NCBI RefSeq assembly: GCF_001298465.1 | Contig: NZ_CP012541.1 | Span: forward strand, 1,674,001 to 1,738,000 | DNA length: 64,000 bases | Origin: Campylobacter concisus | GTDB taxonomy: Bacteria; Campylobacterota; Campylobacteria; Campylobacterales; Campylobacteraceae | Direction of reading: 5' to 3' | Shown here: positions 1-64,000 of the stretch, one piece after another | Position numbering within the stretch: the first letter of the stretch is position 1 | Layout: each line of letters opens with the position of its first letter | Notes under the pieces: generated by a model | What the model saw: only the letters and a program-made list of their open reading frames with translations | Database searches by the model: none | Told to the model about the DNA's origin: nothing | Program-made: the position numbers and the translations under genes

Positions 1-442
1 TTTTATGCTCATTTTTTAAATAAAACTCATGAGCCAAAGTGGCAAGCCTTGGGCTAAAAAAACCACAAAGCGAGTGAATGTGCTCATTATCACTAGCCAC
101 AACCATATCAAATTCATCTTTAAATCTAACAAGCTCCTCCAAACTTTTAAGATCAAAAAATGGCATATCAGCTGGTATCACAAAAATGCTATGATCAAAA
201 TTTTTAAGAATGGAGTAAAGTGCGAGCATTGGCGAATAGTTATTGCTATTTTCATCTTTTATAAGCTTTAGTGGCGGGCTAAATTTTTCAAATTTTGAGC
301 TTACATAAACTTCGCCAAAAACTTTGCTAAATTTCGCAACCTCATAATGAGTAAGCGTCTTAAAACCACCAAATGGCAAAAGTGTCTTATCTTGCCCCAT
401 ACGCGAGCTTTTGCCACCTGCTAAAATCACGCAAGTTTGCAT
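1..442 (-). CDS. mobA: Molybdenum cofactor guanylyltransferase MobA, 3' end cut by window edge
   Basis: The reverse strand opens with MQTCVILAGGKSSRMGQDK, the nucleotide-binding signature of MobA (LAGGxSxRMGxDK), and continues for 147 codons with VIPADMPF, the metal-binding motif, before running off the window. MobA joins GMP to molybdopterin in the cytoplasm to make the bis-MGD cofactor of Nap, formate dehydrogenase and related enzymes. The ATG at 442 follows an AAGGGA ribosome site. The C-terminus lies outside the window, so intactness cannot be judged. Confidence 0.9.
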   Translation of the reverse strand, partial: MQTCVILAGGKSSRMGQDKTLLPFGGFKTLTHYEVAKFSKVFGEVYVSSKFEKFSPPLKLIKDENSNNYSPMLALYSILKNFDHSIFVIPADMPFFDLKSLEELVRFKDEFDMVVASDNEHIHSLCGFFSPRLATLAHEFYLKNEHK

Positions 443-547
443 CTTTTCCCTTAAGAAAGTTATGAGGCTAAATTTAGCTAAAAGCGGCTTTGATCTACCA
501 AAAATATGTGATAAAAACTTATTTTTGTTTATGCTACTTGTAAAATT

Positions 548-1042
548 TTAAGCCTGCTTTACCCTTTTCATTGTTAAAAATTCCTCGTAGCGACGATCAA
601 TGATAGCTTTGATCAAGGCATAGTTTTCTTTTGAGTTTTCTATATAAAAATAGGCGTTATCAAAGTATTTTTCACCAAATTTTTTCGAAACAAAATCCGT
701 ATAATCCTGCAAATACCAACCATACATTTTGGCAAATTTTGTCCGATCAGTCGTATAGTAAGCTTTTGCAAAGGCTTTACCAACAGTATTTAGCTCCGCA
801 CTTCCAAGTACTCCGTCCATAGCGTCAAAAAGATACTGACGATAGTTAAAATTTTCGTCCATCTGTGCTATATCGTCCGCAAAATCTGCCGCAAATTCCT
901 TTGAATAAAATTTGTGTTCCATGCACCAGCGAAAGAAAAATGAAATGTGTGTCGCACCGTTTTCATGCGGTATATCAGTCGGCGCATCTTTCGCACCCCA
1001 ATGCCATTTTGCTTTGTCATATACTATATCTGGATCTGGCAT
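548..1042 (-). CDS. Conserved hypothetical protein, DUF7832-like
   Basis: This 164-residue soluble protein has no signal peptide or membrane segment. Its N-terminus (aspartate-rich start, WHWG, then NGATHISFFFRWC) resembles proteins grouped as DUF7832, in which an ATHIGxFLxW stretch is typical; that assignment is from memory and moderate. The function of the family is unknown. It is aromatic-rich (many Tyr, Phe and Trp) and ends with a basic tail. A GGAT ribosome site precedes the ATG. It stands alone between mobA and a divergent transporter gene. Confidence 0.75.
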   Translation of the reverse strand: MPDPDIVYDKAKWHWGAKDAPTDIPHENGATHISFFFRWCMEHKFYSKEFAADFADDIAQMDENFNYRQYLFDAMDGVLGSAELNTVGKAFAKAYYTTDRTKFAKMYGWYLQDYTDFVSKKFGEKYFDNAYFYIENSKENYALIKAIIDRRYEEFLTMKRVKQA

Positions 1043-1139
1043 TTTTATCCTTTTAAAATACTCAATTTTACTAAAACCATCTTAATCGCAGTAAAAATCA
1101 TGGCTATTTTATCCATTTGCTTGCTATGATTAAAAAAGA

Positions 1140-1145
1140 TATAAT
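1140..1145 (+). promoter_or_regulatory. Putative sigma-70 -10 box for the SemiSWEET gene
   Basis: A perfect TATAAT lies 24 nt before the ATG at 1170 and is followed by an AAGGAG ribosome site. As usual in Campylobacter there is no obvious -35 box. This supports 1170, not the internal ATG at 1228, as the true start. Confidence 0.55.
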
Positions 1146-1169
1146 GGCGCTTTTATTTAAGGAGAAGCA

Positions 1170-1428
1170 ATGAGCGAAAAAAAATCTACAAATTTTAGGC
1201 TGGATCGGCACATGCCTATCAGTTGTTATGTACTTTTCATACATCCCACAAATAATGGGCAACCTTGACGGCAACAAAACGCCTTTTATACAGCCACTAG
1301 CAGCCGCACTAAACTGCACAATCTGGACAAGCTACGGACTATTAAAAGCTAAAAAAGACTATCCACTTTCTGCTGCAAACTTCCCAGGCATAATCTTTGG
1401 TCTTTTGGCTACAATAACAGCGTTTTAA
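1170..1428 (+). pseudogene. SemiSWEET sugar transporter with a frameshift in a poly-A tract
   Basis: The product would be an ~85-residue SemiSWEET transporter (three helices, works as a dimer in the inner membrane, moves small sugars). The ATG at 1170 with its AAGGAG site reads MSEKK, and then frame is lost at a run of eight A residues (1177-1184). The neighbouring frame continues with LQILGWIGTCLSVVMYFSYI and PQIMGNLDG, which carries the family's PQ motif, to the stop at 1426-1428. Seven A residues would restore one open frame. An internal ATG at 1228 would give only 66 residues and lose most of the first helix. Slippage during transcription or replication could still make some full-length protein. 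Confidence 0.8.
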
Positions 1429-1449
1429 TGCGCTGATTTAGTTGTTATG

Positions 1450-1513
1450 GCAAACACTGCAATAAAAAAGTTATTTGCGTCGCTACAACAAACTAATCTA
1501 TTGTAGTGTTTGC
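1450..1513. terminator. Stem-loop between convergent genes
   Basis: Arms GCAAACACTGCAAT (1450-1463) and ATTGTAGTGTTTGC (1500-1513) pair with one mismatch around a ~36-nt loop. The stem covers the stop codon of the minus-strand gene and sits after the SemiSWEET stop, so it may end transcripts from both sides. There is no strong U run. Confidence 0.4.
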
Positions 1514-1968
1514 GCTATTTTGGCTAACTTTTCTTTAATTATATTGCCTTTTGAACTTAGTGAAAAGATCATTTGTACTAGCTCCTCAGTTGTTGCCTCT
1601 ATTCTTTTGTCACCACTATCTAAAGTTCTAAATTTGTTTAGGATAAGCGGATCGAATTCTTGATATGTAGACATAAAATCCTTATAGTCCTCTTCCAGTT
1701 CTGGTGCGTAAAAACTGATAAGCGAGTGTAATTTAACAATTTCAAATTTTGGATTTTCTATATTTAAATTTGGATTTATTAATAAAGCTACTTTGCAATG
1801 TATTCCCCCTAAAATATCCCCAACTATAATAAACGCTTCCTCTAGCTTTTGTCGCCTGAGTTTATTTTTCTCTTTTTTCGTGTTTAGATTAGCGTACACC
1901 CATTGCGCACACATTGTTAGGACTGCACCGAGTATAATTTTCAATAAGTCAGATATCAAACTATCCAT
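1498..1968 (-). CDS. Hypothetical protein with N-terminal membrane anchor
   Basis: I do not recognise this 156-residue protein. Residues about 7-26 form one hydrophobic helix (LLKIILGAVLTMCAQWVYA), followed by a lysine/arginine-rich stretch and a helical, probably cytoplasmic domain of about 120 residues. The basic residues after the helix suggest the C-terminal domain stays inside. It starts 8 nt after the leuC stop codon, so it may be read from the leuC transcript, but it has no clear ribosome site and is unlikely to share a pathway with leuC. Confidence 0.65.
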   Translation of the reverse strand: MDSLISDLLKIILGAVLTMCAQWVYANLNTKKEKNKLRRQKLEEAFIIVGDILGGIHCKVALLINPNLNIENPKFEIVKLHSLISFYAPELEEDYKDFMSTYQEFDPLILNKFRTLDSGDKRIEATTEELVQMIFSLSSKGNIIKEKLAKIAQTLQ

Positions 1969-1976
1969 ATTATTTT

Positions 1977-3242
1977 TTATAAGTCCCTTGGGTCGGCGAT
2001 TTTACCTGCTATGGCTGAGGCTGCTACAACTGCTGAGTTGGCTAGATAAATTTCACTCGTTCTATCGCCCATACGTCCTACGAAATTTCTATTCGTCGTC
2101 GAGATACAGCGCTCATTTGCACCTAAAATTCCCATATATCCGCCAAGACAAGCGCCACAAGTTGGATTGCTCACGACCGCTCCTGCTTCGATGAAAATGT
2201 CGATTAAGCCCTCTTTTTCGGCAGCTCTTGCGATCTTTTGCGTCGCTGGAGTGATGATGAGCCTTGTTTTACGGGCTACTTTTTTGCCTTTTAAAATTTG
2301 TGCTGCGATACGTAGGTCGCTTAGACGGCCATTCGTACATGAACCGATAAATGCTTGATCAATGGCTAAATCGTCATGAACCGCCTGTCTTACGCTCTTG
2401 CCGTTGCTTGGCAAAAATGGATATGCTATGACTGGATCAAGATTAGTCACATCGATCTCTAAAATTTTGTCATATTTTGCACCCTCGTCTGAGTAGAAAA
2501 ATTTTGGTTTATCGCGTAAATTTTTATCTTTTAAAAACTCTTTTGTGATCTCATCAACCGCGATGATACCACTCTTTGCGCCAGCCTCGATCGCCATGTT
2601 GCACATTGAAAATCTATCATCCATACTAAGGCCCTCTATTACCTCGCCACTAAACTCAAGCGCCTTATAAAGTGCGCCATCAACGCCTATTTGACGGATG
2701 ATCTCAAGGATAAGATCCTTGCCATAAACATGCTTATCAAGCTTACCTTTAAATATGACTTTAATGCTCTCAGGCACTTTAAACCAGTTTTTGCCAGTGA
2801 TCATCGCATAAGCTAGGTCGGTGCTGCCCATGCCGGTGCTAAACGCTCCAAGAGCGCCGTGTGTACAGGTGTGACTATCTGCGCCGATGATGACATCACC
2901 TGGGATGACTAGGCCTTTTTCAGGTAAAAGCGCGTGCTCAATGCCCATATCTTTTTCATCAAAATAGTTTTTAAGGTCGTGTTTGTAGGCAAATTCGCGT
3001 GAAATTTTGGCTTGATTTGCACTTAGGATGTCCTTTGTCGGGATGTAGTGGTCCATCACGATGGCAAAGCCGTCTGGGTTAGCTAGCTTTTTAGCGCCAC
3101 TTCGCTCGAACTGCTTGATCGAAATAGGTGTCGTGATGTCGTTGCCTATGATCATATCGATCTTACTTTCGATGATCTCTCCTGCGCCTACCTCTTTGCC
3201 AACGTGATCTGAAAATATTTTCTCGGTGATAGTTTGTTTCAT
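1977..3242 (-). CDS. leuC: 3-isopropylmalate dehydratase large subunit
   Basis: At 421 residues this is the shorter LeuC/HacA-type aconitase superfamily protein. It isomerises 2- to 3-isopropylmalate in leucine synthesis with a separate small subunit. The [4Fe-4S] ligands are visible as Cys302 in IGSCTNGR and Cys362/Cys365 in TCGAC; GADSHTCTHGALGAF (about 120-134) is the conserved substrate-loop region. leuA, leuB and leuD are not in this window, so the large subunit is separated from its usual partners or they lie outside. It is preceded by a terminator-like hairpin and a TonB receptor gene. Confidence 0.92.
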   Translation of the reverse strand: MKQTITEKIFSDHVGKEVGAGEIIESKIDMIIGNDITTPISIKQFERSGAKKLANPDGFAIVMDHYIPTKDILSANQAKISREFAYKHDLKNYFDEKDMGIEHALLPEKGLVIPGDVIIGADSHTCTHGALGAFSTGMGSTDLAYAMITGKNWFKVPESIKVIFKGKLDKHVYGKDLILEIIRQIGVDGALYKALEFSGEVIEGLSMDDRFSMCNMAIEAGAKSGIIAVDEITKEFLKDKNLRDKPKFFYSDEGAKYDKILEIDVTNLDPVIAYPFLPSNGKSVRQAVHDDLAIDQAFIGSCTNGRLSDLRIAAQILKGKKVARKTRLIITPATQKIARAAEKEGLIDIFIEAGAVVSNPTCGACLGGYMGILGANERCISTTNRNFVGRMGDRTSEIYLANSAVVAASAIAGKIADPRDL

Positions 3243-3295
3243 AAATTTCCTTTAAATTTTGAGGCGATTTTAACGAAAATTGCTAAATTTAAAGA

Positions 3296-3327
3296 AAATT
3301 TACTAAGCCAAAAGGCCTAGTAAATTT
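3296..3327 (-). terminator. Intrinsic terminator after the TonB receptor gene
   Basis: Arms AAATTTACTAAGCC and GGCCTAGTAAATTT pair with one mismatch around a four-base loop and overlap the receptor stop codon; on the minus strand the stem is followed by TTTTC. It should separate the receptor transcript from leuC. Confidence 0.65.
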
Positions 3328-5443
3328 AGAATTTAACGCTCGCAGTCAGCATAAACTGCCTCGCATACCCCGGCTGTATCGGTATGATATTAGCCTGCGT
3401 GCCGGTCGACGAGGATGTATAGTAGAGCTTATCGGTCAAGTTTTTGACGTTAAACGAGAAATTCGTCTCGTAGCCCGCGATCTTGGTATCGTAGCTGATA
3501 AATGCGTCGTAAACGATCGCGTCGTCCATCTTAAAGCCCGTTCCCGCAGGCACGGCCGGTAAATTCGTCCTCATGTAGTAGGTGTACCATGAGCCAAAGT
3601 ACCTCGCTCCGCCGCCGATCCTTAGGCCTTTTGCGCCTAGGCGGCTAAAGTCGTAGTTGGCAAAGAGGCTCGCTTGGTGCTTAGGCGTGGCCTCTAGCGG
3701 TTTGCCCACTAGCACGGCAAACGCGCCGCTATCCTTGCGCACCTCGGTTTTAGTGTATGCGTAGCTAGCGCCTACGCTTAGCCCTTGCGTCACGCGGCCG
3801 TTAAAGTCAAACTCAAAGCCTCTAGAGCGCGCCTCGCCCACGGGCGTACTTACGCTATTTACGGTGCGCATAATGTTTTTCTTATCGATGTTAAAGACCG
3901 CCGCGCTAGCCGTTATGCTGTCATTTTGAAATTTAGTTCCAAGCTCTATGCTTTTGCCTTCTTCGGGCTTTATGTCGCCGATGTCGTCGCCGCTGATCGC
4001 CATTTGTGGGTTGAAACTTTGTGCGTAGTTGGTATAGACCGACCACTCGGGCGTTAGTAGATATAAAAGTCCAGTTTGCCACGTAAATTTATCATCTTGC
4101 TGATCTGTGCTATTTGGCCCACTAGTTGTGCCGCGAGCTACTTGGTCGTAGTATTCATACCTAGTTCCTAAAGAGTAGATCAAATTTTCAGTTAAATTTA
4201 TGCTATCTTGTGCGTAAAATCCGATAGTTTTTAGCTTTTGGTACTGGATGCTTGACTCTCTGGCAGTTGGTAGTCCTACTATTCCATAGATAGGATTATA
4301 TATGTTGATGTTTAAGTGATTACCTGTATCTTTTAGACCACCTGGCCTATAACGATAGTATTCCTTTGCATCAATGCCAAAGAGTAAATTATGCTCTATC
4401 TCACCGGTTTTAACGTAGCCGTTTAAATTTAGTGATCCAGCATGTGTGCGGTGGATAAATCCGTCGTAGTATTCGTTTCGTCTAGCTGCAACGCCCGTGT
4501 TTAAATTTACGTTCATTAGCCTGATGTGACCGTAGTCGTGCTTGGAGCGGGAAAACGCGTAAGCGCCGCGCAGTAGCCAGTCCTCGCCGATATTTTTTTC
4601 AAAATTTACGTCCACGGTGTCGAGTCTGGTTTTTAGTTTATTAAACGGCTCGTCAAGACGTCTTTTCTTATCTATCGGAAGTAGCTTGCCCGTGCTTGGC
4701 ACCAGATACATACCGCGGTCGATCGGATCGGTCGAGCGCGTGTGCGTATAGGCTAAATTTATGCGGTAATCATCGCCTTTATACGAGAGCGAAGGCGCAA
4801 AGAGGACGTTTTTATATTCGCCAAACTCCCTCCAGTAGTCTTTTTGCATCATATCAAATATAAATCTATACGCAAAGCCGCTATCCGCGATCGGTCCCGT
4901 GGTGTCAAAGCCTGCGCTCCAGTAGTTGCGGTTGCCGATACCAGCCCAAATTTCGTTTGAGAAGTCGTATTTTGGCTTTTTAGTGACCATATTTATTATG
5001 CCGCCGGGCTCTTGCGCGCCGTAGAGCAAGCTAGCCGGGCCTTTTAGCACCTCGACGCTTTCTACGGTTTTGTTAAAGCTATGCATGACGCTAGCGGGCA
5101 CGCCGTTACGCATGATCGAGCCGTCGCGTCCGCCGCCGAATCCTCTTTTTATGATCGAGTCAAAGATGCCGCCCGTGGTGTTTCCGTAGCTAACTCCGCT
5201 CACGTTTTGAAGGCTCTCGGCTAGAGTCTCCGGTTTTTTATCTTTTAGCTGTTGTTGCGTCACGACGTTTACCGTCTGCGGGATCTCTAAAATAGGCGTA
5301 TTTGTTTTGCCTACTTCGCTCGTTGTGGCTCTATATCCATCGTCTGTGCTATCTTCAACGCTGATACCATCTAAGCTTACATCAGTAGCATTTAAAGCAG
5401 AAATAGCAAAACAAAGCACCGCACTAATGCGAAATTTATTCAT
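3326..5443 (-). CDS. TonB-dependent siderophore receptor, outer membrane
   Basis: The 705-residue protein starts with a signal peptide (cleavage near residue 19), followed by a plug domain with IPQTVNVVTQQQL and VEVLKGPASLLYGAQEPGGIINMVTK in two parts (about residues 54-155), and a 22-strand barrel ending in ...LTASVKF with the terminal Phe needed for barrel assembly. The plug signature is that of hydroxamate-type siderophore receptors (FhuE/FoxA/FpvA-like); the actual ligand cannot be told. Base composition is uneven: both ends of the gene are clearly GC-richer than the segment around 4090-4450 and than the neighbouring genes, suggesting transfer and recombination. A partial Fur-box-like site lies upstream. 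Confidence 0.9.
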   Translation of the reverse strand: MNKFRISAVLCFAISALNATDVSLDGISVEDSTDDGYRATTSEVGKTNTPILEIPQTVNVVTQQQLKDKKPETLAESLQNVSGVSYGNTTGGIFDSIIKRGFGGGRDGSIMRNGVPASVMHSFNKTVESVEVLKGPASLLYGAQEPGGIINMVTKKPKYDFSNEIWAGIGNRNYWSAGFDTTGPIADSGFAYRFIFDMMQKDYWREFGEYKNVLFAPSLSYKGDDYRINLAYTHTRSTDPIDRGMYLVPSTGKLLPIDKKRRLDEPFNKLKTRLDTVDVNFEKNIGEDWLLRGAYAFSRSKHDYGHIRLMNVNLNTGVAARRNEYYDGFIHRTHAGSLNLNGYVKTGEIEHNLLFGIDAKEYYRYRPGGLKDTGNHLNINIYNPIYGIVGLPTARESSIQYQKLKTIGFYAQDSINLTENLIYSLGTRYEYYDQVARGTTSGPNSTDQQDDKFTWQTGLLYLLTPEWSVYTNYAQSFNPQMAISGDDIGDIKPEEGKSIELGTKFQNDSITASAAVFNIDKKNIMRTVNSVSTPVGEARSRGFEFDFNGRVTQGLSVGASYAYTKTEVRKDSGAFAVLVGKPLEATPKHQASLFANYDFSRLGAKGLRIGGGARYFGSWYTYYMRTNLPAVPAGTGFKMDDAIVYDAFISYDTKIAGYETNFSFNVKNLTDKLYYTSSSTGTQANIIPIQPGYARQFMLTASVKF

Positions 5444-5474
5444 CTATTATTCCTTAAAATTTTAATATTATAAA

Positions 5475-5491
5475 AATAGTTATCATTATAT
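5475..5491. promoter_or_regulatory. Candidate Fur box upstream of the TonB receptor
   Basis: AATAGTTATCATTATAT, about 30-50 nt before the receptor start, matches one and a half of the GATAAT/ATTATC hexamers of a Fur site. Iron repression of the receptor is the expected result. The match is partial. Confidence 0.4.
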
Positions 5492-5663
5492 ATAAACAAG
5501 ATTTAAATTTTTATGAAAAAATTTACGAAAAATTTATATTTCAATAACATTACAAATGAAGCATTTTCAAAATTAAAAATAGAACCATAAAAAAACAGAT
5601 CTTTACTACTCTGTCATAAAAAGCGATGAAACTTTTGTTAAAACATTTTTGCAACATTTCTGA

Positions 5664-5669
5664 TATAAT
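5664..5669 (+). promoter_or_regulatory. -10 box (TATAAT) directly before the NFACT start codon
   Basis: The perfect TATAAT ends only 7 nt before the ATG at 5677. Transcription from it would begin at or next to that ATG, giving a leaderless or almost leaderless message. Confidence 0.5.
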
Positions 5670-5676
5670 CTTTGGC

Positions 5677-6999
5677 ATGAAGTACGCACATTTAGTTCAA
5701 ATAGCAAGTTATTTATCAAATTTTACAAAGATAAACCAAGCAAAACGCATCAATGATATGGCTATTTTAATCGAATTTAATGGCGAGAAGATCATCTTTG
5801 ATCTAAATAAATCAAACTCTGCGATTTATAAAGATGATGAGCAAAAAGAAGCAAAAATTTATCAAGCGCCTTTTGATAATGTTCTAAAAAAGCGCTTTAA
5901 CGCCTCGCATATAAAAAGCGTTGAGTGCTTAAAAGATAATAGAATTTTAAAATTTATCTGCACGCAAAGCGGCTCATACAAAAGTGAAAATTTTGTCCTT
6001 TATCTTGAATTTACGGGTCGCTTTACAAATGCTGTGATAACTGACGAAAATAACGTGATAATCGAGGCACTAAGACACATCGATAATAGCTACCGAAAAA
6101 TAGAAACTGGCGAAATTTTAAAAGAACTGCCAGCTATCGAGATAAAAGAAAAGCCGTGCGAGCCTATAACGGACTTTGATCACTTTTTTAAAGCTGAAGC
6201 GGCTAGAGTAAATGAGTCCAGGATAGCTAGCTTAAAAGAGGCTAAGCTTGCAAGCGTGCAAAAAAAGATAGATAGCATGAGTGAAATTTTAAACTCACTT
6301 GAAGACAAAGATGAGCTAATGAAAAAAAGCGAGGAGGCTTCGAATTTAGGATCGCTTTTGCTTGCAAATTTGGGAAATTTCAAGGGCTATGAGAGAGAAA
6401 TTTGCCTAAAAGATTTTGATGGCAATGAGATAAAACTAACTCTTAGCGATACTCCAAAAAATAGTGCAAATGAGTTTTACACAAGATCAAAAAAATTTCG
6501 TGCAAAAGCCCTTGGTGTGGAGATAGAAAAGAGAAATTTAAAAGAAAAAATCGAGTTTTTTGAAGGCTTAAAGTCGCTTTTAAAAGAAGCGAGCAGCCTC
6601 TATGAGCTTGAAATTTTAAGCCCAAAAAACAAGGCAAAACAAAGAGAACGTCATATAAAAGATGTGAGCGAAAATGCTGAAATTTTTTACGTTAGAGAAT
6701 TTAAAATACTAGTTGGTAGAAACGAAAAAGGCAATATAAATTTGCTTGACCTTGCTAAAAAAGACGATATATGGTTACATCTAAAGGATAGCCCAAGCGC
6801 CCATGTCATCATCAAGACAAACAAGAGTAGGGTGCCTGAAGATGTGCTAGAAATGGCAGCTAAATTCTGCGTGGAATTTAGTGTAAAGGGAGCTGGCAGG
6901 TACGAGGTAGACTATACCAAGCGTGAAAATTTAAAGCGTGAAAACGGCGCAAATGTCACTTATACGAACTATAAAACTATCATCATAAATAAAGGCTAA
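5677..6999 (+). CDS. rqcH: NFACT family protein (RqcH/Rqc2 homologue)
   Basis: The 440-residue protein has an NFACT-N domain at the N-terminus, a coiled middle region with two charged helical stretches (about residues 165-215 and 280-320), and a C-terminal NFACT-R domain with DIWLHLKDSPSAHVII (about 362-378). Bacterial homologues bind stalled 50S subunits and add alanine tails to trapped chains; older annotations call them fibronectin-binding proteins. I chose the ATG at 5677 (MKYAHLVQIASYL) because homologues begin near there; an in-frame ATG at 5626 would add 17 residues but lies upstream of the -10 box and has no ribosome site. The next gene follows after 3 nt. Confidence 0.85.
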   Translation: MKYAHLVQIASYLSNFTKINQAKRINDMAILIEFNGEKIIFDLNKSNSAIYKDDEQKEAKIYQAPFDNVLKKRFNASHIKSVECLKDNRILKFICTQSGSYKSENFVLYLEFTGRFTNAVITDENNVIIEALRHIDNSYRKIETGEILKELPAIEIKEKPCEPITDFDHFFKAEAARVNESRIASLKEAKLASVQKKIDSMSEILNSLEDKDELMKKSEEASNLGSLLLANLGNFKGYEREICLKDFDGNEIKLTLSDTPKNSANEFYTRSKKFRAKALGVEIEKRNLKEKIEFFEGLKSLLKEASSLYELEILSPKNKAKQRERHIKDVSENAEIFYVREFKILVGRNEKGNINLLDLAKKDDIWLHLKDSPSAHVIIKTNKSRVPEDVLEMAAKFCVEFSVKGAGRYEVDYTKRENLKRENGANVTYTNYKTIIINKG

Positions 7000-7002
7000 A
7001 AA

Positions 7003-7347
7003 ATGGCTGTAACACCTTTAGGAAATAGTAACTTTATAAACCAAAATGCCCCAGTGGTATCTCAAGTGCATGCAAATCAACAAGCCAGATTTGATATGCA
7101 GTCTTTGATGGCAGCTGAGCTTGCCTCGCAACAAAGTGAAGAGATCAAAGAGGTTCGTCCGATGGAAGAGTCTTATAAAATAGACCCTGAAAAGGAGCAT
7201 GAGCGCCAAAAAAATGAAGAAGAGGCAAGTGAGTTTGAGAGCGAAAAACAAAATTCAAGAGATGGTGATGAGGAAAATTTGGACAATACAGCAGATAATG
7301 AGGAAATAGTGCCTAGCGAACATCACATGCTTGACATAACTATTTGA
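7003..7347 (+). CDS. Small acidic hypothetical protein
   Basis: This 114-residue protein is unrecognised. The first 50 residues are Asn/Gln/Ala-rich, and residues about 45-105 are dominated by Glu, Asp, Lys and Asn, predicting a disordered, very acidic tail. It starts 3 nt after the NFACT stop, so the two genes are co-transcribed. Its TGA stop (7345-7347) is followed in the same frame by another 87 sense codons. Confidence 0.65.
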   Translation: MAVTPLGNSNFINQNAPVVSQVHANQQARFDMQSLMAAELASQQSEEIKEVRPMEESYKIDPEKEHERQKNEEEASEFESEKQNSRDGDEENLDNTADNEEIVPSEHHMLDITI

Positions 7348-7611
7348 TGCTTAAACACCCCAGCCCCACAAACACTACATCTCAAGCCAGCAATACTCCC
7401 CCAACACCTAACCCTCCTTCAAATTTTTAACGCAGTAAATGATAAAGAAAAACTTTTTAAGATCCACTCTGACTCACCTAAAGCCTGCCCACTTGGTAGC
7501 AAGATCGAGGGACTTTTAACTGGTCACTTCCTAAAAGCACAAGAAGCTTTAGAGGATAGTTTAAGAAGCATTACTTTACAAGATCTATTAGATGAGCTTA
7601 TTGATTTATAA
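7348..7611 (+). pseudogene. Open segment in frame with the preceding gene but lacking a start codon
   Basis: After the TGA at 7345-7347 the same frame stays open for 87 codons to TAA (7609-7611), reading LNTPAPQTLHLKPAILPQ, then FNAVNDKEKL, GSKIEGLLTGHFLKAQEAL and LQDLLDELIDL, which looks like real protein. It contains no ATG, GTG or TTG. An ATG at 7347 overlaps the stop (TGATG) but is one frame off and stops after 27 codons. Removing one base just after that ATG would create an 88-codon gene coupled to its neighbour, so I read it as frameshifted; stop-codon readthrough is the alternative. Confidence 0.5.
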
Positions 7612-7658
7612 AATTTAAAAAGTAGGCAAACCAAGTTATAGAATTTAAAAAGTAGGCA
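7612..7658. repeat. Two direct copies of a 17-bp sequence, 30 bp apart
   Basis: AATTTAAAAAGTAGGCA occurs at 7612-7628 and 7642-7658. No function is evident. Confidence 0.6.
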
Positions 7659-7690
7659 GATATATAAAAAAACCAATCTATTTTATTTAT

Positions 7691-7711
7691 TAGGAACGCT
7701 ATGCGCTCCTA
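7691..7711. terminator. Possible bidirectional terminator hairpin
   Basis: TAGGAACGC and GCGCTCCTA pair with one mismatch around a TAT loop between two convergent units, with T-rich sequence on the plus-strand side. Confidence 0.5.
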
Positions 7712-7763
7712 ACTATTTTTATATATATTTTATGTAAGAATTTTTATAAATTCCTAGATTTTA

Positions 7764-8207
7764 TTACTCTTTGCTTTTCTCTTTTTTAGCTTTGCTCTTT
7801 TTCTCTGCTTTATCTTTTGGGCTTTCTTTCTTATCTTTGACTTCTTTTACGCTATCTTTAGCACCATCTTTTTTCTCTTTTACTTCATCACTCTTTTTAC
7901 TTACTTTTTGTTTTGTGTCATCTTTTTTAGATTTTGTTTTAGCTTTTGTTTCGTCTATCTTTGTAGTGCCTGATACTGATATATCTGATTTTAAATTTTC
8001 AAATGTCTTATCACCTATACCATTTACATTTTTTATATCTTCTATTGAGTTAAATTTATTTGCTTTTCTATACTCTATTATTGCATCTGCCTTTGAAGAT
8101 CCTATGCCATCTAAACTCATTAACTCTTCTTTTGTGGCAGTGTTTAAATTTATGGCTGCTAGTAATGTAGAAGCTGCTACTAATAGTGAGAATATAATCT
8201 TTTTCAT
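7764..8207 (-). CDS. Secreted helix-hairpin-helix protein (ComEA-like) with a charged tail
   Basis: From the ATG at 8207 the protein is 147 residues; a longer frame to 8276 exists, but AAGGAC upstream of 8207 and the signal peptide MKKIIFSLLVAASTLLAA fix the start. Residues 20-75 hold two helix-hairpin-helix motifs (LDGIGSSKADAIIEYR and VNGIGDKTFENLK), as in ComEA, the periplasmic DNA-binding protein of natural transformation. Unlike ComEA, residues about 80-147 are almost only Lys, Asp, Ser and Glu, a strongly charged low-complexity tail. DNA uptake is a plausible role; the tail's job is unknown. Confidence 0.8.
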   Translation of the reverse strand: MKKIIFSLLVAASTLLAAINLNTATKEELMSLDGIGSSKADAIIEYRKANKFNSIEDIKNVNGIGDKTFENLKSDISVSGTTKIDETKAKTKSKKDDTKQKVSKKSDEVKEKKDGAKDSVKEVKDKKESPKDKAEKKSKAKKEKSKE

Positions 8208-8429
8208 TTTTGTCCTTTTTGGGTAAATTTGGGTTTGGAGTCTATCATATTTGGTGTTTTTAGTCAACACTCGCATAAAAACATAAGCTAAAAGATATTT
8301 ATAAATGTAAAGATAAAAAGTCTAATTATTTAAAAATATAAATAAATTTTAGATTTGATATTTTGTTATAAATTAAGAAATAATATTAAAAGATGATTGT
8401 TTAGATAAAGAATATTAAAAATCAACAAA

Positions 8430-8549
8430 GCCCGCAACGACCTACTTTTCCAACATCCCAGTAAGGGAGAGTATCATCAGCCAGGACGAGCTTAGCTTCT
8501 TGGTTCGAGATGGAGCAAGGCGTTTCCTCGTCTGTATAGTCACGGGCAG
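8430..8549 (-). rRNA. rrf: 5S ribosomal RNA
   Basis: The reverse strand reads TGCCCGTGACTATACAGACG at the 5' end and GTAGGTCGTTGCGGGC at the 3' end, which pair to form helix I; the length is about 120 nt. It lies about 130 nt after 23S in the same operon. Ends are approximate to a few bases. Confidence 0.93.
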
Positions 8550-8592
8550 TGTTAAATAAAAGATATATCAGATAAATCTCTTATTTAACACT
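8548..8592. repeat. Inverted repeat at the 5' end of 5S rRNA
   Basis: AGTGTTAAATAA (8548-8559) and TTATTTAACACT (8581-8592) are perfect 12-bp complements separated by 21 nt, in the 23S-5S spacer. A likely RNase processing hairpin. Confidence 0.6.
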
Positions 8593-8656
8593 ACTTGATA
8601 AAGTTAAAAGTCATAAACAAAGTTTTATAAAAACATATCTTATTAAGTTTTTATCC

Positions 8657-8674
8657 TTAACAAGGAAGTGATGC
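8657..8674. other. 3' arm of the 23S precursor processing stem
   Basis: TTAACAAGGAAGTGATGC is perfectly complementary (18 bp) to 11610-11627, just before the 23S 5' end; allowing one mismatch the stem extends to 24 bp. Such stems flanking 23S are RNase III substrates. Confidence 0.75.
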
Positions 8675-8677
8675 TTA

Positions 8678-11590
<2,913 letters not shown>

Positions 11591-11911
11591 TATTAGATTA
11601 TTCTAATTCGCATCACTTCCTTGTTAAAGATAACTTTATGTTACTATATTTAAATTCTAGCTCTCAAGACGGAAAGCATTGACTACTATTTAGATAAGTT
11701 TTAAATCCTAAATAGATTGTGATGTCAAACTTTTGCATTAAATGCAAAGAGAATAGAAATTTAAATCTTTAACAAGTCCTGTAAAATTGTTTTTAAAACT
11801 TGCTTGTGACTATTAACAATATTAATTAAAAGAACATTTAGACAAAAGTCTAATTAGAAAGTTTAAAAATTTAAGCTCTCTAATTAGACTTAATACGGTT
11901 AAACTATTTTA

Positions 11912-11987
11912 TGGTGGAGAATAGCGGGATCGAACCGCTGACCTCCTGCGTGCAAAGCAGGCGCTCTCCCAGCTGAGCTAATTCCCC
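11912..11987 (-). tRNA. tRNA-Ala (TGC)
   Basis: The 76-nt reverse-strand sequence starts GGGGAATTAGCTCAGC, has anticodon loop TTTGCAC, T-arm GGTTCGATCC, and an encoded CCA. It sits in the 16S-23S spacer. Confidence 0.96.
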
Positions 11988-11999
11988 AATTAAATTCTC

Positions 12000-12076
12000 T
12001 GGTGGGCCTAACAAGACTTGAACTTGTGACCTCACCCTTATCAGGGGTGCACTCTAACCAGCTGAGCTATAGGCCC
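12000..12076 (-). tRNA. tRNA-Ile (GAT)
   Basis: The 77-nt reverse-strand sequence starts GGGCCTATAGCTCAGC with anticodon loop CTGATAA and an encoded CCA. Transcription order in this operon is 16S, Ile, Ala, 23S. Confidence 0.96.
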
Positions 12077-12088
12077 CTATAGGTCTAT

Positions 12089-12120
12089 CAATCTTTCAAA
12101 ACTAAACAAGGATGATTGAG
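12089..12120. other. 3' arm of the 16S precursor processing stem
   Basis: This stretch (CAATCTTTC...GGATGATTGAG) is nearly complementary over about 32 nt to 13790-13823, upstream of the 16S 5' end, with a few mismatches and bulges. It would close the 16S gene into the long stem cut by RNase III. Confidence 0.7.
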
Positions 12121-12168
12121 AATATCTTTCTTATAGATATCTTGTGAGAGAATATCTATATGTACTCT

Positions 12169-13683
<1,515 letters not shown>

Positions 13684-14119
13684 ATTACCTATCTAATAGA
13701 CAGGATTTTTATTATGAAGTTTTTAATCAAAAAAACTTTTAGTTTTTATATTAGTTTGTCTAATCTATTATTTAATCATAATAGACTGGCTCAATCGATC
13801 ACTTGTTTAGATTTCAAAGATTGACTAATAGTTTAACAATTGTAAGTTAAAAGAACAACGATAAAAAGAAAAGGCTTTATTAACCAATGAAGTTAAAGGT
13901 GGTTTCTTGTTTCGTGAGCTGGAATTATATACGAGCAATACTTAAAGATAGTTGAAATATTTAGGGAATTTTAGAAAAAATTGTTAGGCGCTTAAAAATT
14001 TTAAAGTATGTATTTTTATTATAGGTTTAAGGGTTTAGTTTTTGAAGTATAAATTTGGAGAGTTTTTGCTCTCCATTATAATTAAGCATTAAATTATGTG
14101 AACTTTTACACAATATCTA
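13684..14119. other. rRNA operon leader and promoter region
   Basis: No gene is seen. The stretch holds the 5' arm of the 16S processing stem (13790-13823), a minus-strand TATAAT at 13924-13929 and A/T-rich DNA up to the ridA stop. Confidence 0.6.
13924..13929 (-). promoter_or_regulatory. Putative -10 box of the rRNA operon
   Basis: On the minus strand GTATATAATTCC contains a perfect TATAAT about 245 nt before the 16S 5' end. No convincing -35 box is seen. Confidence 0.5.
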
Positions 14120-14494
14120 TTAATAAGCCGCGATAAGCTCTATTTCTACAAGTGCGTCTTTTGGCAAGGTCTTAACGGCTACTGTACTTCTAGCAGGATA
14201 AGGCTCTTTAAAAAAATTAGCATACACAGTATTTACTTTAGCAAAATCTCCCATATCTGCTAGAAATATTGTAGTCTTTATGACATTATCAAAATTAAGC
14301 CCTGCCTCAGCCAAGATATTTTTTAAATTTTCAAGCGATTGCTCAGCTTGGGCCTCTACGCTACTACCTGCAAACTCACCCGCTGGTGTGACACCAAGCT
14401 GACCTGAGATAAATAAAAATCCATTTGCGCTAATAGCTTGAGAATATGGCCCAATCGCTTGTGGAGCTTTTTTTGTTGAGATTTGTTTTTTCAT
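14120..14494 (-). CDS. ridA: RidA family reactive-intermediate deaminase
   Basis: At 124 residues this matches the family length. RidA hydrolyses reactive enamine/imine intermediates, such as 2-aminoacrylate, formed by PLP enzymes. Visible signatures are GPYSQAI (15-21), FISGQLG (28-34), the catalytic Arg102 in ARSTVAV, and VEIELIAAY at the C-terminus. The ATG follows an AAAAGGAGAAA ribosome site. It stands alone upstream of the rRNA operon. Confidence 0.92.
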   Translation of the reverse strand: MKKQISTKKAPQAIGPYSQAISANGFLFISGQLGVTPAGEFAGSSVEAQAEQSLENLKNILAEAGLNFDNVIKTTIFLADMGDFAKVNTVYANFFKEPYPARSTVAVKTLPKDALVEIELIAAY

Positions 14495-14570
14495 ATTTTC
14501 TCCTTTTGAAATTTTTTAAAATCCTACTATAAATTTTCTAAATTTTTAGTCTCCAAAGGCTATAATGGGC

Positions 14571-14576
14571 AAAATT
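14571..14576 (+). promoter_or_regulatory. -10 box (TATAAT) for the following gene
   Basis: A TATAAT ends 8 nt before the first possible ATG (14585) and 14 nt before the ATG at 14591, which favours the second. Confidence 0.45.
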
Positions 14577-14590
14577 TCAAAAGGATGAAG

Positions 14591-15064
14591 ATGCAAAATA
14601 TACTCGCACCAAATGAGTTTTTAGATGATTATGTACTCAGTGCTGAGTTGGCTAAAAATGCTGGCATCTCATCAAATGCTTATCTTTTTTGGAAAAACGT
14701 CATAAGTGCTAAATTTGAAAACTCAAGAATAGTTTTTCTTAGAAAAAATAGCATTCCAGTCAAATTTCAAAACATTATAAAAACTTGCACGCCTTTAAAT
14801 GGCCTTATTCCAACAGGCGTATTTTGCTCTTTTACCTCGCTTGCTCCTTCTCATCTTGTAGCAAAAAATGGCTCTAAGATCTACGAGCTCTTTAAATTTT
14901 ATGAGATTTGCGGCATCAAATTTATAGACTTGAAGAAATTTTATGATGATTTTAATCTTAGCTATTCTTATAGAATTTACATTGAAAAGTGTAAATTTTT
15001 CTCACCTGCTCCATTTGAAAAACGCATAAAATTAACTGAAACGATGTGTCTTGGATATTACTAA
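14591..15064 (+). CDS. Hypothetical protein
   Basis: The product (157 residues from MQNILAPNEF) is not recognised. It is soluble, with a helical N-terminus and an aromatic- and lysine-rich second half (FKFYEICGIKFIDLKKFYDDF) and five cysteines with no metal-binding spacing. The AAGGA ribosome site overlaps an earlier in-frame ATG at 14585, so I place the start at 14591. A convergent terminator separates it from the fumarase genes. Confidence 0.65.
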   Translation: MQNILAPNEFLDDYVLSAELAKNAGISSNAYLFWKNVISAKFENSRIVFLRKNSIPVKFQNIIKTCTPLNGLIPTGVFCSFTSLAPSHLVAKNGSKIYELFKFYEICGIKFIDLKKFYDDFNLSYSYRIYIEKCKFFSPAPFEKRIKLTETMCLGYY

Positions 15065-15066
15065 AG

Positions 15067-15090
15067 TCCGCTAGCTAGCTTGCTAGCGGG
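15067..15090. terminator. Bidirectional intrinsic terminator
   Basis: CCGCTAGC and GCTAGCGG form an 8-bp GC-rich stem with a six-base loop between convergent genes, directly after one stop codon and 7 nt from the other. Confidence 0.7.
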
Positions 15091-15096
15091 ATAAAT

Positions 15097-15657
15097 TTAT
15101 ATCTTTTTGTAAGGTGCTTGACCGACTTCATAAAAGTTATTACCTTCGCAGTCAATGGCAACTATTGCTGGGAAATCCTCAACTGTAAGCCTAGCAACTG
15201 CCTCTGGTCCTAGTTCTGGATAAGCCAGCACTTCATATTTTTTGATACTTTGGCTAATGAGCGCTCCGATGCCGCCGATAGCAACCATATAAACACAGCA
15301 TGATTTTTTCATAGCCTCGACTACTGCGTCACTCCTGTAGCCTTTACCGATCATACCATTTATACCAACTTCATTTATCATAGTTGGGGTGTATTTATCC
15401 ATTCTGCCGCTTGTTGTTGGGCCTGCTGCACCGATAGCTTGATTTGGCTTGGCTGGAGTTGGTCCAACATAGTAGATAGTCTCACCCTTTAGTTCAACTG
15501 GTAGTTTTTCGCCACGTGCCAATGTTTCAGTAAGTGCCTTATGTGCAGCGTCACGAGCTGCTATGATAGTGCCTGATATTAGGACATTGTCGCCTGCTTT
15601 TAGGCTCTTTACCACCTCTTTATTAAATGGTGCTGTTATTCTTTTTACTTCTGACAT
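15097..15657 (-). CDS. Class I fumarate hydratase, beta subunit
   Basis: The 186-residue protein matches the C-terminal (TtdB/FumB-type) domain of class I fumarases: VLISGTIIAARDAAHKAL, YYVGPTPAKPNQAIGAAGPTT in part, and IGKGYRSDAVVEAMKK are family signatures. It pairs with the alpha subunit encoded 9 nt upstream to convert fumarate and malate in the TCA cycle. L-tartrate dehydratase is a close relative, but the central-metabolism setting and lack of a tartrate transporter favour fumarase. Confidence 0.88.
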   Translation of the reverse strand: MSEVKRITAPFNKEVVKSLKAGDNVLISGTIIAARDAAHKALTETLARGEKLPVELKGETIYYVGPTPAKPNQAIGAAGPTTSGRMDKYTPTMINEVGINGMIGKGYRSDAVVEAMKKSCCVYMVAIGGIGALISQSIKKYEVLAYPELGPEAVARLTVEDFPAIVAIDCEGNNFYEVGQAPYKKI

Positions 15658-15666
15658 TTTTTCTCC

Positions 15667-16512
15667 TTAAAGCTCAGCGTCTGCGTGGCGTGCAGCGTGG
15701 CAGTTGATGTTTATAGCAACAGGAAGACCTGCTATGTGGGTTGGATACCACTCGACATTTACTTTAACAGCAGTGGTGTCACCACCAAGTCCTTGAGGAC
15801 CAACACCAGTTTTGCAAGCAAGCTCTAGTAGCTCGTCTTCTAATTTGGCATATCTTGGATCAGAATTTTTACTATCGACTGAACGAACTGCTGCTTCTTT
15901 TGCCAAAAGTGCTGCCTTATCCATCGTACCACCTATGCCAACACCTATTGTTAGTGGAGGACAGGCGTTTGGTCCAGCGTATTTTACAGCCTCTAAAAAG
16001 ACTTTTTTTACACCCTCTATACCATCAGCTGGTACAAGCATTTTTAAAACCGATTTATTCTCACTACCAAAACCTTTTGGAGCTACTTTTATCTTTAGCT
16101 TATCTCCTGGTACGATCCTAGTGTGAATGACGGCTGGAGTGTTGTTTGTGGTATTTTTTCTCTCAAAAAGTGGCTCAGCAACGACTGACTTTCTTAGGTA
16201 GCCCCCAATGTAGCCTTCCGCAATGCCCTCATTTATCGCATCTTCAATATATCCACCCTCAATATGCACATCTTGGCCGATCTGCACAAAAACAACCGTC
16301 ATGCCTGTATCTTGGCATATAGGCGCAACGCCCTCTTCTGCTAGCTTAGCATTTTGTAAAATTTTGCCCAAAATGTCTTTGCCTAGTGACGAGCTTTCGC
16401 TACTTTGAGCCTTTGTAAAAGCAGCCTTTAAATCTGGCGTCACAACATAACAGGCCTGTTTGCAAAGCTTGGCAACGACTTCTCTTATATCTTTTACATT
16501 TATTATTCTCAT
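15667..16512 (-). CDS. Class I fumarate hydratase, alpha subunit
   Basis: This 281-residue iron-sulfur subunit carries the three cluster cysteines: Cys66 in ICQDTGM, Cys184 in NACPPLTIGVGIGG and Cys233 in ELACKTGVGPQGLGGDTT. The [4Fe-4S] cluster binds substrate directly and is oxygen-sensitive, fitting a microaerobic or anaerobic lifestyle. It is the first gene of a two-gene operon with a strong GAGGAG ribosome site. C. jejuni is better known for class II FumC. Confidence 0.9.
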   Translation of the reverse strand: MRIINVKDIREVVAKLCKQACYVVTPDLKAAFTKAQSSESSSLGKDILGKILQNAKLAEEGVAPICQDTGMTVVFVQIGQDVHIEGGYIEDAINEGIAEGYIGGYLRKSVVAEPLFERKNTTNNTPAVIHTRIVPGDKLKIKVAPKGFGSENKSVLKMLVPADGIEGVKKVFLEAVKYAGPNACPPLTIGVGIGGTMDKAALLAKEAAVRSVDSKNSDPRYAKLEDELLELACKTGVGPQGLGGDTTAVKVNVEWYPTHIAGLPVAININCHAARHADAEL

Positions 16513-16723
16513 CTTTACTCCTCGTAAAAAACAATTTTTAATTATATTAACTATATTTAAAATTTAAGATTAAATTTTACTGCTAGATATCTACTCGAAA
16601 AATTTATATGAGTTTATTTTGCTTGACTACAACTAGAAGACTTGCCTAAAACAAATTTAATAAAATAAGCGATAGCGAAAATTGAGTCTAGAACATCACA
16701 ATATTGATAGAAATTTACATAAC

Positions 16724-16741
16724 ATGGCTTATTTAAGCCAT
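16724..16741. terminator. Hairpin after the CNNM-family gene
   Basis: ATGGCTTA and TAAGCCAT form a near-perfect palindrome 13 nt beyond the stop codon. The rest of the 240-nt gap to the fumarase gene holds only A/T-rich DNA. Confidence 0.4.
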
Positions 16742-16753
16742 AAATATATAAAT

Positions 16754-18094
16754 TTAAGACTGAATGCTCTCCTCTTCATTTTTTATCTTTTTTCTAACTT
16801 TGACTCGTGATATGCTAGCTCCATCCATCTTTCTTACTTCGTAGTAGCAGTTTTCATCCTCGATCTTATCACCTACAACTGGTAAACGACCGATTAGGTT
16901 GAAGACATATCCACCGATCGTTACTTGATCCGTCTCTTCATCAAAGCTTATACCAAGAACCTCTTCAACACTCTCTAGATCGTATCTGCCTTGAAATTCA
17001 TAAATATTGTCATTTATCTTTTTATAGTGCTGATCGACCTCGTCGTGCTCGTCGTTAAAGTCACCAAGCACCTCCTCCATGATGTCCTCCATCGTAAGAA
17101 GACCAGCCGTGCCACCATACTCATCAACGACAAGTGCAGCTGAAATTTGCTCTTTATTCATCATTACAAGCACTTTTGAGATAGAGAGGCTCTCAGGCAC
17201 GATGACAAATTTACGCACAATCGCGTCAAAACTCTTCTCTTTGTCTTTACTAAAGTGAAGCTGTAAAATATCTCTAATGTGTATCATGCCCAAAATAATA
17301 TCTTTTGAGCCGTCTATATAAGGAAAGCGAGTGTATTTTGACTCAAATACGACTTGTAAATTCTCTTCAAAGCTCTTTTGTTTATTTATGCAGATCATAT
17401 CGCGCCTCGGCGTCATGATCTCTTTTGCGACTGTGTCACTAAAATCAACTGCATTTTTAATAATCTCAGTCTCAAAACTATCAAGCACACCGCCCTTTAA
17501 GCTCTCGCCAACGATGATTTTTATCTCTTCTTCAGAGTGGGCTAGTTCATTTTCTTTGGCTGGCTGGATGCCTAAAATTTTAAGTCCAATGGTTGCTAAA
17601 ATATCAAAAAGCTTAATTACAGGCGAAAATAGCACCCAGAAAAAGTGAAGTGGACGAGCAATTTTTAGTACTGAAGTCTCGGCCTTTGCTATAGCAACTG
17701 ACTTTGGTACAAGCTCACCCATTACAACGTGAAGTAGCGTAATAAGCGTAAATGCGATCGCAAAACCAACTGTATGAACTAAGATATCACTAAAGTTGAA
17801 TAAATTTTTAAGTGGGGCTTCTATAAGTCTTGCAACTGCTGGCTCACCGATCCAACCAAGAGCAAGTGAGCTTAGTGTGATGCCAAGCTGAGTGGCACTA
17901 AGATAGGTATCAAGCTTGTTTGACATCTCAAAAGCAAGCTGAGCATTTGGCTTTTTCTCTTTGATAAGCTCTTCAAGCCTAGACTTACGAACTTTAACAA
18001 GAGAAAATTCTGATAAAACAAAAAATGCGTTTAGCAAAATGAATATAATGGCAAGTATTACCATTAAAAGCGAATTATCGCTACTGGGGTTCAA
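16754..18094 (-). CDS. CNNM/CBS-domain membrane protein (HlyC/CorC family)
   Basis: The 446-residue protein has an N-terminal CNNM domain with about four membrane helices (residues 8-165, including LSATQLGITLSSLALGWIGEP in parts and MGELVPKSVAI), a CBS pair (about 215-340, with VAKEIMTPRRDM and VVDEYGGTAGLLTMEDIMEEVLG in parts), and a C-terminal CorC_HlyC domain (about 355-435). Homologues move or regulate Mg2+ or Co2+; the 'hemolysin' label is historical. It is monocistronic. Confidence 0.87.
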   Translation of the reverse strand: MNPSSDNSLLMVILAIIFILLNAFFVLSEFSLVKVRKSRLEELIKEKKPNAQLAFEMSNKLDTYLSATQLGITLSSLALGWIGEPAVARLIEAPLKNLFNFSDILVHTVGFAIAFTLITLLHVVMGELVPKSVAIAKAETSVLKIARPLHFFWVLFSPVIKLFDILATIGLKILGIQPAKENELAHSEEEIKIIVGESLKGGVLDSFETEIIKNAVDFSDTVAKEIMTPRRDMICINKQKSFEENLQVVFESKYTRFPYIDGSKDIILGMIHIRDILQLHFSKDKEKSFDAIVRKFVIVPESLSISKVLVMMNKEQISAALVVDEYGGTAGLLTMEDIMEEVLGDFNDEHDEVDQHYKKINDNIYEFQGRYDLESVEEVLGISFDEETDQVTIGGYVFNLIGRLPVVGDKIEDENCYYEVRKMDGASISRVKVRKKIKNEEESIQS

Positions 18095-18265
18095 TTATGA
18101 TCCTTAAGAGTTAAAAATTTTTGCCTGATTATAGCGAATTTATATTTAGCGGTCAAATTATCCACGCCCAAAAGTAACAACATTTCTTAAATTTAAAATT
18201 TATAAAAACTTCTTAAATCATATTTTGATAACATTATTTTCATCACTAAATTTATGGATTTTACA

Positions 18266-19579
18266 ATGAGCAAAAAGAATTTTTCATCGCGTTGGGCATT
18301 TATATTGGCCTGTGTTGGATCAGCAGTTGGCATGGCAAATGTCTGGGGCTTTCCTTACAAACTTGGCACAAATGGCGGTGCGGCGTTTTTACTCATCTAT
18401 GTTTTTTTCATAGCTCTTTTTTCATATGTTGGTCTAAGTGCGGAGTATGCGATTGGCAGACGTGCAAAAACTGGTACGCTTGGATCATATAAATATGCTT
18501 GGCAAAGTAGAAATTTAGGCGTATTTGGCAATATTATTGGCTGGCTTCCACTTGCTGGCTCACTTTGCATAGCAATTGGTTACGCAGTCATCATCGCCTA
18601 CGTACTAAAAGCCCTTACTCAGGCACTCACTGGCTCATTTATGAGCGTTGATACGAACGTTTGGTTTAACTCATTTGCACTTCAAGATTACTCAGTCTTG
18701 CCTTATCATTTTATCATCGTTGTTGGCACGCTTCTTACACTATTTTTTGGAGCAAAAAGTATCGAAAAAACAAATCAAATAATGATGCCACTGTTTTTTG
18801 TATTATTTAGCATTTTGGCTATAAATGTCGCGATGCTACCAAATGCGTTTGATGGGTATAAATTCCTTTTTATCCCTGACTTTAGTAAGCTTGCAGACCC
18901 GATGGTATGGGTTTCTGCGATGGGTCAAGCCTTTTTCTCGCTCTCTATCACAGGATCTGGCATGATAGTTTATGGAGCTTACCTTTCAAAAGATGAAGAT
19001 ATCGTTGAGAGTGCTAAAACTACGGCTTTTTTTGATACTATCGCAGCTCTTGTGGCCGCTCTTGTTATGATCCCAGCAGTCTTTGCCTATGCTATGGATC
19101 CAGCCGAAGGTCCAAAGCTACTTTTTGTAACGCTTCCAAAAATTTTACAAAATATGATCGGCGGTCAAATTTTTGCGATCATACTATTTACAGCAGTCAT
19201 CTTTGGCGGTATCACCTCACTTCAAAATATGTTTGAGGTCGTGGCTGAGTCGCTTATGCATAAATTTCCGTTTCTTAATAGATTTTGGACGCTCACGCTA
19301 CTTTGTGCAGTTTGCTTTGGCATAGGAGCATTTATGGAGCCTATTAGCAGTTGGGGGCCTTGGATGGACTTTGTGTCGATCTATATCATTCCAATCGGTG
19401 CGGTAATCGGTGCTATTTCTTGGTTCTGGATTATTAAAAAAGATGAAATTTTAGACGAGATAAATTCTGGAGCAAATAGATCTTATGGTAATTTCTGGTA
19501 TTTTGTAGGCAAATTTATCTACGTTCCGCTAACATTTTTACTTTGTATCATAGCTGTAAGTAAGGGAATTTCTTTTTAA
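18266..19579 (+). CDS. Sodium-dependent transporter, NSS/SNF family
   Basis: From MSKKNFSSRW the protein is 437 residues with 11 to 12 predicted helices. TM1 shows AVGMANVWGFPY with GTNGGAAF following, the Na+ and substrate site of LeuT-type carriers, and TM6 carries FFSLSITGSGMIVYGAY in keeping with the unwound helix. Substrates are usually amino acids. An upstream in-frame ATG at 18254 would add MDFT; the family consensus starts shortly before the SRW motif, so I prefer 18266. Confidence 0.88.
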   Translation: MSKKNFSSRWAFILACVGSAVGMANVWGFPYKLGTNGGAAFLLIYVFFIALFSYVGLSAEYAIGRRAKTGTLGSYKYAWQSRNLGVFGNIIGWLPLAGSLCIAIGYAVIIAYVLKALTQALTGSFMSVDTNVWFNSFALQDYSVLPYHFIIVVGTLLTLFFGAKSIEKTNQIMMPLFFVLFSILAINVAMLPNAFDGYKFLFIPDFSKLADPMVWVSAMGQAFFSLSITGSGMIVYGAYLSKDEDIVESAKTTAFFDTIAALVAALVMIPAVFAYAMDPAEGPKLLFVTLPKILQNMIGGQIFAIILFTAVIFGGITSLQNMFEVVAESLMHKFPFLNRFWTLTLLCAVCFGIGAFMEPISSWGPWMDFVSIYIIPIGAVIGAISWFWIIKKDEILDEINSGANRSYGNFWYFVGKFIYVPLTFLLCIIAVSKGISF

Positions 19580-19610
19580 ATTTAGCTCACCAAAAAATAA
19601 GCTAAATTTA
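19577..19610. terminator. Bidirectional terminator hairpin
   Basis: TAAATTTAGCT and AGCTAAATTTA pair perfectly over 11 bp with a 12-base loop between convergent genes, followed by AAAATTTTTG. Confidence 0.6.
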
Positions 19611-19623
19611 AAAATTTTTGAAG

Positions 19624-20073
19624 TTATCTTAGTTTTTTTGTGCCAATATAAGTGGCAAAAATTTCTTGTGAGCCATCTTTTTTAAATAAAATAACATCGT
19701 ATTGCTCGGCTTTACTGCCTTGTTCCATGCCTTGACTCTCCATCGGCATGCCAGGTACTGCGATACCAACTACATCTTTTGGCTTAAGCTCTAGTAGGCG
19801 CTTTACCTCATCGGCTGGAACATGACCTTCTATGATATATCCATCGATGATTGCTGTATGGCAGCTTGAAAGCTCTAGCGGCACGTTAAATTCTTTCTTA
19901 ACTTTAGCTATATCATCTACTTTTATGACCTCTTCGCTAAATCCAGCCTTCTGCATCGCCTCACCCCAGCTAGTACAACATCCACAAGTTGGGCTTTTAT
20001 AGACCTTCATATCAGCCGCGAACGCAAGTGTTGCAAAAAAGCCAAGGGCCAAAAATGCTAATTTTTTCATCAT
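19624..20073 (-). CDS. DUF411 periplasmic protein, probably metal-related
   Basis: The 149-residue precursor has a signal peptide ending near ALAFAA (residue 20). The mature part carries SPTCGCCTSW near its N-terminus and SSCHTAIIDGYIIEGHVP, the hallmark cysteines and GHVP motif of DUF411. Members are often near copper resistance genes and are thought to bind copper; here no copper gene is adjacent. A second ATG one codon later has better ribosome-site spacing. Confidence 0.85.
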   Translation of the reverse strand: MMKKLAFLALGFFATLAFAADMKVYKSPTCGCCTSWGEAMQKAGFSEEVIKVDDIAKVKKEFNVPLELSSCHTAIIDGYIIEGHVPADEVKRLLELKPKDVVGIAVPGMPMESQGMEQGSKAEQYDVILFKKDGSQEIFATYIGTKKLR

Positions 20074-20146
20074 TTTCCTTTACGTAAAATTTGCAAAATA
20101 ATATAGCTCACATTTAAATTTTATATAAATGCTTAATATTGCTTGC

Positions 20147-20152
20147 TATAAT
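20147..20152 (+). promoter_or_regulatory. -10 box (TATAAT) for the SbmA/BacA-like gene
   Basis: GCTATAATTC lies 26 nt before the ATG, with AAAAGGC as a ribosome site in between. Confidence 0.45.
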
Positions 20153-20178
20153 TCGCCAAAATTTACAAAAGGCACTTT

Positions 20179-21147
20179 ATGTTTTCATCATTTTTTAAAG
20201 ATAAAAAATGGGCACTCTGGGCTTATGGCGGAGCGATATTTATCATCTTACTTCTTGTCTATCAAACACACCTAAATGTCCGTATAAACGAGTGGTATAA
20301 AAATTTCTACGACATCGTGCAAAACTCAAAAGATCATGATGTAAGTGAGTTTTGGCGAGAAATTTTTAACTTTATAAAAATCGCTATGCCTTACGTCGTG
20401 ACTTACACTGTGATCTCGTTTTTTGCTAGCCACTGGGTCTTTCGCTGGAGAGAGGCGATGACATTTAGATATCTAAAATTTTGGCAAAACTGCAAAAGTG
20501 ACATCGAAGGTAGTTCGCAGCGTATCCAAGAAGACGTCTACCGCTTTGCCAAAATAATGGAAAGCCTTGGCGTGCAAGTTTTAAGGGCGATCATGACGCT
20601 AATTGCCTTTATACCAGTGCTTTGGGAGCTAAGCAAGAGCGTAAGTTTGCCTTACATCAAAGATATCGAGGGCTCGCTTGTTTATATCGCTTTAATAATT
20701 AGCATCGGTGGCTTAATTATTTCGTGGTTTGTGGGCATTAAACTCCCGCATATCGAGTATAACAACCAAAAAGCAGAAGCTGCATTTAGAAAAGAGCTGG
20801 TTTACGGTGAGGATGATAAGTCTAAATTTTGCCAGCCAAACGTCATGCTAGAGCTTTTTACGGGCGTAAAGTTAAATTATTACAAACTATTTTTGCACTA
20901 TGGCTACTTTAACCTTTGGCTCATCTCTTTTTCACAAATTCTTGTCATCGTGCCTTATATCATTATGGGAAATGGCCTGTTTAGCGGTGTTATCACACTT
21001 GGTGTGCTTATACAAGCCAGCAACGCTTTTTCTCAAGTTAGAGAGAGTTTTAGCGTCTTTATCGACAACTGGACGACAATAACGGAGCTAAGATCTGTAA
21101 ATAAGCGTTTGAGAGAATTTGAGAGAAATATAAACTATAAGGCGTAG
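20179..21147 (+). CDS. SbmA/BacA-like peptide transporter
   Basis: The 322-residue protein has an N-terminal helix (15-33), further helices near 70-90, 135-155, 165-185 and 240-275, and conserved WYKNFYDIVQ, FRWREAMT and SSQRIQEDVYRFA motifs of SbmA/BacA. These proton-driven carriers import peptide antibiotics and, in some bacteria, affect very-long-chain fatty acids and host survival. It is shorter than E. coli SbmA (about 406). The gene is monocistronic. Confidence 0.85.
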   Translation: MFSSFFKDKKWALWAYGGAIFIILLLVYQTHLNVRINEWYKNFYDIVQNSKDHDVSEFWREIFNFIKIAMPYVVTYTVISFFASHWVFRWREAMTFRYLKFWQNCKSDIEGSSQRIQEDVYRFAKIMESLGVQVLRAIMTLIAFIPVLWELSKSVSLPYIKDIEGSLVYIALIISIGGLIISWFVGIKLPHIEYNNQKAEAAFRKELVYGEDDKSKFCQPNVMLELFTGVKLNYYKLFLHYGYFNLWLISFSQILVIVPYIIMGNGLFSGVITLGVLIQASNAFSQVRESFSVFIDNWTTITELRSVNKRLREFERNINYKA

Positions 21148-21202
21148 GGGTTAAATTTAGAATATAGCGTCTAAATTTTGAATTCATGCGATGCAAATTC
21201 GG

Positions 21203-21318
21203 GCAAATTTTAAAATTTCATGAACGAGTAATTTCGGCTCTAAAATTTGAGCTAAGCTATAAGCGAAGCCAAATTTTAGTAGTCAATTCTTGCGAGTGAA
21301 TGAGATTTTAAAATTTGC
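21203..21318. repeat. Nested inverted repeats in an intergenic region
   Basis: Outer arms GCAAATTTTAAAATTTCAT (21203-21221) and its near-exact complement at 21300-21318 (one mismatch in 19) enclose inner arms CTAAAATTTG (21240-21249) and CAAATTTTAG (21270-21279). The full 285-nt gap has no open frame of note. It could be a structured RNA, a terminator or a dispersed intergenic repeat. Confidence 0.55.
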
Positions 21319-21396
21319 AAAAAAGCAAATTACTATTTTTGATATCACAAAAATTAATTTTCTCCCCTCGTTTAACAATACATATCCAACTCAGGC

Positions 21397-21402
21397 TATA
21401 AT
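21397..21402 (+). promoter_or_regulatory. -10 box (TATAAT) for the M48 protease gene
   Basis: GGCTATAATACG is 30 nt upstream of the ATG, followed by an AAAAAGGAT ribosome site. Confidence 0.5.
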
Positions 21403-21432
21403 ACGCAAAATTTTAGTCCAAAAAGGATAAAA

Positions 21433-22236
21433 ATGAAAAAATTTCTACTTACATTGTTAGCGACTAGTTTGCTCTTCACTGGCTGCTCAAGCGTTACAAA
21501 AGCAGGCGTTGTTGGTGCTGATCGTAAGCAATTTATGCTAGTCTCATCAGAAGCTATGGAGCAAAGCTCAGCCCAAGCCTACGTCAAGACGCTAACAGCT
21601 GCTAGAAGTAAAGGCGAGCTAAATGTTGATCCGATCCTTACAAAAAGAGTTCAAGATATCGCTAAAAGGCTTATCGCTCAAACTGGTATTTTTAGGGATG
21701 ATGCTCTAAAATGGAAGTGGCAAGTAAATGTTATTAACGAAGATACGCTAAATGCTTGGTGTATGCCAGGGGGAAGGATAGTCGTTTATAGTGGCATTAT
21801 AAAAAGGCTAAATTTAACAGATGCACAGCTAGCTGCGGTCATGGGACACGAAATCGCACACGCTCTTAGAGAGCACAGCAGAGAGCAAGCAAGTGCTGAT
21901 CAGATGAAAAGTATCGGCATCTTTGCAATAGCCACAGCTACTGGCCTTGGCGATCTTGGAGCTAATGCTCTAAATTTGGCTAGCGAATACACCATATCTC
22001 TGCCGTTTTCTCGCTCACATGAGACCGAGGCTGATCACATCGGTACTGAGCTAATGGCAAGAGCCGGATACGATCCAAAAGAAGCGGTCGAAGTTTGGGT
22101 CAAGATGAGCAAGATGAGTGGCGGAAAGGTGCCTGAAATTTTAAGCACTCACCCATCAAATGAGAGCAGGATCAAGGACTTAAAAGAGATCGCAGCAAAG
22201 CTTGAATCAGTCTATCAAGCTGCCAAAAGAAGCTAG
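21433..22236 (+). CDS. M48 family metalloprotease, lipoprotein
   Basis: The 267-residue precursor begins with a lipoprotein signal (LFTGC, Cys18), predicting periplasmic anchoring in a membrane. The zinc site is HEIAH at 139-143, with the third ligand in SHETEAD (about 196-201), as in LoiP/YcaL/BepA-type M48 peptidases that degrade misfolded outer-membrane proteins. The C-terminus (STHPSNESRIKDLKE) is typical of the family. Only 2 nt separate it from the broken GNAT gene. Confidence 0.9.
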   Translation: MKKFLLTLLATSLLFTGCSSVTKAGVVGADRKQFMLVSSEAMEQSSAQAYVKTLTAARSKGELNVDPILTKRVQDIAKRLIAQTGIFRDDALKWKWQVNVINEDTLNAWCMPGGRIVVYSGIIKRLNLTDAQLAAVMGHEIAHALREHSREQASADQMKSIGIFAIATATGLGDLGANALNLASEYTISLPFSRSHETEADHIGTELMARAGYDPKEAVEVWVKMSKMSGGKVPEILSTHPSNESRIKDLKEIAAKLESVYQAAKRS

Positions 22237-22238
22237 GC

Positions 22239-22742
22239 TTGATCGAGCGAGCAAATTTAAGCGACCTTGAAGCAATCACGCAAATTTACAATGACTACAT
22301 TTTAGATAGAAGTGCGACTGCTGATATGTAGCCAGTTAGCACAAAGGAGCGAGAGCCTTGGTTTAACGCCCACGGCAGCTCGCGCCCTATCTTTATCTAC
22401 AAAGAAAATGATAAAATTTTAGGCTACTGCTCACTGAGTGACTTTAATCCAAAAGTCGCTTACGATATAAGCGTAGGGATAAGCATCTATGTCGCTAAAA
22501 AGGCTCTTAGTATGGGCATTGACAAGCAACTTTTATCCCACAGCCTAAATAAAGCTAGAGAGCTAAATCTAAAAAATATTATCGCTTTAATATTTAGTGA
22601 AAATAAAGCAACTCTTAGGCTATTTTTAAAATTTGGCTTTGAAAAATGGAGTGAACTGCCTGGCATTTTCCTAATGGATAATGAGTACAAAAATGTCATT
22701 ATCTTGGGGCTAAACTTTAAAAGCCAAGCATTAAGTAAATAA
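22239..22742 (+). pseudogene. GNAT acetyltransferase (phosphinothricin-acetyltransferase-like) with an internal stop
   Basis: A 167-codon frame starting at TTG 22239 reads LIERANLSDLEAITQIYND and on to ATADM, then TAG at 22329-22331, then PVSTKEREPWF and GYCSLSDFNP, which is the order of a Pat/Bar-type N-acetyltransferase. A single G-to-T change (GAG to TAG) explains the stop, since relatives have an acidic residue before PVS. Downstream codons remain in frame to 22742, so the mutation is probably recent. Only a 76-residue fragment could restart at 22512, lacking the N-terminal half of the acetyl-CoA fold. Confidence 0.8.
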
Positions 22743-22764
22743 AGATATAATTCCACTTCTTCAT

Positions 22765-22852
22765 GGGTAGATGTCCGAGCGGTTTAAGGAGCACGCCTGG
22801 AACGCGTGTGTGGGGCAACTCACCGAGAGTTCGAATCTCTCTCTGCCCGCCA
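22765..22852 (+). tRNA. tRNA-Ser (GGA)
   Basis: The 88-nt sequence has a paired acceptor stem (GGGTAGA/TCTGCCC with one G-T pair), a long variable arm, anticodon loop CTGGAAC and T-loop TTCGAAT, with CCA encoded. Confidence 0.95.
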
Positions 22853-22910
22853 GAAATTTGACAAAATTTACTCTATTGCCACAATACAAAAAGAAATTTA
22901 AAGGATCAAA

Positions 22911-24485
22911 ATGATCGAACATTTGCTGCTATTTTTTGCACTACTAGCCATCATCATCGCTTTGGTGATGGTATCAAACCGCCTAAAGGTCGCCTATCCG
23001 GTGCTATTAGTCCTTGGCGGGCTTGCCATTAGTTTTGTGCCAAATTTACCAAGCATCAAGATCGATCCTGAGCTTATTTTCATCATATTTTTACCGCCAC
23101 TTCTTTACGAGGCTGCGTGGGCAAACTCGCTAAAAGAGCTCTTTAAATGGCGCCGAATGATTGGCAGTTTCGCCTTTATCGTGGTTTTCATAAGCGCAGC
23201 AGCAGTTGCAGTGATAGCAAATTTAGTGATCCCTGGCTTTTCTCTCGCCCTTGGTTTCATGCTAGGAGCCATCGTCTCGCCACCAGACGCGGTGAGCACG
23301 GCAGCTATCCTTAAATTTGTCAAAGCCCCACGCAGGATCAGCGCTATTTTAGAGGGCGAGAGCCTTTTAAATGACGCCTCCTCGCTCATCATCTTTCGCT
23401 TCTCCGCAGTTGCAGTGACGACTGGGCAGTTTATCTGGTATGAGGCGGCTGCTAGCTTTGTTTGGATGGTGGTTGGTGGCGTTTTAGCGGGTCTTGCGGT
23501 GGCGCTTGCGGCATATTTTTTACATAAAATTTTACCGACTGATGAAAACAGCGAAACGATAATGACGATCACGACGCCTTATATCATGTATATCTTGGCT
23601 GAGGAGCTTGGCGCTAGCGGCGTTTTAGCAGTGGTTTGTGGCGGACTTTATCTCTCGACTAAAAGAAATGAAATTTTCACCGCTTCAGCAAGGATCCACG
23701 CGATGCCAGTTTGGAACAACTTTATTTTCTTACTAAACGGCCTTGCATTTACCATGATCGGCCTTGACCTGCCTGAAATTTTAGCAGGGCTAAAGCGTAG
23801 CGGCGTCTCACTCTTTGAGACGGTCTCTTACGGCGTTTTGGTCACTGCCGTGCTCATCGTTATCCGCCTCATGGCATCTTATGGAGCCGTTTATATCACG
23901 ATGTTTATGAAGCGTTATATCAGCGTGGCGGACGATCGCAACCCTGGCAAAGCCACACCATTTATCGTCGGCTGGGCTGGCATGAGGGGCGTAGTCTCGC
24001 TGGCTGCAGCACTTTCTATCCCCGCTATGGCTGGTAGCGAGCCATTTCCGCATAGAGATCTCATCTTATTTATCACCTTTGTCGTGATCTTGCTAACGCT
24101 CGTAGTTCAGGGCTTAAGCTTGCCACTGCTCATCAAAAGTGTGAAATTTCCAGACTTTAACGACCATATGCCAAATGAGCTTGCAAGGATCAAGATCATA
24201 AAGGCGCTTGCCGAGGCTTCGCTTAAATTTAAAAAAGAGAAATTTGTGGGCGATGAGAATTTTTTATTTCAAAAGTTTGAAGAGTTTTGGAATTTCGAGC
24301 TTGAGAGTAAAAAATTTGAGATCAGCGACGAGGCAAGACAAAGGTATTTTAAAATTTTAGAGGAGCAAAGAAAGGCGCTTTGTGAGCTAAACAAAGACCC
24401 AAAGATCGACGAAGAGGTCATTAGGACGTTTTTATATCACATCGACCTTGAAGAGCAGAGATGGCGGCCGAATAGCGAGCACTAA
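22911..24485 (+). CDS. Na+/H+ antiporter, CPA1 family
   Basis: The 524-residue protein has about 12 membrane helices over residues 1-410 and a charged cytoplasmic tail of about 110 residues. Family signatures include LPPLLYEAAW (about 62-71), GAIVSPPDAVSTAAILK (about 122-138, with the conserved Asp), EGESLLNDASSLI (about 148-160, ion-binding Asn-Asp) and GWAGMRGVVSLAAAL. It is a NhaP/YjcE-type exchanger for pH and Na+ balance. The last codon overlaps the convergent downstream gene. Confidence 0.92.
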   Translation: MIEHLLLFFALLAIIIALVMVSNRLKVAYPVLLVLGGLAISFVPNLPSIKIDPELIFIIFLPPLLYEAAWANSLKELFKWRRMIGSFAFIVVFISAAAVAVIANLVIPGFSLALGFMLGAIVSPPDAVSTAAILKFVKAPRRISAILEGESLLNDASSLIIFRFSAVAVTTGQFIWYEAAASFVWMVVGGVLAGLAVALAAYFLHKILPTDENSETIMTITTPYIMYILAEELGASGVLAVVCGGLYLSTKRNEIFTASARIHAMPVWNNFIFLLNGLAFTMIGLDLPEILAGLKRSGVSLFETVSYGVLVTAVLIVIRLMASYGAVYITMFMKRYISVADDRNPGKATPFIVGWAGMRGVVSLAAALSIPAMAGSEPFPHRDLILFITFVVILLTLVVQGLSLPLLIKSVKFPDFNDHMPNELARIKIIKALAEASLKFKKEKFVGDENFLFQKFEEFWNFELESKKFEISDEARQRYFKILEEQRKALCELNKDPKIDEEVIRTFLYHIDLEEQRWRPNSEH

Positions 24486-24994
24486 AATTTTCTTCCGACA
24501 TTGCAACTTACCGCACCGCAAAATCTCTTGCCAAATTTGGCCTCGACGATGAGCACGAGCACGAAAAATATCTTCTCATCGTTCATGCGTGCGATCTGAC
24601 GCAAAGTCTGGCTGGGACTATTAAATTTAATATCATTTTCGCGCAAGCTCTTGCAAAACTCAGCTTCATCAAAGCCAAGCATGCGTGAAATTTCACTGAT
24701 AGTGTAAGGCTCAAGCGAGGCGATGATGCGGTCCATGTTGCAGATCGTTGGATTTTTGCGGTGCGTGGTGACATCGATCATCTCATTTATGAGCTTTACT
24801 AGCTTTCTTCTGCGGTTAAAGACGTGTAAGATCGCTGCGCAAAATATCAAAATCCCTGCAAATTTGTGCGCGCTCATCATCCACTCATTATACTCGTCCA
24901 TGGCGAAATTTAGCCCAGTAAATGCAAGCAGGCATATCCCACAAGCAAGAGCGCAAACAAGGCAAAATTTATATATCACTTCTACCTTAAGCAA
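24482..24994 (-). CDS. Hypothetical membrane protein, possibly DUF4405/cytochrome b-like
   Basis: Residues 8-28 and 42-60 are two membrane helices (VCALACGICLLAFTGLNFA and AHKFAGILIFCAAILHVF), each near His residues spaced as in b-type haem or DUF4405 membrane domains. The remaining 110 residues are cytoplasmic and include a helix-turn-helix-like stretch (TISEISRMLGFDEAEFCKSL). Function unknown; the assignment to DUF4405 is tentative. Its end overlaps the antiporter gene by 4 nt on the opposite strand. Confidence 0.65.
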   Translation of the reverse strand: MLKVEVIYKFCLVCALACGICLLAFTGLNFAMDEYNEWMMSAHKFAGILIFCAAILHVFNRRRKLVKLINEMIDVTTHRKNPTICNMDRIIASLEPYTISEISRMLGFDEAEFCKSLRENDIKFNSPSQTLRQIARMNDEKIFFVLVLIVEAKFGKRFCGAVSCNVGRKF

Positions 24995-25088
24995 TGCAAA
25001 TTCCTTAGTTTTTTGAAATTATACACCCATGAGCAAAAAATGAAGGGCGCCAACTAGAAATTTAGCTGGCGCATTAGAGTAAATTTAG

Positions 25089-27202
25089 CTAAAACTTATA
25101 GTGAAAACTGAGATTAAAGGTGCGTGGGTCACCATAAACCATCTTGTTTGCACCAATGCCCTCATAGTATTTTTTGTTAAAAAGATTATCGATATTTAGC
25201 TGCACATCAAAGTTTTTAGCAAATTTATACCCAAACATCAAATTTGCTAAAGTATAGCCCTTTTGCGTGATCTCGCTTGCGCCTTTGCCAGTGTAAATTT
25301 TACTCTTATACATAGCCCCAGCTCCTACTCTAAAGTCCCTAAATTCATACTTTGCAAATAAATTTGCCGTGCTTCTTGATGAGTCGGTGGCATACTTCTC
25401 ACCTTTGGCATCTTTTGCGTTAAAGTGCGTTGCACCAAAGCTTAGGCTTAAGTTTTTAGTGATCTCGCCGTTTAGATCTAGCTCGACACCCTTACTTGTC
25501 ACGCCCTTGCCAGCTTCATATATGTCGGCATTTGTCGCTGGATTTTTCTTGCCAGTCTTTACGCCAAGCTTGTCTTGCACGATCTTAAAGACGCCAAGAC
25601 TTGCTTGAAGCGCCCCGTCAAGATACTCTCCTTTGATGCCCACTTCATAGTCTTTGCCTTGGATAGGATCTAGATATTTGTCATTTGCATCTTTTACGGT
25701 TTGAGGTTTAAATATGCTCGTGTAACTAGCATATAGAGTGTGGTTTGCTCCGATGTCGTAAGTGACGCCAAGATATGGCGTGATCTCATTTGTGAAATTT
25801 CTATTGTCTTTACCACCCTCGATCTCGTATTTGTAGTAGCTCACCCTAGCACCTAGCAAAAATTTAAGCTCATCGGTGATTGATAGTTTATTTGCTGCGT
25901 ATAATGCCTTTTGTATCGTTTTGTCTTTATTATTTTGATCTTCGTAAGGGAATTTTGGATCATCAAGGTGTAAATTTTTAAAATCAATCCTGCTTCTAGC
26001 TGTGTAAGCAATCCCAGCTGGTGTGGTCTTTTGTAGCCAGTAGCTACTTACCTTATCGCTACTTTTTTTATAGTTGTTATACATAGCGCCAAAGACAAAC
26101 TCATGAGATAAATTTGCTATCTCGTAAGGGATATTTGCGTAGGCGTCAACGTTGTGGATGTTCTCCTCTCTTTTGTTTGCATAGACGCTAAGACCACTCA
26201 TATTGCCAGTACCGTCTAAATTTACCGCTCCGCCGTAGTAGAGTAGATTTGAGTCAGTGTTTGCCCGTCTAAATGAGTAGCTTAAATTTAAGCTCGCTTC
26301 ATTTTCAAAGTAGTGCTTAAAATCAGCGTAAAAATCAAGCGTCTTTATGTCCCACCTAGTCCAAGGCTGAGAGAAAATTTCATTTTTACTAAAATTTGTC
26401 CTAGAGCCATCTGCGTAAAAAGCTGGCATGCCGCCCCATCTAATGCCGTGGCGTTTTAGCTCTTGATAAAACGCACCAAGACTAAGCCATGAGTTATCGC
26501 CTATGTCACTATCGACTACGCCGTAAATCGCACTATTTTTTCGGTTGTAATAATCCATATAAGAGTGCGACTTCTCATGCATAAATGAAAGCCTGGCCCT
26601 AACGCTTCCGCTCTCATTTACAGGCGTTTGCACATCGCCATTTACGCCGTATCTATCGTATGAGCCAGCGCTTATGCCAAAATTTCCTTTAAGTTCCTTT
26701 GCATCTGCTCTTTTTCTTATGAAATTTAAGCTTGCAGCTGGGTTGCCAGCGCCTGCAAGTAGGCCATTTGCCCCTTTTACCACCTCAACTCTTTCATAAG
26801 GTAGCAAACTCATATCATATGCGTCAAGGCTAAAGCCGCTAAAGCTAGGCATCGAATCAAGCAAATAATAATCTATCAAAAATCCACGAGCCGTCGGACG
26901 TATGCGTTCATCCCATTTATTTAGCGTGACGCCTGGGATATTTCTAAGAAGCACTTGATAGTCCTTGATGCCTTGATCTTTTAGCCTTGCTTCTGTTAGC
27001 ACAGTTAGCGACTGGGGCGTTTGACGAGAGGTTAAATTTAGCCTAGTGTGCTCTTTACAAGCTCTTTTGCAAAGTAGTTTGCATTGTCTCTTCGCTCGCT
27101 TTCTACGACATCAATTGCTTCTAAAATTTTATCGCTTTGGCTAGCAAAAATTTGAGGTTGCATCAAATTTTTGCTAGCCAAACTAATTAAAAATTTTTTC
27201 AT
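25089..27202 (-). pseudogene. TonB-dependent siderophore receptor (FhuE-like) with an N-terminal frameshift
   Basis: The frame from GTG 27002 to 25089 encodes 637 residues of a siderophore receptor: plug with VEVVKGANGLLAGAGNPAAS and a barrel ending in SFHYKF. FhuE-type receptors for rhodotorulate/coprogen share this plug. The signal peptide and first plug residues lie upstream in another frame: ATG 27202 reads MKKFLISLASKN, IDVVESERRDNANYFAKEL and stops at 27038. The right frame resumes at 27044 with RLNLTSRQTPQSLTVLTEA. One missing base around 27044-27050 explains it. Without repair the receptor would lack export and TonB-box regions. The signal-peptide region also contains a long hairpin. 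Confidence 0.85.
27136..27182. repeat. Perfect 20-bp inverted repeat inside a signal-peptide coding region
   Basis: TTTGGCTAGCAAAAATTTGA (27136-27155) and its exact complement (27163-27182) flank a 7-nt loop GGTTGCA. It covers codons 7-23 of the TonB receptor and touches the stop codon of the PepSY gene. No T run follows, so it is not a typical terminator. Confidence 0.9.
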
Positions 27203-28272
27203 TTTTTCTCCTTTTAAAATTTCTTTTAATCCACAAATAAAGCCCTGAGATACTTAAAATAAGCGGTGAAATGCCAACCAAAAACCAGATAAATTTTGTG
27301 AATTGGTTGTAGTTGCCAAAGTGTGATTTTCTAAATGCTGAGAGAATTTCTTCGCTTAGATTTGCATTTTTTATGTCCAAAATACTTACTAATTCGCCGT
27401 TATTTTTATCGTAAGTTAATATGCTTGAATATTCGTTATGTAAGAAATTTTGATCTTTTACATAGCCAAAAAGGCGTATGTTTGCTCCTTGCATAAAAGG
27501 CAGTGAGATGAAGTGTGGCTCAAAGCCAGCAAGATCATTTTTTGAGCGGGCCACCAGCTCGTCAAGAGATAGGGTTTTATTATAAATTTTTGCATCTATA
27601 ACGAAGTCATTTTTAAACTCTGGCATGCGTACCATCTGAAATTCCCACCAAGCGCCACTTATGCAAATGAGCAGTAAAATAGGTGTAGAAAAAATTCCTA
27701 TCATTTTATGAATGTCGCTCATAAAAACATTTAGCCTATTTACACGAAGCCTAAGTAGTGTTAGCCAAAATTTTCTATAAATCACGAAACCGCTTATGCA
27801 GATAAAAACGTGAAAATAGCGGTTAAAGTAAGGATAATATGACCAATTTTCCCAAGAAATAGCGACTCATGAAGCTTTGTTAAAACTCCAAAAAATCCCT
27901 CATCATGTGCGAGTGGTTCGCTCTTTATCTTACCGCTAAAAGCGTCAAAATAGATAAATTTCCACTCTTTTTGACTATCATTGTGCTCGATTAACCAAAT
28001 TTTGTCGCATTTTTTAGGGTCGGCATCAATATTTATGCCGACCATTTCATAATTATTTAGCTCTTTGGCAACGATCTCTTTTATCTTTTCAAGGCTTATT
28101 CTTTGGGTTTTTAGATTAGCATTTACAAGCTCTGGAATAAAAATATTATTTATCTCATTTTTATAAACCAAAAAATAGCACCGCTAAAACAAACTACTGC
28201 AAGTGTAATGAAAAATAAAAGAGATAGATAAGTGTGCAATTTATAAAAAAAATTTTGATTTAGAAATTTCAC
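27183..28272 (-). pseudogene. PepSY-associated membrane protein, two frameshifts in T runs
   Basis: Three frame segments join into one PepSY_TM protein of about 360 residues. The first, from GTG 28272, reads FYKLHTYLSLLFFITLAVV...SGAIF; it breaks at a run of six T (28170-28175 on the complement) where seven would give FLVYKNEINN. The second ends ILTLTAIFTF at five T (27804-27808) where six would give FICISGFVIYRKFWLTLLRL. The third holds two more helices (ILLLICISGAWW and FLVGISPLILSISGLYLWI). Such proteins pair with siderophore receptors and are thought to reduce or process ferric siderophores at the inner membrane. It overlaps the downstream receptor gene by 20 nt. The start codon is uncertain. 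Confidence 0.82.
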
Positions 28273-28337
28273 TTTGTTTTAAAGCCTTTTAATGATAGGT
28301 TTTGATAATGGCTCGCAATCTTATACAAAATTTACTT

Positions 28338-28361
28338 TGATAATATTTAAAACTATTATCA
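28338..28361. promoter_or_regulatory. Candidate Fur box upstream of the PepSY/TonB receptor genes
   Basis: TGATAAT (28338-28344) and ATTATCA (28355-28361) are perfect 7-bp inverted repeats with the hexamers of the Fur consensus, though spaced 10 nt apart rather than 1 nt; the second half continues into AATTATGAT. It lies 66 nt upstream of the PepSY start, fitting iron repression of this operon. Confidence 0.5.
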
Positions 28362-28475
28362 ATTATGATTTCAAAAAAGAAAAATTTTTATAGAATGTAA
28401 ATTGAAAAAAAATAAATAGATTTGATTTTCAAAAGAATAAACAACTCCTCTTTGTGTATACGAAAAGCCAGAAAA

Positions 28476-28540
28476 GGGGGAAGCAAAGACTTATCAGTTA
28501 CAAAAAGGAGGGTCCATTTAAGACGATGAAATAGTATTAT
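28476..28540. repeat. Copy 1 of a diverged intergenic element
   Basis: It shares GGGGGAA, then TTACAAAAAGGAGG, then GAC-A-TGAAATA-TA with 29112-29170, in the same direction. In plus-strand sense it looks like a ribosome site followed by a two-codon frame (ATGAAATAG). Confidence 0.5.
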
Positions 28541-28672
28541 TTAAGCATAAATTTTAATAAAATTTTTAGTTAATAAAAAAGAAATCCCAAGTAATACTAA
28601 AGTAAATTTAACTTTAAAAAAGCTACATTTAAGAAATTTCTTTTAATTAGTGGAAGTACAAAATTAAAATAG

Positions 28673-29081
28673 CTAATTTTTAGGAACAAGCTCTAATACA
28701 TTGCAAGCCCGCTTGCTGCCCATCTTGCAAGCTTTATCAAGAGCGTTTGCAGAAAGATCAAAGCTTTGCTCAGTGCCATTTCCTTGAAGATACTTTGTCG
28801 CTAGCTCATAGCAAGCTTCACTACTACCATCGTCACAGAGCGATTTAAATATCTCAAAAGATTTTTGCGTATCTTTTTCTGCGCCAAGGCCGCGTCCTAG
28901 CATATCTGCATAGATAAAGCAAGAAATTTTATCTTTATTCTCACACTCACTTGAAAGCTTTTTTTGTAAAACTCTCGCAAGCTTTAGTGTTACTTTTATT
29001 AATGCACTCTTGCATATTTATATCCCAGTTTGCATTCAAAGATAAAAGAGCAAATGCTAAAAATAAAATGGATTTTTTCAT
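28673..29081 (-). pseudogene. Sel1-repeat, cysteine-rich secreted protein with a poly-A frameshift
   Basis: From ATG 29081 the reading is MKKSILFLAFALLSLNA (signal peptide), CINKSNTKACESFTKK, and then the frame breaks in seven A (28959-28965 on the complement). With six A it continues LSSECENKDKISCFIYADM into LGRGLGAEKDTQKSFEIF, C...EACYELATKYLQGNG and ends VLELVPKN. Paired cysteines and the A-x-x-Y-L-x-G-x-G pattern mark a Sel1-like (Hcp-type) protein of about 135 residues in the periplasm. Helicobacter and Campylobacter relatives are often secreted; function here is unknown. Confidence 0.8.
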
Positions 29082-29100
29082 AAATTTCCTTGGAAGAAGT

Positions 29101-29127
29101 TAGCTCCCTTTGGGGGAAAGGGAGCTA
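29101..29127. terminator. Perfect 11-bp hairpin downstream of nosY
   Basis: TAGCTCCCTTT and AAAGGGAGCTA flank a GGGGG loop. On the minus strand it lies between the nosY stop and the Sel1 gene. It lacks a U run in that direction, so it may end the nos transcript inefficiently or act as a leader hairpin. Confidence 0.55.
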
Positions 29128-29170
29128 TTACAAAAAGGAGGTTTCTTGTTGGACAAGTGAAATAATACAA
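29111..29170. repeat. Copy 2 of a diverged intergenic element
   Basis: It shares the 14-mer TTACAAAAAGGAGG and flanking blocks with 28476-28540. Together the copies flank the Sel1-repeat gene as direct repeats about 630 bp apart. Confidence 0.5.
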
Positions 29171-29216
29171 GTTTCGTCTAAATTTAAAACCAACTTTTCT
29201 TTAACAAAAAACAATC

Positions 29217-30044
29217 TCAAACTAAATCTTTTTTACTAAAGGCAAAATAGCCACAAACTAGCAAAATAATGCCTAGTAAGAGCGGATAAATAATCGCATA
29301 AGCTACAAATGTTGCCTTTGGAAAGGTGCTTAAAATAAAATAAGATGCAGTACCGATAACTGCTAAATTTGGATCAAAAAGACTAAGTGCTGCTATCCTG
29401 AAAAGCTCTATCGGATTTAGTATAGCAATAGCGTAAATGACATACTCATCAACCGAGCTTCGCATAAGAAGTCCAATTAATGCTAGATCAATGAAGGCAA
29501 GCATTATAAGCCAAAGTAAAAACGCCACGCCTTGGCCTGTCTCTTGATTTTTAATCACGCTTGAGATAAAAAATCCAAGCGATAAAAAAATGATGCTTAA
29601 GCTAAAAAGTAGCCCAAAATAAAGTATTAATACACCCCAGGGTATCGCAACACCTTTTATAAAACCAACAACAACACAAAGCAAAAGAGCAAACAAAAGT
29701 GGTACAAAAACAACAAATGTACGGCCCAGTGCCTTGCCAAAGTAATACTCTCTAAGGCTTAGTGGGAAGCTAAGGATATATTCAAGCAAATTTGTATCTC
29801 TATCTTGATTTATGCTTCTTACGGTTGAGATGAGAATAAAAATAGGCACAATGATGACGCAAATTTGTATAAACAAAAGCAGTGCTCTAGTAAGCCCAGA
29901 AAAGCCAAGCACACGTGAGTCAGTTACACCACTAAATAAAAATCCTATCATCAAAGCAGAAAAAAGCGCAGCATATATCACAAACCATCTTGAGCGAAAA
30001 GACTCTTTTACATCAAGCTTTGCTATTAAAAAAAGATTATTCAC
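29217..30044 (-). CDS. nosY: Nitrous oxide reductase maturation ABC permease NosY
   Basis: The 275-residue protein has six predicted helices (first near residues 20-38) and an ABC-2 type permease fold with SINQDRDTNLLEYILSFPLSLREYYFGKAL in parts as the coupling region. With NosF it forms the exporter that supplies a sulfur species for the CuZ site of NosZ. It overlaps nosF by 8 nt and is the last nos gene here; nosL, which follows nosY in W. succinogenes, is missing. Confidence 0.88.
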   Translation of the reverse strand: MNNLFLIAKLDVKESFRSRWFVIYAALFSALMIGFLFSGVTDSRVLGFSGLTRALLLFIQICVIIVPIFILISTVRSINQDRDTNLLEYILSFPLSLREYYFGKALGRTFVVFVPLLFALLLCVVVGFIKGVAIPWGVLILYFGLLFSLSIIFLSLGFFISSVIKNQETGQGVAFLLWLIMLAFIDLALIGLLMRSSVDEYVIYAIAILNPIELFRIAALSLFDPNLAVIGTASYFILSTFPKATFVAYAIIYPLLLGIILLVCGYFAFSKKDLV

Positions 30045-30690
30045 TCTTGCTCCTTAAATTTTCTTCTTTGATGATCTTGCCAAGATCCATATAGACGCAT
30101 CTATCTAATAAATTTGCTATCTCATCGATACGGTGTGAAATAAAAACAAGTGTTTTGTTTTGCGTGAAGTTATCAAGTAAATTTTTAAAAGAAAGCCTTG
30201 CTTTTACATCAAGATTTGCCGTTGGCTCATCAAACATCAAAATTTCACTATCCTTAGCAAATGCGATTGCTATTAGCATCTTTTGTTTCATGCCACCAGA
30301 GAGCTTATAAAATGGTTTATTTAAATTTGCATGCAGATCAAGCTCTAAAAGCTTGCTAAATTTCTCAATCTCTTCAAATTTTACATTTGAGCTTTTGCAA
30401 ACAAACTCACAAAGCTCGCGTAGATTAAATTTAAGCGGTGGTGGTGTTTGTGGCACAAATGAGATAAATTTCAAAGCCCCTTTTCTATCTTTTAGAGTAT
30501 TTACGCCATTTATCGCGATGCTTCCGCTATTTGGGATAAATTCTCCTAAAATGATACGCATGAGCGAGCTTTTGCCAGCTCCATTTTGTCCAAGTATTGC
30601 TATTTTTTCGCCAGATTTTACATTTAGGCTAACATTGTCAAGTATCCTTTGTGAGCCAAAAATTTTCGTTACTTCTTTTATATCTATCAA
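30037..30690 (-). CDS. nosF: ABC transporter ATPase NosF
   Basis: The 217-residue ATPase shows Walker A GQNGAGKSS (about 34-42), signature LSGGMKQKM, Walker B ILMFDEPTANLD and H-loop ISHR. It energises NosY during NosZ copper-site maturation. It is shorter than usual for NosF (about 300), lacking a C-terminal extension. The gene sits 9 nt after nosH. Confidence 0.9.
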   Translation of the reverse strand: MIDIKEVTKIFGSQRILDNVSLNVKSGEKIAILGQNGAGKSSLMRIILGEFIPNSGSIAINGVNTLKDRKGALKFISFVPQTPPPLKFNLRELCEFVCKSSNVKFEEIEKFSKLLELDLHANLNKPFYKLSGGMKQKMLIAIAFAKDSEILMFDEPTANLDVKARLSFKNLLDNFTQNKTLVFISHRIDEIANLLDRCVYMDLGKIIKEENLRSKSE

Positions 30691-30699
30691 AAATTTTCC

Positions 30700-31599
30700 T
30701 TATATTAGTTTTTTAAAGCCGTTGTCAAATTTCAGTGCATCTTGATGACACACATCAATACACCTACCACAAAGCGTGCAATCAGCACCAGCTATCCTAA
30801 AGATATTTTTGCTCTCGTCAAGCTTTGCCCCCTTTTTTGTCATAAAAAGTACGTGAGGCACTAGACAAACATCGGTGCAAACTAAGCAGTGATCGCATTT
30901 TTCTTTATCCCAGCTAACTTTTATGGCATTTGGTTTAGCTAGCACCGAGTAAGTAGCTCCAATAGGACAGACATATCTGCACCAAGCTCTACGTGAGAAG
31001 AAAATTTCAACCATAAGCATAGCCACAACGAACCAAATAGCATGAAAATAGCCATAGATAATAAATCTTGAAAAAATCCCAACAACATTAAAAATTTCAA
31101 ATGTAAGGCTTGCACTAGCAAAGCTAAGGGTTAAAAATAAAATGGTAAAAACATATCGCCACTTTGTGTCAAAAACTCGTGGTTTTACTATCCTTTTGGC
31201 GCGTAAATTTTCATGGATCTTCTCAGCTATTTCGCTTATTAATGAATAAGGACAGATCCAAGAGCAAAAGCCTCTACCGCCAAAAATGATATAAAAGGCC
31301 AAGATACTAAGTGAGCCAATTATTAAATTTACATGGATTTCATGCGTCGCCAGAAATACTTGCAGGCTCATAAAAGCATCTGCCAAGTGAAAACCAAATA
31401 TCCTTGAGGCACTGATGTCGCCTTCTAAAATTTGTATATCAACTCTATATGAAAGCACAAATAAAAGATGAACTAGAATAATGCTAAATATGCGCCAAAA
31501 TCGTATACTAGGACGCTTTTTGCCATCTTTTGTAGTTGTGATTAACGTGCTTAGAAAGCTTACATTTCTAATCGTCGCACGAGTGTTATATTTGTCCAT
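30700..31599 (-). CDS. nosH: Membrane quinol dehydrogenase NosH (NapH-like)
   Basis: The 299-residue protein has four to five membrane helices and two CxxxCP motifs (CSWICP and CRYVCP) typical of NapH/NosR-type proteins, followed by two ferredoxin clusters near the C-terminus (CDHCLVCTDVC and CTLCGRCIDVCHQ). With NosG it is thought to oxidise menaquinol and pass electrons to the periplasm, replacing NosR of clade I systems. Confidence 0.9.
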   Translation of the reverse strand: MDKYNTRATIRNVSFLSTLITTTKDGKKRPSIRFWRIFSIILVHLLFVLSYRVDIQILEGDISASRIFGFHLADAFMSLQVFLATHEIHVNLIIGSLSILAFYIIFGGRGFCSWICPYSLISEIAEKIHENLRAKRIVKPRVFDTKWRYVFTILFLTLSFASASLTFEIFNVVGIFSRFIIYGYFHAIWFVVAMLMVEIFFSRRAWCRYVCPIGATYSVLAKPNAIKVSWDKEKCDHCLVCTDVCLVPHVLFMTKKGAKLDESKNIFRIAGADCTLCGRCIDVCHQDALKFDNGFKKLI

Positions 31600-31601
31600 T
31601 T

Positions 31602-32063
31602 TTACTTTTTAAATTTAGAAATTTCATCTGCAAGGCTTTCAAGCTCGCTATCACTAACATTTGTAAGTAGCCCCTTCATAAGTGAGTTTTGTACCTTACC
31701 AGCTTTATAATCAGCTAGTTTTTTAAGTAATTCATCCTTACTTAGGTGTGTTATATCAGGAGCTACGACGCCTTTTGCATTTGCACCATGACACGGGGCA
31801 CAAGTTGTTAGATACTGCTTACTAACGCCTTCATTGTGCACTTTAGCCACACTTAGACTTAGCTCTTTTACCTTTTTTAGCTCATCTTCGCTGGCAAATT
31901 CTTCGCTAGACTTTAGCTGCTCTTTTGTAAAATTTTGCTCTACTTTTGGCTGAGCATTAGTTGTTACCTTTTCCTTTTTAGGCGGAGTCTGGCTTAACAT
32001 AAACACCATGATACCGCAAATTGCTACTGCTAAAATAATGGTTATAATCTTTCCTACTTTCAT
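31602..32063 (-). CDS. nosC2: Membrane-anchored cytochrome c NosC2
   Basis: The 153-residue protein has an N-terminal helix (residues 6-24), a Lys/Glu-rich linker and one haem site CAPCHGANAKG (about 88-98), then a cytochrome c fold with a later Met in SLMKGLL as probable sixth ligand. It should relay electrons from NosGH toward NosZ. It overlaps nosC1 by one base (ATGA-type junction). Confidence 0.87.
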   Translation of the reverse strand: MKVGKIITIILAVAICGIMVFMLSQTPPKKEKVTTNAQPKVEQNFTKEQLKSSEEFASEDELKKVKELSLSVAKVHNEGVSKQYLTTCAPCHGANAKGVVAPDITHLSKDELLKKLADYKAGKVQNSLMKGLLTNVSDSELESLADEISKFKK

Positions 32064-32611
32064 TATTTGCTCCTAAATTGTGTATTAAAATCACTGATTT
32101 CTTTAGCTAAATTTCTGATTTCACTATCATCCATTTTTTTAACAAGATCTCGCATCAAGACATTGACTTTTTCTTTATTTTTATAAGCATTTATCATTGT
32201 ATAAATTTCATTTTCGCTTTTTGTTAAAAGTGATGGCCCGATGATGCCATTTGCATAATCATCATGACAAGCTGAGCACTTTGTGATGAAATTTTTGCTA
32301 AGTCTACCCTTTATAAGTCTTAAATTTATAGTTTGAAGAGGGGTTCTTACCATTGCTAAAGCCCCGATTTGACGGCTTACGTTATTATCTTCAAGTCCAA
32401 ATTTTACGCTCTTTTCGCCGTGCATATCGTATTTTATGAAGTCATTTTGTTTATTTGTGCTTTGGTTATTTTCTTTTTTTTCAACCTTTATGCTAGCACT
32501 CGTGGCCACATTTATTGGTTGCTCGCTGGCTGCTTTTTGCGCTTTGTCATCACTCTTTTCACAGCCGACAAATAGCAAAGCAACAGCCACTAAAGACATT
32601 ATTAATCTCAT
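32063..32611 (-). CDS. nosC1: Lipoprotein cytochrome c NosC1
   Basis: The 182-residue precursor begins with a lipoprotein signal (LLFVGC, Cys17), then a low-complexity linker and one haem motif CSACHDDYANG (about 115-125). Together with NosC2 it forms the electron relay to NosZ described for W. succinogenes. Order and lengths match that operon. Confidence 0.87.
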   Translation of the reverse strand: MRLIMSLVAVALLFVGCEKSDDKAQKAASEQPINVATSASIKVEKKENNQSTNKQNDFIKYDMHGEKSVKFGLEDNNVSRQIGALAMVRTPLQTINLRLIKGRLSKNFITKCSACHDDYANGIIGPSLLTKSENEIYTMINAYKNKEKVNVLMRDLVKKMDDSEIRNLAKEISDFNTQFRSK

Positions 32612-33285
32612 TCTTTCTCCTTATAAATTTCATCATAACTCATTTTTGGGGCAATATTTATAATTTTTACAGGGCAAACCTCAGCACACACCCCACACCC
32701 AACGCAGCCATGCTTTATGAGTGGTAAATTTGCTTCACTCATTACTATTGCACTATCGCCAACTGGGCAAATGCTGACACAAAGGTCACAAATTTGACCG
32801 ATTTTGCCTTTTATCTTATCTTTTTCTGCCTCTTCCCTATCGTTATAAACTTTGCGAACAAGCAAATCTTCAACGCTATCTTTGCTTAGCTTTTCTCTTT
32901 TTAGGCACATACAGGCATTTGCATTACTTAAGACAGCAACACCCATTTTCACATCATCAACAACTTTTGTAGCATGATCTAACGCACCACTTGGACAGGC
33001 GAGCACACATGGGAAAAGATCACATAAATAGCAACCTCTCTTTTTAGGATCGATGTATGCTGTACCATTTGAATATCCATCTTTTATATCAAGCAAGCTT
33101 ATACTGTGATAAGGGCATACCTGCACACACTGACCACATTTGACACAAAGATCATCGAAGTCATCAACCGCGCCTGGTGGTCTAAGATAGAGTTTATCGC
33201 CGCTACTTTTTGGCAAAATTTTACCTATGCCATATCCTGTGGCAGCTGCGACTGAGCCTAAGATTATAAATTTTCTTCTATCCAC
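32608..33285 (-). CDS. nosG: Ferredoxin-type protein NosG (NapG-like)
   Basis: The 225-residue protein starts MDRRKFIILGSVAAATGYG, a twin-arginine signal. Four [4Fe-4S] motifs follow: CVKCGQCVQVCP, CYLCDLFPCVLACP, CDLCVSICP and CVGCGVCAEVCP. It works with NosH as the periplasmic side of the menaquinol dehydrogenase. Both ends overlap its neighbours, so translation is coupled. Confidence 0.9.
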   Translation of the reverse strand: MDRRKFIILGSVAAATGYGIGKILPKSSGDKLYLRPPGAVDDFDDLCVKCGQCVQVCPYHSISLLDIKDGYSNGTAYIDPKKRGCYLCDLFPCVLACPSGALDHATKVVDDVKMGVAVLSNANACMCLKREKLSKDSVEDLLVRKVYNDREEAEKDKIKGKIGQICDLCVSICPVGDSAIVMSEANLPLIKHGCVGCGVCAEVCPVKIINIAPKMSYDEIYKEKE

Positions 33286-34534
33286 GTTTTGCCTTTAACG
33301 CGTTAAAATTTGAAGCATCAAGTGGTTTTATCCTTGGCGTGCTATCTTCAAGTAGCTTTACTGGCTCAGAAAATGGCGCGAGTTTGGCTAAAAAATTTAA
33401 GATACTAAAGACACTTGAGCCATAGAAAAACTGCAAATTCGGATAATACTGCCAAAGCTGATCGGCATACGATAGATGCATAAAAGGCGTATCGCCATAG
33501 CCATCTTTATCTCTATCAAAGCTCTCATACTCATCATAATAATTTTTACTCCACCGATTTAATGCCATTTTATCGCCTGGAGTGTCGTTCGCAACGATAT
33601 CCATATTGCCTATAAAATCATTATTTTCAAATATGCTTGTCCCCTGAGTAGCGTGAAAATATACGCCAACTACGTTGTGTAAAATTTTATTGCCTAAGAA
33701 ATTTATCGTTGAGCCTGGCTGAAACGGCGAGTTATCAAGCAAAATTCCTCTCGCATTATAGATAAGCGTATTGTTTTCGATAGTAAAATTTGAAACATCT
33801 TTTAGACCGATACCGATACCAAAAGCGCCGTCACTATCCATAACAAGATTATTTTTTATATTTGAGCCAGCTGAATACATAAAAAACATACCGACTGCAT
33901 TGCCGATAAAATCATTGTTTTCGACTAAATTTTGATTCGCATACATAAAGTGAAGCGAGTATCTACCGCGGATCGCTTTATTTTTTAAAAATTTATTGTG
34001 ACTCGCATACCATGCAACCATATCGCGGCTATCATAAATATAATTACCCTCGATTAAATTTTCATGGCTATACCAAAGTCTAACCGCATCACCTCTAAAG
34101 CCAAGACTGGCCCCTTTTTTAGAAGTGATGTTATTTTCAGTGATCTTTGAGCTGCTGCACTCTTTAAAATCAACACCAAAAAGTACATCACTCAAGTCAT
34201 TTTGCGTAACCAAGACATTATTTGCTTTATCACAGCCAATGCCAGCATCTAGCTCACCAAGGTCATTTCCGCTACCACTTATCTTTAAATTTCTAAGCGT
34301 AACATTTGAGGCAATAATCTTTACAACTGTGCCTTTACCATTTCCTTTTATGTGAGCGTTTTTGCCCTCACCAACTATACTAAGCGGCTTATTTATAGTT
34401 ATGCTTCCTTCATAGATGCCATCTCCTAGCTTTATAACATCGCCAGGGCTAGCGTTATTTATTGCATCTTGAAGGATATTTGCAGAGCTAAAAATAGGCA
34501 AGAAAGCAAGGGCAAATTTAAAAAATTTACGCAT
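33278..34534 (-). CDS. nosD: Periplasmic copper-site maturation protein NosD
   Basis: The 418-residue protein has a signal peptide (cleaved near residue 18) followed by PGDVIKLGDGIYEGSI and many right-handed beta-helix repeats rich in Asn (LVENNDFIGNAVG, IENNTLIYNARGI), as in carbohydrate-binding CASH domains. NosD accepts the NosFY-exported sulfur compound and helps assemble CuZ of NosZ. It overlaps nosB by 8 nt. Confidence 0.92.
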   Translation of the reverse strand: MRKFFKFALAFLPIFSSANILQDAINNASPGDVIKLGDGIYEGSITINKPLSIVGEGKNAHIKGNGKGTVVKIIASNVTLRNLKISGSGNDLGELDAGIGCDKANNVLVTQNDLSDVLFGVDFKECSSSKITENNITSKKGASLGFRGDAVRLWYSHENLIEGNYIYDSRDMVAWYASHNKFLKNKAIRGRYSLHFMYANQNLVENNDFIGNAVGMFFMYSAGSNIKNNLVMDSDGAFGIGIGLKDVSNFTIENNTLIYNARGILLDNSPFQPGSTINFLGNKILHNVVGVYFHATQGTSIFENNDFIGNMDIVANDTPGDKMALNRWSKNYYDEYESFDRDKDGYGDTPFMHLSYADQLWQYYPNLQFFYGSSVFSILNFLAKLAPFSEPVKLLEDSTPRIKPLDASNFNALKAKRG

Positions 34535-35282
34535 TTAGCTCTTTTTTCTTTGAAAAGACTGCAAGTATGCAAAGCACGCTCATCACCATCATCACCCAAA
34601 AGCCGATGGTCGGATAAGAGTGAGTTGTAAAGTGCGCCACGCTACCATCGCCTAAAACGGTTGGCATAAATGGCTTGATCTTAAAGGCGCCCCACTCTTG
34701 CATATTGTGTCCATACCAATATAGCCAGCCCACAAATGCACTCATAAATAGCACAGGTGCGATGATGGTTGGCACCATGAGAAGCGAGTTAAATTTACCG
34801 TCATAGTATAAAAATGCAAGCATGCAAAGTGTGGCTATAAGTAGATAATAAGGCGCAATCGCTCGCTCGACATTGCCGCCATGCTCCATAGGATACATGC
34901 CGATGTAGTGGTTTATCGTGTTCATCTCGTGCACGTCGCCACTATATCCATCTACGTGAAAATATACTGGGATGCCATCTGGAAAGGCTGCCTTTGGATA
35001 GTTTGGCGCTTCAAGAGATACATACCAGATAGGAAGAGATGGCGTGCCGATCTCTGCTTTTTGCTCGATCATCTTATGAAGATCGCTTGCTACCTCTTTT
35101 GGCAAAAGGTGGTTTTTATACTGAAATGAACTATAAAGATCGTAGATAGTGTAGCTATAAGATGGTAGCTCGTCGCCGTTAGCTATACGCTCTTTAGCTC
35201 CATGCCAGCCAAGAACTGGTAGAGTAAAACAAACGCTCATGATGATAAGTGCAACAATGGTATAAATTTTATATTTACTCAT
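34527..35282 (-). CDS. nosB: Integral membrane protein NosB
   Basis: The 251-residue protein has an N-terminal helix (7-25) and three more in the second half (about 145-162, 168-192 and 225-243), with a periplasmic loop of about 110 residues between. Place and length match NosB of clade II nos operons; its role is not established. Several His and Trp residues near the helices (HNMQEW, HFTTHSYPTIGFW) recall haem- or copper-protein subunits, but this is speculation. Confidence 0.78.
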   Translation of the reverse strand: MSKYKIYTIVALIIMSVCFTLPVLGWHGAKERIANGDELPSYSYTIYDLYSSFQYKNHLLPKEVASDLHKMIEQKAEIGTPSLPIWYVSLEAPNYPKAAFPDGIPVYFHVDGYSGDVHEMNTINHYIGMYPMEHGGNVERAIAPYYLLIATLCMLAFLYYDGKFNSLLMVPTIIAPVLFMSAFVGWLYWYGHNMQEWGAFKIKPFMPTVLGDGSVAHFTTHSYPTIGFWVMMVMSVLCILAVFSKKKELNA

Positions 35283-35339
35283 AATCTCTCCTTTAAATTT
35301 TAAAATTTAGCCTAGCAAAAGTTAAATTTTAAAATTTAA

Positions 35340-35359
35340 AAGGGGCAAAAATGCCCCTT
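35340..35359 (-). terminator. Hairpin between nosZ and nosB
   Basis: AAGGGGCA and TGCCCCTT pair over 8 bp; on the minus strand TTTTAAATTTT follows. It would act as a partial terminator or 3' stabiliser, letting nosZ be expressed above the accessory genes. Confidence 0.6.
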
Positions 35360-35363
35360 AAAA

Positions 35364-37952
35364 CTACATACCTGCGTTTTCGTCTATCCATTTTAGATAC
35401 TCGATGATATTTTTGATCTCTTCGTCATTCATATGCTGATTTGGCATTCTAAGTTTAAAGAAGTCAATCATCGCTTTAACGTAGTCATCGTTATAGAATT
35501 TAGCAGGATCTTTTATGAAGTCTGCTACCCATTTTTCGCCGTTTTCATGTCTTAGTAAGACGCCAGTTAGGTCTGGACCTGAGCTTACTTGACCGATGAC
35601 GTGGCAACCATTACATCCGCCTTTTAGATAAGCCTCTTCGCCTTTTGCAGCAGCTGGGCTCATCGGAGTTGCGATCTCTTTAGCTAGGTTGTTTTTAGCT
35701 CTTAGACCAACGTCGGCAGTTTTTACCATGTATTGCCATACTTGGTACTCCCAAAGGATAGCGCCATTTACGTCGCCTTTTTTGTAAGCTTCGTCAGCTT
35801 TAGCTTTTACCTCTTTGATGTGGCCGTATTGATCAAGTGCGTCATCAACCAAAGCTTTTACTTTTGGATATTTCTCATAATGCTTCTCTTTTAGGTATTT
35901 AACAACCTCTTGGATAACATCATCAGTAGCTTTGTTAGTTGCGATTACTTTGTCGTACTCAGCTTTTAGAGCTTCTGGACTTAGAGTTTTTAGCTTGCTA
36001 TTTTTTGCAGATTCATATTTTTTATTTGGATCTTTAACAAGCAAATAACCCATCATCTCAAGGTGAAGTGCTGAACAAAACTCGGTGCAGTAGTATGGGA
36101 AGACACCTTCCATATCAGCTACGAAATTTACTGAAGCAGTTTTACCAGGCTCTAGTGAAGCGTGGATGTTGTAAAGGTCGATGCCAAAGCCGTGAGTCTC
36201 ATCTTGTGCGCGCTCTAGGTTTGTTAGGTGAATTGTTACATTATCGCCTTTATTTACCTCGATGTGCTCTGGGTTGATGTGACTTCTGATCATTGTTGCA
36301 TAGACAGTTACGTTTTTGCCGTTTCTCTCAACTCTTTCTTGACCAGCTAGTGTTGCGTATGGGCTAGCCTCGCCTGTTCTTGAGTTTGTACCCATGTTGT
36401 AAGTAAGCGCTGGAGTTAGCTTGCTAGCAGCTATTGAAACAACGTCGTGTGGCTCACCAAGTGGGATAGGCATATCGTAGATTAGCTCCATTTTTGGGCC
36501 ATTGATGTCGATTAGCTGGTGGTTTTGTGGATGGAGTGGGCCAACTGGGTTGAAGCGATCGATTGAAAGTTTATCAAGTGCGATTGCATATTTGCCAACT
36601 GGTTTTGCTGATTTGCCCTCCATTGTATCAAGGTGACCGATGTTGTAATGAACATTTATCTTGTCAAGCACTTTTAAATTTTTATAGTCCCATTTTACGA
36701 TTTGACTATCAACGTAAAGTGAAGTATAAAGTACGCCATCTTGTGAGTCAAATGATGTGTGCAGTGGTCCAAGGCCAAGTTCGACTTGTCCGTGCATTGA
36801 CTTTTCTCTATCTAAGATAGGTATGCCGTATGGGTCAGTGCCAGCATACTCTTTTTTATCGATTAGCTCTTTAATCTTTCTAAAGTCATAAACTGATGCG
36901 TGAGTATCAAGCTTACCGCCAATAATGATATATCTACCATCTGGGCTTACGTCACAACCATGTGGGCTCTTTGACTCTGGGATCAAAAATAGCGCACCTG
37001 CTTTTACAGCAGCGTCTATTGTAACTACCTTGTGTCCATTTATAACTTTGTAGTTTTTCTTGTCTTGAACAAGTTTTTCTAAAATTTTCCAGTTATAAAC
37101 GTGTAAGAAGTCAGTGTCATTTCTACTTGCACCTGCTTCAAATGGAGGGAGACCTTTTTCGATACCGCCAGTATACATCTCAGTATTTATTGAGTTTGTA
37201 AAGCCCCAGCCGTAGCTCTCGCCTTTACCGGCATCACTTAGATCTTGCCAGTATGGTGGAAGCTCAAGAGAAAATGACTCTTTCTCATCGATCTTGCCTT
37301 TTGGATAGTCAAATTTCCAAAATGTTACAGCACCTCTATAGACTGCTTCATAGTCGTCTATTGAGTGGTAGTTGTTATCAAGTGGAGCTGCATATTGGCT
37401 AGCTTCGATAACGTACTCGCTATTTGGAGTAATGAAGCTACCGCCGTGCTCACTCTTCATGATAGGGTTTACAACGATTTGAGTTGTCTCAAAGTCATGC
37501 AAATTTATAACTGCGATTCTTGGGTTAGCTTTATCGTTGATAAATAGATAATCACCAACATACTCACCATTTTTCTCAGTGAAATTTGGGTGGTGTGTAT
37601 CGCCCCATGTTATCTCTTTGCCCCTGATGTTGCCTTGTTTTAAAACAGCTTTTGACTCATTGTCATAGCCATATCCTTGCCAAGGCTCTGGTGTGAAAAC
37701 GCCGATGTATTTATAAATTCTCATCGACGGAACGCCATAAACTAGCACTTGACCGCTTTGCCCGCCAGATGAAAAGACGATGAAATCATCTTTTTTACCG
37801 CTAGGCTGATAAGTTTTAGCAGCCGCAAGGACATCTTTTTCGCTTAGCCCACGCTCTTTCATGACTTTTTCAAGGTCACTACTAGCAGCACAAGCAGTCG
37901 TTAAAGATAGCCCAAGCAACGCAGCACTTGCGACACAAAATAACTTTTGCAT
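35364..37952 (-). CDS. nosZ: Nitrous oxide reductase, clade II with C-terminal cytochrome c
   Basis: The 862-residue enzyme reduces N2O to N2 in the periplasm. It has a Sec signal (about residues 1-22) rather than a Tat signal, a seven-bladed propeller with CuZ histidines (DTHHPNF, KSEHGGSF, SPHGCDVSPDGRY, LGLGPLHTSFD, GEPHDVV), a cupredoxin CuA domain with YYCTEFCSALHLEMMGY (about 620), and a fused cytochrome c domain with CNGCH near residue 780. This architecture (cNosZ) is known from Wolinella and relatives. It is preceded by a propeller gene ending 12 nt upstream, and by a GGAG ribosome site. Confidence 0.97.
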   Translation of the reverse strand: MQKLFCVASAALLGLSLTTACAASSDLEKVMKERGLSEKDVLAAAKTYQPSGKKDDFIVFSSGGQSGQVLVYGVPSMRIYKYIGVFTPEPWQGYGYDNESKAVLKQGNIRGKEITWGDTHHPNFTEKNGEYVGDYLFINDKANPRIAVINLHDFETTQIVVNPIMKSEHGGSFITPNSEYVIEASQYAAPLDNNYHSIDDYEAVYRGAVTFWKFDYPKGKIDEKESFSLELPPYWQDLSDAGKGESYGWGFTNSINTEMYTGGIEKGLPPFEAGASRNDTDFLHVYNWKILEKLVQDKKNYKVINGHKVVTIDAAVKAGALFLIPESKSPHGCDVSPDGRYIIIGGKLDTHASVYDFRKIKELIDKKEYAGTDPYGIPILDREKSMHGQVELGLGPLHTSFDSQDGVLYTSLYVDSQIVKWDYKNLKVLDKINVHYNIGHLDTMEGKSAKPVGKYAIALDKLSIDRFNPVGPLHPQNHQLIDINGPKMELIYDMPIPLGEPHDVVSIAASKLTPALTYNMGTNSRTGEASPYATLAGQERVERNGKNVTVYATMIRSHINPEHIEVNKGDNVTIHLTNLERAQDETHGFGIDLYNIHASLEPGKTASVNFVADMEGVFPYYCTEFCSALHLEMMGYLLVKDPNKKYESAKNSKLKTLSPEALKAEYDKVIATNKATDDVIQEVVKYLKEKHYEKYPKVKALVDDALDQYGHIKEVKAKADEAYKKGDVNGAILWEYQVWQYMVKTADVGLRAKNNLAKEIATPMSPAAAKGEEAYLKGGCNGCHVIGQVSSGPDLTGVLLRHENGEKWVADFIKDPAKFYNDDYVKAMIDFFKLRMPNQHMNDEEIKNIIEYLKWIDENAGM

Positions 37953-37964
37953 TTACTCTCCTTT

Positions 37965-38804
37965 TTAAAATGAATTTATCTCTAAACTCTTTATCTCATT
38001 GTCTAAATTTACGCCATTTAAGACGCCTTTATCTATAAAAATTCTTTTTATCTCATTGCTAAAAAGAACCTTTTGTCCTTTTAGTTTAAGATCTTTGTCA
38101 AATTTATAAACTACTCCATCCCCATCGCCTATAAAAATTTCATCCTCCATACACGCAAGAGCTGAAATTTTAGATTTTAAAACTTGCTTTTTAATTCCAC
38201 TTTTAAAATCTAAAATTTCTCCATCTCTAAAGCCAAGCAAAATATCATTCCCCTTAAATTTACAGGCACTCAGTGGAGCAAAGCCGACACGCTTTTTCTC
38301 TTTTAAATTAAGCTCTTTATCAAGCAAAAATGCTTTGCCGTTAAAGCTCGTGAAAAATAGCTCGTCATCAATTGGCAAAAGGCTCGAAATTTTATAAACA
38401 TCTTTATAATTTTTAGTTAAAAGTTTATTTAGATTTTTATCAAAAACGCCTATGCTGACTTCATTAGCCATATCGCAAGCTACGTAAATTTTATTTTTAA
38501 TTGCCACAATTTGTGAAATTTTACAGCCAACATTTGGCATAGCAAATAAGAAATTTTTCTCATTTGTTACCTCAATAATCTCATTGTTTAAATTTGCGAT
38601 ATAAAAGGATTCTCCATCATTTCCGCACTCTTGATTTTTATAAATCGTATCTTTTAGATCCAAATTTTTAATTTGTCCATCTTTTATAAAGACGATGCTT
38701 TGGTTGCTTTCATTAATAAAGCAGCCTAATTGCTGGGCAAAAGCTGTTATTAAAAACAAACTTATACAAAGCAGAAATCTCATAATCCAAGGTACTTTCA
38801 TCAT
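37965..38804 (-). CDS. Periplasmic beta-propeller protein, first gene of the nos operon (NapL-like)
   Basis: From ATG 38804 the precursor is 279 residues with a signal peptide (MRFLLCISLFLITAFA region). The mature part has repeated short beta-strand units (IKNKIYVACDMANEV, IDDELFFTSFNGKAFLLD, MEDEIFIGDGDGVVYKFD), about six or seven blades, resembling NapL of campylobacterial nitrate reductase operons. It lies 12 nt upstream of nosZ, so it is co-transcribed. A role in electron transfer assembly or scaffolding is a guess. A TTG at 38819 could extend it, but a possible -10 (TATAGT, 38824-38829 complement) would lie too close. Confidence 0.7.
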   Translation of the reverse strand: MMKVPWIMRFLLCISLFLITAFAQQLGCFINESNQSIVFIKDGQIKNLDLKDTIYKNQECGNDGESFYIANLNNEIIEVTNEKNFLFAMPNVGCKISQIVAIKNKIYVACDMANEVSIGVFDKNLNKLLTKNYKDVYKISSLLPIDDELFFTSFNGKAFLLDKELNLKEKKRVGFAPLSACKFKGNDILLGFRDGEILDFKSGIKKQVLKSKISALACMEDEIFIGDGDGVVYKFDKDLKLKGQKVLFSNEIKRIFIDKGVLNGVNLDNEIKSLEINSF

Positions 38805-38819
38805 AAATTTAATAAGCAA

Positions 38820-39202
38820 GAAAACTATACATACTTAACTCTTAAAAGCAAATTAGCGATTAATTTATTTTTTTAAGCTTTTAAAGAAAAATATCAATAA
38901 ATTTTTTTAAATTTCATTATTTACATTATATAGACATTATGATTTAATCAATACTAATATAGTTTTAATAAAATTTATTATTTATTGAATCGCTTATTTT
39001 TAGTACTAATTTGCATAAAAATTTAAATTTGAATTATTTCTTAAGAAAATTATTTAAATTAGATAATTATATTAAGTAATGAGAAATCTTTAGCATTTAA
39101 GTAAAAAGCTAAATTTTATGTGTTTGATATATTTTTAGCTTAAAGCCATTGGTAATTTAAATTTGTTTAAATAGGCTATAATCCACCAAAAAAGGAGAGA
39201 TA
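38820..39202. other. A/T-rich divergent promoter region between the nos operon and moaC
   Basis: No gene is seen. A TATAGT facing nos and a TATAAT facing moaC (39177-39182) lie near its two ends. I found no clear FNR/NssR-type TTGAT-N4-ATCAA or TTAAC-N4-GTTAA site. Confidence 0.55.
39177..39182 (+). promoter_or_regulatory. -10 box (TATAAT) for moaC
   Basis: AGGCTATAATCC lies 20 nt upstream of the ATG, followed by an AAAGGAGAG ribosome site. Confidence 0.5.
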
Positions 39203-39676
39203 ATGCTAACGCATTTAGATGAGAAAGATCGTCCAAAAATGGTCGATGTGAGCCCAAAAGATCCAACAAAAAGAGTAGCAACTGCTAGTGGGATCATCAA
39301 GATGAGCAAAGAGGCCTTTAGAGCGATCAAAGAAAATACTGGTAAAAAAGGTCCGGTCATCCAAACAGCTGTCGTTGCTGCGATAATGGGTGCAAAAAAG
39401 ACAAGTGAACTAATCCCGATGTGCCATCCACTAGCTATTTTAGGTGTGGATTGTGATATCGAGGAGCTACCTGAAATTTGCGCTTTTAAGCTTTATGTGA
39501 GCGTAAAAATAGAGGGTAAAACAGGCGTTGAGATGGAGGCATTAACTGGCGTTAGCGTGGGGCTTTTGACCATTTATGATATGGTAAAAGCTATAGATAA
39601 AAGCATGGAAATAAGTAATATCGTATTAGAGAGTAAAACAGGAGGAAAAAGTGGCGAGTATATGCGATCTAAATAA
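39203..39676 (+). CDS. moaC: Cyclic pyranopterin monophosphate synthase MoaC
   Basis: The 157-residue protein contains [47 protein letters not shown] in parts, [29 protein letters not shown] in parts and a C-terminal KTGGKSG, all hallmarks of MoaC. It makes cPMP, the first stable molybdopterin intermediate, with MoaA. It starts a three-gene operon and overlaps the next gene by 26 nt. Confidence 0.96.
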
Positions 39677-39917
39677 CAAAAAAGCAAAAATTGATTACCC
39701 AACGCATTGGGAATACAAAATAATATTTGATGCAGATGTCAATGTAGAAGAAAAGGTAAAAGAGATAGTAAAAGATAGAGAATTTAAGCTAGTTTTTTCA
39801 AAATTTAGCAAAGATAAAAAGTACGCTAGCTATGACTTAGCCGTACTAGTTTTGAGCGAAGAAGAGAGGCTAGAGATATTTTCAGCACTAAAACACGAAG
39901 CAAAATACGTTTTATAA
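39651..39917 (+). CDS. DUF493 (YbeD-like) family protein
   Basis: This 88-residue protein has the DUF493 pattern: [16 protein letters not shown], a central helix, [29 protein letters not shown] in parts. The ferredoxin-like fold is thought to be regulatory (E. coli YbeD, H. pylori HP0495), with no proven job. It uses a GTG start at 39651 behind a strong AGGAGG, which decides the start despite overlapping moaC. Confidence 0.82.
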
Positions 39918-39927
39918 GGCAAAAGAT

Positions 39928-41166
39928 ATGAACAGTTTAGAACAAAATTTACATGATTATAAAAGCAGCGATGGCTTATTAATAAGCATAAAAGCTCTTT
40001 GCAATAACTTCTTTCAAGATGCTGCAAACAAAGATATAAATGCTTTACCAGAAATTTTAAAGGCTAAAATGAACGAGCTTTATGACAAGATGAACAAAGA
40101 AGATCTCATAAACGCAAAAAATCTAAAAAGTGCCATGGAGGGAATAAATCAAGCCATTGTCGGTACTGAGGAAAAGGCACTTTACGAGCTGCTTGATAAA
40201 AAAGATGAGCTAAATCGTGCAATAGAAGCAAAACGAGAAGAGATAAAAAATAGGCTCAAAATTTCATTTGAAGCAGCTGAAGAAGTCATAAAAGATAGAA
40301 ATTTTAGTGAAAAAGAGGAAATTTTAGAGCTTTTAAATAATGCGATCATTAGAGAAACAAGGCTTCTTGGTATCTTAAAAGAGAGCGCTCAAATCGCATT
40401 TTTGACAACTCTTGAAGGCGCAAAAGATGTCGAGGAAACAGCTGGTGCGATAGCTAAAAATATGACTTATGTTGCGATAATTGGAGGAGAGTTTAGCAAA
40501 GAGCGGATACTTGAAATTTCAAAAAACATCATCATAGCAGCGGCAAATTTAGCAGACGAGGGTCATATTTTTGCAAAAGAGTTGATAAGTGGAGCAATAA
40601 GTGGCACAAGAGATGGCATTTTAAGAGCCATAGAAAAGCTTAAAGATGAGGCGAAATTTGCTCCAGATGAGCTTAGGCTAAACTCGCAGCTACTAAATTT
40701 AAAAAATATTGATGAAGAATTTATAGCCTTGCTTAGAGAACTTGAAAAGGAATTTGAAGGTGTAGCAAGAAACGAGATCGAAAACGTTATAAATAGCGAG
40801 CTAGATACAAACCTAGCAAAATTTAAACGTATTAGCGATCAAGCAAGAGAGCAGATTATTTCAAGGATAGAAGAATTAAAGTCAAACGGCATGGCAAAGC
40901 TTATGAGTGAGGCAAATAATAAATTTGAAGCCCTAAAGCAAGAGCTAAACGACAAGAGTAAAAAGCTAAAACTAAATTTTGATACAAACGATAAAATTGA
41001 AGAGATCAAACAAGAGATCGCTAATCTTGAGAAAAAAGCCAATGAAAAATTTGAAGACATCAAACAAATTGACATCAAATCAGAAGCCAAGAAATTTGGA
41101 GATAGGGCTTACCAAGCTGCAAAAGATCTGTTAAATGTTATTAAAAAAGATAAAAAAGAGGATTAA
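39928..41166 (+). CDS. Long alpha-helical protein of unknown function
   Basis: The 412-residue protein has no signal peptide. It is nearly all helix: charged coiled-coil stretches at about 60-120, 270-330 and 345-385, and a middle part (about 130-250) with repeated small-residue helices (LEGAKDVEETAGAIAKN, ISKNIIIAAANLADEGHIF, LISGAISGTRDGILRAIEKL) that recall apolipoprotein-like or DUF6781-like proteins; the latter label is uncertain. It is co-transcribed with moaC and the DUF493 gene (10-nt gap) and ends with a terminator. Function unknown. Confidence 0.75.
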   Translation: MNSLEQNLHDYKSSDGLLISIKALCNNFFQDAANKDINALPEILKAKMNELYDKMNKEDLINAKNLKSAMEGINQAIVGTEEKALYELLDKKDELNRAIEAKREEIKNRLKISFEAAEEVIKDRNFSEKEEILELLNNAIIRETRLLGILKESAQIAFLTTLEGAKDVEETAGAIAKNMTYVAIIGGEFSKERILEISKNIIIAAANLADEGHIFAKELISGAISGTRDGILRAIEKLKDEAKFAPDELRLNSQLLNLKNIDEEFIALLRELEKEFEGVARNEIENVINSELDTNLAKFKRISDQAREQIISRIEELKSNGMAKLMSEANNKFEALKQELNDKSKKLKLNFDTNDKIEEIKQEIANLEKKANEKFEDIKQIDIKSEAKKFGDRAYQAAKDLLNVIKKDKKED

Positions 41167-41222
41167 ATTATCAAGCTTATCTTGAAATTTTTCTTGAAAG
41201 ATACTCACGCTAAATATTCTTG

Positions 41223-41251
41223 CCAAGTGTGAAAAATTTCTCCACACTTGG
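41223..41251. terminator. Bidirectional intrinsic terminator
   Basis: CCAAGTGTG and CACACTTGG pair perfectly over 9 bp and are followed by ATTTTACTTTTT on the plus strand, between convergent genes. Confidence 0.75.
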
Positions 41252-41274
41252 ATTTTACTTTTTAAAGCTTTAAA

Positions 41275-42069
41275 TCATAAAAATAGATAAAGTAAAAATG
41301 CTCCTAAAATCAAGCGGTAGATGACAAAGGGCAGCATCCTGATTCTTGAGATGATCCCCATAAATAGCTTAACGCAGAGATAAGCACTAACTGCACTTAT
41401 GATGACTCCAAGGGCGATATCGCTCCAAGGAAGCGCATTTGGATCTTTTATAAGTTTGATACTCTCGAGTCCGCCAGCTAGGATGATGACTGGGATCGAC
41501 ATCAAAAATGAGAAATTTGCACTACCCTTGTGGCTAAATCCTAAAAAAAGTGCTGCTGTCATCGTTATGCCTGATCTTGAGACGCCAGGGATGAGCGCCA
41601 CAGCTTGAGCAAGGCCGATAATAAGTGCAAATTTTATGGTCATTTCATATTCGCTTTTATTTGTTGAGCGTAGATCCGCAAAGTAAAGTGCTATACCAAA
41701 GACGATCGTAGTAATAGCAATCACAACGCCGCTTCTTGCGTATTCTTCGATAATGTTGTTAAACAAAAGTCCAAAGATCCCAACTGGAATGGTAGCAAAG
41801 CCGACACACCAAACAAGCAAGCTATCGCCTACCATCTTTCTTTGTGCGATCGAGACAAAAAAGTCACGAAGTAGCTTAAAAATCGTATCTTTAAAATAAA
41901 AAAGTATCGCACTTAACGTACCAACGTGCACTGCCACGTCAAAGGCAAGCCCCTGATCTGGCCAGCCAAGTAGCTTTGGCACCAAGATAAGATGAGCCGA
42001 GCTAGATATCGGCAAAAATTCGCTTATGCCTTGCACCAAAGCCAAAACGATAACGTGAGAAATTTCCAT
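41275..42069 (-). CDS. uppP: Undecaprenyl-diphosphatase UppP (BacA)
   Basis: The 264-residue protein has about eight helices with the two catalytic motifs of the family, EFLPISSSAHL (about 17-27) and PGVSRSGIT (about 162-170). It recycles undecaprenyl pyrophosphate for peptidoglycan and glycan synthesis at the inner membrane, and gives bacitracin tolerance. It lies 57 nt after tkt, with a hairpin in between. Confidence 0.94.
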   Translation of the reverse strand: MEISHVIVLALVQGISEFLPISSSAHLILVPKLLGWPDQGLAFDVAVHVGTLSAILFYFKDTIFKLLRDFFVSIAQRKMVGDSLLVWCVGFATIPVGIFGLLFNNIIEEYARSGVVIAITTIVFGIALYFADLRSTNKSEYEMTIKFALIIGLAQAVALIPGVSRSGITMTAALFLGFSHKGSANFSFLMSIPVIILAGGLESIKLIKDPNALPWSDIALGVIISAVSAYLCVKLFMGIISRIRMLPFVIYRLILGAFLLYLFL

Positions 42070-42098
42070 AAAATGCCTTTTTTGATTTTAGATTGCAG

Positions 42099-42118
42099 TT
42101 GGGGATTTTACTCCCCAA
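42099..42118. terminator. Hairpin between tkt and uppP
   Basis: TTGGGGA and TCCCCAA form a 7-bp stem right after the tkt stop. There is no U run on the minus strand, so termination may be partial. Confidence 0.45.
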
Positions 42119-42126
42119 GATTAAAT

Positions 42127-44037
42127 TTATATAAGTTCGCTAGCAAAATTTGCAAGTTTTTGCGGAGTAAATCCAAAGTGATCAAATAGCTCGTTCGCCT
42201 TGCCGCTGGCGCCAAAGCCGCTCATGCCATAAACTGCGTCGGCAAATTTATACCACTCAAGGCCAGTTGCAGCCTCAACTGCGATGATCGTCGTATTTTT
42301 ATCTAAAATTCTAGCCACATACTCATCTGGTTGCTCGCAAAGTAGGTCAAAACAAGGAGCCGACACGACGTTTGCTCCGATACCTTGCTCAGCTAGAAGT
42401 GTGACTGCTTTTACGCAGAGCGAAACCTCGCTACCGCTTGCTATAAATGTTATCTTCGCATCTTTTGCCGAGCTTAGCAGATATGCACCGTTGCTAACCT
42501 CGCCAAATTCGCCTTTAGCGAGCGGATCAAGCCCTTGACGGCTAAGCACAAAGGCACTTGGAGCGTTTAAATTTAGAGCCACTTGCCAGCTAGCTGCGTT
42601 TTCGTTGCCATCAGCTGGGCGGAATGTGTAGAAATTTGGCATCGCTCTAAATGTGCTAAGCTGTTCTATTGGCTGGTGTGTCGGACCATCTTCGCCAACG
42701 CCGATGCTATCGTGCGTGAAGACAAAAAAGTGCTTGATGCCCATGAGCGCTGCTATCCTTGCACTTGGCTTTAAATAGTCGCTGAAAATAAAAAATGTTG
42801 CTGAAAATGGCAAGAAAAGGCCGTATCTTGAGATGCCATTGTTGATAGCTGCCATGGCATGCTCTCTGATGCCGTAGTGGATATTTTTACCATTTGGGAA
42901 GTCGCCCATGCTCTTTAGCTCGGTCTTATTTGACGGAGCAAGGTCAGCACTACCACCGATAAAGCCAGGGAGTTTTTTAGCTATCTCATTTAAAATGACG
43001 TGGTTTGTATCTCTTGTAGCTAGTTTTTTGTCGCTAAAGTCAGGGAATTCGATCTTGCTAAACTCTGGATTAAGAAGTGAGTTTAATAAATTTTTGCCTT
43101 CAATGCTTAGTGCCTCAACCTTTTTGTTCCACATCGCTTCTTCAAGATCGCCCTTTTCAACTGCGCCTCTAAACCTTAAAAGCACGTCCTCGTCAATGGC
43201 AAATTTCTTCTCAGGATCAAAACCAGCTGCAGCCTTTGCCTTTTTGATAATCTCTTCGCCAAGTGGGGCGCCGTGGCTGTGTTGTGAGCCCTCAAGCTCC
43301 ATTGCACCACGTGCTATACGTGTGTTTGCGATGATGAGATATGGCGACTCTTTCTCATTTGCTTGCTCTAGTGCAAATTCGATCTGATCGTAGTCGTGTC
43401 CATCGATGCGTGCGACCTCCCAGCCCTGCGCCTCAAATCTCGCTTTTACATCCTCGCTAAATGCGATCGCTGTATCGCCCTCGATCGTGATGTTGTTTGA
43501 GTCGTAGATGAGCACAAGGTTGTCTAGTCTTAAATTTCCTGCGATTGAACATGCCTCGTAGCTTATGCCCTCTTCTAGGTCGCCATCGCCGCAAAGGCAG
43601 TAAATTTTATGATCGATTATTTTATTATCTGGCTCGTTTAGCACGTTTGCAGCGTATTTTTCTGCCATGGCTAGGCCAACTGCGTTTGCCACGCCCTGAC
43701 CAAGTGGGCCAGTAGCAACCTCAACGCCTGGAGTGTGAATCTCTGGGTGTCCTGGTGTGTTTGAGCCAAGTTGGCGGAAATTTTTAAGCTCATCTAGGCT
43801 TAGATTGTAGCCACTTAGGTGCAAAAAGCTATAGACCAAGCTTGATGCGTGACCGCCGCTAAAAACTAGCCTATCTCTGTTTAGCCATTTTGGATTTTTT
43901 GGATTGTGTTTTAAAAAGTTGCTCAAAACCACCATGATATCAGCTAGGCCCATAGGAGCACCTGGGTGTCCGCTGTTAGCGTTTTGCACCATATCAGCGC
44001 ACAAAAATCTTATAGTATCGGCTTGTTTTTTTAGCAT
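42127..44037 (-). CDS. tkt: Transketolase
   Basis: The 636-residue TPP enzyme shows ANSGHPGAPMGLAD, the GDGDLEEGISYEA TPP motif (about 152-164), DSNNITIEGDT and HDSIGVGEDGPTHQP (about 440-454). It moves two-carbon units in the pentose phosphate pathway, important in Campylobacter, which lacks complete glycolysis. It heads a minus-strand group after ispA; the gene order tkt-ispA-PDZ-YbaB-panD-murE resembles that of C. jejuni. Confidence 0.96.
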   Translation of the reverse strand: MLKKQADTIRFLCADMVQNANSGHPGAPMGLADIMVVLSNFLKHNPKNPKWLNRDRLVFSGGHASSLVYSFLHLSGYNLSLDELKNFRQLGSNTPGHPEIHTPGVEVATGPLGQGVANAVGLAMAEKYAANVLNEPDNKIIDHKIYCLCGDGDLEEGISYEACSIAGNLRLDNLVLIYDSNNITIEGDTAIAFSEDVKARFEAQGWEVARIDGHDYDQIEFALEQANEKESPYLIIANTRIARGAMELEGSQHSHGAPLGEEIIKKAKAAAGFDPEKKFAIDEDVLLRFRGAVEKGDLEEAMWNKKVEALSIEGKNLLNSLLNPEFSKIEFPDFSDKKLATRDTNHVILNEIAKKLPGFIGGSADLAPSNKTELKSMGDFPNGKNIHYGIREHAMAAINNGISRYGLFLPFSATFFIFSDYLKPSARIAALMGIKHFFVFTHDSIGVGEDGPTHQPIEQLSTFRAMPNFYTFRPADGNENAASWQVALNLNAPSAFVLSRQGLDPLAKGEFGEVSNGAYLLSSAKDAKITFIASGSEVSLCVKAVTLLAEQGIGANVVSAPCFDLLCEQPDEYVARILDKNTTIIAVEAATGLEWYKFADAVYGMSGFGASGKANELFDHFGFTPQKLANFASELI

Positions 44038-44147
44038 ATCATCTCCTTTTATTGCGTCAGATTATACAAAAAAGTGATTAAAACTTGCCTTGCGTTTTGG
44101 TTTAAAATGTCTAAAAAGTGATATAAATTTTCTAATTTTTTATTAGC

Positions 44148-44172
44148 AAAAAGCTAGAAATTTCTAGCTTTT
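44148..44172 (-). terminator. Terminator at the end of ispA
   Basis: The palindrome AAAGCTAGAAATTTCTAGCTTT overlaps the ispA stop; on the minus strand it is followed by TTTTTGC. Confidence 0.6.
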
Positions 44173-45070
44173 ATCTTAGTTGTTTATCTGTAAGCTCCAA
44201 GATCATCTTTGCTATGCTTACGTCTATCTGTTTTAGCGCCTCTTCTATCTCGCAAATAAGCTCATCTTTTTTCTTTTTTGCACCAGACAAACCTAGTAAA
44301 TTTGTAAATGAGTTTTTAGCTAGATCGTTATGTACGGGCTTTCCAGCAGCTGCTTCATCACTTGTAAGATCGATGATGTCATCTTGTATCTGAAAAGCAA
44401 GGCCAAGCTTTAGTCCGATATCATAAATTTTCTCGCACTCTCTTTCACTTAAATTTACTATCACAGCACCCATTTTTAGGCTTGCAGCGATGAGCTTTGC
44501 GGTCTTGTGGATGTGTAAAAAGACTAGTTCGTCAAGGCTTAGCATCTTGCCAGAGAGGCCAAATTTAGCCTTTGCTCTTTTGGTATCCTCTTTGTTCGTA
44601 TTTTCAAAAAAACAATCCAATGCTTGACCTAGCACCATACCACTAACGCCAGCATTTTGGCTTAAAATTTCCACGCATTTTATACGCGTATCAGCTGGTA
44701 AATCGGCACGTGAAATTTCATAAAAAGCATGCGTATTTAGCGCGTCTCCTGCGAGTATCGCAGTAGTCTCGTCGTATGTTACGTGAAGCGTTGGCGTGCC
44801 GCGCCTTAGGCTTGCGTTATCCATTGAAGGCAGGTCGTCGTGGATGAGTGAGTAGGTGTGCATCATCTCAAGCCCCAAAGCCACTCTCATAGCCTTTTGC
44901 GTGAGGCTTTTGTCCACGCTATATACCACGCCAAGAAGCAATAGTGCTCTAAAGTGCTTGCCTCCAGCCTTTAGCATAACGCCAAGCGCCTCCTCGTAGT
45001 AAGGGTGAAAGCTAGGCACCTTTGGCAAATTTGCGTTTAGAAATTTTACAAAGTCCTCAAGTAGGCTCAT
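44171..45070 (-). CDS. ispA: Polyprenyl synthetase, farnesyl diphosphate synthase type
   Basis: The 299-residue enzyme has both aspartate-rich motifs: DDLPSMD (78-84) and DDIIDLTSD (about 226-234), with GGKHFRALLLL upstream. The chain-length region fits the short-chain (C15) FPP synthases. Its ATG overlaps the PDZ gene stop by 4 nt, so they are coupled. Confidence 0.92.
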   Translation of the reverse strand: MSLLEDFVKFLNANLPKVPSFHPYYEEALGVMLKAGGKHFRALLLLGVVYSVDKSLTQKAMRVALGLEMMHTYSLIHDDLPSMDNASLRRGTPTLHVTYDETTAILAGDALNTHAFYEISRADLPADTRIKCVEILSQNAGVSGMVLGQALDCFFENTNKEDTKRAKAKFGLSGKMLSLDELVFLHIHKTAKLIAASLKMGAVIVNLSERECEKIYDIGLKLGLAFQIQDDIIDLTSDEAAAGKPVHNDLAKNSFTNLLGLSGAKKKKDELICEIEEALKQIDVSIAKMILELTDKQLR

Positions 45071-46176
45071 TTTGGTACTCTTGCAAAAAACTGAAAGTCA
45101 TTTCTAGTAAATAGAAGCGTAAAATTTTTTAATTCGCCAAGCTTCTCTAAAAGCTCTTCACGACTACTCACGCTTTGTTTATCAAAACCCAAAATTTTAT
45201 CGCCGGTCTTGATGCCAAAAATTTCTGCATTTGACTTTGGCTCGACCTTTGTAACGACTAAATTTTTATCCACCGTGATACCATAATCCACCAAAATCTT
45301 ATCATCAAGCATTGTTTGTGGCTCTTTTGGCATGATGTTGAAATTTGGTATATCAAGACTTGAAGGGGCATCTACATCAAGACTTTGGTTAAATTTTACC
45401 TCCCCGCTTACTGGCACTTGAAAGAGCATTTCTTGCTTATCGCGCTTCACAATGATGTCAAGCTTTGCGCCCTTTGGAGCAAAAAGCACCATCTCATTTA
45501 GCTCTCTTAGGCTCTTTGGCTTGATACCATTTACACTCACTAGCTCGTCATCAACCATCATCATCTTGCCACGGCCCAAAGGGTCAACAAGACCCACAAA
45601 AAATTTATCCTCTTTTTGTAAAAATTTCACGCCGATATCACCGTAATAGACGTCATCATAAGATACAAAGTGCTTTAGATAGCGATTTGGTATAAATTTA
45701 TCAGCTCCAACAGCTATGCCTATCATCTTACAACAAGGCGTGTTTATCTCGCCAGTCGCGTTATACTCGAAGCTTAGCGTGTCAAAGTCGCCTAAATTTT
45801 GCCCCAAAGACTTGATGTGACCCATGACGGTGTTGTTAGAGTCGTTTAAGATGCCAACCCAAGTGCTCTTTTTGATGCGCTCCTCGTTGGTCTCATCAGC
45901 CATCACAACAGGGCTTAACTCCTTGCTAGAGCGCACTAAGAAAAGCTGCAAATACGGGTCAAATTTGACATATTCTCCAAGCGGGGCTCCGTCACTTTTT
46001 GGCACTGCGATCAAATTTTTAGTGATAGCCACGCCAAAGTGTTTATTTACTGAGACGATTGAGTTTTTGTTCTTTTCAAAGCAGGCGTTAAAGTCCTCTT
46101 GCGTAGGCCTAGGATCGGCGTTTAGGCAAAGTGCTGTTAGCAAAAATGCAAGGGCAAATTTATATTTTAGTCTCAT
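45067..46176 (-). CDS. Periplasmic PDZ-domain protein
   Basis: The 369-residue precursor has a signal peptide (cleaved near residue 20, ALCLNA). The C-terminal 80 residues form a PDZ domain (VVTKVEPKSNAEIFGIKTGDKILGFDKQSVSSREELLEKL in parts), and a second, weaker PDZ-like region lies near 205-255 (DDELVSVNGIKPKSLRELNEMV). The N-terminal domain resembles a trypsin-like fold without the catalytic Ser motif GNSGG, so it is probably not a protease. The orthologue sits at the same place in C. jejuni; function unknown. Confidence 0.8.
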   Translation of the reverse strand: MRLKYKFALAFLLTALCLNADPRPTQEDFNACFEKNKNSIVSVNKHFGVAITKNLIAVPKSDGAPLGEYVKFDPYLQLFLVRSSKELSPVVMADETNEERIKKSTWVGILNDSNNTVMGHIKSLGQNLGDFDTLSFEYNATGEINTPCCKMIGIAVGADKFIPNRYLKHFVSYDDVYYGDIGVKFLQKEDKFFVGLVDPLGRGKMMMVDDELVSVNGIKPKSLRELNEMVLFAPKGAKLDIIVKRDKQEMLFQVPVSGEVKFNQSLDVDAPSSLDIPNFNIMPKEPQTMLDDKILVDYGITVDKNLVVTKVEPKSNAEIFGIKTGDKILGFDKQSVSSREELLEKLGELKNFTLLFTRNDFQFFARVPK

Positions 46177-46487
46177 TTTATCCCCATCGAAGCAAGGCCG
46201 CCAAGCATCCTTGAAGCAGTGTTTTTCTTATCAGCCTCAACTGACTTTAGCACGTCATTTACGGCGCTTATTAGTAAAATTTGCATACTCTCTTTATCTT
46301 CAAGCAAGCTATCATCTATGCTGATATCAAGTATCTCGCCGCTTCCGTTTGCTCTCACGCTTACAAGTCCGCCACCACTTTTTGCTCCAAATTCTTTATT
46401 TTTGCTCTCTTCTTCTATCTGCTTGGCCTGTCTTTGCACATCCTCAAGCATCTGCCCCATCTTTGAAAAGTCAAATCCCTCAAACAT
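46173..46487 (-). CDS. YbaB/EbfC family nucleoid-associated protein
   Basis: The 104-residue protein begins FEGFDFSKMGQMLEDVQRQAKQIEEE, the helical dimer region of YbaB/EbfC, followed by SVRANGSGEILDISIDDSLL. Members bind DNA and coat the nucleoid. Both ends overlap or nearly touch neighbours. Confidence 0.9.
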   Translation of the reverse strand: MFEGFDFSKMGQMLEDVQRQAKQIEEESKNKEFGAKSGGGLVSVRANGSGEILDISIDDSLLEDKESMQILLISAVNDVLKSVEADKKNTASRMLGGLASMGIK

Positions 46488-46490
46488 CGC

Positions 46491-46838
46491 CTACTCCTTT
46501 ATGATCTCGTTTTTGTTATTTACATGTACGATGGTTGGTTTAAATTTCTTAGCCTTCTTAAATTTCATACTAGCGTATGCCACGATGATGACCACGTCTC
46601 CCACGCAAACCTTTCTAGCAGCTGCGCCGTTTAGGCAAATTTCGCCTTTTTTGCCTTTTATCACGTAGGTGGCAAATCTCTCGCCGTTGTTTACGTCTAA
46701 AATTTCTACCTTTTGATTTTCTATCAAATTTGCGGCCTTTATAAGCTCCTCGCCGATGCTGATCGAGCCAACGTAGTTTAAATTTGCGTCTGTTACGACA
46801 GCTCTGTGGATCTTGCTAGCTAAAATTTCTATATTCAT
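46491..46838 (-). CDS. panD: Aspartate 1-decarboxylase
   Basis: The 115-residue proenzyme self-cleaves between Gly24 and Ser25 in NYVGSISI to form its pyruvoyl group, then makes beta-alanine for pantothenate. [22 protein letters not shown] and [20 protein letters not shown] are all conserved. It follows murE by 2 nt. Confidence 0.95.
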
Positions 46839-46840
46839 TT

Positions 46841-48124
46841 TTACCTCTTTAAAAGCTCTTTTACTACTTCTTTGTCGCTAAATGGGTGCTTGACGCCTTT
46901 TATCTCCTGATATGGCTCGTCGCCTTTGCCAAGTATGACAAGCGCCCAGCCGGGTTCTAGCTTGCTGATAGCCAGTGCGATCGCCTCTTTGCGGTTGGCG
47001 TTTCGTATCAAATTTTCATTTTGGCTCATGCCAGCGCAAATTTCATCTATTATGCTCTCTGACTCTTCGCTTCTTGGATTGTCACTTGTAACGATGCAAA
47101 TTCTTGCGTATTTTTGGGCGATCGCTCCCATTTTTGGGCGCTTTGTCCTATCCCTGTCACCGCCTGCGCCAAAGACCGCGATCAAATTTAGATGCCTAAG
47201 TGAGTTTAGTACCTTTTCGATGCCATCAGGCGTATGAGCAAAATCCACAATGACTAGCGGATCAGCGCTAACGACCTCCATCCTGCCGCTAACCCCTTTA
47301 AATTTACTTATCGCCTTTGAAAGTGCGACTGTATCTGGTCGCTCTAGCAAGCAAACGGCGCCAAGAGCGGCGATTAGGTTATAAAGATTAAACTCGCCTT
47401 GAAGGCTTGAGTCTATCTCCACATCGCCATTTGGCGTCTTGATAACCGCGTCTATGCCGTCCTTTAGTCCATAAACTATCGGTGCAAAGCTAGCTGGCTT
47501 TTTGAGCGAATACGTATAAGCGTTTTTTGGGTTAAATTTAATGCCATTATCATCAGCATTTATAAGCTTCATACAATCATCATCAAAAAAGCTCGACTTT
47601 ACCCTAGCGTACTCCTCCATGCTCTTGTGGTAGTCGAGGTGGTCTTGAGTCAAATTTGTAAAAATTTTTAGAGTAAATTTCAAGCTCTCTATACGTTTTT
47701 GAGCGATCGCATGCGAGCTAACCTCCATCACGAAGTACTCGCAGCCTTGCTCACTAGCTGCTTTTAGGTATGAGAGTGTCTTTAAAATGGCACTCGTCGT
47801 AAGCGCCTTGTCATCTATCTGCTTGCCCTCTATAAATGCCCCTCTAGTGCCACTTAGGCCACATTTTTTGCCTAAATTTCGCAAAATTTCATAAATAGCA
47901 GCAGCCGTTGTGGTCTTGCCATTTGTACCTGTGATGCCAACTATCTTTAAGTTTTCGTCTATTTTTAAAAGCTTCTTGCACTCTTCAAGGCTGATTATCT
48001 TTGCGCCATTTTTTACCGCAGCCTCTGCAAATTTTGCGTTTGCAGTAGTTTGCACAAAGTACGCCCCCTGCTCGCACTCGTTTGAGTCATCTGTTATGAA
48101 GCTATTTTCTACTGATATTTTCAT
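46841..48124 (-). CDS. murE: UDP-N-acetylmuramoyl-tripeptide synthetase MurE
   Basis: The 427-residue Mur ligase has the ATP loop [10 protein letters not shown] (63-72), the [10 protein letters not shown] region and DNPRSEES, where DNPR marks meso-diaminopimelate as the substrate. It works in cytoplasmic peptidoglycan precursor synthesis. At 427 residues it is shorter than E. coli MurE (495), with a reduced N-terminal domain, as is usual in this phylum. Confidence 0.95.
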
Positions 48125-48674
48125 CGTTTTGTCTTTTTTGTATCTCTTTAAAAAGCTGATCTATGCGCTCATCGCCACCAAACATCACCGCCGCACTCTC
48201 AAGATAGTTTATACTTATTTCGATGAAGTCATTTTTTATCAAATTTCCCAAAAATTCTAAAAAATCATCTTTGTTTGAGATCATTACCTTGGTTGAGAAC
48301 ATGATGTTTTCAAAGACCTTTTTGAAGCTCCCGTCCTTATAAACAGCCTTTTTAAAGTCCTCGTAGCTGATCGCGTCTTGCTCTTCAAAATACTCATCGC
48401 TAGCCAATCTTGATTCTAAAATTTTTAAAATTTCATCCATTCCTTCATCATCTTCGCCAGCTCTTAGTTTATCCATAAAATAGTCAAATAAAAGCTTTGC
48501 TTCCTCTGCATTTTTCTCGCCAAGGGAGCAAATTTGTATCAAAAATAGTAAATTTTTATCCTGTGTCTTTTCGTAAGCTAGAGAGAAGTAAAAGATCGCT
48601 TCTTTAAATTTTGAGCATTTGAAGTGTTTAATGCCTATTTTTTTATAATCTATCAATGTCAAATTCCTCGCCAA
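48102..48674 (-). CDS. Conserved hypothetical helical protein
   Basis: The 190-residue cytoplasmic protein begins with a TPR-like pair (YKKIGIKHFKCSKFKEAIFYFSLAYEKTQ in parts) and continues as acidic helices. It sits between the NifU-like gene and murE in C. jejuni as well, to my recollection. It overlaps murE by 23 nt and the upstream gene by 32 nt. Role unknown. Confidence 0.78.
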   Translation of the reverse strand: MARNLTLIDYKKIGIKHFKCSKFKEAIFYFSLAYEKTQDKNLLFLIQICSLGEKNAEEAKLLFDYFMDKLRAGEDDEGMDEILKILESRLASDEYFEEQDAISYEDFKKAVYKDGSFKKVFENIMFSTKVMISNKDDFLEFLGNLIKNDFIEISINYLESAAVMFGGDERIDQLFKEIQKRQNDENISRK

Positions 48675-48918
48675 TCGGGATATTTACGACCTCAAGCTCT
48701 GGGTGAATATCCATACGAAGTTGTCTTTCGAGCCCATATTTTAGTGTAGTTGTGCTAGCTGCACATCCATGACAATGCCCTGTAAGTCTTACATAAATTT
48801 TGCCGTTTTTTATGCCAAGTAGCTCCATGCCACCGCCATCATTTTCAAGCATTGGTAATACCTTTTGCAAACTCGCACTGACTGGTTTTAAAAGTTCTTC
48901 ATCACTAAATGGGATCAT
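48643..48918 (-). CDS. NifU-like C-terminal domain protein
   Basis: The 91-residue protein is a stand-alone NifU C-terminal domain with CHGCAASTTTLKYGLE (CxxC near residues 53-56) after LPMLENDGGGMELLGI. Such proteins act as iron-sulfur cluster scaffolds or carriers. The full IscU-type NifU is a separate protein, not in this window. Confidence 0.9.
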   Translation of the reverse strand: MIPFSDEELLKPVSASLQKVLPMLENDGGGMELLGIKNGKIYVRLTGHCHGCAASTTTLKYGLERQLRMDIHPELEVVNIPIGEEFDIDRL

Positions 48919-49101
48919 ATCTTTTTCCTATTAAATTTTTGGGCTATTATAGCAAAATAAAAATGCAAAAAATAATGGCTATATTTTTGCTTAGCGCTAA
49001 TTTTGCTTTATAATTTAAACCTTTTTGACACACCTAGTCAGTTTTGATTATTAAATGCGTGAGCTAAAATTTAGTAAATTTTTGATTATTAGTTTTAGGA
49101 T

Positions 49102-49125
49102 AAAAGGGCAAATTTTGCCCTTTTT
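49102..49125 (-). terminator. Intrinsic terminator of the ABC transporter operon
   Basis: AAAAGGGCAA and TTGCCCTTTT pair right after the substrate-binding protein stop; the minus strand continues TTTTATCC. Confidence 0.7.
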
Positions 49126-49127
49126 GT

Positions 49128-50045
49128 TTAATCTATTAGAAGCGATTTTATATCTACTTTTTGTTCAATCATCTTGCTCTCAAGCATAAATTCTTGCGTA
49201 GCTTCAAGTGCTTTTATATCTTCAGCCGTAATCTTTGGACTAAAGTCATACTGCGGATACATGCTCTTTACCGCCTCTATGCTAAGCCCGGTCTCTTCAG
49301 CCGTAAATTTTAATGCCTCTTCCTCATTTGCTTTCATAAAAGCCAAAATTTCATCTTGGGCTTTTTTAAATTTTTCAACTAGATCTTTATGCTTTTTGTA
49401 AAATTCTCCACTTGTGGCAGTAACGATGACTGGAGTGATGACGCCCTTGCCTGTTGTTACGACACTAAGTCCTGATTTTTTAGCATTATAAGCAGTTGGT
49501 CCAGCAAGAAGTGCTGCATCGACACTACCATTTTCAAGTGCAGCTTGTGCAGCTGGGATGCCCATAGAAACGAACTCTACGTCATTTATGCCAAGTCCAC
49601 CAAGAGCAAGATACCTAACCAAAAGCTCATTTAATATCGTACCTTTTGGCCCTACTATTTTTTTACCTTTTAAGTCTTTAGCGGTTTTTATGCCTTTATC
49701 TTTAGCAAATATCGCAAAAGCTTCAGGTGCTCTTGAATAGGCACTTATGATCTTTATGTCAGCTTTATTTGCCGCGGCAAGTATGACTGAAGTTCCGCCA
49801 ACACAATTTAAAAACTGAAGTGAGTTTGAAGCGAGCGCTTGCGTTTGTTTCGCACCTGAGGTGATCTCGGAGTACTCGACTGGCATGCCAAAAGATTTAG
49901 CATAAAAACCTTTAAATTTATCGACGATCGATGGGACGTTTAGCGGCGATTTGACGTAGGTCATACCGATCTTATCTAGCTCACTTGCGTTTGCGACTAG
50001 ACAAAATAAAGAGGCTGCACACAAAATCTTAAAAAACTTTCTCAT
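49128..50045 (-). CDS. ABC transporter substrate-binding protein, NitT/TauT family
   Basis: The 305-residue precursor has a signal peptide (cleaved near ANA, residue 20) and an NMT1/SsuA-type fold: LKGKKIVGPKGTILNELLVRYL and NGSVDAALLAGPTAYNAKK. Ligands in the family are sulfonates, taurine, nitrate, bicarbonate or pyrimidine precursors; which one applies is not visible. It is the last gene of a four-gene operon, 76 nt after the ATPase gene. Confidence 0.88.
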   Translation of the reverse strand: MRKFFKILCAASLFCLVANASELDKIGMTYVKSPLNVPSIVDKFKGFYAKSFGMPVEYSEITSGAKQTQALASNSLQFLNCVGGTSVILAAANKADIKIISAYSRAPEAFAIFAKDKGIKTAKDLKGKKIVGPKGTILNELLVRYLALGGLGINDVEFVSMGIPAAQAALENGSVDAALLAGPTAYNAKKSGLSVVTTGKGVITPVIVTATSGEFYKKHKDLVEKFKKAQDEILAFMKANEEEALKFTAEETGLSIEAVKSMYPQYDFSPKITAEDIKALEATQEFMLESKMIEQKVDIKSLLID

Positions 50046-50121
50046 ATTTGCTCCTTTAAAAATTTTTCAAATTATATAACTTTTTGCTTCATTTTGGTTT
50101 TAATTATCATTTTATAAAACG

Positions 50122-50814
50122 CTAAATTTCACTCAAAATTTTACGCTTTAAATTTATTAGTTCATCGCAAAGCAAATCTCTTAGCTTAGCTAGATTTGAT
50201 AGATCATAGCTTGATTTCATCCCACCTTTTTCAAGCAAAATGATCTCATCTGCTAAATATAGGGCCTCATCGACATTATGAGTGACAAAAATGATGGTTT
50301 TGCCGGCTTGGAGCTTTAAAATTTCAGCCTGCATGCTGGCCCTCGTAAAAGCATCAAGCGCTGCAAATGGCTCATCCATAAGGATCAAATTTGCTTCGTA
50401 TGCAAGCACTCTTGCAAGAGAAACGCGCGAGCTCATGCCACCAGATAGCTGCGAAACAGCGGCAAATTTAAACTCACTAAGCCCTATCATTGATATGAGC
50501 CTATCTATCTTTGCCTCGTCTATCTCGCACTTTTTAAGTGGAAAGACTATATTTTCATAGACATTTAAAAAAGGCATAAGCCTAGGCTCTTGAAATACAA
50601 AACCGATCTTTGCTTGCTCTTTAAATTTTATCTCGCCTAGACTTACGCCCTCAAGTCCTGCAATAAGCCTTAAAAGCGTAGTTTTACCGCATCCACTTCT
50701 GCCAAGTATAACAGTGATCTTATCTTTTTTTATACTTAAATTTAGCTCTTTTAAAACATCGATGCGCTTGTCATTAATAAAAAAATGCTTGGATAAATTT
50801 AAAATTTCTATCAT
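50122..50814 (-). CDS. ABC transporter ATPase, NitT/TauT family
   Basis: The 230-residue ATPase has Walker A GRSGCGKTT (37-45), Q-loop VFQEPRLMPF, signature QLSGGMSSRVSLARVL, Walker B LILMDEPFAALD and H-loop VTHNVDEAL. It powers the adjacent permease. It overlaps the permease gene by 4 nt. Confidence 0.92.
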   Translation of the reverse strand: MIEILNLSKHFFINDKRIDVLKELNLSIKKDKITVILGRSGCGKTTLLRLIAGLEGVSLGEIKFKEQAKIGFVFQEPRLMPFLNVYENIVFPLKKCEIDEAKIDRLISMIGLSEFKFAAVSQLSGGMSSRVSLARVLAYEANLILMDEPFAALDAFTRASMQAEILKLQAGKTIIFVTHNVDEALYLADEIILLEKGGMKSSYDLSNLAKLRDLLCDELINLKRKILSEI

Positions 50815-51560
50815 TTTTCACTTCGCAAAAGGCTAAATTTAGATATCAAAAATAAAAATATCCTATCTATGAGTACGCCGCAAATTCCTATCGTAAAAAT
50901 GCCAACAAATATCCTATCTGCACGCGAAAGCTCCTCCGCATCTAGTATGAGATAGCCTAGCCCGCTAGAAGCTGCGATCATCTCCGCTCCCACAATCGCT
51001 CGCATAGCGTAGCCAAAACCTATGCGCATACCTACAAAGATATCCTTTATGGCATTTTTTAGGATGATTTTGTAAAAAATTTCAAATTTACTAAAACAAA
51101 AAATTTTACCAACTTCAATAAGCTTCACATCGCAGCTAGTTAGCCCTTTTTGGATACTTAAAAACATTGGAAAAAATGATGCTAGGATGATAATAATAAT
51201 TTTTGGTGTTTCGTTTATACCAAACCAAAGTACTAAAATAGCAATAAGGCTAAGTGGCGGAACATTTCTAAAAAACTCTAGTATCCACTCATAATAAATA
51301 CTAGCTTTTGGAAATAGCGCCGCCACTCCGCCAAAAGCAAATGCCAAAACAAAAGCCAAAATATAGCCAACAAATATACGCTTAAAACTAACCATCACAT
51401 GCGTTATTAGCTCACCGCTTAAGCTCATATCAAGCATCGTTTTAAGTGTCGTAATAGGACTTGGCAAGATATAAGGTGTGAAAATTTCTAGCTCGCAAAC
51501 GACCTGCCAGAGGGCAAAGATCGCTAGGATCAAAACGCTCTTTTTAAAAATTTCTATCAC
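50811..51560 (-). CDS. ABC transporter permease, NitT/TauT family
   Basis: The 249-residue protein has six predicted helices and the BPD_transp_1 EAA-like loop (EVGKIFCFSKFEIFYKIILKNAIKDIFVGMRIG in parts, about 150-182), close to SsuC/TauC. It overlaps the genes on both sides by 4 nt, so the four proteins are made in concert. Confidence 0.91.
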   Translation of the reverse strand: MIEIFKKSVLILAIFALWQVVCELEIFTPYILPSPITTLKTMLDMSLSGELITHVMVSFKRIFVGYILAFVLAFAFGGVAALFPKASIYYEWILEFFRNVPPLSLIAILVLWFGINETPKIIIIILASFFPMFLSIQKGLTSCDVKLIEVGKIFCFSKFEIFYKIILKNAIKDIFVGMRIGFGYAMRAIVGAEMIAASSGLGYLILDAEELSRADRIFVGIFTIGICGVLIDRIFLFLISKFSLLRSEK

Positions 51561-52165
51561 AGCCCATCTCCATTGTGACAGCCATTTTCACAGTATAAAA
51601 GCTCGATGATCTGATAGTTTTTAAGTTCACTAAATTTATAGGAAAATGCGTTTTGTATCTTTTCTTTGCTACATAAGCTTAGTGTTTTTATGCCTAAATT
51701 TTCAAAAAATCCAGGTGGGATCGGACTTGATTCTATTTTGTTTATTTGTAAATTTATATCGTTTAGCTCTTTAAAATTTTTCCATGTTAAAAATGTAGTT
51801 CGCTCTAGCTTTAAAGAATTTCCAAGCTCAGCCAAGTCCTCACAAGGCGTTGTTATATAAAGCCACTCATCTTCTTTTAGCTTTGAGCTAAGCTCAATGG
51901 CACTTTCTATTAAAATGGGATTTAAGCTTGAAATATTGTTTGAAAAATCTTTGAAATTTGATCTTATAAAATTTACAGCTCTTGGACAGCGACTATCTAA
52001 GACCATGCCTTTAGAGCATAAATTTTTATATGAATTTTTGACATCACAAACATGATCTTTTTCGCACTCCACTATGTTAAAGCCCTTGTTTTGCAAGAGC
52101 TCTTTTAACGCAGAGAAGTCATACATATTTTTTACAACGGGATTTAGCCAAAGTAGCTTTCTCAC
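51557..52165 (-). CDS. FeFe-hydrogenase-like cluster-binding protein, first gene of the ABC operon
   Basis: The 202-residue protein has no signal peptide. Four of its cysteines fall where the FeFe-hydrogenase large-subunit C-terminal domain has cluster ligands: Cys60 in LDSRCPRAVNFI (compare TSCCPxW), NPILIESAI following, Cys108 in ITTPCEDLAE (compare MPCxxKxxE), and Cys192/Cys196 in LLYCENGCHNGDG at the extreme C-terminus (compare MACxxGCxxGGG). The Lys and Glu that support catalysis are absent, and the domain is much shortened. I infer a [4Fe-4S] protein without hydrogenase activity; role with the transporter is unknown. It overlaps the permease gene by 4 nt. Confidence 0.72.
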   Translation of the reverse strand: MRKLLWLNPVVKNMYDFSALKELLQNKGFNIVECEKDHVCDVKNSYKNLCSKGMVLDSRCPRAVNFIRSNFKDFSNNISSLNPILIESAIELSSKLKEDEWLYITTPCEDLAELGNSLKLERTTFLTWKNFKELNDINLQINKIESSPIPPGFFENLGIKTLSLCSKEKIQNAFSYKFSELKNYQIIELLYCENGCHNGDGL

Positions 52166-52287
52166 GAGTTCTCCGTAATTTTAATAATAGAAATCAAGAT
52201 TCTATCATTTAAAAATTTAAACCAAGTAAAAAGAGCCGCTTATGACTAAAATCATAAAGATAAGCAGTGCAAAAAACTAAATTTAGC

Positions 52288-53289
52288 CTACACTTTTATG
52301 TCTAATTTCTGTTTTTGCTCCACTTTTTCCATTAGCTTTAGTATATCAACTCCGTTTTTCTCAAGCTGCATTAGCTCCTTAAGATAGGCAAATTTCTCAT
52401 CTTTGTTGATGTCGTAAGTAGCCAGTTTCTCGCTTCGTCCGATCACTGAAGCATAGACTTTGTTGCCATCAAGTTTGTCTGTATTTTGCACATTATAAAG
52501 CGAGAGCACGCCCTCTACCACCTCTTTAAAATCCACCCCACTCTTCATGCCAGCTTTCATGAGCGTAAGAAATCTCTGTCTACTCTCTTCGTCAGTGAAA
52601 TTTATATTTTGTAGCGTCTGGTACTCGATTGGTGGCTTATTAGTGCTTGTTAGCATTGAGATAGCCTTTTTGCCTATCGTAATGCTCTCCACGCCGACTC
52701 TTTCGCCAAGATACTGCCTAAGCGCATAATCAATCCACTTATCTTTAAACTCGTCTATGTTTAGGTCCTTATCAAGTATCTCAAACCCCTCCACGTGGCT
52801 CTTGTGACCAAGTCCAAGAAGTGTGTTATCAAGTTTTGATGTATACTCTTTTGCAAAGAGATCGACATCTGTTGGATAATATCCTATGATCTCTTCGTGA
52901 GCTCTGCCAAAGCCAAGTGCTTTGGTCTGGTTGATAAAATTTTTGAGATCATTTATCTCATCTTTGCTGATTTGTTTGTCATATCCCATGAGCTTGCCCC
53001 AGATGCTTATCTTGCCATTAGCAGCTATGCCTGATAGCGAGAAATTGCTAGCAAATGTTAGATTCTCGCTATTTTTTTGAAATTTTATCGTATTTGTTTC
53101 ATTTAATTTTATTAAGTCAGCTCTAGTATCAGTATGACTTTTTCGTTCATCAACCAAACTACTAGATAAATCATTTAAAGAATTTTTGTCTATATTGGGT
53201 TTAGAGTTATTGGTATCAAGCCCTTGTGCTCTACTACTTTGTGAGCCAACATAAAAATTTGTGCCAACTCCATTTACACTACCTATCAT
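52288..53289 (-). CDS. Hypothetical protein
   Basis: This 333-residue protein is not recognised. The first 90 residues are Ser/Asn-rich and probably disordered, with no cleavable signal. The rest is helical and acidic, with EEIIGYYPTDVDLFAKEYTSKL in parts and a C-terminal DINKDEKFAYLKELMQLEKNGVDIL region resembling a calcium-binding-like loop (DINKDEKFAYL), though a lone one. Cysteine is absent, as in many exported or flagellar-exported Campylobacter proteins, but secretion is only a guess. It is monocistronic. Confidence 0.68.
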   Translation of the reverse strand: MIGSVNGVGTNFYVGSQSSRAQGLDTNNSKPNIDKNSLNDLSSSLVDERKSHTDTRADLIKLNETNTIKFQKNSENLTFASNFSLSGIAANGKISIWGKLMGYDKQISKDEINDLKNFINQTKALGFGRAHEEIIGYYPTDVDLFAKEYTSKLDNTLLGLGHKSHVEGFEILDKDLNIDEFKDKWIDYALRQYLGERVGVESITIGKKAISMLTSTNKPPIEYQTLQNINFTDEESRQRFLTLMKAGMKSGVDFKEVVEGVLSLYNVQNTDKLDGNKVYASVIGRSEKLATYDINKDEKFAYLKELMQLEKNGVDILKLMEKVEQKQKLDIKV

Positions 53290-53543
53290 CTCAAATCCTT
53301 TGAAATTTATTAGATATTTGAAACGAATATCGTCTTTATAAAATAAAATTTTAGCATAGGGTTCAAAGGTAAAAATTTAAAATGTATAATTTTAGATTAG
53401 AAAATTTACAATTTTTAACTATGAAATTTTATGGTTTTTGGTTAATAATTTTGGTAGATAATTAAAGAAATTTATAGTTTGAGAAAGCTTTTGAAAAGAA
53501 GGATTTTATTTTAAAAGTGGTGGAATTTTATATTCAATAAATT

Positions 53544-53567
53544 AAAAAAAGAGAGCCGAAGCTCTCT
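53544..53567 (-). terminator. Strong intrinsic terminator of the r-protein cluster
   Basis: On the minus strand AGAGAGC-TTCG-GCTCTCT forms a 7-bp stem with a UUCG tetraloop, directly followed by seven T residues, 6 nt after the rplQ stop. Confidence 0.9.
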
Positions 53568-53572
53568 AATAA

Positions 53573-53929
53573 TTATTCAGCTACTAGCTCTATATAAGCC
53601 ATCTCTGCTGCGTCGCCTCTGCGAACACGAGTCTTGATGATTCTTGTATAGCCACCATTGCGCTCTTTAAATTTTGGAGCTACTTCAGTAACTAATTTAT
53701 TTGTTGTTTCTTTATCTTGTAAAGAAGCAAATACTGCTCTGTGAGCGTTGGAGTCACCTTTTCTAGCTCTTGTGATTAGCTTTTCAACATAGCTTCTAAG
53801 CTCTTTTGCTTTTGGTAAAGTCGTCTCTATCTTTTCGCTTTTGATGATAGCTATCGCCAAATTTTTAAGCAATGCAGATCTATGAGATGACGTTCTACCA
53901 AGTTTGCGATATCCGTGTTTATGTCTCAT
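53573..53929 (-). CDS. rplQ: 50S ribosomal protein L17
   Basis: The 118-residue protein begins [20 protein letters not shown], the L17 hallmark, with a basic globular domain after it. It sits near the exit of the polypeptide tunnel. It is the last gene of the cluster, 11 nt after rpoA. Confidence 0.97.
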
Positions 53930-53940
53930 CTATTGTCCTT

Positions 53941-54957
53941 TTATTCTTTTACACTCATTTGTGCTTTAAGCTCGGTTATTTTCTTTCTTAGTTGCTCTTT
54001 GCCATCTTTTAACACATCGGCACCAACTGGATAGCCTATCTCTTCCATAACCGCTTTAATCTCTTCAAGAGATTTTTTACCTAAATTTTTAAGCTCTTTA
54101 AGCTCATTTTCGTCCATTAATGCAAGCTCGCCGATAAATCTAATATCAGCTTTGTCAAGGCAGTTGAAACTTCTAGCGCTTAAATTTAGATCTTCTACGC
54201 TAGAAAGTAACTTTGAAAACTCACCACCTGTACTTGAGCTAGCAACTGGAGTACTAACATCAATATCCAAAATTCCTTTAAATACTGACATTTGTTGATA
54301 CATAGCTTCTAAACAATTTTTAAAAGCCTCTATCGGACTAACTTGACCATCAGTTGTTATAGTAAATACGATCTTTTCATAGTCTGGATCATCCTCAACC
54401 AAGACATTTTGTATATCGTAAACTGCTTTTTTAACAGGTGTAAAAAAAGCATCAAGTGCGATATAGTCGTCTTCGATCTCTTCTCTGATCTCTTCACTAG
54501 GAACATATCCGATACCTTTTTGAATGATAACTGAAAAATTTAACTCAGCATCTTCATTTATTGTAGCAAGGTATGCATCTGGGTTAACGATCTCAACTAG
54601 ATCATTATTTAAATCAGCACCGGTTATCTCTTTTGGTCCTTTAAAGCTATACTCTATAACTTCGCGCTCACTGGTGCTTTTTAATTTAAATCTGATCTTT
54701 TTCAAATTTATAATAAAAAAAGCTACGTCTTCTAGCATACCACGCATACTGTCAAATTCGTGGCTAACGCCTTTTATCTTTACACCAATAGGAGCAAAAC
54801 CTACCGTACTTGTGTAAAGAAGACGACGCAATGGGTGAGCCAAAGTAACAGCATAACCCGCCTCAAAAGGATACGCTGTAATGTTAGCAACATTTTCACT
54901 AACACTTTTAACTTCAATTTCAGTTGGCATATAAGCTGATGTAGTAATCTTTCTCAT
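53941..54957 (-). CDS. rpoA: RNA polymerase alpha subunit
   Basis: The 338-residue protein has the N-terminal dimerisation domain ([21 protein letters not shown] in parts, about 32-52), an insert domain, a linker and a C-terminal domain with [20 protein letters not shown] in parts (UP-element and activator contact). A Gly/Ser-rich linker ([11 protein letters not shown]) joins the two domains. It lies in its usual place between rpsD and rplQ. Confidence 0.97.
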
Positions 54958-54971
54958 CTTTATACCCTCTA

Positions 54972-55598
54972 TTATTTTGAATAAAGCTCTACTATAAATC
55001 TTTCCTCAACAGGAATGATAACCTCTTCTCTTTCTGGATTTCTAGTGAAAATTCCAAATTTTTTCTCTTTTTCAACATCTACCCAAGCAACAATACCGGT
55101 TTGTGCTGTAAGATCTATTGCACGAACAATTTGTGGATTGTTCTTAGATTTTTCAACAATCTCTACTTTTGCACCTGGCTCAACTCTGTAAGATGGTATA
55201 TCTACTCTTTTGCCATTTACTAAAATATGTCCATGGGTTACTAGCTGACGAGCAAAACGACGAGTTGTTGCAAAGCCCATTCTATAAACAACATTATCTA
55301 ATCTTTGCTCTAGTAGTTGAACCAAAAGGGCACCAGTATTACCTTCGCGGCGTGCTGCTTCTTGAAATAATCTTCTAAATTGTTTCTCAGAAACACCATA
55401 CATAAATTTAGCTTTTTGCTTCTCGCGAAGTTGTAAGCCATATTCACTTATTTTTGCTCTTCTTTGTCCATGTTGTCCTGGCGCATAAGGTCTTTTTTCA
55501 AAAGCACTTTTACCAGCAAGTCTTCTTTCGCCTTTTAACGCAAGAGACACACCAAGACGTCTTTCTAATTTTTCAACAGGTCCTGTATATCTAGCCAT
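54972..55598 (-). CDS. rpsD: 30S ribosomal protein S4
   Basis: The 208-residue protein begins [19 protein letters not shown] and carries an S4 RNA-binding domain ([33 protein letters not shown]). It initiates 30S assembly on 16S rRNA. There is no zinc-binding cysteine set in the N-terminus, so this is the C-minus form. Confidence 0.97.
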
Positions 55599-55623
55599 AA
55601 TAATTTCTCCTATTTTTCTCTAA

Positions 55624-56016
55624 TTATACGCGGCGGCGTTTTGGCGGTCTACAACCATTGTGTGGTAAAGGTGTAATGTCTTTAAAGAAAGATACTTTAA
55701 TTCCTTCAACAGTTCCTACACTTTTAACAGCCGTTTCACGTCCGCTACCTGGACCTTGAACCTTAATACCAACTTCTTTTATGCCATGCTCTTTTGCTTT
55801 ATTTAGAGCATCTTCAACTGCCTGTTGGGCTGCATAAGGAGTTGATTTTTTACTACCTTTAAAGCCTAAGCCACCTGCACTACTCCATGCAATAGCATTT
55901 CCCATTTCATCAGTTACAGTTACCATAGTGTTGTTAAATGTTGCACTAATATAAACGATACCTTTGGCTATGCTTTTTCTAACTACTTTTTTCTTAACAA
56001 TTTTTCTTTTCGCCAT
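55624..56016 (-). CDS. rpsK: 30S ribosomal protein S11
   Basis: The 130-residue protein shows [37 protein letters not shown] and the C-terminal [18 protein letters not shown], all invariant in S11, which lies on the platform of the 30S subunit next to the E site. Confidence 0.97.
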
Positions 56017-56038
56017 TTATTATCCTTTAACCCTTGCC

Positions 56039-56407
56039 TTACTTAGTAGCCGCACCGACAGTTTTACGTCTGCCTTTTCTGGTTCTAGCATTAGTTTTAG
56101 TCTTTTGGCCACGAACAGGAAGACCTTTTCTGTGGCGAAGACCTCTATAACTTCCAAGATCCATAAGAGCTTTGATATCCATAGCAACTTGTTTTCTCAA
56201 ATCACCCTCAACGACGTGGTGCTCTTGAATTTCTTTACGGATAGCTGCTGCTTCGTCTTCGCTAAGCTCATAAACTCTCTTGTCGTAAGAAATTCCAGCT
56301 GCGTCAAGAATTTGACGAGATTTATAAAGACCTATACCATAAATATAAGTCAAACCATACTCGATTCTCTTTTTGTTTGGTAAATCTACACCTGCAATAC
56401 GTGCCAT
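56039..56407 (-). CDS. rpsM: 30S ribosomal protein S13
   Basis: The 122-residue protein begins [19 protein letters not shown] and has [20 protein letters not shown], the S13 signature at the 30S head, contacting tRNA and bridge B1. It starts 3 nt after rpmJ. Confidence 0.97.
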
Positions 56408-56410
56408 GCC

Positions 56411-56524
56411 TTATCCTTGTCTTTGTTTATGTTTTGGATTTTCGCAGATAACACGAATTATGCCACTACGTTTGACAATTTTACATTTGTCACACATCTT
56501 CTTTACAGAAGGACGAACTTTCAT
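56411..56524 (-). CDS. rpmJ: 50S ribosomal protein L36
   Basis: The 37-residue protein reads [19 protein letters not shown], then [18 protein letters not shown]. Cys11, Cys14, Cys27 and His32 are the zinc ligands, so this is the zinc-binding form. It sits between infA and rpsM as in many bacteria. Confidence 0.95.
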
Positions 56525-56713
56525 TTTAGTCTCCTAAAAATTTATTCCACTTTTTTAGGGGCTGCATCAGGTCTAAAGAAAAATTTTAAACCAACTATTT
56601 TCAAAATAAGTGGGGAACTTTGAAAATAATTCTTCATACAGCTTTTCGCAAAGCTTGGATTTTACCCAAAACCAGCTTTAAATTTACTTAGCATATTTGC
56701 CAAGGGGGTAAAT

Positions 56714-56932
56714 TTACTTATATCTATAAGTGATCCTGCCCTTGTCTAGGCTATATGGCGTAAGTTCTACTTTTACGCGGTCGCCAGGCATTATCTTTAT
56801 ATAATGCATTCTCATTTTTCCGGCGATATGACATAAAATTATATGTTTGTTGTCAAGCTCAACTTTAAAAGTTGCATTTGGCAGTGCTTCAACAACGTTT
56901 CCATCAATCTCAATGACATCGTCTTTTGCCAC
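56714..56932 (-). CDS. infA: Translation initiation factor IF-1
   Basis: The 72-residue S1-fold protein ([54 protein letters not shown] in parts) matches IF-1, which blocks the A site during initiation. A gap of 189 nt without a recognisable gene separates it from rpmJ. Confidence 0.97.
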
Positions 56933-56964
56933 AAATTCTCCTTTCTCTAAATTTTTACTCTATT

Positions 56965-57723
56965 TTATACTTGGCTTAAAATTTCGGCTTTGCCATTAAC
57001 TATCGCCATGCAATGCTCATAATGGCTAGTTCTCAAACCATCTTTTGAGGTTACTTTCCAGTTATCGCTTCCCAAAACTGGCGTGCCGTCTTTTTGGCAG
57101 ATCATTGGCTCTATACAAAAAACCATTCCCTCTTTTATCTTTGGTCCGGCTTTTGGGTTGTGTCCCTCAAGGTAGTTTGGAATTTCTGGCTCTTCATGTG
57201 GCCTTTTTCCTATACCATGACCACAATACCCACGCAAAGGCACATAGCCTCTACCTAGTATAAATTTCTCAAGCTCGTAGCAAATTTCTTTAAAATGCAT
57301 ACCAGCTCTTATAAAATCTATCGCAAAATATAGTGCATCTTTTGAGCAAGCTATCAAAGCTTCATCTTCTTTTGAAATTTTACCAACCCCAAAAGTCCTA
57401 GCCGAATCGCCAAAATAACCATCTAAATTTGAGCCAATATCAACACTAACGATATCGCCCTCTTTTAGTTTATATTCATTCGGGATTCCATGGATCACCA
57501 CTTCATTGACACTTATGCAAGCTGCATTTGGGAAGCCGTAAAGCCCCTTAAAGGCTGGTTTTGCTCCAGCAGCTCTTATCATATCTTCGCAAATTTTATC
57601 TATCTCAAGAAGTGAAATTCCAGGTTTTATGATCGTGGAAATATGATCAAGAGTTTGAGCGACGATCTTATTCGCCGCTCTCATTTTCTCTATCTCAGCT
57701 GGTCTTTTTAGCGTGATAGCCAT
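56965..57723 (-). CDS. map: Type I methionine aminopeptidase
   Basis: The 252-residue enzyme has the metal ligands expected for the family: Asp in DIGSNLDGYFGDSARTF (two), His in CGHGIGKRPHEEPEIPNY, Glu in FCIEPMI and Glu near the C-terminus. It removes N-terminal Met from new proteins. It begins 1 nt after secY stops, a usual order in this cluster. Confidence 0.96.
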   Translation of the reverse strand: MAITLKRPAEIEKMRAANKIVAQTLDHISTIIKPGISLLEIDKICEDMIRAAGAKPAFKGLYGFPNAACISVNEVVIHGIPNEYKLKEGDIVSVDIGSNLDGYFGDSARTFGVGKISKEDEALIACSKDALYFAIDFIRAGMHFKEICYELEKFILGRGYVPLRGYCGHGIGKRPHEEPEIPNYLEGHNPKAGPKIKEGMVFCIEPMICQKDGTPVLGSDNWKVTSKDGLRTSHYEHCMAIVNGKAEILSQV

Positions 57724-57724
57724 T

Positions 57725-58987
57725 TTATAGACCTACTGCACTTAGAGTTTGGTATTTGTTTGTATAAGACTGAGCTTCTATACGTCTCATAGTATCAAGA
57801 GCGACAGAAACCACGATCAGCACCGACGTTCCCCCAAAATAGAATGGTACACCCATGGTTTTTACAAGTACCCACGGTAAAGTTGATATAATACCAAGGT
57901 ATAAAGCACCGCCCAAAGTTAGCCTACCAGCTACTTCATTTAGATAGCTAGCCGTACTCTCGCCTGGTCTAACACCTGGAATAAATCCGCCTTGTTTCTT
58001 TAAATTTTCACTTATATCTTTTGTGTTAAATACGATCGATGCGTAGAAAAACGCAAAGAAGATGATAAATAAAAACGTTAAAAAGTTAAACATATAGCCA
58101 TTTGGACTTAAAAAGTCGTTGATAGCTTGGATGATCGGATTTGTACTAGCTTGTAAAATAGTACTAGGAAACATCAAAATCGCACTAGCAAATATCGGCG
58201 GGATAACGCCGCTTAAATTTACTTTGATCGGTATATAGTTCATTATACGTTTGTTTTGATTTTCCATTATCACTTTTCTTGAGTAAGAAATAGGGATACG
58301 CCTTTCGCCCATCTCGACAAATATAATAGCACCAATAGTAGCTAAGATAATCACCAAAATAGCGATAACTGTTAGGAAATTCATCTCGGAAGTATTTACT
58401 AAATTTACAGTTCCGCCGATCGCACTAGGTATGCCAGAGACGATACCAGCAAAGATGATAAGACTTATACCGTTGCCTATACCACGTTGCGTTATTTGCT
58501 CACCTATCCACATAAGCAGCATAGTTCCAGTTAGCATAGATACAGCAGATATCGCGATAAATAAATTTATATCTATCATGATAGCTTGTTCGCCACCGCG
58601 TCCACTTAAGCTTTGAAGTCCGATAGAAACACCGATTGATTGCACAAGAGTGATGACAATGGTTGCATAGCGTATAATTTGCATATATTTTTGCATACCG
58701 TCACGCTCTTTTTTCATCTGACCTAATTTCGGAAATGTTGCTGCTAAAAGCTCCATAATGATCGAAGCTGTAATGTAAGGCATAATACCTAGAGAGATTA
58801 TACTTAAACGCTCAGCAGCTTTACCGCTAAACATATTAAATAGACCCAAGGCATTGCTATTGTTTGAATTAAAAAATTCTTTAATTACGTCGACATTAAC
58901 ACCAGGAACTGGCACATAAGCCAGTATCCTGTATGCGAACAAAAATGCCAACGTGATTAAAATCTTGTTGGTCAGTGTTTTATCCAT
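57725..58987 (-). CDS. secY: Preprotein translocase subunit SecY
   Basis: The 420-residue channel has ten helices, the first at 9-27 (ILITLAFLFAYRILAYVPVPGV with the conserved R..A..P.PG). GIMPYITASIIMELL, RGIGNGISLIIFAGI and KKQGGFIPGVRPG are SecY signatures (helices 2, 4 and loop C5). It overlaps rplO by one base. Confidence 0.97.
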   Translation of the reverse strand: MDKTLTNKILITLAFLFAYRILAYVPVPGVNVDVIKEFFNSNNSNALGLFNMFSGKAAERLSIISLGIMPYITASIIMELLAATFPKLGQMKKERDGMQKYMQIIRYATIVITLVQSIGVSIGLQSLSGRGGEQAIMIDINLFIAISAVSMLTGTMLLMWIGEQITQRGIGNGISLIIFAGIVSGIPSAIGGTVNLVNTSEMNFLTVIAILVIILATIGAIIFVEMGERRIPISYSRKVIMENQNKRIMNYIPIKVNLSGVIPPIFASAILMFPSTILQASTNPIIQAINDFLSPNGYMFNFLTFLFIIFFAFFYASIVFNTKDISENLKKQGGFIPGVRPGESTASYLNEVAGRLTLGGALYLGIISTLPWVLVKTMGVPFYFGGTSVLIVVSVALDTMRRIEAQSYTNKYQTLSAVGL

Positions 58988-59388
58988 TATTTTGTTCCGC
59001 TAACGCTAACGTTCTCGTCTTTAATCTTAGAAGCAAGAGCTTTTGCGCTTGTACCGATTAGTTTTATCTTAGTAACGCTCTTTGAAATTTTATGAACGCT
59101 AGCTATTGTTGCTATTGAAATTTCAGCAAGCTCTTTTATAGCTGCAATTTTCTCGACATTAATAACATAAGGTTTTTCAAATTTAGAAGTAAAACCTACT
59201 TTTGGAAGACGCCTTTGAAGTGGTTGCTGTCCGCCCTCAAAACCTCTTTTCTCATTGTAGCCTTTTCTTGCTCTTTGACCTTTATTACCTTTGCCAGCAG
59301 TTTTGCCATTGCCACTACCTTGACCACGACCTATTCTTTTAGTTGCATGAGTTGAACCCGCAGCAGGTGTTAATTTTTCTAATGCCAT
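58987..59388 (-). CDS. rplO: 50S ribosomal protein L15
   Basis: The 133-residue protein has the Gly/Arg-rich N-terminus ([21 protein letters not shown] and [18 protein letters not shown]) typical of L15, which threads into 23S rRNA, and a globular C-terminal domain. It sits between rpsE and secY. Confidence 0.97.
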
Positions 59389-59403
59389 CTTAACTCCTTT
59401 CTC

Positions 59404-59847
59404 TTAGCTTTTTAGCAAACTAAGTGCTTTTATAGTAGCACGAACGACGTTTGCTGAGTTGTTTGAACCAAGTGATTTAGTAAGGATATCCTTAATACCT
59501 GCAAGCTCGATAATAGGACGTGCACTACCACCAGCGATAACACCAGTACCCTCGCTAGCTGGGCGAAGCAGCATTCTACTTGCGTTATATTTTACCTCTA
59601 CGTCATGAGGAATAGTTGTGCCTTTGATCTTAACGTGGATAATATTTTTAAATGCGTCGTCAATCGCTTTTCTCATCGCATCTGGTACCTCTTTAGCTTT
59701 ACCATAACCAAAGCCAACTAGACCATTTCTATTACCAACAACAACTAAAGCTGTAAATCTAAATCTACGACCACCTTTAACAACCTTTGTAACCCGACCG
59801 ATATCGACGATTACTTCTTCAAATTCTTCTCTATTATATTTTTCCAT
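59404..59847 (-). CDS. rpsE: 30S ribosomal protein S5
   Basis: The 147-residue protein shows the S5 double-stranded RNA-binding fold ([39 protein letters not shown]) and [19 protein letters not shown]. It influences translational accuracy; the loop with KGGRRF is where spectinomycin resistance changes occur, and it appears wild type. Confidence 0.97.
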
Positions 59848-59862
59848 CGATTTTCCTTTGGG

Positions 59863-60219
59863 TTATAGCTTGATGCCATTTTCTCTTAAAGCTTCAGCAA
59901 ATGCTGCGATAACGCCATGGTACAAATAACCATTTCTATCAAAAACTGCAACATCTATCTTCTTAGCTTTTAAAGCCTTAGCAAATTCTTTAGCTAAAGT
60001 GACCGCACCTTCTTTATTTGCTTTTATGCCTATTTTTCTACCATCAACTGCAGCTAGTGTAGTAGCTGTAACGTCGTCAATCGCTTGAACATAAAGAGTT
60101 CTGTTTGACTTGAAAATAGAAACTCTTGGGCAAGTTGCAACACCAGAAATTTTACCTCTGATTCTTCTTTTTCTCTTAATTCTAAGAGCGATTTTTCTTT
60201 TTAGTACTTTTGCTGTCAT
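59863..60219 (-). CDS. rplR: 50S ribosomal protein L18
   Basis: The 118-residue protein begins with a basic tail ([18 protein letters not shown]) followed by [19 protein letters not shown] and [25 protein letters not shown] in parts. It binds 5S rRNA. Confidence 0.97.
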
Positions 60220-60229
60220 TTACCGCTCC

Positions 60230-60766
60230 TTACTTCTTAGATGTCTTGCCCGCTTTGCGGATGATGCGTTCTTCTAGATATTTAACGCCTTTGCCTTTAT
60301 ATGGCTCAGGTGGTCTAAATCCTCTAACTTGAGCAGCCACTTGACCTACTACTTGTTTGTCATCGCCTTTGATAGTAATAACGTTTTTCTCAACACTAGC
60401 TTCAACGCCTGCTGGTAGCTCATAGTTGATAAGGTGTGAAAAACCAAGAGAAAGCTCTAAAATTTTACCTTTTGCAGCTGCTTTATAACCAACGCCGTTG
60501 ATCTCAAGCTGGCGAGTAAATCCCGCAGTGATACCAGTTACGATGTTATTAGCAAGTGCTCTATATGTTCCCCAGTAAGCTCTACTTTGGCGATCTTCGC
60601 CTTTTGGAGCAAAAACTATATGACCATTTTCTACCTTGACATCAACATGACCTTTTGTGTCAAGTTCTTTTATATGATTGCCCTTTTTAAATTTTAGGAC
60701 ATTATTTTCAACGCTAACGTCTACACCACTTGGGATAGCGATAGGCTGTTTTCCAATACGTGACAT
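60230..60766 (-). CDS. rplF: 50S ribosomal protein L6
   Basis: The 178-residue protein starts [17 protein letters not shown] and has two L6 domains, ending with the signature [22 protein letters not shown]. It contacts the sarcin-ricin region. A 193-nt structured gap precedes it, which is long for this cluster. Confidence 0.97.
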
Positions 60767-60911
60767 TTTTTTCCTTTACTTGTCTAGGGTGTTCCTACAT
60801 TTACGAATAAACACCACAATGCCGTAAATTTTATCGTCAAATTTGACGAAACCTTCATTTGAATTTCTAAATTTAGCTTTGGCAAAATCTAAAATTTTAC
60901 CAAGCTAAAAA

Positions 60912-60937
60912 TTTAACCTTACCTTCATAAGGTTAAA
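60912..60937. terminator. Hairpin in the rpsH-rplF gap
   Basis: TTTAACCTTA and TAAGGTTAAA form a perfect 10-bp stem with a six-base loop, 23 nt after the rpsH stop, followed on the minus strand by AATTTTTAGC. It may attenuate or process the operon message. A second, imperfect dyad lies just downstream (about 60870-60914). Confidence 0.5.
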
Positions 60938-60959
60938 ATAGCGTATTTAATGCAGTTTA

Positions 60960-61355
60960 TTACCAAACCGTGCAAAGAACCTCGCCACCAACGCCAGCTT
61001 TACTTGCCTCAATACCGCTCATAACGCCTTTGCTTGTGCTAACGATAACTGTTCCGTAACCATTTTTAAAACGCTTAATGTCGTCTTTGCCTTGATAAAC
61101 ACGGCGACCAGGTTTTGAAACCCTTTTAAGCTCGTTTATAACACTTCTGCCGTACTCATCATACTTTAAAACTACATTTATAAATTTCTTGTTACCTTCT
61201 TCGATAACGTTGTAGCTCTCTACATAGCCTTTTACTGCAAGGATAGAAAGAGTAGCCTCAACAACCTTAGAATGAAGCAATTTCGCAGTTTCAAGCTTTC
61301 TCATACTTGCATTTCTAATGCGTGTTAATCCATCTGATATTAAATCGTTTAACAT
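60960..61355 (-). CDS. rpsH: 30S ribosomal protein S8
   Basis: The 131-residue protein opens [18 protein letters not shown] and ends [27 protein letters not shown]; both are S8 signatures. It binds the central domain of 16S rRNA and in E. coli represses the spc operon. Confidence 0.97.
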
Positions 61356-61364
61356 TTCTCTTCC

Positions 61365-61550
61365 TTACCAACTTGCTTTTTTAAGACCAGGTATTAGGCC
61401 TTCGTTAGCCATTTTTCTTAGGCAAACACGGCAAATTCCAAAATCTTTATAAACAGAGTGCGGACGACCGCAAATTTGGCATCTAGTGTAGCCGCGAACC
61501 GCAAATTTTGGCTTGCGTGCAGCTTTTGCTATCATTGATTTCTTTGCCAT
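61365..61550 (-). CDS. rpsN: 30S ribosomal protein S14, zinc-binding type
   Basis: From ATG 61550 ([16 protein letters not shown]) the protein is 61 residues; a longer in-frame start at 61580 would lie inside rplE and is not typical. Cys24, Cys27, Cys40 and Cys43 (CQIC...CRVC) form the zinc site of the short S14 class. Confidence 0.96.
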
Positions 61551-61551
61551 T

Positions 61552-62097
61552 TTACTTTCCTTTTGCAAACGGCACGCCAAATAGCTCTAGCAATTTGAAT
61601 GCCTCTTTATCATTTTTAGCCGTAGTAGCAATCGTAATATTCATACCATGAGTTCGTAAAATTTTATCATACTCAACCTCTGGAAACATTAGCTGCTCGC
61701 TAAGACCAAAGTTATAGTTTCCACGTCCATCAAAGCCATTTTTTGGAAGACCACGGAAGTCTTTAACCCTTGGAAGAGCAACGCTAATTAGCTTATCTAA
61801 GAAAGCATACATTTGCTCTTTTCTCAAAGTTACTTTGATACCAACAGGAAAGCCCTCGCGAACTTTAAAGCCAGCAACTGATTTTTTAGCATCAGTGATA
61901 ACTGCTTTTTGTCCGGCGATAAGTGAAATGGTATCAGCCATATTTTGAAGCACTTTCTGATCTTTCGCAGAGTCTCCAGCACCTACACTGATCACGATCT
62001 TCTCAAGCGCAGGGATAAGCATTGGATTTTTGATGTCAAATTCTTTTACGAGAGCTGGCTTGATAGTTTCGTTAAATTTATCTTTTAATCTACTCAT
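61552..62097 (-). CDS. rplE: 50S ribosomal protein L5
   Basis: The 181-residue protein shows [39 protein letters not shown] in parts and [18 protein letters not shown]. It binds 5S rRNA and the P-site tRNA region. Confidence 0.97.
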
Positions 62098-62102
62098 ATC
62101 TC

Positions 62103-62339
62103 TTATCCTTCAACTTTCGCGACGTTTGATATGTCAATTGGCATCTCTTTATTTACGTGACCACCATTTGGAGTTTTTTCGCTTGGTTTGATAGCTTTTT
62201 TAGCTACTTTGCATCCCTCAACTATAACCTGACCTTTTTTTGCAAGAACTGCTAAAATTTTACCAGTTTTGCCTTTATCGTCACCAGCGATGATCTTTAC
62301 AGTATCGCCTTTTTTGACTTTAAATTTTACATTAGCCAT
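62103..62339 (-). CDS. rplX: 50S ribosomal protein L24
   Basis: The 78-residue protein has the KOW motif ([20 protein letters not shown]) and [13 protein letters not shown]. It starts early 50S assembly. It is shorter than E. coli L24 (104), as in related genera. Confidence 0.96.
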
Positions 62340-62707
62340 TATAAAACCTCCGGAGCTAGCGAAACAATCTTCATAAAGTTAGCATATCTAACTTCACGTC
62401 CAACTGGTCCAAAAATACGAGTGCCGACTGGCTCTTTTTTGCTATCAAGTATAACAGCTGCGTTCTCGTCAAAGCGGATTAGCGAACCATTATCTCTTTG
62501 AACCTCTTTTTTAGTTCTTACAACAACAGCTTTTACAACCTGTCCTTTTTTGATCTTACCATTTGGAAGAGCTTTTTTAACAGAGCAAACTATGATATCG
62601 CCAAGTGTAGCGTATCTTCTTTTGCTGCCGCCAAGAACTTTTATACACATTAACTCTTTTGCACCACTATTATCAGCAACTGCAAGTCTTGTAAAACTTT
62701 GAATCAT
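62339..62707 (-). CDS. rplN: 50S ribosomal protein L14
   Basis: The 122-residue protein begins [27 protein letters not shown] in parts and contains [23 protein letters not shown], typical of L14 at the subunit interface. It overlaps both neighbours by one base. Confidence 0.97.
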
Positions 62708-62958
62708 TACTCAACTCCCTTTGCCAATACAGCTTTTAAGCGAAAATTCTTGCGAGCTGAAAGTGGTCTGCACTCGATCGCAACAACTGTATCGCCTGCT
62801 CTTGTCTCATTTTTCTCATCGTGAACTAAATATTTTTTAAAGCGTTTTACAAATTTATGGTATCTTGGGTGCATAACGCGTCTTTCTACCAAAATAGTAG
62901 CTGTTTTATCTCCAGCTTTTTGTAAAACAACACCTTGAATTTCTCTTTTTAATGCCAT
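62707..62958 (-). CDS. rpsQ: 30S ribosomal protein S17
   Basis: From ATG 62958 ([20 protein letters not shown]) the protein is 83 residues with the OB-fold core [21 protein letters not shown] longer start at 62982 overlaps rpmC and is not expected. Confidence 0.96.
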
Positions 62959-62959
62959 T

Positions 62960-63154
62960 TTACGCCCCTTGTCTTGTTGCACTAATTGCAGTGTTGATCT
63001 GAGCTATCTCTTTGCGAACAGCACTAATCTCATTAGGGTTGCTTAACTGCATAGTTTTTAGCTTTTGTCTTAAAGTAAATAAAAGCACCTTTTTCTCTTT
63101 TAGCAACGCGTTTAATTCTGCAACGCTCTTATCTTTTAACTCAGTATATTTCAT
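62960..63154 (-). CDS. rpmC: 50S ribosomal protein L29
   Basis: The 64-residue protein from ATG 63154 ([18 protein letters not shown]) is two helices near the tunnel exit, a docking point for nascent-chain factors. A GTG at 63160 would add two residues. It overlaps the end of rplP. Confidence 0.95.
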
Positions 63155-63566
63155 TTTCACTCTCTCGCGTTACAAATTTTGATTTGAAAGGAAGTTTGTG
63201 TAAAGCCAAAGTTAGAGCTTCACGAGCTAGCTCTTCGCTAACACCAGCCATTTCAAATATTATACGACCAGGTTTGATATTCATAACCCACTCTTCAACT
63301 CCAGCCTTACCTTTACCCATACGAGTTTGTAGAGGTTTTTTAGTAAGTGGCTTATCAGGGAAAACCCTAATCCAAATTTTAGCCTGTCTTTTTACATGAC
63401 GAGTTAGAGCTTGACGAGCAGCTTCTATTTGACGAGAATTTATTCTACCAGCTTCAACAGCCTTAAGTGCAAATTCGCCAGTTGCTAAAGATGCTCCACG
63501 AGTCGCATAACCACGGTTGCGACCTTTCATTTGCTTACGAAATTTCGTTCTTTTAGGCATCAACAT
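63141..63566 (-). CDS. rplP: 50S ribosomal protein L16
   Basis: The 141-residue protein begins [19 protein letters not shown], as homologues do, and has [21 protein letters not shown] in parts and the RMGKGKAG loop. It organises the A-site tRNA region of 23S rRNA. Confidence 0.97.
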
Positions 63567-63568
63567 AA

Positions 63569-64000
63569 TTATTTACCTCTTCTTGCTCTACGTGTTTTCT
63601 TAGGTGCTTCTTCTTCAGTTTTCTCAGGTTGAACACCTTTTTGAAGAACCTCACCTTTAAAAATCCATACTTTAATACCTATGTTTCCATAAGTCGTATG
63701 AGCCTCAGCTACACCATAATCTATCTTTGCTCTAAGAGTATGAAGCGGAACGCGACCTTCTAGATACCACTCGGTTCTTGCCATCTCAGCACCACCTAAA
63801 CGACCAGCAACTGAAATTTTGATACCTTTAGCGCCTGATTTTTGAGCACCTTGGATAACTTTTTTCATAGCACGTCTAAATGCGACACGCTTTTCAAGTT
63901 GCATAGCTACGTTTTCAGCAGCAAGTTGAGCTGAAGCTTGAGCTTTTCTTTCTTCTTTGATATTTACATTTACTTCTTTACCGATAAGTTTGCTAACTTC
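63569..64000 (-). CDS. rpsC: 30S ribosomal protein S3, 5' end outside the window
   Basis: The visible 143 residues begin [20 protein letters not shown] and continue with [26 protein letters not shown] in parts, [32 protein letters not shown] in parts and a basic tail. This is the C-terminal half of S3; the KH domain lies beyond the edge. The frame is open up to base 64000. Confidence 0.96.

Follow-up and report, generated by a model that had tools for sequence, protein, structure and literature searches.

A putative iron-sulfur protein related to the [FeFe]-hydrogenase H-domain heads an ABC importer operon in Campylobacterota and Bacillota

An ABC importer operon in a 1.84-Mb genome, with Campylobacter concisus and C. 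showae as its named relatives, was found to be headed by a protein, FES, which on the evidence of profile comparison and structure modelling descends from the catalytic H-domain of [FeFe]-hydrogenases and keeps its core fold. The best explanation for FES, put forward tentatively, is a one-cluster cytosolic protein that acts on, or responds to, an imported organic anion.

The operon and its first gene

The window, i.e., the whole 64,000-nucleotide stretch of DNA that was analysed (G000:C1:1674001-1738000), carries the genes for FES, the permease, the ATPase, and the binding protein head to tail in that order (Table 1). The open reading frames between 49128 and 52165 were as an earlier note on this sequence had described them, all on the minus strand, and the 4-nt overlap that it reported between FES and the permease gene was confirmed as GTGA. 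The permease and ATPase genes likewise overlap by 4 nt, and a gap of 76 nt separates the ATPase gene from that of the binding protein. At other loci the FES/permease junction ranged from -31 to +46 nt (overlap or near-contact), with L083 excluded because its mechanically assigned permease start is doubtful. The start codon of FES is GTG. A 333-aa gene with no significant family match lies between rplQ and the FES operon (window positions 52288-53289); C. concisus-like genomes have it at this place, and in C. showae-like relatives none was seen next to FES.

Table 1. Features of the FES-importer operon, in window positions.
Feature	Position	Strand	Evidence
GGAG, probable FES ribosome-binding site (Shine-Dalgarno-like)	52171-52174	-	sequence just 5' of the GTG start
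FES, putatively derived from the [FeFe]-hydrogenase H-domain, 202 aa	51557-52165	-	Pfam, profile-profile alignment, AlphaFold2 model, dN/dS
FES stop/permease start overlap, 4 nt	51557-51560	-	sequence
ABC permease, NitT/TauT (SsuC/TauC-like) type	50811-51560	-	BPD_transp_1, 3.9e-23; best NCBIfam matches SsuC/TauC, below equivalog cut-offs
ABC transporter ATP-binding protein	50122-50814	-	ABC_tran, 3.2e-29
Periplasmic substrate-binding protein, NMT1/SsuA-like	49128-50045	-	NMT1, 7.5e-21; SsuA_fam; predicted fold nearest SsuA/TauA

The two tests that the earlier note had named as able to refute its reading, a profile search against the iron hydrogenase domain and a structure prediction, both led to that domain, and the reading stood. 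FES matched Pfam Fe_hyd_lg_C (PF02906) at 26.8 bits, above the cut-off of 22.1, and its orthologues scored 24.6-45.9 bits, the top value (45.9) belonging to the clostridial L084 and the others lying at 24.6-30.2. Two other clostridial FES proteins (L034 and L082) had no Fe_hyd_lg_C match as single sequences and matched via the profile only, so that the single-sequence verdict depends on the FES member chosen. Profile-profile alignment (hhalign) of 17 FES homologues from two phyla with 14 H-domain proteins gave an E-value of 9.7e-9 and a probability of 95.7, and the FES profile in turn recovered true hydrogenase-domain proteins in clostridial genomes weakly. The hydrogenase domain covers 192 of the 226 FES family columns in this alignment; the previous claim that most of the domain had been lost was thus overstated, and what is missing is mainly one segment, GGV-EA-LR. 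The AlphaFold2 model (pLDDT 89.5, pTM 0.85) has the H-domain fold, and all of its best 50 listed PDB matches are [FeFe]-hydrogenases, with TM-scores of 0.58-0.69 normalised to the query. A leucine-rich-repeat identity for FES was rejected, the matches from a direct PDB sequence search and a Pfam LRR_ComC match both being spurious. Elsewhere, at L085 (5959-6714), a stand-alone protein of 251 aa matches the full length of Fe_hyd_lg_C at 128.7 bits; it has no ferredoxin domains, and no importer lies close to it.

Of the cysteines, just Cys60, Cys108, Cys192, and Cys196 are invariant in the 17 homologues; they sit opposite the ligands of the H-cluster cubane, as had been read from the sequence before, whereas Cys34 varies. 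Also invariant in this alignment, and specific to the FES family, are an SPxPxGxF motif, W128, and R59. The dN/dS of FES is ∼0.11; the gene is under purifying selection and is maintained. By homology, FES probably carries one [4Fe-4S] cluster. The cluster might instead have been lost in practice, leaving FES with a structural or binding role and with cysteines that hold zinc or nothing, given that a C-x3-C pair with two distant cysteines can bind other metals; this is quite improbable, however, as the cysteines kept across two phyla are exactly the four of the cubane and a hydrogenase fold is predicted.

The cubane ligands and the fold are shared with hydrogenases, as they would be if FES were a minimal but genuine [FeFe]-hydrogenase whose H-cluster is complete, but the residues of the 2Fe-subcluster site speak against this. 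The Lys at position +3 of the PC motif (PCxxK) is invariant in the hydrogenase set and is replaced in FES, by Leu in nearly all members; the residue preceding the first ligand Cys is Arg in FES and mostly Cys or Ser in hydrogenases; and the GGV-EA-LR segment, which lines the 2Fe site, is deleted. The loss of this Lys had been pointed out earlier under the label of a proton-path residue, which is not strictly right, since it is the conserved Lys near the 2Fe subcluster. Furthermore, neither HydF nor any PF02906 hydrogenase was found in whole-genome scans of five FES-bearing genomes that are ≥99% complete (G000, G013, G145, G166, and G185), and G000, judged by the absence of HydF, lacks H-cluster maturation. 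The PF02906 scan, at an E-value of 0.001, omits FES itself in G000, FES being too divergent for it; the absence of hydrogenases was accepted because true ones in other genomes of that scan reach far higher scores. One further Campylobacter genome (G041) keeps an intact FES operon, whereas its [FeFe]-hydrogenase and its HydF have both decayed to broken remnants (G041:C1, near 1679065-1679297; L096 and L107), so the fates of FES and of the hydrogenase are separate. What the evidence opposes for the window's organism is a complete H-cluster, not a [4Fe-4S] cluster, and the minimal hydrogenase, by now scarcely credible, is largely refuted already.

Distribution and inheritance

FES was found in 32 of the 48 Campylobacter-genus genomes. 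The binding protein is intact in 31 of the 48, all of them FES-bearing and with a constant distance from FES to the binding protein. In the 32nd FES genome (G038), a rearrangement has truncated the permease that follows FES at residue 81. In three FES-less relatives (L128, L129, and L130), all that is left of the binding protein is a C-terminal remnant of ∼70-100 residues, in some cases with stop codons, at the original operon site between rplQ and a NifU-like gene; these three have lost the operon in one piece. A second genus of the family has the complete operon in three genomes, at another genomic place. Among the sampled Bacillota, FES occurred in eleven genomes, with the importer adjacent in ten (complete operons at L034, L078, L079, L081-L084, L151, L152, and L154); in the eleventh (G483, L080), FES is followed by an FAD/Rieske oxidoreductase gene and its C-terminus extends beyond the usual end of the family, which looks like a truncated operon. 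Thus, FES stood without a transporter alongside in two cases only (G038 and G483), both apparently rearrangements. The earlier note had asked whether homologues always lie next to the same importer, and this held in nearly every case examined in Campylobacterota and Bacillota.

The reverse does not hold, as a binding-protein search recovered transporter orthologues without FES at eight loci (L149, L150, L153, and L155-L159). A search of these genomes for FES found none at seven of the eight, the exception being G1283, which has a second copy of the transporter with FES. In a tree of the three transporter proteins, the FES-bearing loci did not form one clade (p-AU 4.2e-6), and FES presence changed at least four times on supported branches; the FES tree and the transporter tree recovered the same groups. 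Transporter residues tracking the presence of FES amounted to a few weak columns, none convincing. Most simply, FES and the transporter became associated long ago, and FES was then lost repeatedly while the transporter was retained; whole-operon horizontal moves between phyla are likely as well. FES depends on the transporter, not the transporter on FES; as the transporter survives without it, FES is an accessory rather than part of the pore or the ATPase, and it is best read as dispensable for transport itself. That FES is functionally coupled with the importer is considered very likely.

The importer and the proposed role of FES

The binding protein scored 162.0 bits against the TIGR01728 (SsuA_fam) cut-off of 163.5, a narrow miss, and its predicted fold is that of SsuA/TauA, with 3ksx, 2x26, and 6ssy as the best matches (E ∼1e-22). 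The solved relatives nearest to the importer are sulfonate binders, and the ligands in the closest structures are MOPS, MES, or 2-aminoethylphosphonate. A riboswitch that might have revealed the substrate was found at none of the FES loci scanned. From these similarities, and with low confidence, the imported compound may be a small organic anion, perhaps a sulfonate.

In the preferred explanation, FES would be an H-domain pared down to its [4Fe-4S] cubane-binding portion, with neither the 2Fe-subcluster site nor the N-terminal ferredoxin clusters remaining. Co-translated and co-inherited with an SsuA/TauA-like importer of a small organic anion, it would use its single cluster in the cytosol once the compound has been imported. 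Next to the cluster, the emptied pocket, taken as lined by the SPxPxGxF motif, R59, and W128, would accommodate the imported compound or a product of it, for FES to reduce, cleave, or sense. The analysis shows the ancestry, the predicted fold, the conservation of the cysteines and of the operon, the co-inheritance, and the independence of FES from H-cluster maturation; the cluster, the ligand, and the reaction are the parts of this explanation that we infer, and that FES acts on the imported compound or its product may be so, but is offered with reserve. Three observations count against it: the transporter works without FES in many genomes, where use of the imported compound evidently does not require FES; hardly any transporter residue tracks the presence of FES; and FES has no partner reductase gene alongside it in Campylobacter.

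FES could alternatively be a sensor of redox state, O2, or iron that regulates the importer, through contact with the ATPase or permease or through expression of its own operon. Its place as the first gene, translationally coupled to the permease, would suit such a sensor, as would a lone cluster without a catalytic partner; the loss of FES from loci that keep the transporter fits an optional regulator, and H-domain relatives in groups C and D are proposed sensors (PMC13104023; PMC8163306). However, Pfam recognised no DNA-binding, PAS, or kinase domain in FES, no riboswitch or other known RNA element was found at the FES loci scanned, and the near-absence of tracking residues in the transporter weighs against a sensor as well, so that sensing of this kind seems rather unlikely.

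The neighbourhoods of the importer at other loci contain several genes of note. At L082 (2143-9143), genes for HydF, HydE, FES, the permease, the ATPase, the binding protein, a 183-aa protein, and a CobW-type GTPase follow one another on one strand; the 183-aa protein has no Pfam match, and a relative of it lies downstream of the L084 operon (926-1459). At L158 (2807-9192), an FES-less importer is flanked by hydF and hydE, the latter occupying the usual place of FES, and an aspartase-like gene, named from its N-terminal sequence only, adjoins hydF; aspA near hyd genes has been described (PMC11736057). Genes for the hybrid cluster protein (Hcp) occur near the importer at L083 (9600-11528), L154 (5006-6292; this copy matches from profile position 125 onward only), and L159 (3546-5192). 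Of the outgroup importers, that at L160 is beside NifH/NifDK-like (nitrogenase-like) genes, and that at L161 beside BadF/HGD-D double-cubane-type (reductase-like) genes. The transport family therefore adjoins unusual Fe-S enzymes in several lineages; these neighbours, being few cases, are leads toward redox Fe-S chemistry, not proof. In two lineages distant from each other, a gene for an NSS family sodium-dependent transporter precedes the FES operon (L075, 3589-4953; L081, 7337-8734).

A more speculative version of the preferred explanation, and a distinctly long shot, has the imported ligand dock onto the vacated 2Fe site, which would create a new Fe-S catalytic or sensing centre needing no HydEFG. 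If so, an older connection of this transport family with special-cluster chemistry would explain why the importer adjoins HydE and HydF in two lineages of clostridia.

Comparison with known systems

Among transport systems, the sulfonate and taurine importers SsuABC and TauABC belong to the same transporter family and share the predicted fold of the binding protein, whereas the FES operon misses their NCBIfam cut-offs, is headed by FES, and has no sulfonate monooxygenase within it. The SaoABPX importer (NCBIfam) is among the better matches for the permease and the ATPase, but their scores fall far under its cut-offs. The pairing of an FES-type protein with a NitT/TauT-type importer, which the earlier note had not known to be described, was likewise not found described in the open-access papers searched.

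The [FeFe]-hydrogenase H-domain (PF02906; CpI, HydA1, DdHydAB) has the same fold as predicted for FES and the same order and context of cubane cysteines. Unlike these hydrogenases, FES is only 202 aa long and lacks the ferredoxin domains, the Lys of the PC motif, and the 2Fe-lining segment; it has Arg before its first ligand Cys, and its host has no HydF.

The main known example of a hydrogenase-like protein without a 2Fe site is Nar1, which is essential in eukaryotes and has a disputed function. FES constitutes a bacterial family that has a single cubane site and is linked to a defined importer through both its operon and common descent; it would be a much simpler system in which to study the role of an H-domain after hydrogen chemistry, with the imported ligand as a concrete handle. 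Nar1 (CIAO3/IOP1) is hydrogenase-like and keeps the [4Fe-4S]H site without [2Fe]H or maturases, and it has an additional N-terminal cluster site (PMC12621388). By analogy, FES might be a Nar1-like Fe-S carrier or scaffold, and the importer might bring in a compound tied to cluster assembly or repair. Nar1 offers the precedent of an H-domain that has kept its cubane without a 2Fe site (PMC12621388), and the importer does lie near genes for unusual clusters (HydE-HydF at L082, hydF/hydE at L158, and Hcp no more than a few kb away at L083, L154, and L159). Nevertheless, HydE/HydF neighbours occur at just 2 of ∼20 loci, unrelated genes separate Hcp from the importer at L083, the five Campylobacter hosts tested have no HydF, and the second, N-terminal cluster site of Nar1 is missing from FES, which makes a carrier unlikely. 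Membership of FES in Nar1/CIAO3 was rejected, the region of the N-terminal four-Cys site being absent in the alignment. Membership in the H-domain superfamily holds, while hydrogenase function and Nar1 membership do not: FES resembles Nar1 in its retained [4Fe-4S]H site and missing [2Fe]H, but Nar1 belongs to the eukaryotic CIA pathway, whereas FES is bacterial, single-domain, and tied to an importer.
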